Shown: positions 1-64,000 of the stretch, one piece after another | Layout of the letters: each line of letters opens with the position of its first letter | Numbering within the stretch: position 1 is the first letter of the stretch | DNA from: Paenibacillus bovis | Lineage (GTDB): Bacteria > Bacillota > Bacilli > Bacillales > Bacillaceae_C | Length of the DNA: 64,000 nt | Reading direction: 5' to 3' | Assembly: GCA_007679095.1 (NCBI GenBank) | Contig: VEFU01000006.1 | Span: 1 to 64,000, forward strand | The notes under the pieces: model-generated | Told to the model about the DNA's origin: nothing | Databases searched by the model: none | The model's input: only the letters and a program-made list of their open reading frames with translations | Program-made: the position numbers and the translations under genes

Positions 1-251
1 GGTGACTTAATTCTACCAAGAAAAGGTCTTCCTTTTTATATGGAATTTTTCATTTACACAAAATATTTTATACTCTCAGATTTATAAAGATGATTAACTT
101 AACTAGTTAAAAGAAAGTGGTTTTTCAATCATTAATAGCATATATAAATACTATAATGTCTTTTTAATGTTTGCAACGAACTATAAGTTGTATAAGAAAT
201 TTGTGTTTTTTCATAAATTGTTATTATAAAGAAAAAGGGGAGGGAGTGTTT

Positions 252-659
252 TTGTCAAAAATCTTTTTGCACTTTAGTAGAATCTTTCTTGGGATTGTTT
301 TTTTACTTGCAGGTATCAACGGCTATTTTGTCATCTTTGAACTCGAACCATTTATTGCTACTAGCCCAGAAGCTATGGCCTTATTTGAGTTTAAATATCT
401 TTTAATCGTTGAAAAAACAATCGAAGTAATTTGTGGAATACTTTTATTAACCAATCAATTTATTCCATTAGCAATTGCTATATTAGCACCAATTGTAGCT
501 AATATTTTCCTACTACATTTGTTTCTTGATCCTTCTTTACTGCTACTAGCGATATTACTTGTTATTTCATTAGGATATATGATGTATTGTTATCGAGATA
601 ACTTTATGCGAATTTTGGAGAGGAAAGTAAGCCTATCTGATAACGGAAAAAGGCTGTAA
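252..659 (+). CDS. DoxX-like small membrane protein
   Basis: Integral membrane protein of 135 residues with about four hydrophobic segments (near residues 8-28, 45-67, 70-90 and 93-114) and a short basic tail, which fits the DoxX-like superfamily. No enzymatic role is established for most members and none is shown by this sequence. I start it at the TTG at 252, which follows a strong ribosome site (aaaggggaggga); a longer reading from 171 has no ribosome site. It stands 98 bp upstream of an efflux gene on the same strand and could be co-transcribed with it. The family call rests on topology and general appearance, so it is only moderately sure. Confidence 0.6.
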   Translation: MSKIFLHFSRIFLGIVFLLAGINGYFVIFELEPFIATSPEAMALFEFKYLLIVEKTIEVICGILLLTNQFIPLAIAILAPIVANIFLLHLFLDPSLLLLAILLVISLGYMMYCYRDNFMRILERKVSLSDNGKRL

Positions 660-757
660 GCTAATTACCATACATTCATACAAACTTTTTGATACAATCA
701 ATGATAGTCGGTAATGAAGTTTTATCGCATTAATATTGCTTCTAGGGAGAAAACAGA

Positions 758-2116
758 ATGTTAGCTAAAAACAAACAACATGAAAAACTCATCATTATTG
801 CCGTTGCATTAGGGGTAATTTTAAACCCATTAAATACAACAATGATTACTGTAGCATTACCTGCAATACAAGAAGACTTCCATTTAAATTCCACTGAGAT
901 TTCTTGGCTTATCGCATCATATTTTATTATCAGCGCTATTTTTACTCCATTGATAGGAAAATTAAGTGATACATATGGTAGAAAAAATATTTTTATCATG
1001 GGGTTAGGATTAGTAATTGTTTCTTCTATTCTAGCTCCACTGTCACCAAATATGCCATTATTGCTTATCACAAGAGGTATTCAAGCTATCGGTACTTCAG
1101 CTCTTTATCCAGCAGGAATTGGGATCATTCGTAATAACATACATCATAATCAAAATCGTGTAATCGGTACTTTATCTGTTTTTGCCACAACTTCAGCTGC
1201 ATTCGGACCGACAATTAGTGGTTTATTAATACAGTTTGGTGGTTGGCCAATAATATTCTATGTGAATTTACCGGTTATTTTAATTAGTGCTATTTTCACT
1301 ATGTTTTTTATTCCAAAAGATAAGAAAACAGCTGCTACAACATATAAATGGGATGGAGTTGGGATACTTCTATTTAGTTTAACCATTACAATATGGATGG
1401 TATTTTTACTTTCTTTAGAAGCTGGATTTCAAATCGGAACTTTATTTGTAGCTGCAGTAATCACGATATTGTTTTATGTTTATGAAAAAAGAAGAGAAGA
1501 GCCATTTATCAATGTGAATTTTTTTAAGAAAAATATGAATATTACATTGATCTACGGTCAATATATTTTATCAACCGTTATCTTCTTTGCAATTTTACTT
1601 AGTTTGCCAACGTATCTACAAGGTGTGTTAGAAACAAGTTCAAGAGTAACTGGTATCACGATGCTGTCTTTGTCAATTTTTGCGATGGTTACAACACCAA
1701 TAGCGACAAGATGGATGGAAAGAGCTGGATTTCGTATACCATTATTAAGTAGTGTTTCAATGGTATTAATAGGTGTAATATTATTAGCAACAATCAATCA
1801 TACATCTCCATTATATTGGGTTGCCATTGTGTTAGCTGTCTCTGGTATTGCAAATGGTGTACAAAATATCGGATTACAAAACTTACTGTATTCCTTCATC
1901 GATAAATCAGAAAGTGGAATTGCGTCTGGGCTACTCATGACTTCAAGATTTCTTGGTAACATTTTAGCTTCTAGCATATATGGCGTTGCATTTGCGACCG
2001 GTATGAATGATGGAAATATGAAGAACATGGCTTTCGTCTTAATTTTCGTAGCAATCATATTGTTTCCTGTAATGCTTTATGTTACGAGACACGAAAGAAA
2101 GAAGAGCCTTGATTAA
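758..2116 (+). CDS. MFS multidrug efflux transporter, DHA2 (EmrB/QacA-like)
   Basis: Proton-driven drug exporter of the major facilitator superfamily in the cytoplasmic membrane, 452 residues, within the usual range for 14-helix DHA2 members. The N-terminal half opens with the DHA2-type helix 1 motif LNTTMITVALPAI and continues with the loop 2-3 signature GKLSDTYGRK; motif C-like text GPTISGLLI follows in helix 5. The ATG at 758 follows gggagaaaacag. The gene ends at a hairpin terminator. No regulator gene is adjacent. Substrate cannot be read from sequence; drugs, lipophilic cations or lipid-like molecules are all possible for this family. Confidence 0.85.
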   Translation: MLAKNKQHEKLIIIAVALGVILNPLNTTMITVALPAIQEDFHLNSTEISWLIASYFIISAIFTPLIGKLSDTYGRKNIFIMGLGLVIVSSILAPLSPNMPLLLITRGIQAIGTSALYPAGIGIIRNNIHHNQNRVIGTLSVFATTSAAFGPTISGLLIQFGGWPIIFYVNLPVILISAIFTMFFIPKDKKTAATTYKWDGVGILLFSLTITIWMVFLLSLEAGFQIGTLFVAAVITILFYVYEKRREEPFINVNFFKKNMNITLIYGQYILSTVIFFAILLSLPTYLQGVLETSSRVTGITMLSLSIFAMVTTPIATRWMERAGFRIPLLSSVSMVLIGVILLATINHTSPLYWVAIVLAVSGIANGVQNIGLQNLLYSFIDKSESGIASGLLMTSRFLGNILASSIYGVAFATGMNDGNMKNMAFVLIFVAIILFPVMLYVTRHERKKSLD

Positions 2117-2131
2117 TCACATCACTATGTT

Positions 2132-2165
2132 GACCTAGCAATTTTATTGTTAGGTCTTATTTTGT
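2132..2165 (+). terminator. Terminator after the DHA2 efflux gene
   Basis: A hairpin with arms GACCTAGCAA and TTGTTAGGTC (one G-U pair, five-base loop) is followed by a T-rich tail, 16 bp after the efflux gene stop codon. Confidence 0.75.
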
Positions 2166-2169
2166 ATAA

Positions 2170-3015
<846 letters not shown>

Positions 3016-3044
3016 TTATAAAACTTTGTTAAGGAGGAATAATT

Positions 3045-3416
3045 ATGTGGAAAATGTCAAATGGCAGGTTAATACAAGTAACAGATAGTTCTAGAATCAA
3101 ATTCAGAACTAATATTAGTAAATCATTATTACATCAACTTACCGAGATAGCTGAAAAATATAACACTCACGTAAATTATTTGCTTGAAAGTGGTCTAGAA
3201 AACCTATTAAAACATGGCATCATAACTTTTAACAAAAAAAACAGACCGAAAGATCGAGTACAATATAAAACTACTTATGATAAAGAACTACTAGAAAGCA
3301 TAAAAAAATTTGCTGAGGAAAATGATTTATTCATTAATGATGTAATCGAATATAGCACTCAATTTATAGATTATAATAATGTGAAAGACAGTGATTATAG
3401 ATATAGAGTAGAGTAA
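3045..3416 (+). CDS. Small protein with two ribbon-helix-helix-like repeats
   Basis: A 123-residue protein that I cannot name. It has a clear internal duplication: residues about 18-58 (start KFRTNISKSLLHQL) and 70-110 (start QYKTTYDKELLESI) align with each other, each giving a short strand, then a helix, a turn and a second helix (THVNYLLESGLENLL; FINDVIEYSTQFI). That order is the layout of a ribbon-helix-helix DNA-binding unit, so it could act as a single-chain tandem repressor, perhaps for the endonuclease gene 29 bp upstream. The ATG follows aaggaggaataatt. The function is inferred from predicted fold order only, without family recognition. Confidence 0.6.
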   Translation: MWKMSNGRLIQVTDSSRIKFRTNISKSLLHQLTEIAEKYNTHVNYLLESGLENLLKHGIITFNKKNRPKDRVQYKTTYDKELLESIKKFAEENDLFINDVIEYSTQFIDYNNVKDSDYRYRVE

Positions 3417-3434
3417 CGAATAAAACTCTACTCT
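3405..3434 (+). terminator. Hairpin overlapping the end of the RHH-like gene
   Basis: Perfect 10-bp arms agagtagagt and actctactct with a 10-base loop overlap the stop codon of the preceding gene. The T-run after it is weak (taacaaaact), so it may be a poor terminator or an RNA-stabilising hairpin. Confidence 0.5.
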
Positions 3435-4395
3435 TAACAAAACTACGCCCCGGACATAATATAAATTATCGGAAGTTGACTAGAAACGATTATTTCAGTC
3501 TCATAACTGAAGAATACCTTTAATAGTGAGACAAAATCAATTTTTCCATATTTATCGGAACTTCTCACAATAACATTATTAGAAGTTCCGAAATTTTAAT
3601 TCCCTATATTTAGTTCTCTTAATAAGTAAATCCAATAATCACATAACGACTTAGTACGTTTAAATATTAATATAATTTATATCTAAAATTTTGGTGTTAG
3701 TTTCTATGGAATTTCAACTTTTTCCCAAAACATCCTGCGCAGTTACAGAAGTGATTTATCTACTTCATCTCATTATTAGTGGATTAACAGCATTCCAGGG
3801 ATCTCGATGTTCTCACGCAACTGTTTCTATTTATTCATCAGTAAGTGATTCATCGTCAAATCAGCCCACGTACTATGCCCGACTAATTGCTATCCAAAAT
3901 TCGATTTGTCAGATTTGTTTAATGTGAAAAATAACACAAAGTGTTTTTATGACAGGAATCCTTGCACTAAAGCAAACAAAATACATGAGTTCACCAATCT
4001 AACAGATCTACAGCAATTGTTTACTTATAAAAAATGTGAAGGTCCTCTTTCTCTTTGAAACAAAACCATGTTTAAACTATTAGGAATATCTAGATGAAAA
4101 AAGCTTTAACCTGGAAACATACTGGTTATTTGAATAATGATACAATTTTATCTTTTGGGAAGGGAAGAAATTAACGACTCTCCTTCCCCCCTTCCTCCTA
4201 TGATTACACCATTTATCAAGCTGTATAAAATATCTCTACAGGATTATGAAACACATCACTCTGAATCAGTAATACGGAAGGTGAAATAAAAGTAATCATT
4301 CCTGGTGGTTATAAGAATAAGTTGGACTCCCTCCCCACAGTTTTATCATTCATTAATTGTACCTGTTGTTGATATCAGTATCTAGGCAATCACAA
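3435..4395. other. Gene-poor stretch of about 1 kb
   Basis: No convincing intact gene is visible on either strand in this 961-bp stretch. The longest open reading, 3691-3927 on the plus strand, has no ribosome site and an implausible composition. Short stop-interrupted fragments on the minus strand between 3700 and 3950 look faintly protein-like (for example EHRDPWNAVNPL), which would fit a decayed gene, but I cannot identify it. The stretch contains the 11-bp inverted repeat at 3555-3591 and lies between the endonuclease cassette and the end of a histidine kinase gene. Confidence 0.4.
3555..3591. repeat. 11-bp perfect inverted repeat
   Basis: Arms tcggaacttct (3555-3565) and agaagttccga (3581-3591) are separated by 15 bases and flanked by AT-rich DNA. 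It could be a two-way terminator or a protein-binding palindrome; no gene end lies right beside it, so its role is open. Confidence 0.45.
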
Positions 4396-5484
4396 TTATC
4401 CTGGTAGTACTATCCAAAAAGTATTACTCGTAGTAGTAGTATTAATTCCAATTTCACCTTGATGATGGCGTTCGATAATTTCCTTTGAAATCGCAAGTCC
4501 CAACCCCGAACCTCCTGTCATACGGCTTCTTGAAGAATCGAGTCTGTAAAATCGTCGAAATACATTTTCTCTTTCAATTTCTGGTATCGGCTCGCTAGGT
4601 CCTGTAACCATAATGCGGTAGTCCACTCCTTGCTTCACGCCTTTTAATAAAATTGGCCCTTCTCCCTTATAATAGCGAATGGCATTTTCCAACAAATTAC
4701 TGATTACCTGTTGAATGCCAACAACATGGATATCCAGACTATATGATTCAACTTCTAGTAATAAAGGGATTTTCTTTTGTTCCAATGTCCTTTCAAACAT
4801 CGCTACACATTGAAGTAGTATCGGTTTTATGTCAGTTGTTTCCTTCTCAACAATTGTTTGGACCGATAAGTGATCTAATTCCTTTAATTGCTCAAGTTGT
4901 ACTATCATTTGAGATAATCGATTTGACTCTTGATGCAATGATGCAAATAGTGCTTCGTCACCTTTTATATCCCCGTCTTTTAAGGCTAGAAGATAACCAT
5001 TTAAATTTGATAAGGGGGTTCTTATTTCATGAGATATGTCAGTTATAAGCCTGTTCCGTTGTTGCTCATTCGTTTTTAACTGTGCGATTAATTCATTATA
5101 TTGTTGAGTTAACTGACCGATTTCGTCATTTTTATATACTTTAACGGGATTTGGATAATTACCAAGCTTCAGTTCTTCTGTAGATTGAATTAAACTACGG
5201 ATAGGTTTTATAAAACGTTTAATCAAATAGAAATGAAGAATACTTCCAGTAAAGGCTACGGTAATCATTAAAATCCATAAATAATTTAAGAGGATTTGAT
5301 TAAATCGCTGCTGTTGAGAGATATTCAAATCTCCCACTTTTTCCGCTAAAAAACAAGCAGTATTATAAATAGCCCCACCACTTATAACAGTTACCATTAC
5401 AACAACTATAGTATTCAAAAATGTTAAACGCCATAAGAACCCAGTTGGAGTAATACGAGCTATTATATTATATAACCGAGACAA
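4396..5484 (-). CDS. Sensor histidine kinase
   Basis: Membrane sensor kinase of 362 residues that would phosphorylate the regulator encoded just upstream. Two membrane segments (about 20-42 and 66-88) enclose a very short outer loop of some 25 residues, so the signal is probably sensed within or next to the membrane. A HAMP linker (about 90-140) leads to the dimerisation box DISHEIRTPLSNL with phospho-acceptor His152, then an ATPase domain with N-box NLLENAIRYY and G-box GGSGLGLAISKEI. The start is TTG at 5484 after aaggggaatgggg and overlaps the end of the regulator gene by 17 bp, so the two are translationally coupled. It is the last gene of the operon that begins at 8195. Confidence 0.92.
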   Translation of the reverse strand: MSRLYNIIARITPTGFLWRLTFLNTIVVVMVTVISGGAIYNTACFLAEKVGDLNISQQQRFNQILLNYLWILMITVAFTGSILHFYLIKRFIKPIRSLIQSTEELKLGNYPNPVKVYKNDEIGQLTQQYNELIAQLKTNEQQRNRLITDISHEIRTPLSNLNGYLLALKDGDIKGDEALFASLHQESNRLSQMIVQLEQLKELDHLSVQTIVEKETTDIKPILLQCVAMFERTLEQKKIPLLLEVESYSLDIHVVGIQQVISNLLENAIRYYKGEGPILLKGVKQGVDYRIMVTGPSEPIPEIERENVFRRFYRLDSSRSRMTGGSGLGLAISKEIIERHHQGEIGINTTTTSNTFWIVLPG

Positions 5485-6154
5485 ACTTATACCCCATTCC
5501 CCTTACAGTTTGGATACGCTTTGGTTTCGATGGTTGTATTTCAATCTTTTCACGAAGTTTTTTTATATGCGCATCAATTGTACGATCTAAAACACTTCGA
5601 TCCATGTTAGGATGAATTTGTCTTATTAGTTGCTCTCGTGATAATACGATGTCTGGATTTTGCATGAAATAATATAATAGATCAAACTCATATTTTGTCA
5701 GTTTTATATTTTTTCCGTAAAGTAAAACTTGTCCTTTTCTCGGCATAATACATAATCCAGCATAGACAATTTTTTGACATAACTGTTCCGTACGACGAAG
5801 CACTGCTTCTACTTGTGCGACTAGTTCATTAGGATCAAATGGTTTTGTCATATATGCATCTGCACCTAATTTCAAACCAGAAATTCTATCTTCAATACGG
5901 ACTTTTGCTGTAAGCATGATGACCGAAACATCATTATCCTTTTGCTCTCTAATCCAACTAAAATACTCTTCACCACTCACCTTTGGTAGCATCAAATCCA
6001 AGATAATTAAACAAGGTCGATGTTCTAGAAAAACTGTTTTTGCTTCCTCTCCATCACTTGCTTCCACCACTTCATATCCATTTTTCTTTAAATACAATTG
6101 GATGAGATTTCGAATCATTTTATCATCTTCGACAACCATTATTATTTGCTTCAA
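5468..6154 (-). CDS. OmpR/PhoB-family response regulator
   Basis: DNA-binding response regulator, 228 residues. The receiver domain carries the acidic pair ED at residues 10-11, phospho-acceptor Asp53 (LIILDLMLPK), the switch Thr in VIMLTAK and the Lys in AYMTKPF. The C-terminal half is a winged helix of the OmpR type (EFDLLYYFMQNPDIVLSREQ, then RTIDAHIKKLREKI and VRGMGYKF). Such regulators usually bind two half-sites 11 bp apart. The TTG at 6154 follows gaggtggtttat; a longer reading to 6175 has no ribosome site. It lies 40 bp after the thioredoxin gene and overlaps its kinase gene. Likely targets are the elements at 8224-8262 and 9265-9303. Confidence 0.93.
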   Translation of the reverse strand: MKQIIMVVEDDKMIRNLIQLYLKKNGYEVVEASDGEEAKTVFLEHRPCLIILDLMLPKVSGEEYFSWIREQKDNDVSVIMLTAKVRIEDRISGLKLGADAYMTKPFDPNELVAQVEAVLRRTEQLCQKIVYAGLCIMPRKGQVLLYGKNIKLTKYEFDLLYYFMQNPDIVLSREQLIRQIHPNMDRSVLDRTIDAHIKKLREKIEIQPSKPKRIQTVRGMGYKFVSVI

Positions 6155-6194
6155 ATAAACCACCTCTATTCTCATTTTATATGATAGAAGAGGA

Positions 6195-6773
6195 TTATTG
6201 CATCATTTCATACTGTTGAACCATGAAATCGTAATTCATTGCACCCCTTACGATAAATTGAATACGCCCTTCCGAATCAATCATATATGTTGTAGGATAA
6301 GCTAAAACTTGATACTCCCTAGAGACAGCAGATTCTTCATCTAAAGGAATCGTTAATGACAGATTTAATTCATCGACAAAGTTTGGAACATTTTTGGGAC
6401 TTGATTCTGTTTGTGATAAATTCACTGCCAACACTTGTACATCTTTATTATCTTGGAACTTTTGCATATCGGGCATTTCAGCACGACAAGGCGGACACCA
6501 TGTTGCCCAAAAGTTTAACATCACACGGGTACCCCTATAATCTGATAACCTTACTTTCTCACCATCGATTGTAGTTAATTCAAAGTCAGGAGCTAGTTCT
6601 CCTTTACGAATTCCTGAATTACTAAAATCACTAGCATCACCAGAATTATATATTTCATCTGACATTGCACTACCATATTCCCGTGCTTCTTTTTCTTTTG
6701 AAGTAACTATTAACTCATACGTTGTCCAACCAAGTAACACTATAACTATTACAATAAAAACTGCATTTTTCAT
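6195..6773 (-). CDS. TlpA/ResA-like membrane-anchored thioredoxin
   Basis: Thiol-disulfide oxidoreductase of 192 residues acting outside the membrane. A single N-terminal membrane anchor (about residues 3-20) leads, through an acidic linker, to a redoxin domain from about residue 58 (GELAPDFELTTIDG) with the active site WCPPC (Cys93 and Cys96) and a cis-Pro loop (YPTTYMID). ResA and StoA of Bacillus have the same build and draw electrons from CcdA, which is encoded 14 bp upstream here. No cytochrome c gene is present, so the partner is more likely some other exported thiol protein. The ATG follows aaaggagtaataaga. Confidence 0.9.
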   Translation of the reverse strand: MKNAVFIVIVIVLLGWTTYELIVTSKEKEAREYGSAMSDEIYNSGDASDFSNSGIRKGELAPDFELTTIDGEKVRLSDYRGTRVMLNFWATWCPPCRAEMPDMQKFQDNKDVQVLAVNLSQTESSPKNVPNFVDELNLSLTIPLDEESAVSREYQVLAYPTTYMIDSEGRIQFIVRGAMNYDFMVQQYEMMQ

Positions 6774-6787
6774 TTCTTATTACTCCT

Positions 6788-7546
6788 TTATCCTAATTTT
6801 TCAAACCATGTACCTTCTACTAATTTTAAGAGAAATTCAGTGATACGCGGCATTTGACCAGTAAATAAGATAAGTCCCATTATAATCATCATGACAGCTC
6901 CTATTTTCATGATGATTTGGCTATATCGAGTAATCCACTTAGTTGATCCAAGGAAAAACGTCAATAGAAGAAATGGTAATCCAAAACCCACAACATACAT
7001 TACAGTGTATATGGATCCTTGACCCGGGGTACTAGCTGCCAAAAATAAGATAGAAGCAAATATTGGTCCAATACAAGGTGTCCAACCAGCTGCAAAACCT
7101 GTTCCTACAAAAAAGGTTCCTAAATAACCTACTGGTTTTTTGGCAAATTGGAAACGCCTCTCTTTCATAAGTGCTGTTACATTAATCCACCCTCCGACAA
7201 AAAGTCCCATAGAAATAATAAATATTCCAGCTAAACGCTGAATAAACAGCCCTGTATTACCTATTAACAAAGTTTGAATAAATTGCCCTAAAAAGGAAGC
7301 CCCAATCCCTAAGCTAAGAAAAACAAGGGACACACCTAACAAGAAAAATACAGAATGACTTAATAATTTCTTCCTTATTTTCACGTCTTGATTTTCTTTC
7401 AATTCCTTGACACTGATTCCAGTAATATAGGATAAGTACGCGGGAAAAATAGGTAATACACAAGGCGATAAAAATGATAATGCCCCTGCACCTAATGCCC
7501 AAAAAATCCCTATCACTAACATCGTATCTGTCTCAATTCCTCCCAT
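6788..7546 (-). CDS. ccdA: CcdA-type thiol electron carrier
   Basis: Six-helix membrane protein that carries electrons from cytoplasmic thioredoxin to extracytoplasmic thiol proteins, 252 residues, close to the usual family length. The two redox cysteines are Cys29 in SFLSPCVLP and Cys158 in GWTPCIGP, both in their expected proline-flanked settings. Charged loops near residues 46-60 and 126-138 separate the two triple-helix halves. I prefer the ATG at 7546 (site aggtg, six bases away); a GTG at 7555 is possible. It overlaps the upstream membrane protein gene by 14 bp and is followed after 14 bp by the TlpA-like gene, its probable electron acceptor. Confidence 0.92.
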   Translation of the reverse strand: MGGIETDTMLVIGIFWALGAGALSFLSPCVLPIFPAYLSYITGISVKELKENQDVKIRKKLLSHSVFFLLGVSLVFLSLGIGASFLGQFIQTLLIGNTGLFIQRLAGIFIISMGLFVGGWINVTALMKERRFQFAKKPVGYLGTFFVGTGFAAGWTPCIGPIFASILFLAASTPGQGSIYTVMYVVGFGLPFLLLTFFLGSTKWITRYSQIIMKIGAVMMIIMGLILFTGQMPRITEFLLKLVEGTWFEKLG

Positions 7547-8195
7547 GTACAACACCTGCTTTCATTTTCTGAGACAATATTAGACCACAACAAATTATGA
7601 GTATAAATACTAAAAACCATGGCGCTATTGAATAGCCAAACACTATTAGAATTGGCTTTATCATTGCCAAACTTAAACTCCCTATCGACCACCCAAGGAG
7701 GATTAAAAGATTTAACCAGTGCGGGTGTACAAAATTGCGCAAAACTACAAATGTAATAATTAATAATGCTATTAAACTTAAATAACCAATCGAATAAATA
7801 TTTTTATTCCAAATTACTTGCATGAATTCATAAACGAATGATGCAGTCAAAAATATATAGGTAAAAGCTATAGAAAATGGTAGTGCATCAATCTTTCTAC
7901 GTTTATATTGAATTACGATTGTGAATCCACTTAGCAGAATAGCAAAATAAAAAGCATACGAGTCACTCGGGTAAGCTAATATAGCTAATGGATCTATGAT
8001 AAAGATATTTAAGTTTAAGATAATTTTCCCAATCCAAAGAAAGATAACAAAATGAATTAATTGCCCCGCAATTTCCTCCATACTGGCTTTCTTTTCCGCT
8101 TTTGTACTATCACTTAATATGTAGTAAGTAAGAAATCCCATACTCCAACTAAAAATGATAATAGCAATGGTCGAATGAATACTAGATAGATGCAT
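7533..8195 (-). CDS. Unidentified multi-pass membrane protein heading the ccdA operon
   Basis: I do not recognise this 220-residue protein. It has about seven hydrophobic segments (near residues 8-27, 42-66, 80-95, 105-125, 135-153, 158-178 and 184-208) and few conserved-looking polar residues apart from a His-Pro-His loop (NFVHPHW near residue 157). A CC pair lies in the last helix. It is the first gene of the operon that carries ccdA, a TlpA-like thioredoxin and a two-component system, and it overlaps ccdA by 14 bp. It could be an electron-transfer or sensing partner, but that is only context. The ATG follows ctggagggtacagct. Confidence 0.75.
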   Translation of the reverse strand: MHLSSIHSTIAIIIFSWSMGFLTYYILSDSTKAEKKASMEEIAGQLIHFVIFLWIGKIILNLNIFIIDPLAILAYPSDSYAFYFAILLSGFTIVIQYKRRKIDALPFSIAFTYIFLTASFVYEFMQVIWNKNIYSIGYLSLIALLIITFVVLRNFVHPHWLNLLILLGWSIGSLSLAMIKPILIVFGYSIAPWFLVFILIICCGLILSQKMKAGVVHGRN

Positions 8196-8223
8196 AGCTG
8201 TACCCTCCAGATAAAAATGCTCA

Positions 8224-8262
8224 ATGCCTACATTACTAAAGGTTTATGAAAGTTTGATGAAA
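8224..8262 (-). promoter_or_regulatory. Promoter element A of the ccdA/two-component operon
   Basis: Read on the minus strand, two TTTCAT half-sites (8257-8262 and 8246-8251) lie exactly 11 bp apart, followed by a possible -10 region (CTTTAGTAAT) and then the operon start 29 bp beyond the element. Of its 39 bases, 32 match a second copy upstream of the sortase gene (9265-9303). Eleven-bp spacing is typical of OmpR-family regulator sites, so the operon's own regulator is the likely ligand. Confidence 0.55.
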
Positions 8263-8311
8263 GTGGAAGAATTATTCTATTCTACTTTAAGATGCTTCAA
8301 TGACTATATAC

Positions 8312-8351
8312 AAAAAGACAACTCGAGTAGAATTTTCGAGTCGTCCTTTTT
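8312..8351 (-). terminator. Terminator after the sortase gene
   Basis: On the minus strand a nine-pair hairpin (GACGACTCG/CGAGTTGTC, one G-U pair) is followed by TTTTTG. A T-run on the other side would let it work on both strands. Confidence 0.75.
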
Positions 8352-8404
8352 TGGTTGTTTACTTATATTCCAAGCCTTTGTGTGGTTTGTTTACACAACG
8401 CTCT

Positions 8405-8995
8405 TTATTTTGGATAAGCAAATATGACGTAACGATCTGGGGCATCACCAATGAAAGAGAATGGATAACAAGTTGATACCGTTAATACTTCTTCTGCTCG
8501 ATTAGGGTCAATGACAGTTGTGTCATCTGCGTCAACGATGATATGATCGCGAATTTCATATATAAATGTACCGTGTTCCATTTTCACATGAAGCTCATCC
8601 CCATCTTCTAAATCACCGAATTGCCGAAACACAGTATCACGATGTCCTGATAATAAAATCTGTTTATTTTCACCTGGGTATCCGGTACTAATATAATGTC
8701 CTACGCCCTGAGATAATTCTTCTTCACTCGTCCCTTCAATAATTGGAATTTCACGATCAAGTCTTGGGATGTAAAATACGCCTACCGTATCACCCTCTTT
8801 GATTGAATCATAATTAAATACACCTACATTACTAATTTCCTTAATCACTTCGTCTGAGATGATAGTCCTAGCTTCCTCTAGTCGTTTACTCTCTTTTTCT
8901 TTTGTACTATATAATTGGTAACCTACATAAATAAGAAGTATTAAACCACCCATCATAATGAGTAGCGAAATTGTTTTTATTATTCGACTTACCAC
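8405..8995 (-). CDS. Class D sortase
   Basis: Membrane-anchored transpeptidase of 196 residues that joins secreted proteins to the cell wall. One N-terminal anchor (about residues 6-27) precedes the sortase barrel. The catalytic residues are all visible: His118 in LLSGHRDTVF, Cys176 in LTVSTCYPF and Arg188 in GDAPDRYVIFA. The STCYPF context and the short length fit class D (YhcS type). No protein with an obvious sorting signal is encoded nearby. The start is GTG at 8995 after gaaaggatg. The upstream DNA has the same 39-bp element as the ccdA operon, so shared control is likely. The exposed active cysteine makes that redox operon a plausible helper. Confidence 0.92.
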   Translation of the reverse strand: MVSRIIKTISLLIMMGGLILLIYVGYQLYSTKEKESKRLEEARTIISDEVIKEISNVGVFNYDSIKEGDTVGVFYIPRLDREIPIIEGTSEEELSQGVGHYISTGYPGENKQILLSGHRDTVFRQFGDLEDGDELHVKMEHGTFIYEIRDHIIVDADDTTVIDPNRAEEVLTVSTCYPFSFIGDAPDRYVIFAYPK

Positions 8996-9264
8996 TTATA
9001 TATTCATCCTTTCTATAAAATTTATATTCTTTATACGCTTTCTACTAAGCGGGTATATGTATAATGTATTAATGATAAGCCCCTCTGTCCCCTATATTCA
9101 CTTGAACTGAATACTTTCTGCGCATCCAGTGTTTTTTCTAGGTTTATATATTTTGATTACTCACTCAAATAGATTTTTAAAAATGGTCGTCTCCATGCAT
9201 ATATTATGGACAAACATTATTATTAAATGTTGCAACACATATCCTTTCTAACAAAAGTTAATTA
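8996..9264 (-). other. Long sortase leader without a clear gene
   Basis: About 270 bp separate element B from the sortase start. The only short readings on the minus strand are a five-codon one (MCCNI, 9223-9240) right after a gaaaggat site, and an 18-codon one without a ribosome site. A short palindrome (ATTCA-GTTCAAG-TGAAT near 9098-9114) is present. It may be an untranslated leader or the remains of a lost gene. Confidence 0.35.
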
Positions 9265-9303
9265 ATGTCCATATTACTATAGGTTTGTTAAAATTTGATG
9301 AAA
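9265..9303 (-). promoter_or_regulatory. Promoter element B upstream of the sortase gene
   Basis: Second copy of the element at 8224-8262, in the same orientation, with half-sites TTTCAT (9298-9303) and TTTAAC (9287-9292) 11 bp apart and a possible -10 (CTATAGTAAT). The match is 32 of 39 bases. It points toward the sortase gene and lies between it and the terminator of the methyltransferase gene. Confidence 0.5.
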
Positions 9304-9350
9304 ATAAATAATTGATTAATTTAAATGTTAGAAATTATTTCAGCTAAAAT

Positions 9351-9380
9351 AAAAAACGACTCTAATTAAAGTCGTTCTTT
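9351..9380 (-). terminator. Terminator after the methyltransferase gene
   Basis: Seven-bp arms aacgact and agtcgtt are followed on the minus strand by a TTTTTTATTTT tail, downstream of the gene at 9420-10022. Confidence 0.75.
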
Positions 9381-9419
9381 ATTTGCCCTATTGGACTTCA
9401 CAAATAACTAATCAATTCC

Positions 9420-10022
9420 TCACTTATTTGGCTTTTGTCCGACAAATTGAATTACATGGGATTGTCCATTGTGGAGGTTACCTTCCTGACGGACTACCTC
9501 ACCCATGAAAAAGTGTATGATGCGCCAATCAGCGAAGATATTTAAAAACTCTTCCGGTCTATATAAAAAATTTAGATCTTTTGGTCCACCACTCTTATAT
9601 GGAACTTGGTAATGTGAATATACTTCTGTCAGAAAATAACCTCCTGGTTTTACAGCTACCTTTACACCTTGGAGTGTTTTCTGTCGAAGTTCTGTTGGGA
9701 AATGGCCAAAGATACATACAATTTCATCCCACTTCGTTTCACTCCAGTTTGCTTTGTTTAAATCTACCAGTGCAGTTGAGACTGTTACAGCTCGTTCTTC
9801 TGCGAGCTTATTTGTCTTTACTAGACCCGATTCTGCGTAATCCCATGCCGTGACATTCATACCCTGCTCCGCTAGATAAACGGCATTTCGTCCTTCCCCT
9901 TCCGCTATAGCCAAAGCATCACCAGAAATTTTTATTTTCTTATGATATTCCTTCAAAAAAGCATTAGGTTCCTTGCCATAAACATAGTTATCAGTTTGAA
10001 AGCGGGTATTCCATTCGTTCAT
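9420..10022 (-). CDS. SAM-dependent methyltransferase, TehB-like
   Basis: Class I methyltransferase of 200 residues, cytoplasmic. The cofactor-binding motif I is seen as ALAIAEGEGRNAVYLA (about residues 36-51), motif II as VTAWDYAESGL and the post-I region as IVCIFGHFP. The glycine-rich EGEGRN motif and the N-terminal WNTRF...YGKEPNAFL pattern match the TehB/thiopurine-type branch, members of which act on tellurite, other small molecules or unknown substrates. The ATG follows aaggatgattaaagtag. It is 59 bp downstream of the YunD-like gene on the same strand and ends at a terminator. The substrate cannot be told. Confidence 0.8.
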   Translation of the reverse strand: MNEWNTRFQTDNYVYGKEPNAFLKEYHKKIKISGDALAIAEGEGRNAVYLAEQGMNVTAWDYAESGLVKTNKLAEERAVTVSTALVDLNKANWSETKWDEIVCIFGHFPTELRQKTLQGVKVAVKPGGYFLTEVYSHYQVPYKSGGPKDLNFLYRPEEFLNIFADWRIIHFFMGEVVRQEGNLHNGQSHVIQFVGQKPNK

Positions 10023-10081
10023 CTACTTTAATCATCCTTACTATATAGTATTTATATTTCTATTGTAGTTGTTCAATAAAC

Positions 10082-11509
10082 TTATACACTAATTATAGTT
10101 GCTTCAGACCTAGCTTCAAACGGACCTTTTTCTTGTAAAAATGCAATGATTGCATCAATCGCTCTTAATTCTTTATATACCTTTTTTTCTTCAAATGGTT
10201 TAAATAATTGGCCACCGCCACTAACAATCGTATACGTTTTCTCCATTTTAATATCTTCTCCTGAAATTTGAAGTGTTTGAATACGATTCCCATTGGGGTT
10301 ATAAGGTTTAAAGGTCATCGATAAACCAGAGGAACGTAGAATATATCCACCTTTTTGTTCAAAGGGGTCCGAAGAAAAGACTTGTTCTAGATTCTTTTCA
10401 AGAATATTCCAAAGCTCTAATCCAGTGATTTTTAGCGTAAATAATTTTGGATTTGTTGGAATGATTGTATGTAAATCATAAAGTGTTAAAGCCCCTATAT
10501 TCAGCGGAGGAGAATAACGCCAACCATGAGAAAAAGCGGCGTCTGCTTCTATAACATGTAAATAAGCATCCGTTATTAGCTGATCCATTGGAGATTCATT
10601 TAAAGTCATTCGATGTAAAATGGACATCGTTTCACCGACAACTGTATTGCGTTCCGTTGTAAACCGCCCTAAAATATCATCGATTAATCCTTTTACTTCG
10701 GGGTCTTCCTTAAACGATTCGTTCAACTGGATTAATTCATACTGTACATTAACAATTTTCTTGTTTTCTATAGTAACATCTAATCTTCCGAGAAAGGATG
10801 AAGAAGAACCTGCTTGAACGATAAGCGTATCCTCTACTTGGATTGGGTCTTTCACACGGTCGTGACTATGACCAGATAATACAAGGTCGATACCTTTGAC
10901 CTGTGAAACGAGTTTTACATCTAGTGGCAATCCCATATGACTTAATAAAACAACAACATCTACTTTACCTTCTAACTGTCTCAGGCATTCACGTACTTCT
11001 TCAACACCATTCGAGAATTCTAATCCATTTGAAAACTCCTTCGGCATTGTAATGTCAACATAAGGATACGTTAATCCAATAATACCAACTTTTACTTCAC
11101 CCATTTCTCTAATAATATATGGTTTAAATAGTAACTCTCTTGTTCCAGAATCCTTTAAATTACTAGCAATCGTAGGAAAAGGGAGTTTACTCGTTAAATG
11201 AACAAGTTGTTGCTTTCCATATGCGTATTCCCAATTACCTGGAACAAATCCATCTAGCTGCATCTTTTCTAGTATAAGTAAAAGCGCCTCACCTTTCGTT
11301 TGTACTATAGGCAAAGTGCCGTGAAATAAATCTCCTCCATCGAAAAATAAAACATGTTCATTTTTTTTACGTATATTTTTGACATACTGACTGACCCTTG
11401 CAAAACCTCCTACTTTTTTTAGAGTTGGTCCATTAGAACTCCAAAACAATTCATTATGAAGCTCCAAACATCCATGCGTATCATTTTGTTGAATTAAGGT
11501 GAATTGCAT
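10082..11509 (-). CDS. YunD-like bifunctional 5'-nucleotidase/metallophosphoesterase
   Basis: Two-domain hydrolase of 475 residues in the UshA/5'-nucleotidase superfamily. The metal-binding motifs run in order: QNDTHGCLE (about 8-16), FDGGDLFHG (about 56-64), GNWEYAYG (about 96-103), LLSHMG and SGHSHD. The C-terminal nucleotide-binding domain starts near residue 290 (NTVVGE). There is no signal peptide, so it is cytoplasmic like Bacillus YunD, unlike secreted UshA. Most nucleotidases have GNHE in the third motif; here Trp replaces the catalytic His, as I recall for SoxB-type relatives, so activity may differ. The ATG follows aaaggagggaatta. The nearby sulfur operon is separated by a strong terminator. 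Confidence 0.82.
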   Translation of the reverse strand: MQFTLIQQNDTHGCLELHNELFWSSNGPTLKKVGGFARVSQYVKNIRKKNEHVLFFDGGDLFHGTLPIVQTKGEALLLILEKMQLDGFVPGNWEYAYGKQQLVHLTSKLPFPTIASNLKDSGTRELLFKPYIIREMGEVKVGIIGLTYPYVDITMPKEFSNGLEFSNGVEEVRECLRQLEGKVDVVVLLSHMGLPLDVKLVSQVKGIDLVLSGHSHDRVKDPIQVEDTLIVQAGSSSSFLGRLDVTIENKKIVNVQYELIQLNESFKEDPEVKGLIDDILGRFTTERNTVVGETMSILHRMTLNESPMDQLITDAYLHVIEADAAFSHGWRYSPPLNIGALTLYDLHTIIPTNPKLFTLKITGLELWNILEKNLEQVFSSDPFEQKGGYILRSSGLSMTFKPYNPNGNRIQTLQISGEDIKMEKTYTIVSGGGQLFKPFEEKKVYKELRAIDAIIAFLQEKGPFEARSEATIISV

Positions 11510-11713
11510 CTAATTCCCTCCTTTATTCGATGTTTATCATAACATCTACCATTTTCCAGTTTGGATATTTGTGTATCAAGGTTGAATTTCTTTGTTATTC
11601 CCTGTATTCCCAAAAGTGTTTAGAAATAACACATAACTGGGGATACAACGTATTAATCCGAAGCTCTTTCAGATGCTTTGTATATAGGTGTTAATTTTTA
11701 TATACCTTTTCTA

Positions 11714-11759
11714 TTGATAAAAACATCCGTAGTAAGGTGCATACGGATGTTTTTATCAA
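11714..11759 (-). terminator. Strong terminator of the sulfur operon
   Basis: A perfect 18-bp inverted repeat (ttgataaaaacatccgta and its complement, 10-base loop) begins one base after the last gene of the sulfur operon. The arm itself supplies a T-run on both strands. Confidence 0.9.
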
Positions 11760-11760
11760 T

Positions 11761-12540
11761 TTAAAGTAAGATATCCATCCAAATTTTTATAGCTGTACCT
11801 AAAATTAATAATGCTAAAATTACTTGAAGGATTTTGGTGTTTATTTTTTTCCCAGCCATCGCACCAAGCGGGGCAGCTATTAAACTTGCAACTACCATAA
11901 TCAGTGCGGATAAATAATCTACTTGTCCAGTCGATACTTTCCCCACTGTTGCACCGATGGATGATATAAAGGTTATGGCTAGTGAAGATGCAATAGTAAC
12001 CCTCGTTGGAATTTTTAATACGACAAGCATAATGGGCACTAATAGGAATCCACCAGCTGCGCCAACAATACCAGAACCTATTCCAACTATGAATGCTAAT
12101 ATTGCAGCAATCCACTTGTTAAAGGTTACTTGATTTAAAGGAATATCATCTATCCCCTTCTTCGATATAAACATCATGACAGCTGCTGTTAATGCTAGAA
12201 AACCATAAACAATATTAATGCCGTTTTCCGACATTGATTGAGATCCAAAACTCCCAATCATACTACCAATCAACACACTGATTCCCATGTATATAATCAG
12301 CTTTTTGTTCAAGTAACCGCCTTTACGATATGCCCATACTCCTCCAATGGAAGCAAACAGAACCTGTATAGCACTTATTCCTGATACCTCATGTGCACTA
12401 AATGCCGCTAATCCAAACAACGGTGGTATAAATAAAAGCATTGGATACTTAATAATTGAGCCACCAATTCCTAGCATTCCAGAAATGTATGAACCTATAA
12501 ATCCAATTAAAAAAATGGTAATAATAAACGTTATTTCCAA
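11761..12540 (-). CDS. TSUP (TauE/SafE) family sulfur-compound transporter
   Basis: Membrane carrier of 259 residues with about eight hydrophobic segments. The two glycine-rich repeats of the family are seen as [12 protein letters not shown] near residue 23 and [13 protein letters not shown] near residue 160. TSUP carriers move sulfite, thiosulfate or sulfur-containing organic acids, and the end position in a persulfide-handling operon suggests export of sulfite or thiosulfate made by the dioxygenase encoded upstream. The TTG at 12540 follows a perfect site (aggaggtattata), and a longer reading to 12663 would overlap tusA. Operon member 56 bp after tusA. Confidence 0.88.
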
Positions 12541-12595
12541 TATAATACCTCCTATTAAAGAAGGGGAACCTTCATCACGGTTCCCAATTCCTTTA

Positions 12596-12823
12596 TCAAC
12601 CCTTCTTAATCCAGAACTTGAATATACCATTTTCTTCAGTAGATTGTAGCAGTTCGTGTCCACCTGATCTAGCCCAAGCAGCTAGATCTGATTGGGCTCC
12701 TTTATCTGTTGCATGGATTTCTAGTACTTGACCAGTTGCCAAATCATCCATCGATTTCTTTGTTTTAACAATTGGCAAGGGACAAGCTAATCCCTTTGCA
12801 TCCAATAATTTATCTGCATTCAT
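12596..12823 (-). CDS. TusA-family sulfur carrier protein
   Basis: Small sulfurtransfer protein of 75 residues, cytoplasmic. The acceptor cysteine lies in the family motif [14 protein letters not shown] (Cys14), preceded by a short strand (LLDAKG). TusA-like proteins take sulfur as a persulfide from rhodanese or DsrE-like donors and hand it on. The operon encodes a second TusA domain fused to a rhodanese (14690-15265), so two carriers may work in series or on different partners. The ATG follows aggagagatgacat. It is 39 bp after the dioxygenase gene. Confidence 0.92.
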
Positions 12824-12862
12824 ATGTCATCTCTCCTATTCACGTTTCTTTTTCTGTTCTTC

Positions 12863-13990
12863 TTATCGTACTGCACAACGGTTTGGTCCAATTTCCATCT
12901 CACGTTGCTTGTCATCATCTGGGGACATTTTTCCCATATTAGTTTCCCGAATTTCTTGATATGAGTTTGGCTGTGGAGGTAAGTTTTCAGTTACCATTTG
13001 TCTGAATCTTACTTCGTCTGAAATATTCAAACCATGATTTTCTGCGAATAAAGTACCTAACAGTTTACCCACACTACCATCTGCGTTCAATTCCTCGATA
13101 ATCATAAAGTGAGCAGGCAGTACAATTAAATCGGCTGAAAGCTCTCTGTAGCGGCTATAAAGCGTTTCTCTTAAATCTCCAACCCAATCTTCTGCTAACC
13201 CTGCAAGATCTGGTCTACCAATAGAATCAATGAACAAAATATCACCTGAAAGTAAATATCTTTTATCAATCACAAATGAAGTCGAACCAATTGTGTGACC
13301 TGGTGAATATAAAGCATGAATATCAATATTCGTATTACCAATTGTCACCACATTGCCACCTTCTAATGGAGAGTATTCGAATGTAACTTCCCCCGCATCT
13401 TTTGGAGGTAACCAGTAGGTTGCATTTGTGATCTCAGCAATTTTCCTACCACCTGAAATGTGATCAGCATGTAAGTGTGTATCAAAAACATGAGTGATGT
13501 TAGCACCGATATTTGATGCAAACTCTAGATAAATATCCGTCATTCTAGTTGCATCAATAATCGCAGCCTCTCCATCAGAGACCACCATATAGGATAAACA
13601 ACCTTTTCCAATACGTACAAACTGATAAATCTCGCCGCCATCCTTTAAATCTCCAACTTTTACAGGCTCCAAATGTTCACTCCATGCTTTCATTCCACCC
13701 TGTAAATAAGAAACAGTTAAACCTTGTTCCGAAAGCATCTCTGCCACCATGACAGATGACCCTTCTTTCGCACAAACTACCAATACTTCCTTATAGGAAG
13801 GAATTTTATCTAAAATTCCTTCCACTCCATCAAGTAAGTCGAAATAAGGGATATTTAAATAGTGAAAGTTTTCTCCCTCGATTTTCCAATCTTCAAAATC
13901 CGTTTCATTACGTACGTCCAAAATAAACAAATCTTCTTTATTAAAGACTTTTTTGGTTACATCTTTTGGATTCATTGCTTTAAAAGGCAC
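12863..13990 (-). CDS. Rhodanese-persulfide dioxygenase fusion (CstB-like)
   Basis: Fusion of 375 residues. Residues about 5-108 form a rhodanese domain with active-loop Cys in VVCAKEGSS (about residue 73). From about residue 120 follows a metallo-beta-lactamase fold of the ETHE1/persulfide dioxygenase type with the iron-binding motif [11 protein letters not shown], a later SPGHTIG histidine, LSGDILF aspartate and LPAHF histidine. Such enzymes oxidise thiol persulfides to sulfite. The order differs from S. aureus CstB, which as I recall has the dioxygenase first and rhodanese domains after it. A Cys lies four residues from the C-terminus. Start GTG at 13990 after aagggggtaaaaaga. Third from last in the CstR-controlled operon. 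Confidence 0.9.
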
Positions 13991-14029
13991 TCTTTTTACC
14001 CCCTTAGGTATATTTCGAATTAAAAAATT

Positions 14030-14425
14030 TTAGAATGTAAGTGTCACATCTGCATCATTGGCGAATTCTAAGAAAGTCACTGCTCCACCAACTTCAATCC
14101 CCTCAACAAATGAATCTATTCCAAGACCCATAACATCCATTGTCATTTGACAACCAATAAATTTAACACCCATTTCTTGTGCCATTGCAACCAATTCCGG
14201 GATAGCTGGAACATTAGCATTAGCAAATCCTTCAGCAAAATGTTCTTTTCCTTCTGGCATCGGCAGTTGTTTGTATGCATCTCTATGAATTAAGTTTAAC
14301 CCTTCAAAAGTAAAGAAGATGGCTACTTCTTGGTCTGTGGCTGCTGCCGCATTCGCGATATTAAATACTTTATAGGCATCAAACATTCCGCCATTACTTG
14401 CGATAATTGCTACTTTTTTATTCAT
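14030..14425 (-). CDS. DsrE/DsrF-like sulfur-transfer protein
   Basis: Cytoplasmic protein of 131 residues with the DsrE-like fold: an opening strand with glycines (KVAIIASNGGMFDAY), a central VAIFFTFEGLNLI and the conserved cysteine region KFIGCQMTMDVMG (Cys near residue 98). The cysteine is the expected persulfide carrier. It is a diverged partner of the longer protein at 15337-15816, which has the same cysteine setting (VACTMTMDLLG), so the operon encodes two related carriers. Both probably exchange sulfur with the TusA domains. The ATG follows aggaggaacttgca. Confidence 0.88.
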   Translation of the reverse strand: MNKKVAIIASNGGMFDAYKVFNIANAAAATDQEVAIFFTFEGLNLIHRDAYKQLPMPEGKEHFAEGFANANVPAIPELVAMAQEMGVKFIGCQMTMDVMGLGIDSFVEGIEVGGAVTFLEFANDADVTLTF

Positions 14426-14437
14426 TGCAAGTTCCTC

Positions 14438-14671
14438 CTAGTTTCTTAGTGCTAACATAATATTATTTGGATCAAACCCAACAACCCATTTACCATTAAT
14501 CTCTGTTTGAGGTACTCCTAATTGACCTGTTTTATTTACGAGATATTTCATCAGCTCGGGTTTCGTTTCAACATTTTCCTCTTTAAAAGGAATACTTTGA
14601 GACTCTAAAAAGTTTTTTAACATTATACAATATGGACAACGTGTTGTTGTATACACTGTAACTGTGTTCAT
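14438..14671 (-). CDS. Glutaredoxin-family protein
   Basis: Small thiol-disulfide protein of 77 residues with active site CPYC at residues 10-13 and the usual thioredoxin-fold elements (VTVYTTTRCPYC, cis-Pro in GVPQTEING, and a GFDP end). Glutaredoxins of Bacilli without glutathione usually work with bacillithiol or coenzyme A thiols; here it probably releases sulfur from carrier persulfides. I prefer the third ATG (14671), ten bases from aaggaga; two earlier in-frame ATG codons sit too close to that site. It lies between the TusA-rhodanese and DsrE-like genes, 12 bp before the latter. Confidence 0.9.
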   Translation of the reverse strand: MNTVTVYTTTRCPYCIMLKNFLESQSIPFKEENVETKPELMKYLVNKTGQLGVPQTEINGKWVVGFDPNNIMLALRN

Positions 14672-14689
14672 TTTCATCATTCTCCTTAA

Positions 14690-15265
14690 TTATTTATTTA
14701 AAGTATTTGTTTTTCCTGTCCAGTCACCCATGCCCGGTACAACATTAATCACATTCGAAAATCCTCTTTCCGCAAGTTTCTGGGCAGCTAAATCACTGCG
14801 GTTTCCTGTACGGCATAGCACAAAAATTTCATCCTCTTTGTTTAATTCACCTAGCCGTTCTTCAATTTCTCCCAATGGAATCGAAACAGCATTAGGAATA
14901 TGATTAAATGCATATTCAGCAGCCTCTCTTACATCAAGAACCACTATATTCTCATTAGCATCGAGCTTCTTTTTAAGTTCCTCATTGCTAATCGCATGGG
15001 GATGTTTTTTTTCAATTGATCCATCATTTGATGATTTTCTTAGGTAGTGCTTTAGTACATCCCCTTCTTCAATTGTTCCAAGGTATTGATGACCAGAGCT
15101 ATTTGCCCAAGCTCGAATATCTGCTTTCGATCCCCTATCCGTTGCCTGAACTTGCAAGACTTGACCTGCTTCCAAAGTATTCATAGTCTTTTTTGTTTTG
15201 ACAATTGGCATCGGACAAGATAGTCCTTTTGCATCCAATGTTACGTTAACTTTAATATTCTCCAT
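14690..15265 (-). CDS. TusA-rhodanese fusion sulfurtransferase
   Basis: A 191-residue fusion. Residues about 5-75 are a TusA domain with the carrier cysteine in LSCPMPIVKTKKTM; after a charged linker, residues about 90-187 form a rhodanese domain with the active loop FVLCRTGNRSD. One chain can thus take sulfane sulfur on the rhodanese cysteine and pass it to its own TusA cysteine. In S. aureus, CstA joins similar modules, so this is a CstA-like part of the operon. The ATG follows aggaggtttcaat. It is second in the operon, 71 bp after the DsrE-like gene and 18 bp before the glutaredoxin start. Confidence 0.92.
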   Translation of the reverse strand: MENIKVNVTLDAKGLSCPMPIVKTKKTMNTLEAGQVLQVQATDRGSKADIRAWANSSGHQYLGTIEEGDVLKHYLRKSSNDGSIEKKHPHAISNEELKKKLDANENIVVLDVREAAEYAFNHIPNAVSIPLGEIEERLGELNKEDEIFVLCRTGNRSDLAAQKLAERGFSNVINVVPGMGDWTGKTNTLNK

Positions 15266-15336
15266 ATTGAAACCTCCTGTGTATTATACGGTGCGGGGTA
15301 TTTGTAAATATAAAAAAATATATTACAATCCCTTAA

Positions 15337-15816
15337 TTAGATAAATAAATTGACCTTGCCATCCTCAGCTTCAGCTAAATAGGCTGCAACGCCGGCGTAT
15401 TCAATGTTATCTAGGAGCTCTTCTTTTTGAAGACCCAGCAAATCCATCGTCATTGTACATGCTACTAAATTTATGTCTTGTTCTTGTGCCATTTCAATTA
15501 GTTTTGGCAAAGGCATTACATTATGTTTCTTCATCACATTTTTGATTAACTTTGGACCAAAGCCTGCAAAGTTTAGGTTGGAGAGTCCCATTTTATCTGA
15601 TCCCTTAGGCATCATTTTACCGAACATTTTTTCTAAAAACCCTTTTTTCACGGGCATATGTTCATCTTTACGCAAAGCATTTAATCCCCAAAAAGTGTGA
15701 AAAATCGTCACCTCATGATCGTAAGCCGCTGCTCCATTCGCAATGATATACGCTGCCATTGCTTTATCATAATCCCCACTAAATAAAATGATGTTAGTTG
15801 TTTTCTTTTCTCCCAT
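15337..15816 (-). CDS. DsrE2-like sulfur carrier, first gene of the sulfur operon
   Basis: Cytoplasmic protein of 159 residues in the DsrE/DsrF/DrsH-like superfamily. The N-terminal strand and loop read NIILFSGDYDKAMAAYIIA, and the persulfide cysteine lies in LVACTMTMDLLG (about residue 120). A lysine- and methionine-rich insert (about 52-90, FLEKMFGKMMPKGSDKMG) is typical of the longer DsrE2 branch and may contact membranes or partners. The ATG follows gaggaggaataact. The promoter region just upstream contains two CstR-type operators (15841-15860 and 15951-15964). Confidence 0.88.
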   Translation of the reverse strand: MGEKKTTNIILFSGDYDKAMAAYIIANGAAAYDHEVTIFHTFWGLNALRKDEHMPVKKGFLEKMFGKMMPKGSDKMGLSNLNFAGFGPKLIKNVMKKHNVMPLPKLIEMAQEQDINLVACTMTMDLLGLQKEELLDNIEYAGVAAYLAEAEDGKVNLFI

Positions 15817-15840
15817 AGTTATTCCTCCTCACAAGCGAAT

Positions 15841-15860
15841 TACCCATACCTGTATGGGTA
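15841..15860. promoter_or_regulatory. CstR/CsoR-type operator 1
   Basis: Perfect palindrome TACCCATA-CCTG-TATGGGTA, the C-tract/G-tract pattern in an AT-rich setting bound by CsoR/CstR repressors. It lies 25 bp before the first gene of the sulfur operon, so it overlaps the early leader. Confidence 0.7.
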
Positions 15861-15950
15861 TATATATTGCTAAAAAAATCTAATTAAAACCAGAACCTCA
15901 TCTTCTATATATTAAATATTCTATCTCTGTTGAGTAGATTTCTAACACTA

Positions 15951-15964
15951 ACCCATAGGGGTAT
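15951..15964. promoter_or_regulatory. CstR/CsoR-type operator 2
   Basis: ACCCATAGGGGTAT, read on the minus strand as ATACCCCTATGGGT, closely matches the operator at 16383-16400. It lies between the sulfur operon and cstR and probably covers the operon promoter. Confidence 0.7.
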
Positions 15965-16003
15965 ATTAACATAATTAAAAAAAATGTCAACTGATGAATT
16001 TTT

Positions 16004-16263
16004 TTATCTGCTTTTCACCAGTAAATTGACAGCTTCTTTAATTAACTCATTTGTTTTTTCTTCTTCGTTATCAGCTTTCTGAACACATTCAACTAAATTT
16101 GAACTTACTACTACACCAATTGTTCGATCCACTGCCGTACGAACCGCTGATAGCTGTGTAATAATATCTTTACAATCTTTATTCTCTTCCATCATTTTAA
16201 AATCCCTCTAAGCTGGCCTTCCATTCTCTTAACTCTATTCTTCATTTGATCGTTGTATTCCAT
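16004..16263 (-). CDS. cstR: Persulfide-sensing repressor CstR with a -1 frameshift
   Basis: Repressor of the sulfur operon (CsoR/CstR family). The zero frame from ATG 16263 (site gaggtaattagta) gives 23 residues and stops at TGA 16194-16192; the rest of the protein is in the -1 frame from 16195. Joined by a -1 shift, the product has exactly 86 residues with sensor cysteines at positions 31 and 60, the length and positions I recall for S. aureus CstR. The shift point is the heptamer T-TTA-AAA (16201-16195), a canonical X-XXY-YYZ slippery sequence, directly before the stop. Alternatives are a one-base deletion that inactivates the gene, a sequencing error, or restart at the overlapping ATG 16195. 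The presence of three matching operators suggests the repressor is or recently was working. Confidence 0.8.
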
Positions 16264-16382
16264 TACTAATTACCTCACTAGTTCTGTTTTATTTAGACTC
16301 ATCCTTTATGAACAATCTTTATAATCAGTAGAATTTCCATAACTTTCTGAAAGGAAAATTTGAGTATCACTTAAAGTAATAA

Positions 16383-16400
16383 TATACCCCTATAGGTATA
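16383..16400. promoter_or_regulatory. CstR/CsoR-type operator 3, at the cstR promoter
   Basis: TATACCCCTATAGGTATA lies 120 bp upstream of the cstR start codon and shares the ATACCCCTAT core with operator 2. It would give autorepression of cstR. Confidence 0.65.
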
Positions 16401-16519
16401 ATGTCAACGATTAAATTTACTACGTCCATATATTCTTGATTTTCTCATCTAATTGATTTATTGTTGTACCCGCTCCTCCCTTCCCTCTTTTTCCTCCATC
16501 CGTAATAAAAGAGAGAATA

Positions 16520-16552
16520 AAAAAAGCTTGCTTCTATATAGAAAACAAGCAT
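16520..16552 (-). terminator. Terminator after the small basic protein gene
   Basis: On the minus strand GCTTGT, then the self-complementary ttctatatagaa, then GCAAGC is followed by TTTTTTATT, just downstream of the stop of the gene at 16559-16795. Confidence 0.8.
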
Positions 16553-16558
16553 TTAACT

Positions 16559-16795
16559 TCATTCAAATTCGATTCCATATCTTTCTGCTGTATTTGAGTA
16601 TTTTTCCGGTTGCTGAATCGCACTAATGATTAAAGTTGCTGTATCGGTTGTCACTTTTTCGTGTCCTGTCACTTCTTTAATGATTTCCTTGGCAAGATGA
16701 ATATCACCATTCCCTTTGAGTAATACCTTTTGTTTTATTTTTTTAGCTTGATGTTTTGTTATCTTCATTTTCTGTGCTCTGGTGAAAAATCCCAT
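16559..16795 (-). CDS. Small basic protein of unknown function
   Basis: I do not recognise this 78-residue protein. Its first half is strongly basic (FTRAQKMKITKHQAKKIKQK), the rest is helical with an acidic end (ERYGIEFE). No membrane segment, cysteine or signal peptide is seen. The ATG follows aaggagagatacagta, a good site, and the gene has its own terminator, so it is likely real and expressed alone. It lies between the cstR region and the teichoic acid glycosylation operon and has no evident tie to either. The basic front could bind nucleic acid. Confidence 0.65.
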   Translation of the reverse strand: MGFFTRAQKMKITKHQAKKIKQKVLLKGNGDIHLAKEIIKEVTGHEKVTTDTATLIISAIQQPEKYSNTAERYGIEFE

Positions 16796-16865
16796 TACTG
16801 TATCTCTCCTTATTTGTTTTGCCCCAAAAAAACACTCACTAAATATCGTTAGTGTAATCGATACT

Positions 16866-16900
16866 CAGTAAGTTTATGTATTCATCTATAAAACTTACTG
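16866..16900. repeat. 10-bp inverted repeat upstream of the small basic protein gene
   Basis: Arms cagtaagttt and aaacttactg are separated by 15 bases, 71 bp upstream of the start at 16795. It may be an operator or an RNA hairpin; there is no T-run beside it. Confidence 0.4.
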
Positions 16901-16949
16901 TACAATGCATACTCATATACCCGAGTTGCTAGCTAGTTATTCTTAAAAC

Positions 16950-16986
16950 AAAAATGCAGAGCTGCAATATTTGTGCAAAGCTCTGC
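16950..16986 (-). terminator. Terminator of the glycosylation operon
   Basis: Perfect eight-bp arms GCAGAGCT and AGCTCTGC are followed on the minus strand by ATTTTTGTTTT, 54 bp after the YfhO-like gene. Confidence 0.8.
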
Positions 16987-17039
16987 AAGAAATAATGTAT
17001 TTCAATATGCAGGAGTGTAACGGAATCCAATTTGTATTA

Positions 17040-19718
17040 TTAGGCTAGTGTATGGCGATGTTTAGCAACCAATTGTCTTACCAACTTTGGTAAAAATGCT
17101 AACAATAATGATAAGATAGAAATCCATAAGGAAATAAAAAAATATGGTGGATAATATACGAGTCTTATTTCATTTTCACCCTCTTCAAGTTCGATTCCAA
17201 TGAATGCATAATTTGCCTTCCATACTTTCTTTTCACTTCCATTTATATAGACTTGCCAACCTTTTTCGTAAGGAATTGGCACCATCATATATGTTTCTTC
17301 TGTACCATTGTTATAGTTAATATTAATAACATTCCCGGATATACTCATTGGAATATGGGGCTGATCTTGAACATCTTCTTTTGCACTTTCTAGTACTTCA
17401 TAGTCTTCCCCAAATAGTTTTAGATTCGCTAATTTATACTTCCCTTCTGGCATTCGAAAAGAGATCTTATCATCTGCTGCGATTCTAATAGATAGATCAT
17501 TATCTCCAGTTCGATAAATAGACATATTCGATTTTCTTGAAGTCTTATAATCATTCACACTCAACTCAAAAAAGTGATCTTTTTCTAGAGACTTTATAAA
17601 AAAAGAAACATAATAATCCTTAATAGAAGGATTCCTATCGTCTATTACCAAATCAATTCCGCCCATTTCAGATTTTACATGAAGTACACCATTATGATAA
17701 GTAGAACCAATTGGAATGATCTCTACATATTTCAATAAATCTTCATTTTTCGGAATCGGACTGTTGCTTGAACTGGTTGGCAAGATTACCCCTTTAATCA
17801 TTGCATGTTCCTTAGCAATTGGGGACGAATTTGCAAGATCTTTCTCAGCAAAAACTGTTCTCGTAGTACGGATAAAAGGAAGTATATTTTTATTTTGATA
17901 AGCAATATAATCACCTGAAGTAAAAGCTTTTTCGAATCCAAACGGAATCGAAGTATCTCCTTTATGGGAAATATAATATTTACCTCCTAATATACTGTAC
18001 AAATTCGATCTATCTCCAAGAGTACCATATCGACTCAAGCTCTCTCTCCCCATATCAATGTCCAAGTTAAAGTAATAAAAATATAATAAATCTTTATTTA
18101 AAATACTCGAGTATGCACTAAATCCATTGAACCGTTGTGTAATAGGGGTATTATTTCGTGTCGGGTACATCCACTCTATTCTATAAAATGGATCATTTTC
18201 ATACTTTTTTATTTTACTAATTAATGAATTGGTATCTGGTCCATTATATGTATCTCCAACAATAACTTCCGCGGAGACTTCATTTTTAGTTCCAGCATGC
18301 GACAGTTTCACTTTTTGATAACCATAACTAATGAATATAGAACTACTAATCAATAATATGGGAAGTATCGTGTGGTAGACTTTATTATGATTAATTCCAT
18401 ACATAACTACGATAATAATAGTGATAGCAGCTGGTATAACTAAATACACTATGTTGAAGTTATATAAGGATTCAATTGTCAAATTAGTTAGATGATAAAA
18501 ATACAAATAAGCACAAAGTGTAAATAGCCCAGATAGTATGAGCCCTTTTTTGCTCACTTTATGTAAATTTGAAAGTGAAATAGCTACTAATGCCCCTGCA
18601 ACATAAGCCATAAAATACTCCCAGCGGTATTGAGGAGCAGAAAAACCATTAAATATACTTGCAACCATTGCACTATAATGCATGAATATAGTTAATATAG
18701 TTAAACAAGAAAAAAAGCGATAGATGCGGTTCTTAAATAATGCAAATAAAAACAAACATATTATAGAAAATGCTGGTAATACAATAATTCTTCCATCCAA
18801 TAATATATTATCGGGAAAAGCAAATAATGGTATTGCTCCATCATATGATGGTCTGTAATTATTTAAGTATCCATACACTGCAGGAATAAATGATACAGCA
18901 CCAATCCCAATACCACATAGACCTCCTAATAAATATTGTTTCACTTGATGTAAAATATGTTGTTCCTGAGAACTAAAAGGTATAATCCACCGAAAAATAA
19001 TGTAAATAGCTGCAAGCAGAAAGTTTATATATGCAAAGTAAAAATTATCAAAGACACTAATAGCGACTGCAGTAATAAACCAGCCTGCTTTTTTCTCTCG
19101 TATTATTTTTTCTATTCCAAATAATAAAATTGGTAACCAGATCATTGCATCCGCAAAAAATTCCCAATACTGAACATGGCGAAAATAGATGACACTTGTT
19201 CCGTAAATTATTGCACCAACAAATGATGGAACTTTTTGTATATTAATAAATCGAAACGTTCCATACGTTATCATCAAAATAAAAGTCATGCGGATGATGC
19301 TAATGACTAAAATAGCATCTGCCCAATATAACAAATCCGGGCTATCTATTACGCCAACACACTCAAGAAAATATGTAATAGCAACTGATATAATAAAAAC
19401 GATGGAGGTTGAATAATAGTAACCTAATTGAGAATAAGTACCCGCTCCCATTCCTAATTCATAGGAATAAAAAAATTCGCCATTTGTGTACATATCGTAC
19501 AGCAGTCTCTTAAATGGAAGTATTTGAGAAAGACCATCATTCATTCCAAGCATATATACATCTTCAGCCCATTGTTTTACATAAAACAAATGACTAAAAA
19601 AGGCTACTATGAAACTAACTAATAAAAGGATCGTTAATTGCTTGGATTTTCTTCGCCACCCCCATCTGCTACCTTTTCTTTCATCTAATGGCGATTTCTT
19701 TAATCCATGTTTCATCAT
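17040..19718 (-). CDS. YfhO-family GT-C type membrane glycosyltransferase
   Basis: Large membrane protein of 892 residues. After a basic N-terminus it has some 12-13 membrane segments up to about residue 480, a long extracytoplasmic part (about 490-855) and one last membrane helix before a basic end. The first outer loop after helix 1 carries acidic residues (WAEDVYMLGMNDG) where GT-C enzymes hold catalytic Asp/Glu. In B. subtilis, YfhO moves a sugar from a lipid-linked donor onto lipoteichoic acid outside the membrane, working with CsbB and a GtrA-family flippase; genes for both partners lie directly upstream here. The start ATG overlaps the stop of the GtrA gene, showing translational coupling. 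Confidence 0.88.
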   Translation of the reverse strand: MMKHGLKKSPLDERKGSRWGWRRKSKQLTILLLVSFIVAFFSHLFYVKQWAEDVYMLGMNDGLSQILPFKRLLYDMYTNGEFFYSYELGMGAGTYSQLGYYYSTSIVFIISVAITYFLECVGVIDSPDLLYWADAILVISIIRMTFILMITYGTFRFINIQKVPSFVGAIIYGTSVIYFRHVQYWEFFADAMIWLPILLFGIEKIIREKKAGWFITAVAISVFDNFYFAYINFLLAAIYIIFRWIIPFSSQEQHILHQVKQYLLGGLCGIGIGAVSFIPAVYGYLNNYRPSYDGAIPLFAFPDNILLDGRIIVLPAFSIICLFLFALFKNRIYRFFSCLTILTIFMHYSAMVASIFNGFSAPQYRWEYFMAYVAGALVAISLSNLHKVSKKGLILSGLFTLCAYLYFYHLTNLTIESLYNFNIVYLVIPAAITIIIVVMYGINHNKVYHTILPILLISSSIFISYGYQKVKLSHAGTKNEVSAEVIVGDTYNGPDTNSLISKIKKYENDPFYRIEWMYPTRNNTPITQRFNGFSAYSSILNKDLLYFYYFNLDIDMGRESLSRYGTLGDRSNLYSILGGKYYISHKGDTSIPFGFEKAFTSGDYIAYQNKNILPFIRTTRTVFAEKDLANSSPIAKEHAMIKGVILPTSSSNSPIPKNEDLLKYVEIIPIGSTYHNGVLHVKSEMGGIDLVIDDRNPSIKDYYVSFFIKSLEKDHFFELSVNDYKTSRKSNMSIYRTGDNDLSIRIAADDKISFRMPEGKYKLANLKLFGEDYEVLESAKEDVQDQPHIPMSISGNVININYNNGTEETYMMVPIPYEKGWQVYINGSEKKVWKANYAFIGIELEEGENEIRLVYYPPYFFISLWISILSLLLAFLPKLVRQLVAKHRHTLA

Positions 19719-20095
19719 GTTAGTAAAATTCTCCTTGTAATGATAAATGTAATCGGTACGGTTAGAAAAACTGCAAGTACAGGTGCATAATTACTGCTAA
19801 TGGAAAACCATTCTATAAATATAAATAATAAAACAGTTGAAGTTAACGTATTGACAATTTGTGTGAGAGGAAATGATAGGAATTTTTTCCATGTTGGTTT
19901 TACCTGATAAGTAAAACAACAGTTCAAGAAAAAAGATCCAATCAGACTCAATAAAAAACCAATTATATGTGAAAAAAAGTAGTGCATTTGGAATAAGTGG
20001 ATACAGATTAAATAGATTACATAGTAATGAATCGTATTTAGACATCCAACTACAATAAATTTAATAAACTCTTTATTTATAATTTGCATATTCAT
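19715..20095 (-). CDS. GtrA/GtcA-family lipid-linked sugar flippase
   Basis: Membrane protein of 126 residues with four hydrophobic segments (about 10-29, 36-55, 70-90 and 96-116), the size and topology of the GtrA family (opening FIKFIVVGCLNTIHYY). GtcA-type members are thought to flip undecaprenyl-phosphate sugars from the inner to the outer face of the membrane. It sits between the GT2 enzyme that would charge the lipid and the YfhO enzyme that would use it. It begins three bases after the GT2 gene and overlaps the YfhO start by four bases. Confidence 0.9.
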   Translation of the reverse strand: MNMQIINKEFIKFIVVGCLNTIHYYVIYLICIHLFQMHYFFSHIIGFLLSLIGSFFLNCCFTYQVKPTWKKFLSFPLTQIVNTLTSTVLLFIFIEWFSISSNYAPVLAVFLTVPITFIITRRILLT

Positions 20096-20098
20096 ACC

Positions 20099-21160
20099 TT
20101 ATTTCGTTGTATTAGATGTTTTATGTTCTACTACCAATTCTTTTTCAGGAATACTATCCGCATGTTCAAAAACAAAAGGGGGTGAAGTTGAAACGCTCTT
20201 ACCATATCGTTTAAATACATTAGACCCATCGACAACATTGGACTTTTTCACAATATAATGAGGACGCTTTTTTGTTTCAAAATATATCCTGCCGATATAT
20301 TCTCCGATAATCCCTAAACAAATTAATTGAATCCCGCCAATGATCAAGACAGCAGAAATTAACGTAAAATATCCTGGTACTGAGATACCTCGTTGGACAA
20401 TTTGAATAAAAATATAAAGAACATACAACAACGCTAGTAATAATACCCAAATCCCTGCAAAGAAGCATAATCTCAGTGGTCTATTATTAAAAGAGATCAC
20501 TCCATCAATTCCATAGTTTAATAACTTAGCGAATGACCATTTTGAATCTCCATTTTTACGAGGAGTGTTTTTATATTGAATGATTTTTGCCTCGTATCCA
20601 ATCCAAGAATACAATCCTTTAGAAAAACGATTTCCCTCCTCAAGCGACAATAGGGATTCAACAGCTCGTCTACTTAGTAAACGAAAATCCCCCTCTCCAT
20701 CTGACAATTCAACATCTACCACTTTATTCACTAAATGATAATATATAGAGGACATAAAGGAGCGAACTTTTGAATCTCCTTTGCGGTCTCGCTTTGCTAC
20801 CACCTGATCATATCCTTCTTCAAATCCATGCAAAAGTTCACCAATTAAAGATGGAGGATGCTGTAGATCTGCGTCCATCATAATAACTGCATCTCCTTTT
20901 GCATATTTTAATCCTGCTAGAATAGAAGACTCTTTTCCAAAATTCCTTGTAAAAGAAATATATTTTACTTCCTTGCAATGAGTGCTTTTTTGTTTTATAA
21001 GATCCAATGTCTTATCAGTACTTCCATCATCAATAAATAGAATCTCAAATCGATAAAATGAATGTTTTTCCATTTCTGTTTTTATCGCTTCATATATCGC
21101 GTCGATGCTTTGTTCTTCATTAAATGCTGGAATAACAAAGGTAACTGCTAATTTATTCAT
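20099..21160 (-). CDS. CsbB-like GT2 glycosyltransferase for undecaprenyl phosphate
   Basis: Family 2 glycosyltransferase of 353 residues that would attach a sugar (GlcNAc in the CsbB case) to undecaprenyl phosphate. The catalytic domain shows FVIPAFNEEQSI, DDGSTDKTL and the DAD motif in MMDADLQHPP, then the acceptor region GEGDFRLLSRRA. Two C-terminal membrane helices (about 233-258 and 268-292) are followed by a longer than usual hydrophilic tail. I use the ATG at 21160 (site ggaggt, four bases away); ATG 21181, with better spacing from aaggtgat, is also possible. It is 50 bp after the probable anti-sigma gene and three bases before the flippase gene. Confidence 0.9.
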   Translation of the reverse strand: MNKLAVTFVIPAFNEEQSIDAIYEAIKTEMEKHSFYRFEILFIDDGSTDKTLDLIKQKSTHCKEVKYISFTRNFGKESSILAGLKYAKGDAVIMMDADLQHPPSLIGELLHGFEEGYDQVVAKRDRKGDSKVRSFMSSIYYHLVNKVVDVELSDGEGDFRLLSRRAVESLLSLEEGNRFSKGLYSWIGYEAKIIQYKNTPRKNGDSKWSFAKLLNYGIDGVISFNNRPLRLCFFAGIWVLLLALLYVLYIFIQIVQRGISVPGYFTLISAVLIIGGIQLICLGIIGEYIGRIYFETKKRPHYIVKKSNVVDGSNVFKRYGKSVSTSPPFVFEHADSIPEKELVVEHKTSNTTK

Positions 21161-21210
21161 AATACCTCCGAATTTTTGCATTTTTATCACCTTGAAATTT
21201 GAATATATTT

Positions 21211-22023
21211 TTATGATTTACTAATTATTATTCCATGTTTATCATATATTTCTATTTGATAAGGTAAACCATCCATTTTAGATTCGAACTCCTGCGAATC
21301 TATAATTGTTCTAATTTTTTCTTGAATTTCTTTCGTAACTGTTGATACAGATGCATCATTACTCTCGAGTGATAATTTAATTTTCCATTTCATTGCTCCA
21401 TCTAGTATTCCTGTATTTATACTATCTACATAGAAATTTTCTTCCTTATTTAACTCTTCCTTAATAATGGGTAATACACCAGATGATTTCCACTCTGCCA
21501 TATAGGCTTCTTCATTTTGTGCTTTCTCTTCCGTTTCTATTATTTGTACATACTCGGATTGACTAACTGTTATATTGAAAGAGTTATACCCTTCAGAATG
21601 GAGTACATTATTAACCACTTTTTTTACATCATCATTAATTTCTTGAATATTTGTATCCGCTCCGCCAATGTGAATGATTACTTCTTTCTCTGGATGAAAT
21701 TGATAGATAATAGAATCTGTTTTATACCCATTTTCTTCTAAACTTTTAACGATTAATTCAGACGAATCTGCTTTGATAAAAACTGTACCTATAATAGGAG
21801 TCCGTGATAATGTTCTTGCTACAGGAGGTGAAACAAATGCTGACAATAGTAAAAAGCATAGAAATAATGCCGCTGCATTACTTAAATATAATATTATTTT
21901 TCTACTTCTTCCTTTTTTCTTTTTAGCATCTTTCATTGCCATCTTTATTACTTTGTTCATACGTTTTTCAGGAAATTCAGTACTTTCGACAGTTTTTGTG
22001 AAATCTTTAAAAAGATCCTTCAT
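21211..22023 (-). CDS. Probable anti-sigma factor of the adjacent ECF sigma
   Basis: Single-pass membrane protein of 270 residues: a cytoplasmic N-terminal part (about 1-44) that ends in a basic cluster (KDAKKKKGRSRK), one membrane helix (about 45-66) and an extracytoplasmic region. This topology and its position directly after a sigma factor gene, with start and stop adjoining, are those of ECF anti-sigma factors. The outer part resembles repeated alpha/beta units (two similar halves near 85-160 and 200-265), as in DUF4030/DUF4179-type proteins. No HHCC zinc motif is seen, so it is not a ZAS-type anti-sigma. The function is inferred from context and topology. Confidence 0.72.
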   Translation of the reverse strand: MKDLFKDFTKTVESTEFPEKRMNKVIKMAMKDAKKKKGRSRKIILYLSNAAALFLCFLLLSAFVSPPVARTLSRTPIIGTVFIKADSSELIVKSLEENGYKTDSIIYQFHPEKEVIIHIGGADTNIQEINDDVKKVVNNVLHSEGYNSFNITVSQSEYVQIIETEEKAQNEEAYMAEWKSSGVLPIIKEELNKEENFYVDSINTGILDGAMKWKIKLSLESNDASVSTVTKEIQEKIRTIIDSQEFESKMDGLPYQIEIYDKHGIIISKS

Positions 22024-22551
22024 TTAGTAATTCTCCTTTATGTATAATTCCTTTTTCAACTGACGTATCGCTCGATGTAAATATGTTTTAATAGTGCCTT
22101 CAGGAATATCTAACACTTCTGAGATTTGCTTTACTGTAAAGTCTTTATAATATCTCAAAATGATGACCGTCTTATAATGACCGGGAAGACAGTCAAGTGC
22201 ATCCATTAGGTCTATTTTGTTCTCAATAGGGACTTGTTCTAGATAGATGCGTTCTGTATATTTTTCTATATCATCCATTGGCACAACTCTATTACTCCAT
22301 TTAATAAAATTTAAAGCAGTATTAATTAGAATCTTATACAGCCAAGTTGAGAAGTAACTTGGTTCTTTTAAATTTTTAATTGATTTATAGGCTTTAAAGA
22401 TAGTTTCCTGCACAATGTCTAAAGCACTTTCTTCATTTTTTACATATAAAAAAGCGGTATAGTATAGTTTTTTTTGCTGTTCTTGTATCAGTTCATAAAA
22501 TGCTTTATCATTTCCTCTTATAGCCTTTTTTACTTTTGCTTGTGATGTCAA
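22024..22551 (-). CDS. ECF-family RNA polymerase sigma factor
   Basis: Sigma factor of 175 residues with region 2 (about 10-80; DIVQETIFKAYKSI and FSTWLYKILINTA) and region 4 (about 115-170; LPGHYKTVIILRYYKDFTVKQI and IPEGTIKTYLHRA) and no regions 1 or 3, which is the ECF build. Its start is TTG at 22551 after agaaaggagaataaca. The operon that follows encodes its likely anti-sigma factor and three lipoteichoic acid glycosylation proteins, so it probably responds to cell envelope stress. A candidate ECF promoter with TGAAAC lies just upstream, which would give positive feedback. Confidence 0.92.
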   Translation of the reverse strand: MTSQAKVKKAIRGNDKAFYELIQEQQKKLYYTAFLYVKNEESALDIVQETIFKAYKSIKNLKEPSYFSTWLYKILINTALNFIKWSNRVVPMDDIEKYTERIYLEQVPIENKIDLMDALDCLPGHYKTVIILRYYKDFTVKQISEVLDIPEGTIKTYLHRAIRQLKKELYIKENY

Positions 22552-22574
22552 TTGTTATTCTCCTTTCTATCATT

Positions 22575-22603
22575 TAGACCATGCTCATCTCTAAAACGTT
22601 TCA
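22575..22603 (-). promoter_or_regulatory. Candidate ECF-type autoregulatory promoter
   Basis: On the minus strand TGAAAC (22603-22598) and GGTCTA (22580-22575) are 17 bp apart, close to the TGAAAC...CGTC pattern of Bacillus ECF promoters. It lies 24 bp before the sigma factor start, so the transcript leader would be short. Confidence 0.5.
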
Positions 22604-22819
22604 AATAACTCATCATTTTATTTTTTTTTTTGCTTGTTTATCGTTTTTACAGATAAACGTAGTTTCGTCAAAACAATAGAAAGCATTTTTTATTGAATAT
22701 TGATTGGTTGAGGAAGATATTCTCTATGAAAAGATAGACACTTTCGCAATATTGATCTAATCGAAAGTGAATTATATAAAAACTGGGCACCACAACGTTA
22801 GCAGGACCAGGTATCATAC
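22604..22819. other. Intergenic DNA upstream of the ECF operon
   Basis: No gene is seen here. It contains a run of 11 T bases (22620-22631), a seven-bp inverted repeat GTTTATC/GATAAAC (22636-22658) and ordinary AT-rich DNA up to the efflux gene terminator. Confidence 0.4.
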
Positions 22820-22858
22820 ATAAAAAAAGAACCGTTAAATTTGCATTAACGGTTCTTT
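22820..22858 (-). terminator. Terminator after the NorA/Bmr-like efflux gene
   Basis: Perfect 13-bp arms aaagaaccgttaa and ttaacggttcttt with a seven-base loop and a minus-strand T-run (TTTTTTTATG) lie seven bp after the efflux gene. Confidence 0.9.
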
Positions 22859-22865
22859 CAACTAT

Positions 22866-24074
22866 TTATTTACTTAATATTAATTGTTGTTTTTGTTTTG
22901 TCAGTCTTTTTTGCCACATAAATGTTGTAACCATGGCGATTGCTAATATTAATAGTCCCATTATAAATGGATATGTGATTTTAACATCATAAAGCATCCC
23001 GGCTAACGTTGGTCCTAAAATATTACCTACACTCATATAAGCATTATTCATACCCATCGCGAACCCTTGTTCTTCCCCTGCCATTTTTGAAATTAACGTA
23101 TTTAATACTGGACGTAAGATCGATGTTGCAAGGAATATTAGTAACGTAATTCCGAAGAACAACGTATAGCTTTTTGCTAATAATGCAAGAATGAAGCCTA
23201 CAGTAACAACTGCGATAAAGATATTTAAAATAGTAACTTCCCCAAATCGATTGACGATACGATCAACAATAAATAATTGAACGATAACACTGACAATTCC
23301 TGTTGCAGTGATCATAAATGCTATTTCTTGAGGTGTAGCTCCAAACTCATTATCTACAAATAACCCTAACACTGACTCATATGACATTAAACCGAAGCTC
23401 ATAATTAATGTGATCAATAAAGGGACGAAATATGGCATTTTTACTGATCTTATCATTTTAGCAATCATCGATTCTGAATCTACAGCCGCTCCATTTTGAA
23501 CAGAAGAAGATGTTTCAGGTTTACTTTCCTTTAAAACAATAACAGAGAATAGAACAGCAACTAATGAAATGATAGCTGAAACTAATAGTGGTGTTTTTAA
23601 GCTTGTTTTTGCTAAAAATCCACCTATTCCAGGACCTATTACGATTCCAAGTGACATTGCAGCAGAGATAAAACTATTCCCTTTTGCTCGTTGCTCAAAT
23701 GTTGTAATATCCGCTACATAAGCGAAAATTGCTGGAACTAATAATGCAGAACCAACTCCACCAACTACACGAGACAAATACAGTACCCAAATGGAGTCTG
23801 TAGCATAGAAAATAAAACTAGATAAAGTTAGACCTGCAAGACCAAGAATAATCATTTTACGACGGCCATATTGATCTGTCCATTTACCAGCAATTGGTGA
23901 CATGACTAATTGTGCACCAGCAAAAATGGCAATCATCAGACCAGCAGCAGTTCCCCCTTGATTAATTGACTCTAAGTATTGGGGTAAAATAGGAATAATA
24001 ATCCCAAAACTTCCAATTGCTATAAACATATTAATCATTAAAATAAGTAATTTTTTACGTTGATCTCCTGTCAT
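22866..24074 (-). CDS. MFS multidrug efflux transporter, DHA1 (NorA/Bmr-like)
   Basis: Proton-coupled exporter of 402 residues with 12 expected membrane helices. The family signature in loop 2-3 reads GKWTDQYGRRKM, motif B-like LYLSRVVGGVGSA is in helix 4 and motif C is GIVIGPGIGGFL in helix 5, as in drug/proton antiporters of the NorA, Bmr and Tet groups. The ATG at 24074 follows gagggtgaaaaa; a reading from 24110 has no ribosome site. Upstream lie a promoter, a 34-codon leader with its own ribosome site and a terminator hairpin, which suggests induction by antibiotic-stalled ribosomes. The substrate is unknown. Confidence 0.88.
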   Translation of the reverse strand: MTGDQRKKLLILMINMFIAIGSFGIIIPILPQYLESINQGGTAAGLMIAIFAGAQLVMSPIAGKWTDQYGRRKMIILGLAGLTLSSFIFYATDSIWVLYLSRVVGGVGSALLVPAIFAYVADITTFEQRAKGNSFISAAMSLGIVIGPGIGGFLAKTSLKTPLLVSAIISLVAVLFSVIVLKESKPETSSSVQNGAAVDSESMIAKMIRSVKMPYFVPLLITLIMSFGLMSYESVLGLFVDNEFGATPQEIAFMITATGIVSVIVQLFIVDRIVNRFGEVTILNIFIAVVTVGFILALLAKSYTLFFGITLLIFLATSILRPVLNTLISKMAGEEQGFAMGMNNAYMSVGNILGPTLAGMLYDVKITYPFIMGLLILAIAMVTTFMWQKRLTKQKQQLILSK

Positions 24075-24108
24075 TTTTTCACCCTCACTCTCATTTTTTT
24101 CCAAATAC

Positions 24109-24141
24109 ACAAAAAGAAATACACAGGTTGCTAGCCTGTGT
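24109..24141 (-). terminator. Attenuator-like terminator before the efflux gene
   Basis: On the minus strand ACACAGG-CTAGCAA-CCTGTGT is followed by ATTTCTTTTT, 35 bp before the efflux start codon and after the leader peptide. A terminator placed between a promoter and its gene is typical of transcription attenuation. It could instead only end transcripts from the upstream genes. Confidence 0.65.
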
Positions 24142-24230
24142 TCAAAGAAACATATATCTTTTACAGAACGAAAGAAGAGAGCGCAAAATGCCCTCCCACA
24201 ACTTTCGATATAAAAACCTTTAGGTTACTA

Positions 24231-24335
24231 TTATAAAGTGGACAGACTATTCCCAATCACTCTACCAGTTTGGCGAGCTATCACATTATTAAATTGTAAA
24301 ATGTTCATATATTGATTAGAAATTACTGTAGCCAC
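24231..24335 (-). CDS. 34-residue leader peptide of the efflux gene
   Basis: A short reading starts with GTG at 24335 after the site ggagggttacaa and ends with TAA at 24231, giving 34 residues (start MATVISNQYMNIL, end RVIGNSLSTL). It lies 33 bp downstream of a promoter-like pair and 90 bp before the terminator hairpin that precedes the efflux gene. Leader peptides in this place let a drug-stalled ribosome control the fold of the leader RNA. The peptide has no similarity that I know; conservation of its sequence elsewhere would be the key test. Confidence 0.5.
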   Translation of the reverse strand: MATVISNQYMNILQFNNVIARQTGRVIGNSLSTL

Positions 24336-24367
24336 TTGTAACCCTCCGTCCTCATCAAAGTTTATTT

Positions 24368-24397
24368 AATATACCATAGAAAAACTTGGTTCTGCAA
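24368..24397 (-). promoter_or_regulatory. Promoter of the efflux leader
   Basis: On the minus strand TTGCAG (24397-24392) and TATATT (24373-24368) are 18 bp apart, a fair SigA-type promoter placed before the leader peptide. Confidence 0.5.
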
Positions 24398-24427
24398 TAG
24401 GTAATCCACAATTTCATTAATTTTTCC

Positions 24428-24823
24428 TTATTTAGATAAATTTAACTCCCATGTAACACCGTACTTATCTTGAACAGTAGCATATTTTACAGCCCAAAAA
24501 GTTTCTTGCAATTCCATTTTAACTTGACCTTCTTTTGCTAATTCTGTGTATACCTTGGTAATTTCCTCTTCTGAATCAAAATCTGGTCCAAGAATAATAT
24601 TATTACCGATAGTCGGCTGATGACCAAAAATATCAGCGAAATATAATATACAATTTTCATTCATGTGTAACTCAGCATGAATATACTTACCTTCATGCCC
24701 TTTAAACATTTCAATTCCATCAGCTAGCTGTGTATTCTTAATTTCTCCTCCAAATACTTGCTGATAATATTCAACCGCTTCTTTACAATTATTAATACGT
24801 AGATGTGGAACGATTCTTTTCAT
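24428..24823 (-). CDS. VOC-family (glyoxalase/PhnB-like) protein
   Basis: Cytoplasmic protein of 131 residues with the vicinal-oxygen-chelate fold. Typical elements are the opening PHLRINNCKEAVEYYQQVFGG, the central HAELHMNENCILYFAD and the closing DKYGVTWELNL, as in PhnB-like and DUF1428-like proteins. Family members include dioxygenases, lyases and antibiotic-binding proteins; nothing here tells which. I prefer ATG 24823, seven bases from aggagg, over 24829. It is 27 bp downstream of the siderophore permease gene on the same strand and may be read through from that operon. Confidence 0.85.
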   Translation of the reverse strand: MKRIVPHLRINNCKEAVEYYQQVFGGEIKNTQLADGIEMFKGHEGKYIHAELHMNENCILYFADIFGHQPTIGNNIILGPDFDSEEEITKVYTELAKEGQVKMELQETFWAVKYATVQDKYGVTWELNLSK

Positions 24824-24850
24824 ATCCATTCCTCCTAATTATCCCTTCGT

Positions 24851-26815
24851 TTATTTCAACTTTCTCAGTAAATATAATAAGTAAGGTGTTCCAATTAAGG
24901 CAACGATCAATCCACTAGGAATTTCTTTTGGTGCAATGAATACGCGTCCAATGAAGTCTGCAGCTACTAATAATAAGCCACCGAGCAGACCAGATAATAA
25001 TAATAAAGGTAAGTGACGAAAACCTACTAATCGACGCGCGATATGTGGTGCAACTAACCCAATAAAACCAATTGTTCCGACCAATGAAACTGCAGCTGTA
25101 CTTATAGCAACACCTATAATGAGCGCAGCAAACCTGACTGACCTTACATTCAATCCTAATCCTGCTGCAATATCATCACCAAATGTTAAAGTATCGAGAC
25201 CTCTCGTAACATAGATTGCCGGTATTATGAATAAGACAAATAATATAATAGCTAATTGTACATCATCCCATCCCTTTGCATATGTACTACCGGATAACCA
25301 TACGAGAGCACCGGACACAGCGAGTTTTGCCTTTACTACAAATACTTGGGTTGCGGCAGATCCAAAGGCAGAAATAGCAATACCCATTAATGCCACCAAC
25401 ATTGGTTGGAAATTATTATTCCAGGAAGTAATTAAAATAATACTTAACGCTAAAGCTGCTCCAACAATTGCTCCAAGCGGTAAATATTCAACAGGTACTG
25501 CCGGGAATATTACTAATAGAAGCATAGCGCCTGCTCCACCCATAGATGTTACCCCTAGTACACTGGCATCAGCTAGTGGATTTCGTAATACTCCTTGCAA
25601 CAATACTCCTGTAATTGCCAGCATTATCCCAACAATAAAAGCAGTTAACACACGCGGAATTCGGAAATTCCATATGACAGGTTTCAGCCATTCCATGGAC
25701 CATGACATTCCATTATAAGAAATCGCGACTAGGACGATGGAAACAATAAGGATAACGGTAACAAGCATAGCATAAGGAAGTTTAATAGGTTTTAATGCTC
25801 CACCCATTTGTCTGTCTCCACCCTTAGTTGATTTAGCTGTTTTCCATGCCAAATAAAGTAACCAAGGTCCACCAACTAATGCAGTCATAGCTCCTACTGG
25901 TATTTCTTGTCCTGGCTGTATTATACGACCTAATACATCAGCACCAATTAACAAGACACCGCCCCATAAGAATGATTGTAGGATAATTTGGAAATGACCA
26001 CGTACCCCCATCATACGAATGATATGTGGTGCCATTAATCCAATAAATCCAATTGGACCAACTACACTAACAGTTGAAGCGGCTAAAACAATGGCGATTA
26101 CCCAAGTGACTAACTTTACAACAATAACATTTTGACCTAAGGAAGTAGCAACATCATCACCAAGCAATAAAATATCCATTGATTTTGCCATTACTAAAGC
26201 AAAGACAAATGTAATACCTACAATAGGTGCAGCAAAACGAACACCATCCCAATTCAATTGTACGAGTGTGCCAGATCCCCATAAAAATAATCCGTTTGTT
26301 TGATTTTCAAATAATAATTGTAGGGTACCAGTAATTGACGAAAATAATAAGGAGATAATCATCCCTGTCAATGCTACCCGAATAGGATCCATTTGCTTCC
26401 CTGAAAGAATAATGACCATTAATGCAGAAAGTACCGCTCCAAATAGTGCTGTTAGAAATGGAAAATTACCTAATAACGACGGAAAGAAAATCATGGATAA
26501 AACAACGAAGAAAAATGCTCCTGCATTAATCCCCAAAGTGCCTGGAGATGCTAGAGGATTTTTCGTTAACGTTTGCAAAATTGCCCCTGATACTGCCAAA
26601 GCTCCACCCGCGAATATACCAATGACAAGCCGTGGAAGTCGTAAAGACACTACAATATCTTGTATTCTCCCTTCTACCCACACATCCTTTAACAACTGGG
26701 AAGCGGTGAATTCTGCTTGCCCTTGTGTTAAATGGATGATGGAAAGTACAAAAAGAAGGAAAAAGCCCCCCGTCAATGTGACAAAGGACTTATTTAACTT
26801 GCTAATCTTAACCAT
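24851..26815 (-). CDS. Fused siderophore-iron ABC permease (two FecCD units)
   Basis: Membrane part of an iron-siderophore importer, 654 residues. Two complete FecCD permease units are joined: residues about 1-330 and 340-654. Each has the family signatures: RLPRLVIGIFAGGALAVSG with NPLASPGTLGINAG in the first, RIPRVLTAFIVGIMLAITG with NPLADASVLGVTSMG in the second, and each has the ATPase-contact loop GFIGL(M/V)APHI(I/A)R. Many Bacilli use two separate permease genes, while the fused form recalls FhuB of enterobacteria. It overlaps the binding protein gene by one base. The ATPase is encoded by the divergent gene at 27983. Confidence 0.93.
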   Translation of the reverse strand: MVKISKLNKSFVTLTGGFFLLFVLSIIHLTQGQAEFTASQLLKDVWVEGRIQDIVVSLRLPRLVIGIFAGGALAVSGAILQTLTKNPLASPGTLGINAGAFFFVVLSMIFFPSLLGNFPFLTALFGAVLSALMVIILSGKQMDPIRVALTGMIISLLFSSITGTLQLLFENQTNGLFLWGSGTLVQLNWDGVRFAAPIVGITFVFALVMAKSMDILLLGDDVATSLGQNVIVVKLVTWVIAIVLAASTVSVVGPIGFIGLMAPHIIRMMGVRGHFQIILQSFLWGGVLLIGADVLGRIIQPGQEIPVGAMTALVGGPWLLYLAWKTAKSTKGGDRQMGGALKPIKLPYAMLVTVILIVSIVLVAISYNGMSWSMEWLKPVIWNFRIPRVLTAFIVGIMLAITGVLLQGVLRNPLADASVLGVTSMGGAGAMLLLVIFPAVPVEYLPLGAIVGAALALSIILITSWNNNFQPMLVALMGIAISAFGSAATQVFVVKAKLAVSGALVWLSGSTYAKGWDDVQLAIILFVLFIIPAIYVTRGLDTLTFGDDIAAGLGLNVRSVRFAALIIGVAISTAAVSLVGTIGFIGLVAPHIARRLVGFRHLPLLLLSGLLGGLLLVAADFIGRVFIAPKEIPSGLIVALIGTPYLLYLLRKLK

Positions 26816-27792
26816 TAATTAGTCACCAACGTTTGTAGAATTCGGTTTACAAATGTTTCAGCTGATAAAGGTCCACCATATAACCATGTGTCACCACCAA
26901 GTGCATAGAGGCGGTTCTCTTTAACAAAATTCAAGTTCTTCCACACTGGGTTTTCCTTTAATTGCTTCTCATAAATATTGTCATTATCTTGGACAATATA
27001 TAAATAATTTGCATCCTCATATTTTGTAATACCTTCTACATTATAAGTACTCGAACCAAATACTTCAAATTGCTCCGGTTTATGGACATTATGTAGACCA
27101 ATTCTTTCTAGGATGATGGATGCCATAGAGTTTGGTGTAAATACACGAATTTCTGGTGCTTGTGGACCAGTGTAGGCTAATGTTAGTAATACATCTTTTG
27201 TTTTTAAGTTCGCATTATCTATTTTTTCTTGAGCATCTTCATATACTTTATCTAAATTGGCTAAAACCGTCTCAGCTTCTTCTGTTTTACCAACAGCTTT
27301 TGCTATTTCATTAAAGGTTGTCACCATTTCCTGATATAAATCAATACTTTCGTCTTCTGGATAAGGATTAAAAATAACTGTCGGTGCTATTGATTCTAAG
27401 TCTTTTAACATTGCATCATGACGAAAACTTACCCCAATAATTAAATCTGGCTCTATAGATGCAATTGCTTCTAAACTTGGTTCTTGACGTCCACCGACAT
27501 TTACTACATCTGGACTAAGTTCCGCATCAATATTTACCCAGTTATGATATTCCTCAATATCTGCCATACCTGCAGGCTGAACACCTAGAGCTAGTAAATC
27601 TTCAGCGTATGTCCATTCAAGTACAACAACCTTTTTTGCTGGACCATCTAATGTTACTTTACCATTAGTACCTTGTATTGTAATTTGATCTTCTTTACTT
27701 GAACTTCCCTTTTTATCATCATTCTCTGCTGTACATGCAGCTAAGATAACGCTAAGTAAAACAAAAAGTAATATTTTTATTGATCCTTTCAT
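26815..27792 (-). CDS. Iron-siderophore binding lipoprotein
   Basis: Substrate-binding lipoprotein of the iron importer, 325 residues. The signal peptide (about 1-17) ends in a lipobox, LSVILAAC, with the lipid-bearing Cys at about residue 20, then a charged, serine-rich linker (ENDDKKGSSS). The mature part has the FecB/TroA-like two-lobe fold, with VVVLEWTYAEDLLALGVQPAG and ASIEPDLIIG as family patterns. The ATG at 27792 follows tggaggttttgtaag; a reading from 27834 has no ribosome site. Two Fur-box-like sites lie in the divergent promoter region, so repression by iron is expected. The siderophore type cannot be told. Confidence 0.93.
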   Translation of the reverse strand: MKGSIKILLFVLLSVILAACTAENDDKKGSSSKEDQITIQGTNGKVTLDGPAKKVVVLEWTYAEDLLALGVQPAGMADIEEYHNWVNIDAELSPDVVNVGGRQEPSLEAIASIEPDLIIGVSFRHDAMLKDLESIAPTVIFNPYPEDESIDLYQEMVTTFNEIAKAVGKTEEAETVLANLDKVYEDAQEKIDNANLKTKDVLLTLAYTGPQAPEIRVFTPNSMASIILERIGLHNVHKPEQFEVFGSSTYNVEGITKYEDANYLYIVQDNDNIYEKQLKENPVWKNLNFVKENRLYALGGDTWLYGGPLSAETFVNRILQTLVTN

Positions 27793-27818
27793 CCTTACAA
27801 AACCTCCATTCCTCTCTT

Positions 27819-27833
27819 TGATAACCGTTCTCA
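27819..27833. promoter_or_regulatory. Fur-box-like site near the binding protein gene
   Basis: TGATAACCGTTCTCA matches 12 of 15 positions of the Fur consensus (TGATAATNATTATCA). It lies 27 bp upstream of the lipoprotein start. Confidence 0.65.
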
Positions 27834-27893
27834 ATTACATCTTTTAGTTTATGGGCATGCTACTTGTTTGTAAAGAACTTTTTTAAACTTTAT

Positions 27894-27908
27894 TGAAAAT
27901 TATTCTCA
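27894..27908. promoter_or_regulatory. Fur-box-like site near the ATPase gene
   Basis: TGAAAATTATTCTCA matches 13 of 15 Fur-box positions and lies 75 bp upstream of the ATPase gene, near a TATGGTATGAT stretch that could hold its -10 region. Confidence 0.7.
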
Positions 27909-27982
27909 ATGAATAAATAATTATGGTATGATAGGGTTATTGAAAACGCCTATCTTGTAATAACACGAAGGAGGCCAATTAT

Positions 27983-28807
27983 ATGCAATCGGCAATTAAC
28001 ACAAATGGCTTATCCATAGGATATACAAATAAACTACTATTTGAGGATCTGAACCTTTCTATCCCTAAAGGAGAAATTACAGTTTTTGTAGGTAGCAATG
28101 GTTGCGGAAAATCAACTTTATTACGATCAATCGCCCGTCTATTGAAACCTACTTCAGGTAACGTTCTAATAGATGGTAAAGATGTTCACCGATTATCATC
28201 TAAAGAAGTTGCAAAAAAACTTGGAATACTACCTCAATCCCCGATATCTCCAGAAGGTATTACAGTGTTAGATTTAGTGAAACAAGGTCGTTATCCTCAC
28301 CAATCATGGGTAAAACGTTGGTCTGAGGAAGATACCTTAAAAGTCGAAGAAGCAATGGAAGCGACTGGTATCTCAGATTTACGACATCAAGCTGTCGATA
28401 CTTTATCTGGTGGTCAGAGACAACGCGCATGGATTGCTATGACATTAGCCCAAGATACTGATATTATTTTGCTCGATGAACCAACAACTTATTTAGATAT
28501 GACATATCAAATAGATATTTTAGACTTATTATTTGATTTAAATGAACAAAAAAACCGGACAATTGTTATGGTTCTTCATGATTTAAATTTAGCTTCCCGA
28601 TATGCACATAATATCGTTGCAATTAAAGACGGAAAAGTATTTGCGCAAGGAAAACCCGAAGATATAATTACATGTGAACTAGTCCATTCCGTTTTTGGTA
28701 TGGAATGTCAAGTTGCAAAGGATCCACTATTTGGAACTCCACATTGTATTCCTTTCGGACGAGGTCGTTGTGTAGTTCCTTCGTTAAGGAGTAATTCTGG
28801 TGCATAA
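27983..28807 (+). CDS. Siderophore-iron ABC transporter ATPase (FecE/FhuC-like)
   Basis: ATP-binding subunit of 274 residues for the iron importer. Walker A is GSNGCGKST (about 36-44), the Q-loop lies in LGILPQSP, the signature is LSGGQRQRAW (about 140-149), Walker B is IILLDEPTTYLD and the switch His is in VMVLHDLNLA. This fits the FecE/FhuC subfamily. The ATG follows gaaggaggccaattat. It is transcribed away from the permease and lipoprotein genes, but no other permease is nearby, so they very probably form one transporter. It overlaps the FhuF-like gene by eight bases. Confidence 0.93.
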   Translation: MQSAINTNGLSIGYTNKLLFEDLNLSIPKGEITVFVGSNGCGKSTLLRSIARLLKPTSGNVLIDGKDVHRLSSKEVAKKLGILPQSPISPEGITVLDLVKQGRYPHQSWVKRWSEEDTLKVEEAMEATGISDLRHQAVDTLSGGQRQRAWIAMTLAQDTDIILLDEPTTYLDMTYQIDILDLLFDLNEQKNRTIVMVLHDLNLASRYAHNIVAIKDGKVFAQGKPEDIITCELVHSVFGMECQVAKDPLFGTPHCIPFGRGRCVVPSLRSNSGA

Positions 28808-29507
28808 TTTGACTAATGAACAAGTGGAAGTATTAAATCGCCTAAGTGTTACAGTTTCAAATAATACAAATGGAATTATGTCTTTAGACGAATTAATTAC
28901 AGAGCAAGGTAGCAATAATGTATTCGAATTAATAATGGAGTTAAATGACGCACCTACTAAAGCAGTCGCAACTTCAGTATACTTTCGACGTCATGGTTTT
29001 TTCATTACAGCATTTCTTCAATTGCTATGTGTGCATAATATTCGCTGGATTGGTGCTTTAAAGGATATTCATCTAATCGAAAAGGATGGAATCATTCATT
29101 TCGCTGTCACAGGGAATCATTTTGTCACAACTACTTCTATTAATCGAGAGTCTGATATTCGCTTTATTCTTGAACATTATGGTCATGCTATAGTAGAACC
29201 GTTAAGTAAACTAGGTAAAGTATCCAAACTAATTTTATGGGAAAATATTTGGGGTTATGTAATTTGGATGTATTCACAACTATATAAGGACGAATCTATA
29301 CAAGTACAAGCGGAAAAAGATTTGGAAATATTGCTTTCAGATGATTTGTGGAAACCAACATTACGTCGATCACCTTTCCGTCAGTACTTGAAAAACGACA
29401 CCATTCAGGAAGCAATGGATCATTATAAACGTCTTACGTGTTGTCTATATAAGGAACTTCCTAATACAGATAAATGTCCATATTGCCCATTAGTACAAAA
29501 AACGTAA
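28800..29507 (+). CDS. FhuF-like siderophore-iron reductase
   Basis: Cytoplasmic iron-sulfur protein of 235 residues that would reduce ferric siderophores to release iron. The C-terminus has the diagnostic cysteine pattern CC-x10-C-x2-C (TCCLYKELPNTDKCPYC), which binds a 2Fe-2S cluster in FhuF. The rest has a mixed fold without other clear motifs. Start GTG at 28800 follows aaggagtaattctg and overlaps the ATPase gene, showing co-translation. Its presence means the imported siderophore is probably reduced rather than hydrolysed. A terminator hairpin overlaps its end. Confidence 0.9.
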   Translation: MHNLTNEQVEVLNRLSVTVSNNTNGIMSLDELITEQGSNNVFELIMELNDAPTKAVATSVYFRRHGFFITAFLQLLCVHNIRWIGALKDIHLIEKDGIIHFAVTGNHFVTTTSINRESDIRFILEHYGHAIVEPLSKLGKVSKLILWENIWGYVIWMYSQLYKDESIQVQAEKDLEILLSDDLWKPTLRRSPFRQYLKNDTIQEAMDHYKRLTCCLYKELPNTDKCPYCPLVQKT

Positions 29508-29545
29508 CTTCACAAATGGTAAATTTGTCGAAGTTATGTTTTTTT
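29502..29545 (+). terminator. Terminator after the FhuF-like gene
   Basis: A long hairpin (cgtaacttcacaaa pairing with tttgtcgaagttatg, slight bulge) is followed by a run of seven T bases. Confidence 0.85.
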
Positions 29546-29649
29546 GTATGGAAAAAACAATGAATATTGGTCCTTTAAATTGACTCATTAAATAGGATAT
29601 AACTATAATTGAAATGTATGAAGGCTTGTCAAAAATTGGAGTGTTAATC

Positions 29650-30822
29650 ATGTTAGAGACTAAAAAAGCATTGCCTATATTATTCGCTGTCATGTTTTTT
29701 GTGATGGTGGGCTTCGGAATTATTATTCCAGTATTACCATTTTATGCGGAAGATATAGGTGCCTCCCCTACACAACTTGGTTTTTTAATGGCTGTTTATT
29801 CATTAATGCAGCTTCTTTTTGCACCGATGTGGGGAAGAATTTCTGACCGAATTGGTCGAAAGCCTGTAATAATGATTGGAATATTTGGACTTTCTCTCTC
29901 ATTTTTTCTAATGGGATTCTCTAGTGAACTTTGGATGCTATTTGCTGCTAGAATTATAGGTGGGTTATTATCATCAGCAAATATGCCGACGGTAATGGCG
30001 TATGTAGCAGATATTACATCAGAAGAAGATCGTGGTAAAGGCATGGGCGTTGTCGGAGCTGCGGTTGGATTAGGTTTTGTATTTGGTCCAGCAATAGGTG
30101 GAATATTCTCAGATATAAGTTTAAACATGCCGTTTTATATTGCAGGAATCTCATCATTACTTACATTTTTTGTTGTAGGATTCTTCTTAAAAGAATCATT
30201 AGTTTTGAATAAGGATTCAGCTACAGATAGGAAAAACAGAACGTTATTTGTAGCATTTAACGGATCCATCTCGATGTTATTTTTTCTGCAACTATTTATC
30301 TCTTTATCTCTCTCTGGACTAGAGGCAACCTTCGCTTATTTTGCTGCAGAGAAAGCAAATTTAGGTACGGTTGAACTAGGTTATATATTTATGATCATGG
30401 GTTTTGCAGGTGCACTTGTTCAAGGAGGATTAGTTGGAAAATTAACAAAGAAATTTGGAGAAGGATTTGTTATCCAGATTGGAATAGTAGTTTCGGCTAT
30501 CGGGTTTGGATTAATATTATTTGTGGATAGCTTTGTAACTGCAGCAATTTTCTTGAGTATTTTTGGTATTGGTAATGGTGTGATTCGACCAAGTGTTTCA
30601 TCACTTTTAACGAAAGTATCTAGAACTGGTCATGGAAGCTCCACTGGACTACTATCTTCCTTCGATTCGTTAGGAAGGATTGTTGGCCCTCCATTAGGCG
30701 GATGGCTTTTCTCCGTTGCAGTCGGATTACCGTATATTTCGGGTATCTTACTCTCGCTTATTGCATTCTTTCTCTATCGATTATATGCAGCAAAAGCCCC
30801 ATTACACAGGAGAGTAAATTAA
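29650..30822 (+). CDS. MFS multidrug efflux transporter, DHA1 (NorA/TetA-like)
   Basis: Exporter of 390 residues with 12 expected helices. The signature loop reads GRISDRIGRKPVI (about 67-79), motif B-like MLFAARIIGGLLSSA is in helix 4, and motif C is GLGFVFGPAIGGIF in helix 5. It is related to the efflux protein at 22866-24074 (shared FGIIIPVLP and YVADIT segments) but is clearly a different copy. The ATG at 29650 follows ttggagtgttaatc; 29614 lacks a site. No leader peptide or attenuator is seen before this one. It ends at a strong two-way terminator facing the DUF4097 gene. Confidence 0.88.
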   Translation: MLETKKALPILFAVMFFVMVGFGIIIPVLPFYAEDIGASPTQLGFLMAVYSLMQLLFAPMWGRISDRIGRKPVIMIGIFGLSLSFFLMGFSSELWMLFAARIIGGLLSSANMPTVMAYVADITSEEDRGKGMGVVGAAVGLGFVFGPAIGGIFSDISLNMPFYIAGISSLLTFFVVGFFLKESLVLNKDSATDRKNRTLFVAFNGSISMLFFLQLFISLSLSGLEATFAYFAAEKANLGTVELGYIFMIMGFAGALVQGGLVGKLTKKFGEGFVIQIGIVVSAIGFGLILFVDSFVTAAIFLSIFGIGNGVIRPSVSSLLTKVSRTGHGSSTGLLSSFDSLGRIVGPPLGGWLFSVAVGLPYISGILLSLIAFFLYRLYAAKAPLHRRVN

Positions 30823-30852
30823 GGGAGGTAGCTAAAACTACCTCCCTTAATT
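30817..30852. terminator. Two-way terminator between convergent genes
   Basis: Perfect 15-bp arms aattaagggaggtag and ctacctcccttaatt with a six-base loop overlap the stop of the plus-strand efflux gene and lie four bp from the end of the minus-strand gene. Confidence 0.85.
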
Positions 30853-30855
30853 TCT

Positions 30856-31716
30856 TTACTCACCACGTTCTACGGTAATATTCCCATTGTTGGATTTTAA
30901 GTTAATTTTATTCTTTCCTTCCCCATATACAGTATGCTGATTGGAGTTTCCGAAAATAGTAATCTTTCCATTATCGGTATTGCTTACTATCGTAGCATTT
31001 TGAGGTTCGCTTTTGGTTTGAACTACTATCTTCCCATTATTCGATGACAGATCAATGGAGTGATCAATATCATTCGTTTTAAGTGTTATACCTCCGTTTT
31101 TAGAACTACTTTTAATATTTCCATCCACATCATTTAGTTGAATCCTGCCATTATCTGATTGTATATTCATGGAAGTAGCAGTGACATTATTTAGCTCTAT
31201 TCGACCATTGCTAGACTCCGCTTCAATCGTCTTCCCTTTAACATTCTCCAATTGTATTCGACCATTATCTGTGCTTAACAAAATATCATCGACATTAAGA
31301 TCAGTTGCATATACTCTTCCATTATTCGTTTCTGCCTGTATACGTTCGTATGTTTTATTAGGAACGTAAACTTTAATCTTTATTCCTTTACTAAAAAAAT
31401 TAAAGTTTATTAGTTTCCAACCTTTTTCATTGATTTCTATATTTACTGTATTTCCCTTTTCATCGACGTTGAAATTGTATTTTTGATTTTTAGGTATATT
31501 CCCTGTTACTTCAACACTTATTTTCTCATTATCTGTAGGTAATAATTCCACTACGCCATTATCGGTCTCGACAGCAATATTAGTAATGTCGTGATTATGA
31601 ATTACCTTCTCTTCCAATACTTTTGACGATTTTAACATGGATGGTATTGTAAATATAACTCCAATAAGACCAATGACTACCAGAATCCCCGCCAGAAAAC
31701 TTGTTTTTTTAACCAT
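30856..31716 (-). CDS. DUF4097 (LiaG-like) beta-repeat membrane protein
   Basis: Protein of 286 residues with one N-terminal membrane helix (about 7-27) and an extracytoplasmic right-handed beta repeat domain. About ten short repeats of the form (D/N)NGRI.L..V are visible (for example TDNGRIQLENV, SSNGRIELNNV, SDNGRIQLNDV), the hallmark of DUF4097. Relatives such as LiaG belong to envelope-stress operons, but the molecular role is not known. The ATG at 31716 follows ggtggtcaatcaa and overlaps the HAAS gene by eight bases. It is the third gene of a PadR-HAAS-DUF4097 operon. Confidence 0.88.
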   Translation of the reverse strand: MVKKTSFLAGILVVIGLIGVIFTIPSMLKSSKVLEEKVIHNHDITNIAVETDNGVVELLPTDNEKISVEVTGNIPKNQKYNFNVDEKGNTVNIEINEKGWKLINFNFFSKGIKIKVYVPNKTYERIQAETNNGRVYATDLNVDDILLSTDNGRIQLENVKGKTIEAESSNGRIELNNVTATSMNIQSDNGRIQLNDVDGNIKSSSKNGGITLKTNDIDHSIDLSSNNGKIVVQTKSEPQNATIVSNTDNGKITIFGNSNQHTVYGEGKNKINLKSNNGNITVERGE

Positions 31717-32269
31717 TTGATTGACCACCTTTCACTACCTTTACATTGAAGTTTAAATATCGTACAAAGATTCTCATTAAATACTTAGTCACATAATACA
31801 TACCGATCATAATAAATAAACCTAGACCTGCTAAGAATATTGACATAAATACATCGAATAGTACGAAATTAGCCGGAGTAATGATCGTATCAATTAATAC
31901 TAATAAAGGTGATCCTATAAATGATATTCCAACTATCCATCCTGCAATGAGGATTGATACTAATGTAAGAAATGGAGCAAGAACAATAAATAAATTAAAG
32001 AATCCTAAGCCTATTACGGCCCAAACCGCTCGAAAGATATTTGAAGCCGACCCATTCTGTTCTACTTGTTCTAAGCGATATGTTGCCAACAGTTCCTTTG
32101 CAATTTGTTGTGGTGCTCCTAGTGATTTCGCAATTTCTTCTTCTTTTTTACCTTCTTCCATTGCAAATGAAAAATGATCATCAAAATCGCGTAAGATTTC
32201 CTCTCTCTCATCTGCAGGCAACTTGGCAAGTGATGACTCTAAAATATTCATAAATTGATATTTATTCAT
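31709..32269 (-). CDS. HAAS-domain (DUF1700) membrane protein
   Basis: Membrane protein of 186 residues. Residues about 1-70 form the helical HAAS signalling domain ([20 protein letters not shown] and [14 protein letters not shown]), which is followed by three to four membrane helices (about 80-180). HAAS proteins are nearly always encoded beside PadR-like regulators and are thought to interact with them. Here it overlaps both neighbours, the PadR gene by eight bases and the DUF4097 gene by eight bases. The ATG at 32269 follows gaaggtgttaacc. Confidence 0.88.
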
Positions 32270-32585
32270 GGTTAACACCTTCTTCTAATAATTGATTAAC
32301 CCCATTTGTAAACTCATTCCATTCCTGAATAAGTTCATGGAGATGAGCTCTTCCTTCTTCTGTAAGCTGATAATATTTCCTCGATGGGCCTTCTGATGAT
32401 TCTTTTAAATACGTTGTAAAATACGCTTCTTTTGCTAGTCGCCTTAGTAATGGATAAACAGATCCTTCAGAGATTGCGATCCGATCAGATATTTTTTTTA
32501 CGAGTTCGTAACCATAGCGATCATGTTTATCTAATAAAGCTAAGACACATAATTCTAAAACACCTTTCTTAAATTGAACGTTCAT
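32262..32585 (-). CDS. PadR-family transcriptional repressor
   Basis: DNA-binding regulator of 107 residues with the PadR winged helix: [19 protein letters not shown], then [17 protein letters not shown] for the recognition helix and [11 protein letters not shown] for the wing, then a C-terminal dimerisation helix. It is first of a three-gene operon with HAAS and DUF4097 proteins and probably represses it. The ATG at 32585 follows gaggtgcaagga. The promoter region carries several AGTACC/GGTACT repeats and the palindrome ATATAGTACTATAT, which are likely operator sites. Confidence 0.9.
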
Positions 32586-32611
32586 TCCTTGCACCTCACA
32601 TCCGTAAATAA

Positions 32612-32705
32612 TATAGTACTATACAATATGCAGTACCTGTTTATGATATTAACTGATTTACATATACTATACCACTAGGTACTGTTCAATGCAAGGTACT
32701 ATATA
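32612..32705 (-). promoter_or_regulatory. Promoter and candidate operators of the padR operon
   Basis: On the minus strand TTGCAT (32694-32689) and TATAGT (32671-32666) are 17 bp apart. Around them lie AGTACC-type motifs near 32605, 32630, 32677 and 32697, and the palindrome TATAGTACTATA at 32612-32623. Confidence 0.55.
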
Positions 32706-32710
32706 AAAAA

Positions 32711-32739
32711 CAATCACTCTTATTTGAGTGATTATTTTT
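32711..32739 (-). terminator. Terminator after the DUF3137 gene
   Basis: Eight-bp arms aatcactc and gagtgatt are flanked by T-runs in both directions; on the minus strand the tail is GTTTTTTATA. Confidence 0.75.
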
Positions 32740-33722
32740 TATACTTTACTCCAAATTCTTCTGTTCAATGTAAATTCTTCAATAATATCAAAATACAATC
32801 TAAAGTCGTTATATATTTCTTCCAACACTTCCTCGTCATTATTTCGGAAGAATTTTCCTTCAAAATGATTCTTACTTGTTTCTTTCGTAATAAACATTTT
32901 TGAATTACGGAAAGCAATTTGTACGTTTCCTTTTGCTCGCTTATTAAACTCCATTATTTTCTTCATTAGATTGGAGGATAAAATATAGCGTGCTTCAATA
33001 TCGTTTGTAGTCATTGTACGAAATGTCTCATTAAACTCCATATCTTCCAGCTCAATCTCAAAACTGCCGTCAAAAACTAATCTCCACTTATCACTTCCGA
33101 AAAATCTTTTTCGAATTAAGTATGTTTCACCTGAAAAATGTTTGTGAAAATCAGCAATAAAAATAATGCCATCAAACACTTTTTTTACTCGTTTCTGGCG
33201 CCTACCATTACGATCTGTATAGTATTCTTCTTTTTGTAAAAGTATCTCCGAAAATTCAAATGTAGTTAATCCTAATTTCCCTACTGTATAATCTTCACCA
33301 TTATAACGAGTATAACTAGAAATTAAATTACTTTCTTTGATTTTCGAGCTACTTATTTTTCGTCCGGGCATATAACTAACTCGATATTCATGGTTTTCAT
33401 CTTCTTCGTTCGGTTCTATGTTAGCAAATAATTGTTTGACAAGATTAGCAACGAGAATTTTAGAATAGGATAGTCGAAATACCTTTACTGCTCGTAATGA
33501 CAAACCAATTAGCACTGCACTTGCTAAAAAAACGATGAACAATATCGTACCGGTAACATCTCTAGACTGGAAAAGTATCCAAGACAAAATGACACTTACC
33601 CATAAGACAAAGCCTATTATGAAATTACGAAATATTTTTTTCTTGGCTTTCTTACGATTTTCTTGAGAAGTTTTTATGGCAGGTTGTAATGTCGGTAGCA
33701 ACTGTTGAAAGCTAGGAAACAT
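32739..33722 (-). CDS. DUF3137-domain membrane protein
   Basis: Protein of 327 residues with two neighbouring membrane helices near the front (about 31-50 and 57-75) and a large cytoplasmic part without known catalytic motif (RKISSSKIKESNLISSY and GIIFIADFHKHFSGETYL are the parts that match DUF3137 as I know it). These proteins are commonly encoded next to LemA, as here, where its ATG overlaps the LemA stop codon. The pair probably acts together at the membrane; the role is unknown. A terminator lies right after the stop. Confidence 0.85.
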   Translation of the reverse strand: MFPSFQQLLPTLQPAIKTSQENRKKAKKKIFRNFIIGFVLWVSVILSWILFQSRDVTGTILFIVFLASAVLIGLSLRAVKVFRLSYSKILVANLVKQLFANIEPNEEDENHEYRVSYMPGRKISSSKIKESNLISSYTRYNGEDYTVGKLGLTTFEFSEILLQKEEYYTDRNGRRQKRVKKVFDGIIFIADFHKHFSGETYLIRKRFFGSDKWRLVFDGSFEIELEDMEFNETFRTMTTNDIEARYILSSNLMKKIMEFNKRAKGNVQIAFRNSKMFITKETSKNHFEGKFFRNNDEEVLEEIYNDFRLYFDIIEEFTLNRRIWSKV

Positions 33723-34309
33723 TACATCCCACCCAATCTGCCACGAAGATCAATATCTTGCCTTTTCTCTTCTGTAGCTTCAAACATTTCAGCTTTTTTA
33801 AATCCCATCATGGTACCAAATAAATTACTAGGAAAATGTTCTAACTTCGTATTGTATTTATACACATTAGCATTATAACTTCTACGACTTGCCGATAACT
33901 TCTCTTCAATATCAGTAATGGATCGCATTAAATTAAGATATACACCGTCCGCCTTTAGTTCTGGATAGTTCTCAATTTGCAATTTCAATCGTGACTCTAG
34001 GTTTTCAACTTCCTTTGCAACTTTAATTTTTTCATCTGACGACATGGTTTGATAACCTGATCTGATTTCAGCTAATCTAGTATGCGTACTTTTCTCATGA
34101 TCTGTATAAGACGCAACTGCATCAGCTAACTTTGTCAGTTGATCAAAACGTTGTTCTAAATACGTATCAATTGCTCTAAACGCTTCTTTCACCCTATTCC
34201 GTAAAGAAATGAATCGGTTATATGTACTAATAATAATGATGGCAATTAGTACAACGCCGATAATAACCAGTCCTAAAGGTGTGGTTAAAAATTCCAAAAA
34301 TGAGTCCAT
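33722..34309 (-). CDS. LemA-family protein
   Basis: Protein of 195 residues with an N-terminal membrane helix (about 10-28) and a long helical bundle of the LemA family (STYNRFISLRNRVKEAFRAI, LENLESRL-like helices and a closing FPSNLFGTMMGFKKAEMFEA). LemA proteins are widespread membrane proteins of unknown biochemical role. The ATG at 34309 follows aaaggggtgttgtgc. It is first of a two-gene operon with the DUF3137 protein. Its upstream DNA is shared with the divergent ABC-F leader. Confidence 0.92.
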   Translation of the reverse strand: MDSFLEFLTTPLGLVIIGVVLIAIIIISTYNRFISLRNRVKEAFRAIDTYLEQRFDQLTKLADAVASYTDHEKSTHTRLAEIRSGYQTMSSDEKIKVAKEVENLESRLKLQIENYPELKADGVYLNLMRSITDIEEKLSASRRSYNANVYKYNTKLEHFPSNLFGTMMGFKKAEMFEATEEKRQDIDLRGRLGGM

Positions 34310-34452
34310 GCACAACACCCCTTTATCTATTTACCTATATTTACTGATTCTACAGGAATTAGTTTCGTATTTTGCAAGATTACTAAAAAACAGGGATAAA
34401 GTATGAGAAAGAAAATAGTTGTTTTTTCCTAATTTGTCATTACAATGAATGA

Positions 34453-34480
34453 TTGACAATTTATTTTCTAATCATATATA
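34453..34480 (+). promoter_or_regulatory. Promoter of the ABC-F leader
   Basis: TTGACA (34453-34458) and TATATA (34475-34480) are 16 bp apart, a strong SigA-type promoter 38 bp before the leader start codon. Confidence 0.7.
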
Positions 34481-34518
34481 GTGGTAGTATATAAATGACG
34501 GAAGGGTGACCCAATTAC

Positions 34519-34530
34519 ATGAAGTTCTAA
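34519..34530 (+). CDS. Three-residue leader peptide (MKF) of the ABC-F gene
   Basis: ATG-AAG-TTC-TAA follows the ribosome site gaagggtg by ten bases. Very short leaders of this kind precede ABC-F resistance genes in other Firmicutes and act as stalling sites. Its stop codon lies inside the first arm of the alternative RNA structures described for 34527-34714. Confidence 0.65.
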   Translation: MKF

Positions 34531-34714
34531 TCCTATTTTTTGAAAACAATTGAGTAAAGGTAATTTTAAACAGACTATATGTCTGCTTATTACGTATGCC
34601 TTTATCAATGTTTCAGGATAGGATTGGCTTTATTTAATTGTGCACTTAAAGATATACACTCTTTTTGTGTCCTTTTTCCGCCTCCTATTCTGAACAGAAC
34701 AGGAGGCTTTTTTG
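34527..34714 (+). promoter_or_regulatory. Ribosome-mediated transcription attenuator of the ABC-F gene
   Basis: Three arms give two exclusive folds. CTAATCCTAT (34527-34536, over the leader stop) pairs with ATAGGATTGG (34618-34627), which leaves the terminator GCCTCCTATTCTG/CAGAACAGGAGGC (34680-34707, then seven T bases) free to form. If a ribosome stalls on the leader, CAGGATAGGA (34614-34623) can instead pair with TCCTATTCTG (34683-34692) of the terminator, allowing read-through. All pairings were read directly from the sequence. Confidence 0.75.
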
Positions 34715-34746
34715 TCTCCATTTTTAAAAGTTAAGGAGATGAGATC

Positions 34747-36324
34747 ATGCTTTTATTAGAAATAAATAATTTACAACATTATGTAAAAGATCGCATTTTA
34801 TTAGACATAGAACAACTTCAAGTTCACTCTGGTGATTGTATCGGATTAGTTGGAAGGAACGGAAGTGGAAAAACAACACTACTCGACTTAATTATGAGAG
34901 CACAAGATGGTTCCAATTCTATTGTTGTTAAGGCTAGCTATGAATTGTTGCCACAATTAAAGGATACGAATACAACGAAAAGTGGTGGCGAAGTAACTCA
35001 AGAGTATATTAATCGAGCACTTGCTAACAAAGCTGATTTACTGCTTGCAGATGAGCCAACAACAAACTTAGATACAGAACATATTGAGAAAGTAGAGCAT
35101 CATTTGAAAAGATGGTCAGGAGCTCTTATCCTTGTTTCTCATGACAGAGCATTTTTAGATGCATTATGTACGAAGATTTGGGAAATAGAAGAAGGAATAG
35201 TAACAGAATATAAAGGGAATTATTCGGATTATGCCAGATTTAAAGAAATGGAACGACAACAACAAGATAACGCTTATGAGCAGTATGTAAGAAAGAAGAA
35301 ACAATTAGAAGAAGCACTTATTCTAAAGGAGCAGAAAGCACAAAGAGCAACGAAAAAACCTAAAAAAACTAGCCTATCAGAAGCAAAAATAACTGGTGCA
35401 AAACCATACTTTGCTAATAAACAGAAAAAACTTAGAAAAGCTGCAAAAGCAATTGAGACTCGCTTAGAGAAATTGGAGAAAGTGGAAAAAAGAAAAGATC
35501 TTCCAGATGTTAAAATGGCTTTGCCAAATGAAGAGGATTTCAAAGGGCGAACTGTATTACGAGTGAATAATTTACATGGCGTTATTGGAAAAAGAGTATT
35601 ATGGAAAAATGCCAATTTCTCGGTAAAAGGTGGAGATAAATTAGCAATCATTGGGAAAAACGGGAGCGGAAAAACTACTTTAATTAAAAAAATAATGAAA
35701 GTAGAACCCAATATTTCCATCTCCCCTGCTGTGAAAATTGGATACTTTAGCCAGAATTTAGATATTCTCGATAATGACAAAACAATTCTCGAAAATGTGC
35801 AGTCTAGCTCTCTACAAACAGAATCATTTATTCGAACTGTACTTGCTCGCCTACATTTCTTCAGGGATGAAGTGTATAAACCTGTTCATGTATTAAGTGG
35901 TGGAGAACGTGTAAAAGTTGCCTTTGCAAAATTATTCGTTAGTGATATTAATACATTGATTCTAGATGAGCCAACAAACTTTCTCGATATATATGCGGTT
36001 GAAGCACTAGAATCACTTCTTCAAGAGTATGAAGGTACAGTTATATTTGTTTCCCACGATCGAAGGTTTATTGAGTCAATTGCCAATAGAATTTTATCGA
36101 TTGAGGAACAAGTAATTACCGTTTTTGAAGGAACATATGAAGAGTATAGAAATTACGAACCACAATCCGAACGTGATATGATGGAGGATCAATTATTATT
36201 ATTAGAGACTAAAATATCAGACGTTCTTAGCCGCATAAGCATTGAACCATCTGAGGAGCTTGAGCAAGAGTTTCAACAACTCCTACAAGAAAAACGAACT
36301 TTAGAACGAGATAATAGGAAGTAA
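34747..36324 (+). CDS. ABC-F ribosome-protection protein (Vga/VmlR/Msr-like)
   Basis: Cytoplasmic twin-ATPase of 525 residues without membrane parts, which would bind the ribosomal E site and free it from antibiotics. The first ATPase has GRNGSGKTT, a shortened KSGGE signature and LLLADEPTTNLD; the second has GKNGSGKTT, LSGGERVKVA and LILDEPTNFLD. Between them is a long basic, charged linker (about 165-255), and a short C-terminal extension (about 470-525) is present. Length and the small first ATPase domain resemble the Vga(A)/VmlR type, which act against lincosamides, streptogramin A and pleuromutilins. The attenuator upstream supports a drug-induced role. ATG after aaggagatgagatc. Confidence 0.9.
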   Translation: MLLLEINNLQHYVKDRILLDIEQLQVHSGDCIGLVGRNGSGKTTLLDLIMRAQDGSNSIVVKASYELLPQLKDTNTTKSGGEVTQEYINRALANKADLLLADEPTTNLDTEHIEKVEHHLKRWSGALILVSHDRAFLDALCTKIWEIEEGIVTEYKGNYSDYARFKEMERQQQDNAYEQYVRKKKQLEEALILKEQKAQRATKKPKKTSLSEAKITGAKPYFANKQKKLRKAAKAIETRLEKLEKVEKRKDLPDVKMALPNEEDFKGRTVLRVNNLHGVIGKRVLWKNANFSVKGGDKLAIIGKNGSGKTTLIKKIMKVEPNISISPAVKIGYFSQNLDILDNDKTILENVQSSSLQTESFIRTVLARLHFFRDEVYKPVHVLSGGERVKVAFAKLFVSDINTLILDEPTNFLDIYAVEALESLLQEYEGTVIFVSHDRRFIESIANRILSIEEQVITVFEGTYEEYRNYEPQSERDMMEDQLLLLETKISDVLSRISIEPSEELEQEFQQLLQEKRTLERDNRK

Positions 36325-36397
36325 CAAGAAAAATGTACGTATTGAACATTAAAGTAGTATTCAGATAGATTTTAACCAAGCATGTAATAAGTTTATT

Positions 36398-36434
36398 GGC
36401 AAGAGTTCGCTACTTTTCCGAACTTTTGCCTTTT
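36398..36434 (+). terminator. Terminator after the ABC-F gene
   Basis: GGCAAGAGTTCG and CGAACTTTTGCC form an imperfect hairpin followed by TTTTAATTT. Confidence 0.75.
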
Positions 36435-36566
36435 AATTTGTCTAATATGGATCGTTAATCAACTTATTAATTTTATTACTTTCGGAAAGAGTTTTAATTT
36501 ACTTTAGGGTAATATAGATATAGCCCTATTAACGGAAAATAGACTTATTATTCGGAGGGATTTCCA

Positions 36567-37715
36567 ATAAAGTACTTTACAGAGGAAGAAAAGTTAACGT
36601 TTTTGTCTGACATCATTGCTATAAAATCTGTTAATGAAAACGAAATAGAAGTAGCAAATTATTTAAAAGCATTATTTGATGAATACGGTATTGAATCTAA
36701 AATTGTTCCAGTTACTAAAACTCGTGTAAACCTAGTAGCTGAAATTGGGAGCGGACATCCAGTTATCGGGATTTCTGGACATATGGATGTCGTATCTCCT
36801 GGTGATGAATCCGAGTGGAGTTCCAATCCTTTCACATTAACAGAACGAGACGGGAAATTATTCGGACGTGGAACAAATGACATGAAAGCAGGTTTGTTAA
36901 ACCTAGCATTAGTGATGATTGAGTTGAAAGAAAATAATGAGTTAAAGAATGGCACAATACGCTTTATGGCAACAACTGGTGAAGAAGTCGGTGGCGCGGG
37001 GTCTAAAAAATTATATGAAGATGGCTATATGGATGATGTTGAATATCTATGGGTAGCAGAACCTTCTCATGACACCATTATTTACGCTCATAAAGGATCA
37101 CTTAACTTACGCATAACATCTATCGGTGAAGCTGCACACAGTTCTATGCCACACCATGGTTATAATGCAATAAATCCGTTAATGGCATATTTATTAGAGA
37201 TGGATGAAAAGTTAAATGGTGATAATCGAAAAAATGAAGTTCTAGATAAACTAGTTATGAGTACAACTATTTTTAATGCAGGAAACCAGGTAAACTCAAT
37301 TCCTGAAAAAGCAGTAGCTGAAATAAATGTCCGCACGATTCCAGAGTTTGATAATGAGGAAGTAATTGAGATTTTCAGGACAGCTGCAAACAATTACAAT
37401 AAGGAAGGCTCTAACATAAACATTGAAGTAACGATGTCCTTACCAAGTGTTTTTACTACTGGACAGTCTAAAATGGTAACCCTTGCTAAAGAACTCGGTA
37501 AAAAGTATTTAGATCTTGATATTTCCATTAAAGGTTCACCAGGAGTGACGGATGCATCAAACCTATTACGAAATAAAGATGAAAATTTCCCATTCATGAT
37601 GTTTGGTCCAGGTGAAACTAAAATGGCTCATAAGACAGATGAATATGTATACAAAGAGTACTACTTTGCTTTCTTTCATATTTATAAAGAATTGATTCTA
37701 GGTTTAACGAAATAA
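36567..37715 (+). CDS. M20-family metallopeptidase (ArgE/DapE-like)
   Basis: Zinc-dependent amidohydrolase or peptidase, about 382 residues. Metal ligands are in GISGHMDVVSPGD (His, Asp), GRGTNDMKAG (Asp), TGEEVGGAG (catalytic Glu and metal Glu), AEPSHD and MAHKTDEY (His); a dimerisation domain lies between about 190 and 300. The annotated start is open. ATG is lacking: the best ribosome site, ggagggatttcca, precedes ATA at 36567, and reading from there gives a natural front, KYFTEEEKLTFLSDIIAIKS. The alternative TTG at 36603 has a poor site. Substrate (acetylornithine, succinyl-diaminopimelate or a dipeptide) cannot be told. Confidence 0.85.
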   Translation: MKYFTEEEKLTFLSDIIAIKSVNENEIEVANYLKALFDEYGIESKIVPVTKTRVNLVAEIGSGHPVIGISGHMDVVSPGDESEWSSNPFTLTERDGKLFGRGTNDMKAGLLNLALVMIELKENNELKNGTIRFMATTGEEVGGAGSKKLYEDGYMDDVEYLWVAEPSHDTIIYAHKGSLNLRITSIGEAAHSSMPHHGYNAINPLMAYLLEMDEKLNGDNRKNEVLDKLVMSTTIFNAGNQVNSIPEKAVAEINVRTIPEFDNEEVIEIFRTAANNYNKEGSNINIEVTMSLPSVFTTGQSKMVTLAKELGKKYLDLDISIKGSPGVTDASNLLRNKDENFPFMMFGPGETKMAHKTDEYVYKEYYFAFFHIYKELILGLTK

Positions 37716-37760
37716 TACGAGATCTAACTCTTTAATCTCCCTCATACTTGATATTAATTG

Positions 37761-37790
37761 AAAAGAGCAGGTTTTCCTTCCTGCTCTTTT
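37761..37790. terminator. Two-way terminator between peptidase and metallo-hydrolase genes
   Basis: Perfect 11-bp arms aaaagagcagg and cctgctctttt with an eight-base loop lie between convergent genes and overlap the last two bases of the minus-strand gene. Confidence 0.85.
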
Positions 37791-38643
37791 ATTTGTAATA
37801 AATAAATCTCTCTCCCGGTACCATCATATGAAACTTTTGGTTCGGGTATTGATGGAAAATATAATCCACAAAATACGCTGGGTTTTCACGATTATTAGCA
37901 AACATATCGTAATGGACAGGTAAAATCATATCAGCACCTATTGTTACACCAAAATCTACTGCATCACGATAATTCATATTTCCGACTATCCATCGACTAG
38001 TCCGAAAATAATCTTGGCCATTAATTGGTAAGATTGCTATATGCGGACGATAACTCTTAATATCTGAAATGAGCTCCTCCGTTACAACTGAATCCCCACA
38101 ATTAAAGACTTTCACTCCATTTACTTCGATGATGAACCCTAAATATTTATCATTGCCTTCATCATCTCTTTCATAATTTACATGAGCAGCAGATATAGGC
38201 GTAATTTCAAAGCCTTTTATTCGAAATTTTTCTTTAGCCTTCGCTCCAATAATCTGTTTTGAAGAAATATTCTTTTTTTCTAATACATGTACATCTGGTA
38301 CAGGCAGTGCAAAGTATGTATGTGATGAATGTTGGGCTATCGGAATAATCGTTTCAAGATCCAGATGATCATCATGTGAATGAGTAATTAATATACCACT
38401 GGCATCCGTTAATTGTTCTGGTGTTAATGGCGGTTCAAATCCTCTTTTAAACTCTGTATTCGGGCTTCTTTCCTCAATGGAGAAAGTTAAATATGGATCA
38501 ATCACAATATATCCATCTTGATTCCCTCCTTTTATGATGACACCTGACTGTCCTAAATGCCAGACAGCTACGCTACCAAAAGGCATATCTGTCATCTGTA
38601 TTTCTTTCAACAATTCTTCCCCACTCTTATATGTTGGTCTCAT
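37789..38643 (-). CDS. UlaG-like metallo-beta-lactamase fold hydrolase
   Basis: Metal-dependent hydrolase of 284 residues. The metal motif is LITHSHDDHLD (about 94-104), with further ligands in SAAHVNYE (His), FNCGDSVV (Asp) and LPVHYDMF (His). The arrangement matches the UlaG/L-ascorbate-6-phosphate lactonase branch (COG2220), although no ascorbate or phosphotransferase genes are nearby, so the true substrate is open. The ATG at 38643 follows gaggggttttgtaag; the longer reading from 38679 has no ribosome site. It is divergent from the PadR gene at 38808. Confidence 0.85.
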   Translation of the reverse strand: MRPTYKSGEELLKEIQMTDMPFGSVAVWHLGQSGVIIKGGNQDGYIVIDPYLTFSIEERSPNTEFKRGFEPPLTPEQLTDASGILITHSHDDHLDLETIIPIAQHSSHTYFALPVPDVHVLEKKNISSKQIIGAKAKEKFRIKGFEITPISAAHVNYERDDEGNDKYLGFIIEVNGVKVFNCGDSVVTEELISDIKSYRPHIAILPINGQDYFRTSRWIVGNMNYRDAVDFGVTIGADMILPVHYDMFANNRENPAYFVDYIFHQYPNQKFHMMVPGERFIYYK

Positions 38644-38767
38644 CTTACAAAACCCCTCTCTCCTTTTCATTATGGACAACTAATTACCCTTACGTACTTA
38701 CTCCCATATAAGTTTCATCCTAAACTAAATAAAATATTAATAATCGCCTATTGTTTTCAATTTCACA

Positions 38768-38788
38768 ATAGTGTACGATATACACTAT
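38768..38788. promoter_or_regulatory. PadR-type operator
   Basis: Perfect palindrome ATAGTGTA-CGATA-TACACTAT lies 20 bp before the PadR start codon and probably overlaps its -10 region (TACGAT with TTGTTT upstream), which fits autorepression. Confidence 0.65.
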
Positions 38789-38807
38789 AAGAAAATGAGG
38801 TGTATGT

Positions 38808-39140
38808 ATGAGTGATTTATTAACTTCATTAACGACAGAATTAAGACGTGGTTCCCTAACCTTGGCTGTATTAAGTCAATTGGATACTCCACAGTACGGA
38901 TATTCCTTAGTACAACGCTTAGAGAAATCTGGTATTGCCATTGATCAAAGTACACTTTATCCGTTATTAAGGAGACTAGAAAAACAAAATTTAGTTACAA
39001 GTAGCTGGGATACGTCGGAAAGTAGACCAAGGAAATATTATGTCATTAGTGAATATGGGACAGAAATTTTTCAAGATTTAAAAAAGGAATGGGAAAAAAT
39101 GTCCGAGGAATTACAGCAATTATTGAAAGGAGATGAATAG
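38808..39140 (+). CDS. PadR-family transcriptional regulator (second copy type)
   Basis: Winged-helix regulator of 110 residues with the PadR pattern: GSLTLAVLSQLDTPQYGYSL, the recognition region DQSTLYPLLRRLEKQNLV and the wing RKYYVISEYGTE, then a C-terminal helix. It differs in sequence from the PadR protein at 32262-32585, and its operator differs too, so the two probably have separate targets. It is followed after three bases by a HAAS-domain membrane protein gene. The ATG follows gaggtgtatgt. Confidence 0.9.
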   Translation: MSDLLTSLTTELRRGSLTLAVLSQLDTPQYGYSLVQRLEKSGIAIDQSTLYPLLRRLEKQNLVTSSWDTSESRPRKYYVISEYGTEIFQDLKKEWEKMSEELQQLLKGDE

Positions 39141-39143
39141 TAG

Positions 39144-40145
39144 ATGATTGAACAATATGTATTTGAAGTAACGAGAAGACTACCAGAAAAAAATCGCGAT
39201 GATATAGCATTAGAACTGCAATCAACGATTGAAGACATGTTGCCAGACAATTACGAGGAAAAGGATATTATTCATATATTAGAAAAGCTCGGTGACCCAA
39301 TTACATTAGCAAACAAATATCGCGAACGCCCTGCATATTTAATCGGTCCTGGTTTTTATGACTTGTATATTCATACACTAAAAATGATATTACCTATTGC
39401 TGCTATATTAAGTGTAATTACTCTTATTGCGACGGAGATTATCCGAAATACCGATTTAAGTGCTTTTCCCTTAATTATTACGATATTTGGAAAAGCTATT
39501 TGGACCTTGATTACCACGATTATACATGTTTTTTTCTGGGTTACACTTGTCTTCTTCATATTAGAAAGAGCTGGTGTGTCAACTGAAAGAATGACCATAA
39601 CAGGTGAAAAGTGGAAACCTGAAGACTTAAAAAATCGAATCATTGTTCCTAAGAAAAAGAGAATTTCCAAAGGTGAAGTATTTACTGGCTTTATTTGGAC
39701 TGGAATTTGGGCAACGATCTATTTTAATGCCATTCATATTATTGGTGTGTATGAAAAGTTAGATAATGATAAAGGACTTCAGTTAGTAGCACCAATTTTT
39801 CAGCAGGATGTGTTACTAACTTACTGGCCAGTTATTATTACACTAATCCTTTTAGAAGTTGCATTTAATATATATAAATGGGTATGTGGACAATGGACAA
39901 TGAAACTAGCAATAATGAATTCTATTTTCCATCTCCTTTATACAACATTATTTATTATCATCATTAGTAATAGTGAGCTTATACATCCTTCCTTTATCAC
40001 ATATATGAGTACTTTAATGGATGTATCAACAGCTACAATTAATAGTGGCATTACATGGGTTATTGTCATTACCGTTGCAACTGTTATTATCACTACCATT
40101 GTTTCTATATACGAAGGATTTAAAAAAGCAAAAATTACATCATGA
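39144..40145 (+). CDS. HAAS-domain multi-pass membrane protein
   Basis: Membrane protein of 333 residues. Residues about 1-65 are a HAAS-type helical domain (VTRRLPEKNRDDIALELQ and ILEKLGDPITLANKY). About seven membrane helices follow (near 73-97, 105-135, 172-192, 218-236, 250-270, 275-290 and 295-320). It is longer than the HAAS protein at 31709-32269 and has no DUF4097 neighbour. Pairing with a PadR regulator three bases upstream suggests the regulator senses or is held by this protein. The function is unknown. The ATG follows aaaggagatgaatagtag. Confidence 0.82.
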   Translation: MIEQYVFEVTRRLPEKNRDDIALELQSTIEDMLPDNYEEKDIIHILEKLGDPITLANKYRERPAYLIGPGFYDLYIHTLKMILPIAAILSVITLIATEIIRNTDLSAFPLIITIFGKAIWTLITTIIHVFFWVTLVFFILERAGVSTERMTITGEKWKPEDLKNRIIVPKKKRISKGEVFTGFIWTGIWATIYFNAIHIIGVYEKLDNDKGLQLVAPIFQQDVLLTYWPVIITLILLEVAFNIYKWVCGQWTMKLAIMNSIFHLLYTTLFIIIISNSELIHPSFITYMSTLMDVSTATINSGITWVIVITVATVIITTIVSIYEGFKKAKITS

Positions 40146-40155
40146 TTTTCAAAGA

Positions 40156-40182
40156 AAGCAGTGACGTTAAGCGCCACTGCTT
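40156..40182 (+). terminator. Terminator after the PadR-HAAS pair
   Basis: Arms aagcagtg and cactgctt form an eight-bp hairpin with a loop of 11 bases, 11 bp after the stop; the tail (actttctgc) is only mildly T-rich. Confidence 0.6.
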
Positions 40183-40348
40183 ACTTTCTGCAATTTCAAT
40201 TCATTTTTTGTTTTTCCAACCAATTTTAAGTCTCCAAAAGTCCTATTTTATAAGGAGTCTTCGATATTACCCTAACTTCTGTTTCGTACTTCTCTCCACT
40301 TAAAATGTCAGAGGTCTGTTAAATACATCATTTCCAAGATTTTTCTTG

Positions 40349-41299
40349 TTAAGATATAATAATTTCCTTCTCCTGTTGGTTTAGTATTTCTATATGGTGA
40401 TTCACTTCATCTTTTTTCCTCATAAGTTGATCCATTACACGGCGCACGTCTTGTAATACACCATTTAGTTTCCCCTTCGCTTCTGTAATGCGCGAATGAA
40501 CTGCCCAATCCGAGAAAATATTATCGAAAAACACATCTGTAAAGGTAAAAATATCGTTTTGGTTTACTTTAAAAGATTCTGTTGCAAAGTTTTGTATATC
40601 CATTAATTCGGTTTCAAAATGACGTAATGCACGTTGAGCTCGATGTATAAGATCGTCTGAACTATTGACCTCTGAGTACTTCAGAGCAGAAACAAGCATC
40701 CCTCCACCTAAAAATGTATCCCATGTTGACAATCCTTCAGCATTATTTAATTTATCAATCGCTGCGTCTATAGTACGTATTGCTTTATGACCGGCATCCC
40801 TTGCTTCATCAAATTCTCTAAGCATAGAACGAAGAGTTACACGCTCATCTGCAATCTTCTGTAATGTTTTTGAGGCAATTGTATCATGTTGTCTTAGCCA
40901 TGTTTCCTTTTCCTTTAAGAAATCAGCCCAATCTTCATCAATAAATTGATAATCAGGGTTCTGATATGCTTTGCGTAGACGGTCTGTTTCTGCTTTTAAA
41001 TCTATTAATGTCTTCTCCGCTTCATTGTATTTTAACTCTGCTTCTGCTGCTTCTGCCATCTCTTTTTCCATCTTTTCATCCCATTTACCAGTCCAGTTAT
41101 TAATCAGATTAGAGAAAGAGAATTTACCAAGCTTCGCAATATCTTGCTGCTCTTTCGTTAATTGTGCACGTAGTCTATCTCGAGTAGCTGTTGCTTCTTT
41201 TAGTTGTTGTTCAGCGCTTTCTAAGCGTCGTTTTATTCTATTCCGTTCATTGATTTTCATCGTCAGTTCCATTTGTCTTTCTTGCAGCTGTTGTTTCAT
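40349..41299 (-). CDS. Long coiled-coil protein of unknown function
   Basis: I do not recognise this 316-residue protein. Residues about 1-105 and 130-185 are strongly charged heptad-like helices (QLQERQMELTMKINERN and onward), with a short glycine-rich patch FLGGGMLVSALKYSEV near residue 200 and another helical end. There is no signal peptide or clear membrane helix, so it is probably cytoplasmic and dimeric. A conserved-looking motif, FFDNIFSDWAVHSRI, lies near residue 260. The start is ATG 41299 or TTG 41305 after agagggggaaa. It is transcribed alone, divergent from a CorA-like gene. It could be a PspA-like scaffold, but no sequence signature supports that. Confidence 0.7.
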   Translation of the reverse strand: MKQQLQERQMELTMKINERNRIKRRLESAEQQLKEATATRDRLRAQLTKEQQDIAKLGKFSFSNLINNWTGKWDEKMEKEMAEAAEAELKYNEAEKTLIDLKAETDRLRKAYQNPDYQFIDEDWADFLKEKETWLRQHDTIASKTLQKIADERVTLRSMLREFDEARDAGHKAIRTIDAAIDKLNNAEGLSTWDTFLGGGMLVSALKYSEVNSSDDLIHRAQRALRHFETELMDIQNFATESFKVNQNDIFTFTDVFFDNIFSDWAVHSRITEAKGKLNGVLQDVRRVMDQLMRKKDEVNHHIEILNQQEKEIIIS

Positions 41300-41449
41300 T
41301 AACAATTTCCCCCTCTTAATTAAATACGGACAAAAACAAACATAGTTTCACATTTAAGTCATTTTATAAATCACAATCGATTTTAATATTAGTTTCATGT
41401 TGGAGAAATAAGGGAATCAAAGTAGAAAATAGAGAAAGGAGATAGTAAA

Positions 41450-42385
41450 GTGACTCCAACAAATTGGCAATGGTATCAATTATCGAAAAATAATGATAGC
41501 ACTTTGAAAGAAATTAAAACAGAAATAAATGATGTACAATTTGATAAATGGACAAAGGAACTTCATCAAAATAATTCTAATTTGTTAAAACTCATGTTGA
41601 CTGAAAATGGAGAAAAACTAATGTATGGCTCCCTTATTTATAAACAAGATTTTGAAAAAGAATCCGAGAAGAAAATTTGCCATTTTTATGTAACAGAAAA
41701 TTTACTCGTTATGATAGATTTAGATTTTTCCATATTAAAACATAATAATATAGAAATGCTGGAACAGCAAATCGATCAGAGTCAAAATGCGATAGATGGT
41801 TTTCTACTTATACTCGGAGAACTTGTAAATGAATTACTAATTTCGATTGATGAATTTGAAGTAAAACTAGAAAAGCTGATTTGGAATGTTCGTAAAAACA
41901 ATAACTCCCATATACTTGATAAAATTTATGAAGTACGTCATCAGCTATTTGTAATGAATAACTTATTAATACCTATTAAAGAATTAGAGATGGGTATGAA
42001 TGAATTATACCTTAATGAAGTAAGTAGCGATGAAAATTTCCATCGTACATGTAAACGTATTGATAGAGCAATTTCGTTATTAAATGGGTATGAAGATCAA
42101 ATTGATTCAATCATTAATTTAGAAGAAGTTATCTCTTCTCACCGCGGCAATGAAATAATGAAAACATTGACAGTTATCACTACATTATTTACACCCGTTA
42201 CAGTTTTTGGAGCATTGTGGGGGATGAATTTTAAACATATACCAGAACTTAAATGGCAGTATGGATATGGGGTAGCACTTATCGTAATCACAATCTCAAC
42301 ACTTATGCTATATGCGTATTTAAGACTAAAAGGTTGGACTGGTGATCTTTTAAAAGGTAATAAAAAAGGTTCTCTATTTAAATAA
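41450..42385 (+). CDS. CorA-family magnesium/divalent cation channel
   Basis: Membrane channel subunit of 311 residues, pentameric in the family. A large cytoplasmic domain (about 1-245) with long helices is followed by two membrane helices, the first ending in the signature GMN (WGMNF, near residue 268) that forms the pore entrance, and a short basic tail. The YGMNF form is usual, and Trp here is a small change. Length is as expected. Start GTG at 41450 follows agaaaggagatagtaaa. It stands alone between a coiled-coil gene and a kinase gene. Confidence 0.9.
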   Translation: MTPTNWQWYQLSKNNDSTLKEIKTEINDVQFDKWTKELHQNNSNLLKLMLTENGEKLMYGSLIYKQDFEKESEKKICHFYVTENLLVMIDLDFSILKHNNIEMLEQQIDQSQNAIDGFLLILGELVNELLISIDEFEVKLEKLIWNVRKNNNSHILDKIYEVRHQLFVMNNLLIPIKELEMGMNELYLNEVSSDENFHRTCKRIDRAISLLNGYEDQIDSIINLEEVISSHRGNEIMKTLTVITTLFTPVTVFGALWGMNFKHIPELKWQYGYGVALIVITISTLMLYAYLRLKGWTGDLLKGNKKGSLFK

Positions 42386-42468
42386 AACGGAGAAGGAATG
42401 TTCGAGTCCTATGTAGAAATTAGTATAAAGATTGAATCCAAATTGAATGAAGTGAGGTATTTTTAAAT

Positions 42469-43422
42469 TTGAGTAGTGTTACAAAAATAAAACTGTCACA
42501 GGATGACATAAACAAAATCACCAAGAAAGCATTTAATAAAGATATCGTATCGTTGAAAGAATTAACTGGTGGTTTTTATAATAGTGCCTACGATATCCTC
42601 CTGGAAGATGGCTTGCAAATGGTACTAAAGGTCGCACCAAGTCCCGATATTAAAGTGCTACGATGTGAAAGAAACATCATGAGGACAGAAGTGGAAGTTC
42701 TACAATTAATAAGAAGTTGTACAAATGTTCCCGTTCCAGACGTCCTATATGTTGATCAGGAGTATAAATATTTCTTCATGGAATATATCCAAGGTACACC
42801 GTTAGACGAATTACACCCACATCTCAACAGCGAGCAATTTTACACAATAAGTGAGCAATTAGGAACCTATACAAAGCAAATCAATTCAATTACCTCGGAT
42901 GCATTCGGGCAAACTTTTTCAAAACAACAAAGATATAATACTTGGTCCGTAGCATTTATTGCTATGATTGAGGAAATTATCTTAGATGCTAACGATGCCA
43001 AAATCATTCTACCTATATGTACCAAGGAGCTAAAAAATATCGTTGTTGATAAATCTCCAATTCTTGATACGATAGGAACTCCTCGTCTGGTCCACCGAGA
43101 TCTTTGGTGGGGAAATATATTCATAGATCCAGAGACACTTACCATTACAGGAATCACTGATTTTGAAAGATCACTATTTGGAGATCCTTTAATGGATATT
43201 GTATTTGGCTTCGCTAAAGATAATGAGGGCTTCAAAAAAGGAATGGGCAGAAATAGTGCATTCTCAAAAGATGAAGAGTGTTTATTAAGTCTCTATCAAA
43301 TTTACTTTGTCTTATTAATTATACTTGAAGGTCACTACCGTCAATTAAAAGATAATGAACAAAACGAACAACATGCACAACAAGTATTAATAGAGGAAAT
43401 ACAAAAACTGAAAAATTTATAG
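42469..43422 (+). CDS. APH-like small-molecule kinase
   Basis: Phosphotransferase of 317 residues with the aminoglycoside/choline kinase fold. The ATP lysine lies in MVLKVAP (about 50), the catalytic loop is LVHRDLWWGNIF (His-Asp-x5-Asn, about 208-219) and the metal aspartate is in ITGITDFERSLFGD. The broad family includes aminoglycoside, fructosamine, macrolide and homoserine kinases, so a resistance role cannot be claimed. The start is TTG at 42469 after gtgaggtattttt. It ends at a hairpin shared with the convergent transporter gene. Confidence 0.85.
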   Translation: MSSVTKIKLSQDDINKITKKAFNKDIVSLKELTGGFYNSAYDILLEDGLQMVLKVAPSPDIKVLRCERNIMRTEVEVLQLIRSCTNVPVPDVLYVDQEYKYFFMEYIQGTPLDELHPHLNSEQFYTISEQLGTYTKQINSITSDAFGQTFSKQQRYNTWSVAFIAMIEEIILDANDAKIILPICTKELKNIVVDKSPILDTIGTPRLVHRDLWWGNIFIDPETLTITGITDFERSLFGDPLMDIVFGFAKDNEGFKKGMGRNSAFSKDEECLLSLYQIYFVLLIILEGHYRQLKDNEQNEQHAQQVLIEEIQKLKNL

Positions 43423-43465
43423 TTTATGAGGTTTACACTGAATAAAATTTGCTGTTCATCAAAAT

Positions 43466-43506
43466 AACATCCATGCTATCGTAACCCAATAGCATGGATG
43501 TTTTCT
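43466..43506. terminator. Terminator between kinase and MFS genes
   Basis: Perfect 13-bp arms aacatccatgcta and tagcatggatgtt with an 11-base loop and a plus-strand TTCTTTT tail lie between convergent genes. Confidence 0.85.
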
Positions 43507-43507
43507 T

Positions 43508-44758
43508 TTAGATGACTTCTTCTTTTCTTTGTAAGTATCTGTATAAAAATATACCTGCGAGTGTACAAAATAATGCACAGAGACCAATGAAAATAAAGCC
43601 TGATTGTAATCCTCTTATTAGTCCAACTTCCGCTCCTTGTAATTTAGTAAACCATTGCTTGAATACATCAATTACAAAACCGATTAGCATGTTTCCAATT
43701 ACAAGGGCAATCCCCATTAAAGTAACTGTAAACGTAATTGCCGTTTCCGTACCATTTGGATACCTTTTTGCAAGTAATGCCATAACCGTTGGATAAATGG
43801 GAGCAACTCCGACCCCCGCTAGAGCAAATAAGAAAACCCCTGGAGATCCAAGGAGAACTCCTAAGATAATACTAAAAGTAGCTATACCTGAAAAATAGAT
43901 AAGCGATTTTGTGAACCCAACCTTGTCAATTATTGGACCTAAAAGCAATCTTGCAAGCATGAAAAACAAAAAGAAGATGGATAACATTGCAGATGACTTC
44001 GCAGTTGTCCAATTGTGTGCTTTTTCTAGATAGTTTACTAACCAACCACCAATAGACAATTCAGCAATAACACCAAATGATAATATGGCAATTATTAACC
44101 AGGCTGCAGGATCTTTTAAGAAAACTTTTACTGGCATTTTATCTTCTTTCTCTATTGTTTGTTTAGGTTCTTTAATAAAAATAGTTGGGATCATCGGAAT
44201 GATACATAGAGATAACATGACTAAATACATACCTCTCCAGCCTAAGTCATGACCAAAAATATGCCAGCTCATCATACTTGCTGCAATGATAGGTGCGATT
44301 GTTGAACTTAGACCATAAAAAAAGTGTGAGAGATTCATCATAAATCCTGTGTTTCTAATAAATATTTTGGCAGCAAAAATAGCTAAAACTATTTCGAGCA
44401 TTCCATTTCCAACATACATTAAAAAATAAGATAAAGAAAAAGTGAAATATGTATTCGCAATATAAATAAAAAGACCCGAAATAGTCATGGATCCAAATGC
44501 GATGAAAGAGGTCGTTTTAACCCCTAGTTTTAATGTAACAATACCTGTAAATGAGCAAGCTAACAGATAACCAATTGAATTATAAGCTAGTAGCATCCCA
44601 AGCTGTAATTCATTAATTCCAAAGTCACTTTGCATACGTGGTATTGCTGGACCCTTAATATTTTCTGAAAAGCCAAAAACAAGAAAACCTATGAAAATAA
44701 CTAAATAGGAAGCTGGTAAATATTTTTGGATAAAATTTAATTTTTGTGCCTGTTCCAT
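43508..44758 (-). CDS. MFS transporter, possibly sugar:H+ symporter type
   Basis: Major facilitator with 12 expected helices, 416 residues. The front (FIGFLVFGFSENIKGPAIPR and LLAYNSIGYLLACSF) and the loop GPIIDKVGFTKSL resemble the FHS (fucose/glucose symporter) and related sugar carriers more than drug exporters; the usual drug-exporter motif C is missing. No sugar enzymes are next to it apart from a secreted hexosaminidase gene 143 bp downstream on the same strand, so uptake of an amino sugar is a weak guess. The ATG follows a weak site (ttgagaggatagttt). Confidence 0.75.
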   Translation of the reverse strand: MEQAQKLNFIQKYLPASYLVIFIGFLVFGFSENIKGPAIPRMQSDFGINELQLGMLLAYNSIGYLLACSFTGIVTLKLGVKTTSFIAFGSMTISGLFIYIANTYFTFSLSYFLMYVGNGMLEIVLAIFAAKIFIRNTGFMMNLSHFFYGLSSTIAPIIAASMMSWHIFGHDLGWRGMYLVMLSLCIIPMIPTIFIKEPKQTIEKEDKMPVKVFLKDPAAWLIIAILSFGVIAELSIGGWLVNYLEKAHNWTTAKSSAMLSIFFLFFMLARLLLGPIIDKVGFTKSLIYFSGIATFSIILGVLLGSPGVFLFALAGVGVAPIYPTVMALLAKRYPNGTETAITFTVTLMGIALVIGNMLIGFVIDVFKQWFTKLQGAEVGLIRGLQSGFIFIGLCALFCTLAGIFLYRYLQRKEEVI

Positions 44759-44863
44759 AAACTATCCTCTCAAAAGTCAAAAATGAAAATTGCGCTTACA
44801 TAAGCTTATCATATAATTTCTCTTGTCAATACTGTTATTTTTACCTTCTAAAAATATTACATT

Positions 44864-44897
44864 AAAAAAGCCATTCTTTTTAATAAGAATAGCTTTT
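44864..44897 (-). terminator. Terminator after the hexosaminidase gene
   Basis: On the minus strand AAAAGCTATTCTT and AAGAATGGCTTTTTT form a near-perfect hairpin with the T-run inside and after the second arm, five bp beyond the stop codon. Confidence 0.8.
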
Positions 44898-44901
44898 CAT
44901 A

Positions 44902-46125
44902 TTACTCATTCATATATTTTTCTAATACACCATTTATTGTTTGATTTAAAATATCTATATCTACATTATCGACTGTAGTATCTTTTAATTTATATTTTTG
45001 TTTTAGCTTAATTATTCTTTCCACACTTTCATTTATTCTACTTTCGCTAATTTCCCCTGATTCAACTGCTGAAACTAAGGCGTCAATTGCTGTAATTACT
45101 TTTGAAAAGTCGTGTGCTATTAATACAATATCACTTCCAGCTTTTACAGACTCTACAATTGCCTCTCCAATTCCATAATGATCCATAATGGCATTCATCG
45201 TCATATCATCAGTCATCACTACACCGTTAAACTGGAGCTCCTCTCTCAATATTCCAGAAATAATAGGAGTTGACATAGATGAGGGATATGTAGGATCTAT
45301 TTTCGGGAGTAATATATGCGCGACCATGACAACATCTGTTCCTTCATTAATCGCATTTTGAAATGGTATTATCTCAAGTTCATTAATTTCTTCTCGGGTT
45401 TTATCCACAATAGGTAATTCTAAATGCGAATCAACTGATGTATCTCCATGGCCAGGAAAATGCTTTACAACTGGTATTACATGTTGTGCTTCAATCCCTT
45501 TCATAGTCTGTATACCTAATTTACTTACAATTTCTACATTGTTACCAAATGATCTATCACCAATGACTGGATTATTAGGATTACTATTAACATCTAATAC
45601 CGGAGCAAAGTTCATATTGAATCCGAATGCATTTAATTGCTGTCCTAATAGCTCACCAAAATCATAGGAAAATCTCTCATTACCTATTTCCCCTATTTGT
45701 TGATTCGTAGGCATCTCCACTATATTACCTGGTAATCTTGTGACTCTCCCCCCTTCTTGGTCAATTCCTAGAAATAATGGAAATCGATTATCCAAGTTGG
45801 TAGTTTTCACATCATTTAACAGCTCAACTGATTGTTCTGGGTTTTGAAGATTATCTCCATAAAAGATTAAACCACCCACATTATATTTCGATATTAATGT
45901 CTTTGTATTTTCGTTAAGAACTGTATCATCAATGCCAGCGAAAATCATCTGGCCAACCTTTTCTTCTAAACTCATGTTATCAATGACAGAATCCTTTTGT
46001 TGGTTGCTATCCTCACTCTTACCATTAGAATCGCTTTCCTGACTACTATTCTTCATATTAACGAAGATTAGCACAGATGCAGCTATAAGATTCAGTAGGA
46101 GTAAGGTAATAATTACTTTCTTCAT
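44902..46125 (-). CDS. Secreted GH3 beta-N-acetylhexosaminidase (NagZ-like)
   Basis: Glycoside hydrolase family 3 enzyme of 407 residues that cuts N-acetylglucosamine from wall fragments. An N-terminal membrane anchor or uncleaved signal (about 4-23) is followed by a Ser/Asn-rich linker, then the catalytic barrel. Family marks are FLGIDQEGGRVTRL, the NagZ loop KHFPGHGDTSVDSH with its general acid His-Asp pair, and the nucleophile Asp in GVVMTDDMTM. The additional C-terminal domain of Bacillus NagZ is absent, so it is a short form. The ATG at 46125 follows gtggaggaaaaa. It probably feeds muropeptide recycling. Confidence 0.92.
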   Translation of the reverse strand: MKKVIITLLLLNLIAASVLIFVNMKNSSQESDSNGKSEDSNQQKDSVIDNMSLEEKVGQMIFAGIDDTVLNENTKTLISKYNVGGLIFYGDNLQNPEQSVELLNDVKTTNLDNRFPLFLGIDQEGGRVTRLPGNIVEMPTNQQIGEIGNERFSYDFGELLGQQLNAFGFNMNFAPVLDVNSNPNNPVIGDRSFGNNVEIVSKLGIQTMKGIEAQHVIPVVKHFPGHGDTSVDSHLELPIVDKTREEINELEIIPFQNAINEGTDVVMVAHILLPKIDPTYPSSMSTPIISGILREELQFNGVVMTDDMTMNAIMDHYGIGEAIVESVKAGSDIVLIAHDFSKVITAIDALVSAVESGEISESRINESVERIIKLKQKYKLKDTTVDNVDIDILNQTINGVLEKYMNE

Positions 46126-46216
46126 TTTTTTCCTCCACATTTAGCTTAAATAAACAGCACCCATTAAATGGTAACACCAATGATTTTAGGATAACGAATT
46201 ATGAAAAAAATAGCAA

Positions 46217-47014
46217 TTATTGTATTTGATGCATCCAACTATCCATAAAAACAATATTTTTCTTATACAATTTACGCTCTAAAACTTTCTTTGTTGTAAA
46301 TTCACCGATGTTTATTACTTTGTTTAACCCTTTTGTTTCGAACCTACCAACATCATGTAGGTCGATATCAATTAATACATCGGCATGCTCCTTCAAGCAG
46401 CGATTTGTATTTTTTTGACTAGCTATATCAATATATCTATTAATATAAGAAAACATGTTGGAAGGGTAATGAGGATTAGAACTTCTAACTCTTACAGAAG
46501 TAACATTCTTTGCTCCCATCTTTCTTACAATATCTGCAGGATTATTGTTTAAAATATAACCATCAACTAGTAATTGATTATCTTTTTCAATGGGAGAAAA
46601 TATCCCAGGTATAGCTATGCTAGCTCTTATCGCAAGTGCAACCTCTCCAGTATTAATAACAACCATTTCACCCGAGATAAGATCTACGCATATAACAGCA
46701 AAAGGTATTTCTAAGTCTTCGAAGTGTTTTCCTTCCGTTAATTTTAAAAGAGTTTGGTAAATTCTATCTCCTTTTAAAAAACCTTTACGATTAAAACATA
46801 CATCTAAATATCGTCTTACAGACAAATTCTCAACAATAGCTTTCATCATTTCTGGTTTTATTCCGCATGCATAAAGTCCACCTACAACTGACCCGGCACT
46901 TGTACCTGCAATATGAGTAATTTTTATATCATTACGTATAAGTTCTTTAAGTGCCCCGATATGTGCTACCCCTCTGAGAGAACCTCCTCCAAGGGAAAGA
47001 CCTGTCTCTCTCAA
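46217..47014 (-). CDS. Patatin-like phospholipase (RssA-type)
   Basis: Serine lipid hydrolase of 265 residues with the catalytic pair in GTSAGS (nucleophile Ser near residue 41) and DGY (catalytic Asp near 151), and the oxyanion loop GGGSLRGVAHIG at the N-terminus. No signal peptide is seen, so it acts in the cytoplasm or on the inner membrane face. Start is TTG at 47014 overlapping the DedA stop codon. It is the last gene of an operon with a glycolipid-synthase-like protein and a DedA protein, which suggests a joint role in membrane lipids. Confidence 0.88.
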   Translation of the reverse strand: MRETGLSLGGGSLRGVAHIGALKELIRNDIKITHIAGTSAGSVVGGLYACGIKPEMMKAIVENLSVRRYLDVCFNRKGFLKGDRIYQTLLKLTEGKHFEDLEIPFAVICVDLISGEMVVINTGEVALAIRASIAIPGIFSPIEKDNQLLVDGYILNNNPADIVRKMGAKNVTSVRVRSSNPHYPSNMFSYINRYIDIASQKNTNRCLKEHADVLIDIDLHDVGRFETKGLNKVINIGEFTTKKVLERKLYKKNIVFMDSWMHQIQ

Positions 47015-47619
47015 TTACTACTTCCTCCCTCTCGTGCTTCTGTTAGTTTTTTGTTTTTCGATTTTCTATATAAAATAACGGAAATGACTCCAAGGATGAT
47101 GAAAGCTACTATATAACCATACACACTATACGTGCTAAAATAACGCTTAAACGTTTCAACATTTCCCTTAAAGTAGTTTCCTAATAAAACCATTACATAT
47201 GACCATGGATAAATGCCTACAAATGTTAGGGCTAAATATTTCCATCTATTGACTTTACTTACACCTGCCACATATGAAATATAATTACCAATTCCAAATG
47301 GGCGTGACAAGGCAATACTCCATATGCCATAACGCTTGAAAAACTTAATAGCTTTATCGACTCCTTTTTCTAGCCTTTTTGGAAATCGCCCATTAAGCTT
47401 CTTTCCAATAAAATATGGAATAATACTCGCAACTGTGTATGAAAAACTCATACCAATTGAAATAAATGCTGTTTCTATATAACCTGGAGATAATATATAG
47501 CCGTATGAAAGAACGATAACCAGACCGGGAAATGGTAAGGAAGATCCTTCAAGAAACATAACAATAAAAAGTCCTGGAAGTCCGATACTATTTAACCACT
47601 CCAATAGTTGTTGAATCAT
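47011..47619 (-). CDS. DedA-family membrane protein
   Basis: Membrane protein of 202 residues in the DedA/VTT family, now linked to lipid carrier recycling across the membrane. The family marks are the acidic-glycine patch FLEGSSLPFPGLVIVLSYG near residue 25 and the arginine-glycine motif SRPFGIGNYISYVAGV near residue 107, separated by membrane segments. The ATG at 47619 follows aaagggagcttcat. It lies between a glycosyltransferase gene (27 bp to the previous stop from the longer reading) and the patatin gene, which it overlaps. Confidence 0.9.
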   Translation of the reverse strand: MIQQLLEWLNSIGLPGLFIVMFLEGSSLPFPGLVIVLSYGYILSPGYIETAFISIGMSFSYTVASIIPYFIGKKLNGRFPKRLEKGVDKAIKFFKRYGIWSIALSRPFGIGNYISYVAGVSKVNRWKYLALTFVGIYPWSYVMVLLGNYFKGNVETFKRYFSTYSVYGYIVAFIILGVISVILYRKSKNKKLTEAREGGSSN

Positions 47620-47664
47620 ATGAAGCTCCCTTTCCAATTAAACATACATATCTAATTGGTAAAT

Positions 47665-48813
47665 TTACAAAATACTACTATGTGTTGATATATAGCCAAA
47701 ATCATTACTATTAATTATCTTTTTAATGAATAGGTATATTTCGGATGGTTTTCCCGCAGCAGTTTCCTCTAAGTATAATTGGACGTTATTTAACAATTCT
47801 TCTCGCCTTCTATTGTTGCTGTATAATACATTCTCAATTTGTAATTCAAATGGTATGTCATCTTTCAGCATGTGCACTAAACCTAATTTTTCTAGCAATC
47901 GGAGATTTATTTCTTCTTGGCCTGGTAACGCAGAATGAATAAAAATCGGCAATTCTTTCTGTAAGGCTTCACTTATTGTTACACCACCAGGTTTCGTAAT
48001 AATGGCATCCACATAATCGTATAACTGATTCATTTTCTCCTTTGAATTTATATAAGGTAATGGATGTATATTTTCACTGCTACTTTTAGATAGTTTTTGG
48101 AACAATTGTTCATTTTTACCACATAAAACAAAAAATTCTATCTTAGATTGACCTTGTTTTTCTAATATTTCCGCAATATTTCCTAACCCTACACTTCCCC
48201 CAGAGATTAATACTTTATATGTTGATTCTTTTTTCGAAATTTCATTATTGTGCTTTAAAAATTGTTCTGCTATCGGGATTCCGGTAATGATAACTCTATC
48301 TTCCGAAATTGCGCTATTATGAATCAATTCATCTTTTACCATTTGACTCGGAACAAAATGATAATCGATGCGTTCTCTTCCCCAAATATCATTAATAAAG
48401 AAATCGGTATATACATTGATTACAGGAATATTGCATTGACCTCTACATTTAAGTTGATTTAGAAAATAGGATGGAAATCCATGAGTACATATGATTAAAT
48501 CAGGCTTCTCCTCTTGTAAGATTGTTCTCATTTTACTTAAAAATAAAATTTCATAATATTTAAAGGACCTTCCCGTTTTGGAATGTGCCAAATGTGTGTA
48601 AACCCAAGCATACATCTTTGGAAAATGGTGGATCCATTCTAAATATGTTTTTGTGACAAGTGTTTCAATGAATGGATTCCATGCACTAAGAAGGTCAATC
48701 TTCTTACATATAATAGAGGAATCCCTATTTGTTATATAACTTCGAATCGTATCAGCAACTTGGTGATGTCCAGAAGGCATTCTTAATAATGGGAAAAATA
48801 ATATCTTCTTCAT
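47665..48813 (-). CDS. MGDG-synthase/UgtP-like lipid glycosyltransferase
   Basis: GT28-type glycosyltransferase of 382 residues. The N-terminal half has the MGDG-synthase pattern (PSGHHQVADTI near residue 13, then IICTHGFPSYFLNQ), and the C-terminal half has the donor site with ISGGSVGLGNI and TKPGGVTISEAL. Relatives make glucosyl- or galactosyl-diacylglycerol, the lipid anchor of lipoteichoic acid; B. subtilis YkoN and UgtP belong here. It heads an operon with DedA and patatin genes. The ATG follows gaaaggatgaattacattct. The exact sugar and acceptor are not determined. Confidence 0.85.
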   Translation of the reverse strand: MKKILFFPLLRMPSGHHQVADTIRSYITNRDSSIICKKIDLLSAWNPFIETLVTKTYLEWIHHFPKMYAWVYTHLAHSKTGRSFKYYEILFLSKMRTILQEEKPDLIICTHGFPSYFLNQLKCRGQCNIPVINVYTDFFINDIWGRERIDYHFVPSQMVKDELIHNSAISEDRVIITGIPIAEQFLKHNNEISKKESTYKVLISGGSVGLGNIAEILEKQGQSKIEFFVLCGKNEQLFQKLSKSSSENIHPLPYINSKEKMNQLYDYVDAIITKPGGVTISEALQKELPIFIHSALPGQEEINLRLLEKLGLVHMLKDDIPFELQIENVLYSNNRRREELLNNVQLYLEETAAGKPSEIYLFIKKIINSNDFGYISTHSSIL

Positions 48814-48990
48814 AGAATGTAATTCATCCTTTCATTATTTCCCTACCCTGTATATTAATCATATAAGCCTCTAAATATTCTTTTAACAATCCTAAGGCTA
48901 AATTTTCACTCCGACTTAAGACGGATTATTAATATTTCATTCAACTATATAGACGATATGTGATTGAAAAACCCTACTAGAAAATAAAAA

Positions 48991-49020
48991 AAGTGAAAAA
49001 GCAGATTCGCTTTTTCACTT
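48991..49020 (-). terminator. Terminator after the papain-like gene
   Basis: Perfect 12-bp arms aagtgaaaaagc and gctttttcactt with a six-base loop are followed on the minus strand by TTTTTTTATTTT. Confidence 0.9.
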
Positions 49021-49055
49021 ACATGTTTTTAAAATTAAAAATATGAATAAAATAA

Positions 49056-49682
49056 TTATAATTTCAAGAAACTAAAAAATGCACTTGCAGTACCTATACT
49101 TCTTCTCATAATGAAACCTGCAATTGGTTTAATCTTATTTGTTTCTATTTGTTGTTCTTGACTTACATACGTACTTAATTTCCCCTTGTAGATTAATGTA
49201 AGGGATGGTATTTCCATTATGTCTTGAGGTCTAACTAAATTTGACGGTTTTGTTATTGGATTTTGACGCATTAATTGCAGTACATCTGCGACAAATTGTG
49301 AACAAAAGTAAGCATTCTTTCTCTTTAGTTGAATATTTAATGCTACTGCAAATAAACCTATAAAATTATATCTGTAATAATCTTTATACTTATTAAGACA
49401 TGCTACCATTTCTTGCATCCTGCTAAATTCTTCCTCTGTCACTTCACATGAATAAATTGCACAATCTACACCTTTAAATATTCCTTTTCGGACATCTTCC
49501 CGAACAAAACCACCGATTAAGGGATTCCACTGTCGTTTACGGCCAAAGCTATAAACTTCATTCAAGTCTCGATCAAATGAAATGGAAACATGATTTAGTG
49601 GTTGTTTTGTGTATAATTTAATCATTTTCGTTAATAGTGATCCCGTATCAGTGAAAAGTAAATAAACAGTCTTTCCCTGCAT
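49056..49682 (-). CDS. Permuted papain-like (YiiX/NlpC-type) protein
   Basis: Protein of 208 residues with the circularly permuted papain order: His first in LNHVSISFD (about residue 28), then Cys in YFCSQFVADVL (about residue 127). This order is typical of the YiiX/YaeF (C92) group of amidases or thioesterases that act on lipids or wall peptides. No signal peptide is seen, although the start LLFTDTGSLLTKMIKLY is partly hydrophobic. The ATG at 49682 follows atggggattttatt; a reading from 49724 has no ribosome site. It is 350 bp downstream of the signalling precursor gene, beyond its terminator. Confidence 0.78.
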   Translation of the reverse strand: MQGKTVYLLFTDTGSLLTKMIKLYTKQPLNHVSISFDRDLNEVYSFGRKRQWNPLIGGFVREDVRKGIFKGVDCAIYSCEVTEEEFSRMQEMVACLNKYKDYYRYNFIGLFAVALNIQLKRKNAYFCSQFVADVLQLMRQNPITKPSNLVRPQDIMEIPSLTLIYKGKLSTYVSQEQQIETNKIKPIAGFIMRRSIGTASAFFSFLKL

Positions 49683-49724
49683 AATAAAATCCCCATCCTT
49701 CATCGAACAAAACCAATCATGCAT

Positions 49725-49966
49725 GAATTTCTAACACAACAAATACGATGCCTAAGAGCCTCCTATAAAAAGGACGTATAATAAAAATTCACTCTCACTC
49801 TGACCTACTAATCTAATATATTTCAGAAACCTAACCAATAGTAATAAAATTCATAATTTTATTATATCATTCTTTTTCTTTTACTTACCAGTGCTTTTTT
49901 CCTTTACTTACTTTCGTCTAAAATATATTACTCTATCTTATTGTTACTGTCAAAAATGCTTTTTAC
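49725..49966. other. Intergenic DNA downstream of the signal precursor
   Basis: Nothing gene-like is seen. The stretch is AT-rich, contains the upstream region of the papain-like gene and ends at the precursor gene terminator. Confidence 0.4.
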
Positions 49967-50008
49967 ATAAAAATAGCGCTAACCACTTAGGCATAGCGCT
50001 ATTTTTAT
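49967..50008 (-). terminator. Terminator after the signal precursor gene
   Basis: Perfect 15-bp arms ataaaaatagcgcta and tagcgctatttttat with a 12-base loop lie 24 bp beyond the stop of the precursor gene; the arm supplies the T-run. Confidence 0.9.
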
Positions 50009-50032
50009 CTCTTTAACTATTAAACTGTAAAA

Positions 50033-50302
50033 TTAATGTTGCGTAGGTAAATCAGGCATGTCTGAAAGTGCAATTACAGAATGTTGCGTAGGTAAATCAG
50101 GCATATCTGATAAAGTAATTACAGGTTTTACACTATGTTGCGTAGGTAAATCAGGCATATCTGATAAAGTAATTACAGGTTTTACACTATGTTGTGTAGG
50201 TAAGTCAGGCATATCTGATAATGCATTAGCTGTAGACGGACCTAAATTACCAGCTGTGAATATGCCAAAAGTCAGTGCTAATGTAATAATTAATTTTTTC
50301 AT
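50033..50302 (-). CDS. Secreted signalling-peptide precursor with four SDMPDLPTQH copies
   Basis: A precursor of 89 residues. Residues 1-27 are a signal peptide (basic KK, hydrophobic core, cleavage at TANA). The rest is only repeats: SDMPDLPTQH occurs at 29-38, 47-56, 65-74 and 80-89, joined by SVKPVITL twice and SVIAL once, and the last copy forms the exact C-terminus. PapR of B. cereus has a similar build, with a signal peptide and a C-terminal SDLPFEF-like active end, but a single copy. The ATG follows aaggagtgaaatataa. It is 42 bp after a PlcR-like regulator gene on the same strand. The likely path is secretion, cleavage, import by an oligopeptide permease and binding to the regulator. 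The role is inferred from layout and context. Confidence 0.8.
   Translation of the reverse strand: MKKLIITLALTFGIFTAGNLGPSTANALSDMPDLPTQHSVKPVITLSDMPDLPTQHSVKPVITLSDMPDLPTQHSVIALSDMPDLPTQH
50041..50220. repeat. Tandem coding repeats in the precursor gene
   Basis: Repeat units begin at 50041, 50086, 50140 and 50194, giving periods of 45, 54 and 54 bp. The two 54-bp units are nearly identical, while the 45-bp unit lacks three codons. All periods are multiples of three and keep the reading frame, so this is not a CRISPR array. Confidence 0.9.
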
Positions 50303-50344
50303 TTATATTTCACTCCTTTTATAAATTTTATGGTAATTATATCA

Positions 50345-51238
50345 TCATTGTGTTAGTTTTTCCAATTCTGTAGCAACTATATTACTAAACTTTTTATTTT
50401 TTTGTAGTTTAAAAACATTTAATGAGTCTCTCAGATACTCAATTGCATCATTCTTTCTACCTAGTTCGGAGCTGTTAAATCCAGCTTGGTATAAAAACTC
50501 ACCTAAAAGATATAATATTTCGTCGTTAATACATTGCTGAATTCCTTTTTCACAGTACTTCAATGATTCCTCATACTCATTTACTCTTGTTAAGGATTGA
50601 GACAATCCAAATAAGGCCCTTAACCGTATCTGAGAATCTGATAGAGAAGGCAAGTTGTCCATATCATCAAGTATTTCCTTCAATAATACAATTGCCTTTT
50701 CAAAGCATTGATCATCCTTCTCTATCAATGCAATAGACATTTTTATTTCAATTTCTTGTTCTGTTAAACCTTTCTTACTTGGGTTAGTCATTTCAATAGC
50801 TTCAATTAACATCTGAATTGACTTTTCTTTTTCTCGTTCTTTTGGTCTAGCCAAGTAATAAAGACAGATTGCTTCATGCCATAGTAGATATTGTTTACTA
50901 GAGGAAAAATTAAAAAGTGGATTTTTCTTTTCACGTTGTACAATTTCATAGATTGCTTGATAATTACGATCCCTTTTAAACTTTTTAATTAGTCCGCTAA
51001 CAGCTGAAACATAGCTCATAGAATCTGCTGATGTAAAATCGAAAAAATCACTTAAATTAACGTTTAATTTATTTGCTAATCTGAAAAGCTCATCTATTGT
51101 AGGTACTTGTTTGTTTTTTTCAATTAAGGTAAGTTCTTCAACTGTGCAAATATCTTCTGCTAGATCAGCAAGCGACATGCCTTTATATTTTCTTAACGAC
51201 TGAAGGATTTCACCAATATTAACGAAACTTTCACCCAT
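50345..51238 (-). CDS. PlcR/RNPP-like peptide-responsive transcription regulator
   Basis: Regulator of 297 residues. Residues about 6-65 are a Xre-type helix-turn-helix (IGEILQSLRKYKGMSLADLA, then VPTIDELFRLANKLNV), and residues about 75-295 form helical TPR-like repeats (LLWHEAICLYYLA, LRALFGLSQSLTRVNEYEES, AIEYLRDSLNVF). This is the build of PlcR, NprR and related RNPP regulators that bind imported peptides. The signal precursor gene lies 42 bp downstream, the same order as plcR-papR. The ATG follows aaaggggtatataaa. Targets may include its own promoter and the divergent chemoreceptor gene. Peptide binding is inferred. Confidence 0.85.
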   Translation of the reverse strand: MGESFVNIGEILQSLRKYKGMSLADLAEDICTVEELTLIEKNKQVPTIDELFRLANKLNVNLSDFFDFTSADSMSYVSAVSGLIKKFKRDRNYQAIYEIVQREKKNPLFNFSSSKQYLLWHEAICLYYLARPKEREKEKSIQMLIEAIEMTNPSKKGLTEQEIEIKMSIALIEKDDQCFEKAIVLLKEILDDMDNLPSLSDSQIRLRALFGLSQSLTRVNEYEESLKYCEKGIQQCINDEILYLLGEFLYQAGFNSSELGRKNDAIEYLRDSLNVFKLQKNKKFSNIVATELEKLTQ

Positions 51239-51330
51239 TTTATATACCCCTTTGTCAAGAAAAAATTAATAATTAGTTTTACCCATTATAATTATACCAA
51301 TAATTTCATCTTTATAATATTTCTTTTTGA

Positions 51331-51375
51331 TTACAACCTTTCACTCATACTATAGTACATAAGGTTTGTATCCAT
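51331..51375 (-). CDS. Possible 14-residue peptide upstream of the regulator
   Basis: ATG at 51375 follows a perfect site (aaggaggaacagtaat) and encodes 14 residues, MDTNLMYYSMSERL, ending 92 bp before the regulator start. A TATAAT box lies directly before the ribosome site. It may be a leader or small protein, or the front of a gene lost by mutation. Only the strong ribosome site supports it. Confidence 0.35.
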   Translation of the reverse strand: MDTNLMYYSMSERL

Positions 51376-51588
51376 ATTACTGTTCCTCCTTATATTATAC
51401 AGGATTTGTTTAAAATTCCACCTTTTCTGCTCAGGATAAAATATTAAAAAATTAAAAATTAGGTATTTAGATTTAGTGAAAATTGTCGATATAATATGAA
51501 AATGCTCTTGTATGTACATATATTTACAGTAATTATATATGCACATCTTGTACGCACATATTTCATAGTATATAAGGGGGAACATTAA
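51376..51588. promoter_or_regulatory. Divergent control region of regulator and chemoreceptor
   Basis: The stretch holds a direct repeat CTTGTATGTACATAT (51507-51521) and CTTGTACGCACATAT (51547-51561), 13 of 15 bases alike and exactly 40 bp apart, and an inverted repeat GTACATATAT/ATATATGCAC (51514-51523, 51535-51544). GTCGATAT at 51485-51492 is one base from the SigD -10 GCCGATAT, as expected for a chemoreceptor. The repeats are candidate sites for the peptide-responsive regulator. Confidence 0.45.
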
Positions 51589-53268
51589 ATGAGAACGATA
51601 AAAGGAAAAATTGTATGCGGTTTCACCATTATTATCTTAATGGTATTCGCTGTAGTATCAGGTAATTATTATTTTACTTCTGTTTCCAATCAACAAACTC
51701 AAAACATCATTGATGATGAATTACCAATTATGCTAATTTCAAATAAAATTGGAACGAATATTCTGGAACGCATGTCTTTAGCACGTGGCTACGTATTATA
51801 TGGTCAAGCAAGCTATCTTACACAATTTGATATTGCAACTACAGAAATTAGAAATCTAGAAAAACAGCTTCTAGAAATAGACTCATCTCAAGTAACAAAA
51901 GATGCGATAAAATTAATAAGTGATTGGGAAGAAGAACTTGAAACGGAGGTTTTTTCCGTTTATCGAGATGGAGATAAAGATTTAGCCCTCCTCAATTTTA
52001 GAGACAAAGTTGAAAAAACTGGTAGTTTAGTGCATACCACTTTTACCGTATTAACGGACAATCAATCCAATAAAATCACGACAACAGCTAATGATGTGTT
52101 ATCAGGAAATAAACGGAATAACTATATAAGTATTTCAATTGCCTTAATGTCTCTTATCGTCGGAATTACGATTGCACTAATTATGGCTTCAACAATTTCC
52201 AAGCCAATTATCCAAGCTTCCAATCGTATGAAACTAATTGCAAATGGTGATTTAACTCATGATGATTTAAAGACAAAATCAAAAGATGAAGCTGGTATTC
52301 TTATTCATGCAGTGAACGATTTAAATCGAGAAATCCGCTCTATGGCAATGGAAATAAGAAATGCATCTAGTACAGTTATGCATCGAAGTGAGGAATTAAG
52401 TTTTTCTGCAAATGAAGTGAATTCTGGAAGTCAACAAGTTGCTACTACGATGGAAGAACTTTCACATGCTGCAGAAATTCAAGCTTCTTCCTCTTCTAAG
52501 CTTGCTGAATCAATGAAATCTTTAACTGAAAATATTCATAATGCAAATGTATATGGACAACGAGCAACTGAAGTGACGACAGAAGTGTTAGCGCTAACAG
52601 AAAAAGGTAATGAAGCCATGACCGAATCGATAGAAAAAATGCGACTTATCGATGAAAATGTATTGGCTGCTGTAGAAAAAGTACAGTCTCTTGATCAGCA
52701 CTCAAAGAAAATTTCACAGTTAGTTCAAGTTATTTCAGATATATCAGAACAAACAAACCTACTTGCCTTAAATGCTGCAATTGAAGCTGCTCGAGCAGGT
52801 GAGCATGGCAGAGGTTTTGCTGTTGTTGCCGGCGAAGTGAAAAAGCTTGCAGAGCAAGTCAATAGTTCCGTTGCTGATATTACAGCTATCGTCTCGACTA
52901 TTCAAAAAGAAACTTCGGAAGTCGTACAATCACTGAATAAAAGTTTCGAACAAGTTGAATCTGGTACCGAACAAATCAAGACAACTGGAACAGCTTTCGA
53001 ATTAATTACGACCTCTATTCAGAAAGTAGTGAGTCAAATACATACCATCTCTGCAGATCTTGATAATATCGCAAAAAGTACAGATGTTATGAATAGCTCC
53101 ATCTCTGATATAGCCAATATTTCCGATGAGTCTTCTGCAAGAGTGGAAGAAACAGCTGCATTTGCTGAGCAAACAACAAGTTCCATGCAAGAAATTGCAG
53201 CAAGCTCCGAATCTTTGTCTGCTGTATCTGTCGATTTAAATAAATTAATTACAAGATTTAAAGTATAA
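51589..53268 (+). CDS. Methyl-accepting chemotaxis protein
   Basis: Chemoreceptor of 559 residues. One membrane helix (about 8-28), an extracellular four-helix-bundle-type ligand domain (about 30-178) and a second membrane helix (about 180-202) precede a HAMP domain and the long cytoplasmic signalling coiled coil. The hairpin tip is the conserved [20 protein letters not shown] region near residue 385-405. The protein ends without the pentapeptide used for methylation enzyme docking in enterics. The ATG follows aaggggggaacatta. It is divergent from the PlcR-like regulator and has its own terminator. Confidence 0.95.
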
Positions 53269-53295
53269 AATTTTAAAACGACTATTAGTGTATGT

Positions 53296-53320
53296 AGTGT
53301 ATAACTATATGCACTTTTTT
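53296..53320 (+). terminator. Terminator after the chemoreceptor gene
   Basis: AGTGTATA-ACTA-TATGCACT (one G-U pair) is followed by six T bases, 28 bp after the stop. Confidence 0.75.
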
Positions 53321-53409
53321 ATATCCTATATTCATAATGGCAGTGAATCTTTTTCCTATACTTAATCGTACAAAATAGAGAAGTATAGAATGAGTAAGGA
53401 GTTGTTGTA

Positions 53410-55101
53410 ATGGAAAGTATTTTTCTATTTACATTAATTGTTTCCATCGTCTTTTCCATCATTATTCTTCCGTTTTACTCCAATCAATCGGAAAAGAAAG
53501 CAACTAGGAAACCTAAAAAAAGGAATATTATTTTAGAGGCAGCTTCTGTGTTTCTCGTAACATGGATTATTACCTTCCTCTTTTATTATCTTTCCAATAT
53601 AGACAGAACAATTAGTTCATTATGGCTATTATTAGTCATTGTCACCCTTTTAGGAACTATAATAGCTCAAGGACGAGAACGGATTGTTAAAGCTTGTCTA
53701 TTTTTAGCAAGTTTAATTTTTATGATTTATTTACTTATCGCACCTTTCTTCAATGCAAATCAAAAATACGAGACATCTAAAATGGATGAGCAAATTGAAA
53801 TAACTGCATTTGACGAAACGAAAACACCAGCAAGTGTTCCTCCCCAATTTGCCAGAAATAAAATGAAAAAGGCTTTTGGGCAAGTTCCAAATACTAGTTA
53901 TTACGAACTTGGTGAATTACAAATTCAAAAGGTAAACGGTGAATTTGTATATATCGCCCCCGTTGAATTTTCAGGACTATTCAAATGGAACAATGGGAAA
54001 ACAACTCCTGGATATTTCCAGATGAGTGCAACAGATGCTGCAAATAATCCAAAGTTTGTAAAAGCTGAAATGAGCTATACACCTTCAGCATACTTCCATA
54101 AGAATTTAGAACGTTATATACGTAATCAATATCCTGAATTCATATTCTATGGTGACCCACAATTAGAAGTAGATGATGACGGTACACCTTTTTATATTCG
54201 AACGTATGGAGACTTTATTTCTGCACGTAATGGCTTTGATATGAAAGGGATTGTTATGGTGAATCCTAAAAATGGTGAAACAGCTGTTTATTCCTTAGAC
54301 GAAGTCCCTGAATTTATAGATGGTGCAGTTTCACCAGAAGCAGTAAGCTTACAAAATAGTTATTTTGGAAAATACATTCACGGATTTTGGAACAGTGTAT
54401 TTGGAAAAAGAGATGTTAAACTTCCTTCTGATGAAGGTACTGAAGCTAATGTTAGTCCTATCTTTAATGAAGAAGGAAAGATGTATTACTTTACAGACTT
54501 CACTAGTCCAAAAGAAGGTGTTGATTCAATGTTAGGATATTCCTTAACGGATGCACGCACTGGTGAAGCAACATATTATACAGGAAATTTAGAAGAATCT
54601 TATATGGACTCACAAGGAGCACTTGAGATCATTGAAAAGAAATTTATCGAAAAGAAATGGTCTGGAGAAATGCCTGTACTATACAATTTTTATGGTGAAG
54701 CTAGTTGGTTAACACCTGTTCTCGATTCCAATGGATTCTTACAAAATTATTTCATTGTTTCAGCTGCTAACCCAGAAATTTCCGTTTTTGCGTCGACACC
54801 AAATGAAGCTTTAAAATTGTATAAAACCGCCCTACAACGTGGTGGTAGTACAGTGGACGGTTCTTCGAATGCAGAAGAAAAGCAGTTAAGCGGTACTGTG
54901 CTAAGAGTATATAAAGAAAAATCAGGAGACATAACAATCACGTCATTCTACTTAAATAATGACCAAAACTTTATCGTATCATCGGAAAATTCACCTCTTT
55001 CGATATACCTCGAATCAGGTGATAATGTGACTATCACATATCTAGATACAGGTGATATTTTCCTCCCTGTTAAAGATCTTACGATAGAAGGACTACAGTA
55101 G
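53410..55101 (+). CDS. Conserved-looking membrane protein with large outer domain, function unknown
   Basis: I cannot name this 563-residue protein. It has four membrane helices at the front (about 4-22, 42-62, 72-90 and 96-115), then a large hydrophilic part (about 120-563) that is probably outside the cell. The latter has repeated beta-rich patterns such as GIVMVNPKNGETAVYSLDEV and LGYSLTDARTGEATYYTG, which recall PepSY-like or folding-chaperone-like units, but this is only a resemblance. The C-terminal 90 residues look like a small beta barrel (SGTVLRVYKEKSGDITITSF). ATG after aaggagttgttgta. It is transcribed alone and ends at a terminator. Confidence 0.8.
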   Translation: MESIFLFTLIVSIVFSIIILPFYSNQSEKKATRKPKKRNIILEAASVFLVTWIITFLFYYLSNIDRTISSLWLLLVIVTLLGTIIAQGRERIVKACLFLASLIFMIYLLIAPFFNANQKYETSKMDEQIEITAFDETKTPASVPPQFARNKMKKAFGQVPNTSYYELGELQIQKVNGEFVYIAPVEFSGLFKWNNGKTTPGYFQMSATDAANNPKFVKAEMSYTPSAYFHKNLERYIRNQYPEFIFYGDPQLEVDDDGTPFYIRTYGDFISARNGFDMKGIVMVNPKNGETAVYSLDEVPEFIDGAVSPEAVSLQNSYFGKYIHGFWNSVFGKRDVKLPSDEGTEANVSPIFNEEGKMYYFTDFTSPKEGVDSMLGYSLTDARTGEATYYTGNLEESYMDSQGALEIIEKKFIEKKWSGEMPVLYNFYGEASWLTPVLDSNGFLQNYFIVSAANPEISVFASTPNEALKLYKTALQRGGSTVDGSSNAEEKQLSGTVLRVYKEKSGDITITSFYLNNDQNFIVSSENSPLSIYLESGDNVTITYLDTGDIFLPVKDLTIEGLQ

Positions 55102-55109
55102 AACAAATA

Positions 55110-55163
55110 ATCACCAACCATCATGAATCAAATAAATATTTATGATAGTTGGTGATATTTTTT
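55110..55163 (+). terminator. Terminator after the membrane protein gene
   Basis: ATCACCAAC with CATCATGA and TTATGATAGTTGGTGAT form a long hairpin followed by ATTTTTTA. Confidence 0.85.
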
Positions 55164-55217
55164 AATACCAAGCTTAAAATATGAAAACAGATTTAATAAA
55201 AGAAAGGGGTTTGGTGT

Positions 55218-55541
55218 GTGATTATAATTGTTACAACTGAAAATGTAGCAAACCATAAAGTGAAGGAAGTGTTAGGACCAGTCTTCGGCCTAACAGTAAG
55301 GGCTAGAGGTATAGGTAAAGATATAGTTGCATCACTGAAAGGTCTAGTAGGTGGTGAAATAAATCAATACACCGAGATGTTAGAAGATGCTAGGAAACAA
55401 GCGATGGATCGTATGGTGGAGAGTGCACGAGCAATGGGAGCAAATGCAATTATCATGATGCGATTTGATTCAGGAGAGATTGGGCAAAATATGAGTGAGA
55501 TTGTTGCTTACGGCACTGCTGTAATCATTGAAAAGGAATAA
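55218..55541 (+). CDS. YbjQ-family (UPF0145) heavy-metal-binding-like protein
   Basis: Protein of 107 residues in the YbjQ/UPF0145 family. Marks are the early strand IIVTTENVANHKV, the GPVFGLTVRARG turn and the later helix-strand AMGANAIIMMRFDS and VAYGTAVII. Family proteins form pentamers of unknown purpose; metal binding has been proposed on fold grounds only. Start GTG at 55218 follows gaaaggggtttggt. The small membrane protein gene begins six bases after its stop, so the two form an operon. Confidence 0.9.
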   Translation: MIIIVTTENVANHKVKEVLGPVFGLTVRARGIGKDIVASLKGLVGGEINQYTEMLEDARKQAMDRMVESARAMGANAIIMMRFDSGEIGQNMSEIVAYGTAVIIEKE

Positions 55542-55546
55542 CATTA

Positions 55547-55786
55547 ATGGATTGGATAATAGGGTTTTATGGAATTCAAATCATAATTTTAATTGTTTTA
55601 ATTATAGGGTCCTGGTTCGTTTGGGATCGTAGATTTAAAATAAAACATGGTAAACAAGTACCAGAAGGATTTATACGCACGAAAGAAGTTTCGATCGATC
55701 CTACAACGAAAAAGAAATTAATTGTATACTATAATCCTGATACTGGAGAACGTTTTTATAAGGAAGATACCTCAAATAATGAATAG
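55547..55786 (+). CDS. Small membrane protein of unknown function
   Basis: Protein of 79 residues with one N-terminal membrane helix (about 7-25, ending in SWFVWDRR) and a hydrophilic tail rich in Lys and Asp, where KEVSIDPTTKKKLIVYYNPDTGERFY looks like a short beta hairpin. I do not know its family. It begins six bases after the YbjQ-like gene stop and is very likely co-expressed with it. The ATG follows aaaaggaataacatta. Confidence 0.7.
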   Translation: MDWIIGFYGIQIIILIVLIIGSWFVWDRRFKIKHGKQVPEGFIRTKEVSIDPTTKKKLIVYYNPDTGERFYKEDTSNNE

Positions 55787-55801
55787 TGTACGAAAGAAAA
55801 T

Positions 55802-55834
55802 ATGCCAGGCTAGTTTGTTTTGATAGTCTGGCAT
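55802..55834. terminator. Terminator between small membrane protein and Staygreen-like genes
   Basis: ATGCCAGGCTA and TAGTCTGGCAT form an 11-pair hairpin with one G-U pair; the minus-strand tail ATTTTCTTTC is the T-richer one. Confidence 0.7.
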
Positions 55835-55851
55835 CACATTTTGTTATCGTA

Positions 55852-56307
55852 TTAGAAATAATTCCTAGGCGTACCCATTTGCTTTAATGTACACAAGTAC
55901 GGTATATGGGAATCACATTGTACGAAAATAGGGGCGTCCATGAGCCAAGGAGCATACTTAAATATAGAATGGTCTGCTTGAAAAATTGTAGCAAGCATAT
56001 TTGGAAGTTCCGATAACATACGCTCATATCTATTACGAGCATCAGCCTCGCTCATCCCTTCTCTACTGATGAGCAATTCACCGGAAAGAACATACTCACC
56101 CAATTTTGGTAGCCATTCAGCGATGAAAACGTCCTCTCGATTATTTGGATATTTATTTAAGTTATACTTACTTCCGATTGATAAGACTTTCGATATTTCC
56201 GAATCTATTCCAGATAAGGTATACTTCCTTCCATCCACAGGTCCATAGGAGGTTGCGGGTGGAATAATCATGACAGTAAATTGATCAGACCGTAACTTTT
56301 CCATCAT
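55852..56307 (-). CDS. Possible Staygreen-like protein
   Basis: Protein of 151 residues without membrane helix or signal peptide. The pattern RKYTLSGIDSEISKVLSIG, later FIAEWLPKLGEY, then LPNMLATIFQADHSIFKYAPWLMDAPIFVQCDS reminds me of the Staygreen family (plant Mg-dechelatases with bacterial homologs), with its R-Y-T-L opening and APIxV ending. The match is from memory and incomplete, so the call is tentative. ATG after ggggagcagc. It is transcribed toward its terminator and has no metabolic neighbours; the arg operon ends 121 bp downstream of its start side. Confidence 0.45.
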   Translation of the reverse strand: MMEKLRSDQFTVMIIPPATSYGPVDGRKYTLSGIDSEISKVLSIGSKYNLNKYPNNREDVFIAEWLPKLGEYVLSGELLISREGMSEADARNRYERMLSELPNMLATIFQADHSIFKYAPWLMDAPIFVQCDSHIPYLCTLKQMGTPRNYF

Positions 56308-56359
56308 GCTGCTCCCCTTTTTATTTCATTCAAATCCCACTTAATAAAGGATAAAAAAA

Positions 56360-56406
56360 CCAAAAAAGCACTTGTCAATAGGATTACTCCATTATATGAC
56401 AAGTGC
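56360..56406 (-). terminator. Terminator of the arginine operon
   Basis: Perfect arms gcacttgtca and tgacaagtgc are followed on the minus strand by TTTTTTGGTTTTTTT, 22 bp after argF. Confidence 0.85.
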
Positions 56407-56427
56407 CTATTAGTGGTTACATACGGT

Positions 56428-57372
56428 TTAGCCCATTAAGGCGACCATCAATGCTTTTTGAGCATGAAGACGATTTTCTGCTTCCTCAAACACGAGTGAT
56501 TGTGGTCCATCAATTACTTCTGCTGATACCTCTTGTCCACGTTTAGCTGGCAAGCAGTGCAAAAATATCGCATCCTCTTTTGCATAAGACATTAATTCTT
56601 GATTGACCTGATAACCTTGAAATGCTTGCAATCTAACTTCTTGCTCGTCTTCCCAGCCCATACTTGCCCAAACATCTGTATAGACTGCGTCAGCATTTGC
56701 TACTGCTTCCTCAGGTTGATTTGTTACAACAATCTTTGCGCCTGTTTCTAGAGCAATTTCTAGAGCTAATTCTACGATACTAGGATTTGGTTCATATCCC
56801 TTAGGAGAAGCAATAGAACAATGTACTCCAGTCTTTGCACAGCCGATCAATAAAGAATGAGCCATATTATTTCCGTCACCGACATAAGCTAATTTGTTCC
56901 CTTTTAATTCTCCCTTTACCTCATAAAGTGTTAAAAGGTCAGCTAATACTTGGCATGGATGAAAGTCATCCGTAAGAGCATTAATTACTGGTACGGTTGA
57001 ATTTGCTGCTAATTCTTCTACACCACTATGTTCGTGGGCTCGAATCATAATACCATCTACATAACGAGATAGAACCTTTGCAGTATCAGGAACTGTTTCT
57101 CCTCTGCCTAATTGAATATCGGTGCGACTCAAAAATAACGCATGTCCGCCGAGTTGATTCATCCCTACTTCAAACGATACACGCGTTCTTGTAGAAGATT
57201 TTTCAAAAATCATCGCTAATGTCTTACCGCTTAAATACAGATGAGGTTTTCCTTCTTTTTGCATTTTCTTTAGTTGGACTGCATCTTCGATTAACTGAAG
57301 TATTTCATCAGAACTCAAATCCGCCAATGTTAATAAATGCTTTCCCTTTAAATTACTTTTTATATATTCCAC
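56428..57372 (-). CDS. argF: Ornithine carbamoyltransferase
   Basis: Makes citrulline from ornithine and carbamoyl phosphate, 314 residues, normal length, cytoplasmic trimer. The carbamoyl-phosphate loop is [13 protein letters not shown] (about 55-67), followed by HPCQVLADL, and the ornithine-side loop HCLPAKRG lies near residue 268. It is the last of the five arginine genes, 49 bp after argD, and is followed by the operon terminator. With argJ present, ornithine is formed by acetyl transfer rather than deacetylation. The carbamoyl phosphate synthase genes are not in this operon. Confidence 0.97.
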
Positions 57373-57421
57373 GTAATCACCCTTTACAAAAACATCCTAG
57401 TTGTTTGTTCAATAATAATCG

Positions 57422-58588
57422 TCACTTTTGGGAACTAGACGCTGTACTATTTGTAATGACTGTCTTAGCAATTATTTCAATTGCACTATCTAACTCTTCG
57501 ATTGACACTGTTAAAGGTGGAAGAAGTCTCAGTACATTTGGACCTGCAGATAAAGCAAGTAGTCCCTGCTCACGTAAAATCGGGAGTAACGGAGCAATCT
57601 CCTCTGTAAATTCAAGACCAAACATTAACCCTTTATAACGAATTGCTACTAAATCTGATACATCCTTTAATTCATCAAGTAATCTTTTATACAAGTAATT
57701 ACCTTTTGCTTCGACTTCCTTTAAAAATTCGTTATCAAAGGCAATCTCTAATGTTGCATTAGCTGCTGTCATTGCCAATGGATTTCCACCAAAAGTAGAG
57801 CCGTGACTTCCTGGACCAAAAACTTCGTATAATTCTTTTTTGGCGATAATTGCTCCTGTTGGAAATCCATTTCCTAAGCCTTTAGCAGAAGTTATTATAT
57901 CTGGGGAGATGTGATAGTGTTGATAAGCAAACGGAGCTCCAGTTCGACCAATTCCTGTTTGTACCTCATCCACGATTAACAATACATTATGTTGGCGACA
58001 TAAATTTTCGACAACTACTAGGAATGCTGGATCGGCAATATTGACTCCACCTTCACCCTGAATTACTTCCAACATGACAGCTGCTGTATTTTCATCAATT
58101 TCCTTCTCTAAAGCATCAATATCATTGTATGGCAAATGCACAAATGTCTCTAACATTTTACCAAAACCAACTTTCACCTTATCTTGCCCCGTAGCAGCCA
58201 TCGTTCCAAATGTGCGACCATGGAAAGACTTCATAAAAGTGATAACTTTCGATTTGCCTGTATGTTTACGAGCTAATTTTATTGCTGCTTCATTTGCTTC
58301 TGCTCCGCTATTACAGAAAAACACAGCTCCACCATTTGAATATTTCGTTAATTTTTCTGCTACTTTTTCTTGTAATGAACTTTCAAATAAATTGGATGTA
58401 TGCCAGATTTTATTCAACTGTGTTGTCGTTGCCTCCACTACATGAGGATGACAATGGCCAAGATTACATACTCCAATTCCGGATGTGAAGTCTATAAATT
58501 CTTTTCCTTTTGAATCTATTACTTTCGTACCTTTACCTTCGACAAGTTCAATATCCCAGCGCCCATAATTATTAAATAAATATGTCAT
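57422..58588 (-). CDS. argD: Acetylornithine aminotransferase
   Basis: Pyridoxal-phosphate enzyme of 388 residues that converts N-acetylglutamate semialdehyde to N-acetylornithine. The PLP pocket reads FCNSGAEANEAAIKLAR (about 91-107), LLIVDEVQTGIGRTG (about 205-219), and the Schiff-base lysine is in ITSAKGLGNGFP (about residue 239). Length and position between argB and argF are as in other Bacilli. The start ATG follows argB by one base. Ornithine aminotransferases look alike, but the operon setting fixes the role. Confidence 0.95.
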   Translation of the reverse strand: MTYLFNNYGRWDIELVEGKGTKVIDSKGKEFIDFTSGIGVCNLGHCHPHVVEATTTQLNKIWHTSNLFESSLQEKVAEKLTKYSNGGAVFFCNSGAEANEAAIKLARKHTGKSKVITFMKSFHGRTFGTMAATGQDKVKVGFGKMLETFVHLPYNDIDALEKEIDENTAAVMLEVIQGEGGVNIADPAFLVVVENLCRQHNVLLIVDEVQTGIGRTGAPFAYQHYHISPDIITSAKGLGNGFPTGAIIAKKELYEVFGPGSHGSTFGGNPLAMTAANATLEIAFDNEFLKEVEAKGNYLYKRLLDELKDVSDLVAIRYKGLMFGLEFTEEIAPLLPILREQGLLALSAGPNVLRLLPPLTVSIEELDSAIEIIAKTVITNSTASSSQK

Positions 58589-58589
58589 A

Positions 58590-59369
58590 TTAATTCACAA
58601 TCTCCAATTCTTTGCGGATTGTCGTTCCTACGATTTTTTTGCCATCTAATAGGTAAGACTGCCCACTAACAATCATCGCTTCGGTCATACCACCTTCAAG
58701 ACTGTGTAATGCAGCTTTGACCTTTGGTATCATACCACCAGAAATTGTCCCGTCATCAATCAATGACAGCATTTCTTTTGATGTGGCAGTTTCAACAATT
58801 TCGTTATTTTTTAACACTCCTGGAACATCTGTTACGAATAATATTTTACTAGCTTTAACAGCAACTGCTATTGCTGCAGCTGCTGTGTCTGCATTAATAT
58901 TTAATAGTTCGTCTCCATTATTATTAATGGCAATTGGCGAAATTACTGGAACTAAACCAATCGATGTTAAATTATACAAAATGGTTTCATTCACTGCTGT
59001 TATATCACCAACAAAACCTAACTTTTCTTTATCAATTGCTTTAGCTTTTAGTAATCCTCCATCAGACCCAGTAATGCCAATCGCATTAATTCCATTTGCT
59101 TGTAAACCACGAACTAATTGATTAGTGATAGATCCGGATAGTACCATTTCAACTACGTTCATTACTTCATCAGTCGTTTTTCGTAATCCATTTACAAATT
59201 CAGATTCTATTTGCAAGCTCTCGAGCATCTTGTTAATGGCAGGTCCGCCACCATGAACGATGATGGGTTTCAAGCCGTTGCTTTGCAATTTTTTTATACT
59301 ATCAAAAAATTCAGTTGACAGCGTGTCAATCATGCTGCCACCACATTTAATTACAATCATTCCATCCAT
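58590..59369 (-). CDS. argB: Acetylglutamate kinase
   Basis: Phosphorylates N-acetylglutamate, the second step of arginine synthesis; 259 residues, the normal length of the arginine-insensitive form, since the N-terminal helix of inhibited hexameric enzymes is absent. The amino-acid-kinase motifs are VIKCGGSMID, IVHGGGPAINKML and INADTAAAAIA, with the ATP-site lysine in GGMIPKVKAAL. ATG 59369 follows gagggaggagcttaatc. It is one base from argD and 25 bp after argJ. Confidence 0.96.
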   Translation of the reverse strand: MDGMIVIKCGGSMIDTLSTEFFDSIKKLQSNGLKPIIVHGGGPAINKMLESLQIESEFVNGLRKTTDEVMNVVEMVLSGSITNQLVRGLQANGINAIGITGSDGGLLKAKAIDKEKLGFVGDITAVNETILYNLTSIGLVPVISPIAINNNGDELLNINADTAAAAIAVAVKASKILFVTDVPGVLKNNEIVETATSKEMLSLIDDGTISGGMIPKVKAALHSLEGGMTEAMIVSGQSYLLDGKKIVGTTIRKELEIVN

Positions 59370-59394
59370 GATTAAGCTCCTCCCTCTTCAAGAA

Positions 59395-60624
59395 TTATGT
59401 TCGATAACTTGCATTAATCCGTACATAATCGTACGTTAAATCACAACCCCAAGCTTTCCCAATACCTGTTCCAATATTCAAGTTAATATGAATGTCCACC
59501 TCTGAATGAGTCAAATAATTACTTAGTACAGCTTCTTCATAATTTACTGGCTCACTATTCATTAGCAATTGATGTGGACCTATTTTTATGTCAATGGTCA
59601 ACGGGTTAATCGTCATCCCGCTTCTTCCTACTGCCATCATTAATCGACCCCAGTTAGGATCTGCACCATATATCATTGTTTTCACTAAATCAGAGCCTAC
59701 AACTGTCTTTGCAATTTTCCCAGCCTCGTCATCGTTTAACGCCCCTACAACATTTACTTCTATTAATTTAGTTGCTCCCTCACCATCACGAGCTATCATG
59801 ATTGCTAAGTCTTGGCAAACTTGATTTAGTATGTGTAAAAACTTATCCCATTCTGGATGTTCTGGTGTGAGTGACGAATTGTTTGCTAATCCACTCGCCA
59901 TTACAATAACCATATCATTTGTAGAAGTATCGCCATCCACAGTGATGCGGTTAAATGTTTTGTTCGTAACTTCTTTTAAAGCTGCTTGTAAGTGAACATG
60001 TGGAATATTTGCATCGGTAGTTATAAAACCAAGCATTGTTGCCATATTCGGAGCAATCATACCAGATCCCTTCGCAGATCCACCCATTGTTATTTTTACT
60101 CCATCAATAACAGTTTCATAACATGTTGTTTTACTACATGTATCTGTCGTTAATATTGCTTCATTAAAATTCTCAGCACCCTGAATTGTTTTTTGCGGAT
60201 CCAAATTATCAATTCCTGGGATTATCTTCTCCATTGGCATTTTCTCTCCAATAACACCAGTAGAAGCAACTGCCACATAATGATTGTTAATAGAAAATAT
60301 ATTAGCAACAGCATCTCTCATCGCCATCGCATCAAGAAATCCTTGCTTACCTGTACATGCATTAGCATTTCCACTATTAATTACTACCGCTTGTAATTTA
60401 CCTTCATATCCAATGCTTTCCTTTGTAACAGTTAGAGGAGCAGCAATAATTTGGTTCAATGTATAGACGGCTGCAGCTTCCGCTGGAACATCGCAATATA
60501 TTAAACCTAGATCATTGCGTTTCCGCTTTACCTTCGTATGAAGGCCAGTTGCAGAAAAGCCTAGCGGTGAAACAATGCTTCCTTCTTCTACTTTGATTAA
60601 TTGCTGATTACTTGTTGTTTGCAT
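59395..60624 (-). CDS. argJ: Bifunctional glutamate N-acetyltransferase/ornithine acetyltransferase
   Basis: Recycles the acetyl group from N-acetylornithine to glutamate, 409 residues before self-cleavage. The autocleavage site is the Ala-Thr step in MIAPNMATMLGF (about residues 190-201); the Thr becomes the nucleophile of the beta chain. The oxyanion Thr-Gly region is in VASTGVIG (about 115-122). The C-terminal fold marks include VDGDTSTNDM. It follows argC by 23 bp. Its presence means the cyclic pathway is used and explains why no separate argA or argE is needed here. Confidence 0.96.
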   Translation of the reverse strand: MQTTSNQQLIKVEEGSIVSPLGFSATGLHTKVKRKRNDLGLIYCDVPAEAAAVYTLNQIIAAPLTVTKESIGYEGKLQAVVINSGNANACTGKQGFLDAMAMRDAVANIFSINNHYVAVASTGVIGEKMPMEKIIPGIDNLDPQKTIQGAENFNEAILTTDTCSKTTCYETVIDGVKITMGGSAKGSGMIAPNMATMLGFITTDANIPHVHLQAALKEVTNKTFNRITVDGDTSTNDMVIVMASGLANNSSLTPEHPEWDKFLHILNQVCQDLAIMIARDGEGATKLIEVNVVGALNDDEAGKIAKTVVGSDLVKTMIYGADPNWGRLMMAVGRSGMTINPLTIDIKIGPHQLLMNSEPVNYEEAVLSNYLTHSEVDIHINLNIGTGIGKAWGCDLTYDYVRINASYRT

Positions 60625-60647
60625 AATTTTACACTCCTCTAATGGTG

Positions 60648-61685
60648 TTATGGATAAACTGGGCTGAACTTCAATCCAGCAGTTTCCTCAAAACCGAACA
60701 TAATATTTGCATTTTGTACTGCTTGACTTGCAGCACCTTTCATTAAGTTATCGATAACAGAGACGATGGTAACTCTCCCTGTACGTTCATCAAATGATAT
60801 TCCAATATCACAGTAATTGGAAGCTGTTACTTCTTTTGTTGCTGGGAATATTCCCATTTCTCTTACTCTTACAAATGGTTCATTTCTATAAAACTCTGAA
60901 AATAGATTCCACACATCATCTTCCGTTACATCCGTATTTACATTTCCATAAATAGTTGCCATAATACCTCGAGTCATCGGAATCAAATGGGTTTGGAATG
61001 TGATTGGTGAAGAATATCCAAACTTATTCAACATTTGCTCAATTTCTGGTATATGTTGATGTTTATTCACCTTATAAATCTTTAAATTCTCGTTTAATTC
61101 ACTGTATATGGTTGCTAAGCTTGGTGACTGTCCAGCTCCTGATACTCCTGATTTAGCATCTATAATGACGGATCCTTCTACAAGCCATCCTGACTGTGCT
61201 AAAGGTGCTAATCCTAGTAATGTTGCTGTTGGATAGCATCCAGGATTGGATATGAATTGTGTTCCAGTTTGAACATCCTTTCGATTTAGCTCTGGAAGAC
61301 AATATACAGCTTTTTCAATCCATTCAGTTGGAGCAGCCTCTTTTTGATACCAATGCTCATAATCTTCTGTGTTTTTTAATCGAAAATCACCTGATACATC
61401 TATTACTTTGCACCCAGCTTCTAATAACGAAGGAGCGAGCTTTGTAGCGACTCCAGATGGTGCTGCTAAAAATACAAGATCTGTATCTTCCGCTATTTTA
61501 TTCGGATCAATTTCCTCTAATGTATTTGGTACAATACCTGTTAAATGTGGGTAATGTTCCTGGATCATTTTACCTTGTTGTGATGAGGAATAAATTGCTG
61601 AGATTGTAAATTCTGGATGTGAATTTAATATACGAAGTAACTCAGCCCCTCCATATCCTGTTGCTCCAATAATTCCAACTTTCAT
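60648..61685 (-). CDS. argC: N-acetyl-gamma-glutamyl-phosphate reductase
   Basis: NADPH-dependent reductase of 345 residues for the third step of arginine synthesis. The NADP fold opens with VGIIGATGYGGAELLRIL, the catalytic cysteine lies in ISNPGCYPTATLLGL (about residue 148) and the substrate loop is SGVSGAGQSP. It is the first gene of argCJBDF. The ATG follows aggagtgaataaaaa. The promoter upstream overlaps an ArgR-type operator, so it should be repressed by arginine. Confidence 0.97.
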   Translation of the reverse strand: MKVGIIGATGYGGAELLRILNSHPEFTISAIYSSSQQGKMIQEHYPHLTGIVPNTLEEIDPNKIAEDTDLVFLAAPSGVATKLAPSLLEAGCKVIDVSGDFRLKNTEDYEHWYQKEAAPTEWIEKAVYCLPELNRKDVQTGTQFISNPGCYPTATLLGLAPLAQSGWLVEGSVIIDAKSGVSGAGQSPSLATIYSELNENLKIYKVNKHQHIPEIEQMLNKFGYSSPITFQTHLIPMTRGIMATIYGNVNTDVTEDDVWNLFSEFYRNEPFVRVREMGIFPATKEVTASNYCDIGISFDERTGRVTIVSVIDNLMKGAASQAVQNANIMFGFEETAGLKFSPVYP

Positions 61686-61808
61686 TTTTTATTCACTCCT
61701 ATAAATGAGTAGCGCATATGTATAATTTCAGTATGATATGTTTCAAACACATTGTTTGTAAAACAATGGTTATCAATAAATACATTAAAAATAATGATGA
61801 TGTTTATT

Positions 61809-61841
61809 ATTATACTGTGAATAAAAATAAATACAATAGTA
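61809..61841 (-). promoter_or_regulatory. Promoter and ARG box of the arginine operon
   Basis: On the minus strand TTGTAT (61836-61831) and TATAAT (61814-61809) are 16 bp apart. The plus strand across them reads tgtgaataaaaataaatac, close to the Bacillus ArgR/AhrC box (CATGAATAAAAATKCAA), so repressor would cover the promoter. A second similar AT-rich site lies near 61778-61796. Confidence 0.7.
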
Positions 61842-61865
61842 TATTTATAAATTTTTATAAAAAAA

Positions 61866-61903
61866 ATAAAGCCTTTTTAAAAAAGACTTTATTTTTTATT
61901 TTG
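61866..61903 (-). terminator. Terminator of parC
   Basis: On the minus strand AAAAAATAAAGTC and GGCTTTATTTTTTTT form an imperfect hairpin with T-run just after the parC stop codon. Confidence 0.75.
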
Positions 61904-64000
61904 TTAAGTTTGTGTTGACGGTATAATATCCCTCAATAGGAATAGTGATTTTCCATTTTGAGATTCATCAACTAAGAATGAGCCATTAGAATAGCGATCA
62001 TGGTATTTTAATGTCGTGCTGTCAATGACCTCTTCTGTTCCATTATCAGTTATCAATATAAACCGTTCTTGGTTATTTGTAATCTTCATACCGATAATGC
62101 GGTGTGGATTTGTTTTTAATTCGCGTAAAATAATAACTCCACGCTTGGCTCTAGTTGCTTTCTCAAACTCAGAAAGTTTCATTTTCTTAATGGCACCACG
62201 CTGGGTTGCAATAAGAACCCCAATATCTTCAAGCTGATAATTTGTAGGTAAAACTTCCCCACTAACTACATAATCATTCTCTTTTAAGTTGATTGCTTTT
62301 ACACCTGCTGCTCTAGCACCGACTTGATTTACTTCCTCTTCCGAATACCATAATGCATAGCCGCCTTCTGTTACGATAAATACATCCTGAGAACCATCTG
62401 TAACATGGACGCTAACTACTTCATCATCAGCTTTTAGGTTAATCGCTACAAGTGGGCGGGAATAACGTTGAGCCTTGTATAATAATAGAGATGATTTCTT
62501 AACCATACCATTTTTTGTAAAGAACATGATGAATTTATTTTCATCAAAATCCTTTACAGGGATTACTTCGATAATTTCCTCATCACGTGCTATTGGGATA
62601 ATGGAGGCAACATGCTGACCAAGGTCCTTCCATCTAATATCAGGAATTTCGTGGACTGGGAAGTATAAATAATTACCCTTATTAGTAAATAACAATAATG
62701 TATCTGTCGTATTTAGCTCGTGTAAGGCGATCAAACGATCGGTTTCTTTCATGGCTAAATCCTGACCGTTAGATGCGGTGTAAGAACGGAGACTCGTCCG
62801 TTTAATATAACCTTCTTTTGTGACAGAAACTATTACATCTTCATTAGGAATTAATACTTCCAGATTAATTTTTATTTCAGATATTTCATCTTCAATGACA
62901 GTTAAACGCTCATCATTATATGTCTTCTTAATTAACCTTAATTCTTTCTTAATCACATTTAGAAGCTTGCTTTCACTTTCTAAGATTTCTTTCAAATAAG
63001 CTATCGTATTCATTAACTCTTTTGCTTCTGTTTCCAGTGCAGTTATATCTGTATTTGTTAGTCGATACAATTGGAGTGAAACGATTGCTTCTGCTTGTTT
63101 TTCTGTAAAACTAAATTTTTCAATGAGGTTATCCTTCGCATCTCGCTTATCCTTTGAAGCACGAATGGTTGCGATAACTTCATCAAGGATAGATAAAGCC
63201 TTCATCAATCCTTCAACGATATGATGTCTTTCCTTTGCTTTTTCAAGTTCATACGTAGACCTGTTTTTAATTACTTCTTTTTGGTGGCCAATATATGCAT
63301 CTAAAAGTCCTAGTAACCCCATAAGCTTTGGCCGTTTTTCATCAATAGCAACCATATTAAAGTTATATGTTACTTGAAGATCACTATTTTTAAATAAGTA
63401 ATTTAAAACACCTTCTGCATTAGCATCTTTCTTCAATTCAACTACAATACGTAGACCTGTTCTATCGGTTTCGTCCCGAACTTCAGAAATTCCTTCTACT
63501 TTACGATCTAATCGAAACTCATCCATTTTCTTAACGAGATTTGCTTTATTTACTTCATAAGGAATCTCTGTTATGACAATTTGTTCACGTCCACCTCGAA
63601 CAGTTTCAATCGCAGTTTTCGCCCGGATAACCATTTTTCCTCTACCAGTTTTGTACGCCTTTTTAATACCATCAATACCTTGAATTATTCCACCTGTTGG
63701 AAAATCTGGTCCTTTTAATACTGTCATTAAATCTTCAACTGTACATGAAGGCTTATCCATTCTCATAATGACAGCATCTATCACTTCTCCTAAATGATGA
63801 GGGGGGATATCCGTAGCATAACCTGCGGAAATTCCAGTGGAGCCATTTACTAAGAGGTTTGGAAAGCGAGCTGGTAGAACAGTCGGTTCTGAAGATGTAT
63901 CATCAAAGTTAGGTACAAAATCAACTGTTCGTTTATCAATATCTCTTAATAACTCGGATGCTACTTTCGAAAGCCTTGCCTCTGTATATCTCATTGCGGC
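61904..64000 (-). CDS. parC: DNA topoisomerase IV subunit A, 5' end outside the window
   Basis: C-terminal 698 residues of the breakage-reunion subunit of topoisomerase IV, which separates linked daughter chromosomes. The fragment opens at AAMRYTEARL, where the Tyr is the DNA-joining residue, then PNFDDTSSEPTVLPARFPNLLVNG, the tower and coiled-coil parts (LLDAYIGHQKEVI, FSFTEKQAEAIVSLQLYRLTN) and a beta-pinwheel C-terminal domain with repeats like GYIKRTSLRSY, GMVKKSSLLLY and GAIKKMKLSEF. The GyrA box (QRRGGKG) is absent, which favours ParC over GyrA. The quinolone-resistance region lies beyond the window edge. parE would be expected further on. Confidence 0.95.
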   Translation of the reverse strand, partial: AAMRYTEARLSKVASELLRDIDKRTVDFVPNFDDTSSEPTVLPARFPNLLVNGSTGISAGYATDIPPHHLGEVIDAVIMRMDKPSCTVEDLMTVLKGPDFPTGGIIQGIDGIKKAYKTGRGKMVIRAKTAIETVRGGREQIVITEIPYEVNKANLVKKMDEFRLDRKVEGISEVRDETDRTGLRIVVELKKDANAEGVLNYLFKNSDLQVTYNFNMVAIDEKRPKLMGLLGLLDAYIGHQKEVIKNRSTYELEKAKERHHIVEGLMKALSILDEVIATIRASKDKRDAKDNLIEKFSFTEKQAEAIVSLQLYRLTNTDITALETEAKELMNTIAYLKEILESESKLLNVIKKELRLIKKTYNDERLTVIEDEISEIKINLEVLIPNEDVIVSVTKEGYIKRTSLRSYTASNGQDLAMKETDRLIALHELNTTDTLLLFTNKGNYLYFPVHEIPDIRWKDLGQHVASIIPIARDEEIIEVIPVKDFDENKFIMFFTKNGMVKKSSLLLYKAQRYSRPLVAINLKADDEVVSVHVTDGSQDVFIVTEGGYALWYSEEEVNQVGARAAGVKAINLKENDYVVSGEVLPTNYQLEDIGVLIATQRGAIKKMKLSEFEKATRAKRGVIILRELKTNPHRIIGMKITNNQERFILITDNGTEEVIDSTTLKYHDRYSNGSFLVDESQNGKSLFLLRDIIPSTQT

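Follow-up and report, generated by a model that had tools for sequence, protein, structure and literature searches.

Downstream of a PlcR-like regulator gene, the window (the whole stretch of 64,000 nucleotides that was analyzed, placed in Lederbergia by genus code) carries a small gene for a precursor with four copies of one peptide, and we consider it very probable from sequence comparisons that the two form a PlcR-type (RRNPPA) quorum-sensing pair in which the precursor is a pheromone polyprotein. Judged from selection among the copies and from the ends of related precursors, the most likely signal is the heptapeptide PDLPTQH, which has the same register as PapR7 (ADLPFEF). All 22 receptors with countable arrays of such copies fall into a single clade.

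A regulator gene and a repeated precursor gene

The ORF map of the window placed the precursor gene 42 nt downstream of the gene for a regulator with helix-turn-helix (HTH) and TPR domains, both on the minus strand (Table 1). The precursor contains four exact copies of SDMPDLPTQH at spacings of 18, 18 and 15 residues, with the stop codon directly after the fourth. The two ORFs, the gap of 42 bp and the four exact copies are as the preliminary description had them. Inspection of the sequence showed a leader consisting of KK and a hydrophobic stretch that ends in STANA, the ANA of which we take to be a signal-peptidase-like site motif. Tandem Repeats Finder reported a 54-bp DNA repeat within the gene. 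Searches with the precursor gave no Pfam family above cut-off and no NCBIfam match. Because the same gene pair was found in eight other genomes of the genus, the repeated precursor is not a product of chance.

Table 1. Coordinates of the gene pair and associated features in the window
Feature	Position	Strand	Remarks
PlcR-like receptor/regulator	50345..51238	-	297 aa; N-terminal HTH_3, C-terminal RNPP_C/TPR domain
Putative precursor promoter	50336..50365	-	TTGGAA-18-TATAAT, extended -10 TG; overlaps the regulator stop codon
Multi-copy pheromone precursor (probable)	50033..50302	-	89 aa ORF; repeated homologue in the same place in 8/8 other genus orthologues
Putative Sec signal peptide	50222..50302	-	Residues 1-27; ends ANA
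Heptapeptide copy 1, PDLPTQH	50189..50209	-	Residues 32-38
Heptapeptide copy 2	50135..50155	-	Residues 50-56
Heptapeptide copy 3	50081..50101	-	Residues 68-74
Heptapeptide copy 4, C-terminal	50036..50056	-	Residues 83-89; stop codon next
Hairpin, probable terminator	49967..50008	-	Just downstream of the precursor; fold 49955-50032, -24.5 kcal/mol, z -4.85

Relationship of the regulator to PlcR

Using Pfam, we found that the regulator matches RNPP_C (4.7e-23, 82.3 bits against a cut-off of 26.5) and HTH_3 (2.8e-8, 34.1 bits against a cut-off of 23), and that it is the one RNPP_C match in the genome to which the window belongs; no NCBIfam model scored above its cut-off. An HTH joined to an RNPP_C-type TPR domain in a protein of 297 aa lies within the definition of RRNPPA/RNPP receptors (about 250-500 aa), and the adjacent small propeptide gene that is used as a criterion for RNPP systems is present, its secretion being judged by eye from the KK and hydrophobic leader.

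PlcR was the best match when the single sequence was searched against all PDB chains (4.5e-11), and profile searches of the PDB gave PlcR over the whole length (2qfc, 5.8e-39 with profile A2; 2.9e-35 with profile A3). Among the best 60 of 129 PDB rows, Rgg, ComR and PrgX matched the HTH end only, and RapF matched only part of the TPRs. An AlphaFold model of the receptor (mean pLDDT 89.4, pTM 0.81) retrieved PlcR chains at Foldseek ranks 1 to 4, with TM scores by query of 0.61-0.65, the top chain being PlcR with PapR7 and DNA. VIA-align gave a Z of 23.0 to 2qfc, with 273 residues aligned at an rmsd of 12.5, which implies that the domain angles differ, and a Z of 21.1 to apo PlcR (224 residues, rmsd 3.2), while the first chain other than PlcR had a Z of 18.7. 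By sequence and by fold, the receptor is nearest to PlcR among its solved relatives.

Three PlcR residues, K89, Q237 and Y275, have been reported to contact Glu6 of PapR (PMC6568020). They align to R91, E247 and F284 of the window receptor, changes that are conservative or swapped, with none identical. R91 and E247 are each present in 26 of 28 aligned receptor rows, and among the 104 receptors for which no linked precursor was seen, 45 have R at position 91 and 75 have E at position 247. Since both residues are also common in those receptors, they give no sign of co-evolution with the peptide. Co-evolution was also considered for peptide position 6 and receptor position 247, at which Gln and Glu are swapped, and was dropped, Glu being usual in the receptors without a linked precursor too.

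Occurrence of the gene pair

The receptor was found in 9 of 16 Lederbergia genus genomes. Searching with just the precursor returned exactly those nine, leaving seven with neither gene. Members of the genus include L. citrea, L. citrisecunda, L. citri, L. panacisoli, L. wuyishanensis and Bacillus strains. Receptor and precursor are adjacent in all nine genomes, each precursor having four to seven copies, and six versions of the heptamer occur among them. The eight other receptors have 62-71% identity to that of the window. It had been set beforehand that orthologues always lacking a linked precursor would speak against the pair; all eight of these have a linked array, and this linkage, together with the profile match to 2qfc (5.8e-39) and the Foldseek and VIA-align results, bears out the initial proposal that a multi-copy pheromone precursor is linked to a PlcR-type receptor.

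The Lederbergia panacisoli locus (L010, L017) is unusual in that an in-frame TAA shortens the receptor to 276 aa, with Leu and not Arg at position 91, while a six-copy precursor ORF beside it is open. This is perhaps a decaying receptor next to a working signal.

Outside these nine genomes, Bacillus sp. FJAT-29937 (45-48% identity) has 11 copies of ADYPVQH. Plasmids gave receptor matches in 22 records, eight of which were inspected: two peptide copies were found in Cytobacillus oceanisediminis (L025) and one in Priestia megaterium (L026), and the leader-based ORF script saw no precursor at loci L027-L032. At one of the latter, on a plasmid of Alkalihalophilus pseudofirmus OF4 (L028), the PlcR-like receptor adjoins genes whose annotations are YcaO-like and TOMM leader-binding protein. 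A phage origin was considered and rejected, as tblastn against phages gave a single match (28.5% identity, 3e-9) and a scan of viral_contigs found no relative.

An order-wide search matched the receptor in 180 of 397 genomes at 1e-40. The order-level sample consisted of 130 high-ranking loci, namely the best 30, six of which were genus genomes already counted, and 100 further loci; within the best-30 set six candidates per genome were scored, and arrays may exist elsewhere. The precursor script required an ATG, GTG or TTG start and a hydrophobic leader, with L026 and L041 accepted by eye. Of 143 receptors, 23 had arrays, 16 had single-copy precursors and 104 had no precursor seen by the script, a tally in which L048 and L049 reach a contig edge just after the receptor and the pairs L029/L053 and L032/L064 are identical. 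At L051 the sequence turns to N beyond the second copy, so this array was excluded; the 22 countable arrays hold 2-12 copies each, 141 in total. Copy number varies even between near relatives, with 10 copies in L050 and five in L054. The 104 receptors without a visible precursor are possibly orphans or eavesdroppers. PlcR-like receptors are common in the order, and one genus has at least six per genome.

A receptor tree was produced from 42 chosen rows, in which near-copies L058-L061 were left out, as in the other tree, and L067 sat on a long branch. All 22 array-bearing receptors formed one clade (ultrafast bootstrap 100, SH-aLRT 98), and the array character required one change in all 200 bootstrap trees of these 42 rows. 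The sister of this clade consists of two single-copy receptors, whose 28-aa precursors end in LDLPIIH and LDLPSIH. A quick tree of 82 rows, assessed by SH-aLRT only, likewise held the array receptors in one starred group of 25 rows, and of the three rows without a precursor in that group, two stop at a contig edge and the third at a run of N. Both trees fit a single origin of the array, with room for unsampled gains and losses.

These relatives also bear on what kind of protein the precursor is. Repeated secreted ORFs can be structural, and the lack of any Pfam or NCBIfam assignment for the precursor would suit a secreted repeat protein (an antimicrobial, an adhesin or a wall protein) that is regulated by its neighbor and is not a signal. 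The neighbor, however, is the same receptor, from a peptide-binding family, the repeats are in a PapR7-like register, and the arrays belong to a graded series that runs down to single-copy precursors of 28-49 aa, so that we give the repeat-protein explanation very little credence.

Limits of the conserved peptide

The single-copy precursors end exactly in GLPSQH, GLPNQH, ILPAQH, ILPEQH, DLPHQH, DLPYQH, DLPIIH, DLPSIH or RLPNQH. In the window PDLPTQH lies directly before the stop codon, so that a PapR7-like heptapeptide stands at the precursor C-terminus, with limits that are set by selection within the arrays. Neighboring copies in arrays had a pN of 0.015 and a pS of 0.430 over the heptamer, figures that lean toward conservation at four of its seven positions because the motif by which copies were found spans those four, and a pN of 0.207 and a pS of 0.337 over seven linker codons. 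The heptamer had the lower pN in 21 of 21 comparable arrays (L025, which has no comparable linker, was omitted). Heptamer positions outside the search motif are also conserved, and few internal copies can have been missed, since the spacings are regular at 13-20 residues with no double gaps.

By codon, within-array copy pairs showed amino-acid differences of 0-4% and silent differences of 14-44% at the six codons ending at His, and amino-acid differences of 12% at the seventh codon back. Nonsynonymous differences were found in 2% of copy pairs at His and in 22% at the codon following it, and ranged over 20-49% across the next seven codons. Of the 141 copies, 135 are preceded by L, V, I, M, W or F, and 108 have Ser directly after His; from this pattern we infer candidate cleavage sites at both ends.

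PDLPTQH is the better unit, because His is both the last residue of the single-copy precursors and the point at which constraint within the arrays stops. The ten-residue unit that was proposed at the outset is exact within the window array, but across species it is the C-terminal heptamer that is conserved, while SDM varies. The accompanying alignment of SDMPDLP to SDLPFEF fails, with constraint ending at His and single-copy relatives ending in DLPYQH, GLPSQH and GLPNQH, and SDMPDLP was ruled out as the PapR register on these grounds.

A signal longer than the heptamer, either the whole of SDMPDLPTQH or a unit of 13-20 residues cut once each, has the appeal that one cut per unit is the simplest processing, and it would account for the constancy of SDM within the window array and for the fair conservation of the two residues that flank the heptamer, the hydrophobic one on its N-terminal side and the Ser on its C-terminal side. 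We think it unlikely, as constraint falls sharply after His (from 2% to 22%) and upstream of the heptamer, the unit can be anywhere between 13 and 20 residues long, His closes the single-copy precursors, and PlcR and PlcRa have heptapeptides as their known ligands (PMC6568020, PMC3519770), that of PlcR being PapR7, ADLPFEF (PMC6568020).

The alternative that only the terminal copy, or one copy, is matured was weighed against the same data. In that case the others would be neutral tandem duplicates that resemble one another because of recent slippage or gene conversion, as might be suspected from the closeness of the 54-bp DNA repeats in the window, from the unlike copy numbers of near relatives (L050 and L054, above) and from the few internal copies that vary, for example in L050, L055, L056 and L067. 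The many silent differences mean, though, that the copies are not all fresh, and the heptamer is nearly unchanged while the linkers change. The last copy, moreover, is not C-terminal in 18 of 22 arrays, and in L052 it is the degenerate one. Neutral copies are thus a distinctly improbable explanation, and selection within the arrays is in line with the maturation of internal copies.

Proposed maturation and signaling

For the window pair, we propose that the precursor would be exported by Sec and its leader removed after STANA. Extracellular proteases would then cleave between each heptamer and the bulky hydrophobic residue that precedes it (M/PDLPTQH in the window), and internal copies would also be cut after His (H/S), for a yield of up to four PDLPTQH per precursor. 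The peptide would be re-imported by an oligopeptide permease and would bind in the TPR groove of the receptor, much as PapR7 does in PlcR, with DNA binding being switched. Subtilisin-family matches (two) and SBP_bac_5 matches (three) in the window's genome make such a route of maturation and import possible. Different processing of terminal and internal copies is plausible, because the last copy in the window needs no C-terminal cut. The comparison with yeast alpha-factor that was drawn for this precursor is a fair analogy of design and says nothing about kinship.

It is tempting to speculate that the array is a heritable gain control, in which duplication or deletion of a 39-60 bp unit sets the number of pheromones per precursor and shifts the quorum threshold, while homogenization of the copies leads to new pherotypes. 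We put this forward as a tentative idea that is doubtful in its present form. If true, it would mean that the signal sequence changes in step across copies, as with the six heptamer versions in nine genus genomes.

Comparison with published systems

The PlcR-PapR system of the Bacillus cereus group is alike in having a receptor with HTH and TPR domains, a precursor encoded directly downstream and a C-terminal heptapeptide, and PapR ADLPFEF and window PDLPTQH have D2-L3-P4 in common. The differences are that PapR has one copy whereas here there are arrays, mostly with Gln at position 6 and His at position 7; that Gln237 of PlcR is Glu in most receptors here; and that no PlcR-box signal was found here. 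PlcRa-PapRa of B. cereus involves a PlcR paralogue and a signal, CSIPYEY, that lies inside its precursor (PMC3519770), so that PapRa needs a C-terminal cut, as internal copies would here. The papRa gene is upstream of plcRa, and the accessible part of that report does not mention repeated copies, whereas the precursor described here is downstream and repeated.

Propeptides with several identical or near-identical pheromones have been reported for AimR, NprR, Rap and PlcR systems, and 3 of 15 atypically long PlcR propeptides are multi-pheromone, according to the accessible parts of two reports (PMC9765709, PMC11343458). The preliminary statement of one copy per precursor thus holds for PapR but not for the PlcR family at large, and the multi-copy architecture as such is not new, PlcR-type examples having been reported in 2022 (PMC9765709). 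Some of the three published PlcR cases may belong to the array clade found here. Published propeptides have up to six copies (2022, PMC9765709) or eight (2024, PMC11343458), compared with 2-12 here. How multi-pheromone propeptides are cut and why the copies are kept was called an open puzzle (PMC9765709), which has since been tested on two two-copy Rap-Phr systems, in which experiments showed that both copies, the internal one included, are matured by secreted proteases, WprA and Bpr among them (PMC11343458). The published proof of maturation therefore concerns two-copy Phr propeptides, while the present arrays are of a PlcR-like clade with LPxQH peptides and are known from sequence.

A published detector has a default propeptide limit of 100 aa (PMC10075063), at which it would pass over many of these arrays, 16 of 22 being longer. 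Our literature searches, which were mostly of partial listings, brought up nothing against the earlier view that the peptide belongs to no described system; none of the papers retrieved with LPSQH, LPNQH, LPTQH, DLPTQH and ADLPSQH was on bacterial signaling by title and abstract. Within the literature searched, the LPxQH family, the clade-wide arrays, the copy numbers of up to 12 and the map of selection with candidate cleavage sites are new. The array clade and its nearest relatives form a graded series from 1 to 12 copies within one receptor family, with peptide ends marked by selection and candidate sites of cleavage, and in such a series the effects of dose, the processing and the change of pherotype can be tested directly.

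Promoter, terminator and target searches

The regulator gene in the window is overlapped at its end by an extended -10 sequence, TGATATAAT, which is preceded by TTGGAA. We found TGNTATAAT near the receptor stop in nine of nine genus loci (in L. panacisoli, 64 nt beyond the early receptor stop) and in none of the 104 receptors without a precursor seen. The extended -10 occurs in 10 of 23 arrays, as TGNTATAAT in the nine genus loci and as TGATACAAT in L019, but at none of 12 single-copy loci, and it was rejected as a general feature of arrays. Scanning 1.7 kb with the promoter consensus gave 18 promoter-like sites where shuffles gave 10.2, and the promoter evidence is therefore the conservation and not the scan. 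It suggests that the precursor has its own promoter in Lederbergia. A terminator scan of the pair region listed none, including at the hairpin given in Table 1.

The PlcR box, TATGNAN4TNCATA, was absent from the 250 bp upstream of 11 receptors and was not enriched in the genome (14 sites per strand versus 11 in the reversed control), and the missing signal speaks against B. cereus PlcR itself. PlcRa is also without a PlcR box (PMC3519770). A palindrome, ACTATATATAGT, is found upstream of several Lederbergia receptors. It was rejected as a regulon operator, as its 13-base pattern had 13 matches in 16 genomes, with none of them in that of the window, versus 10 in the reversed control, and searching the 16 genus genomes by operator pattern found no regulon.

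No target gene was identified beside the pair. A gene resembling an ABC-exporter permease was seen by eye downstream of the pair in six of eight relatives' loci (L012-L016 and L020), five of which also have a MerR-like gene, again by eye. This neighborhood is absent at the window, L018 and L019 loci, and these genes were rejected as a conserved adjacent target because the window and L018 are without them. Near the pair in the window, an ORF at 46217-47014 on the minus strand has a GxSxG motif and is presumably patatin-like, and a methyl-accepting chemotaxis protein (MCPsignal 1.8e-43) is encoded divergently from the receptor at 51589-53268 on the plus strand.
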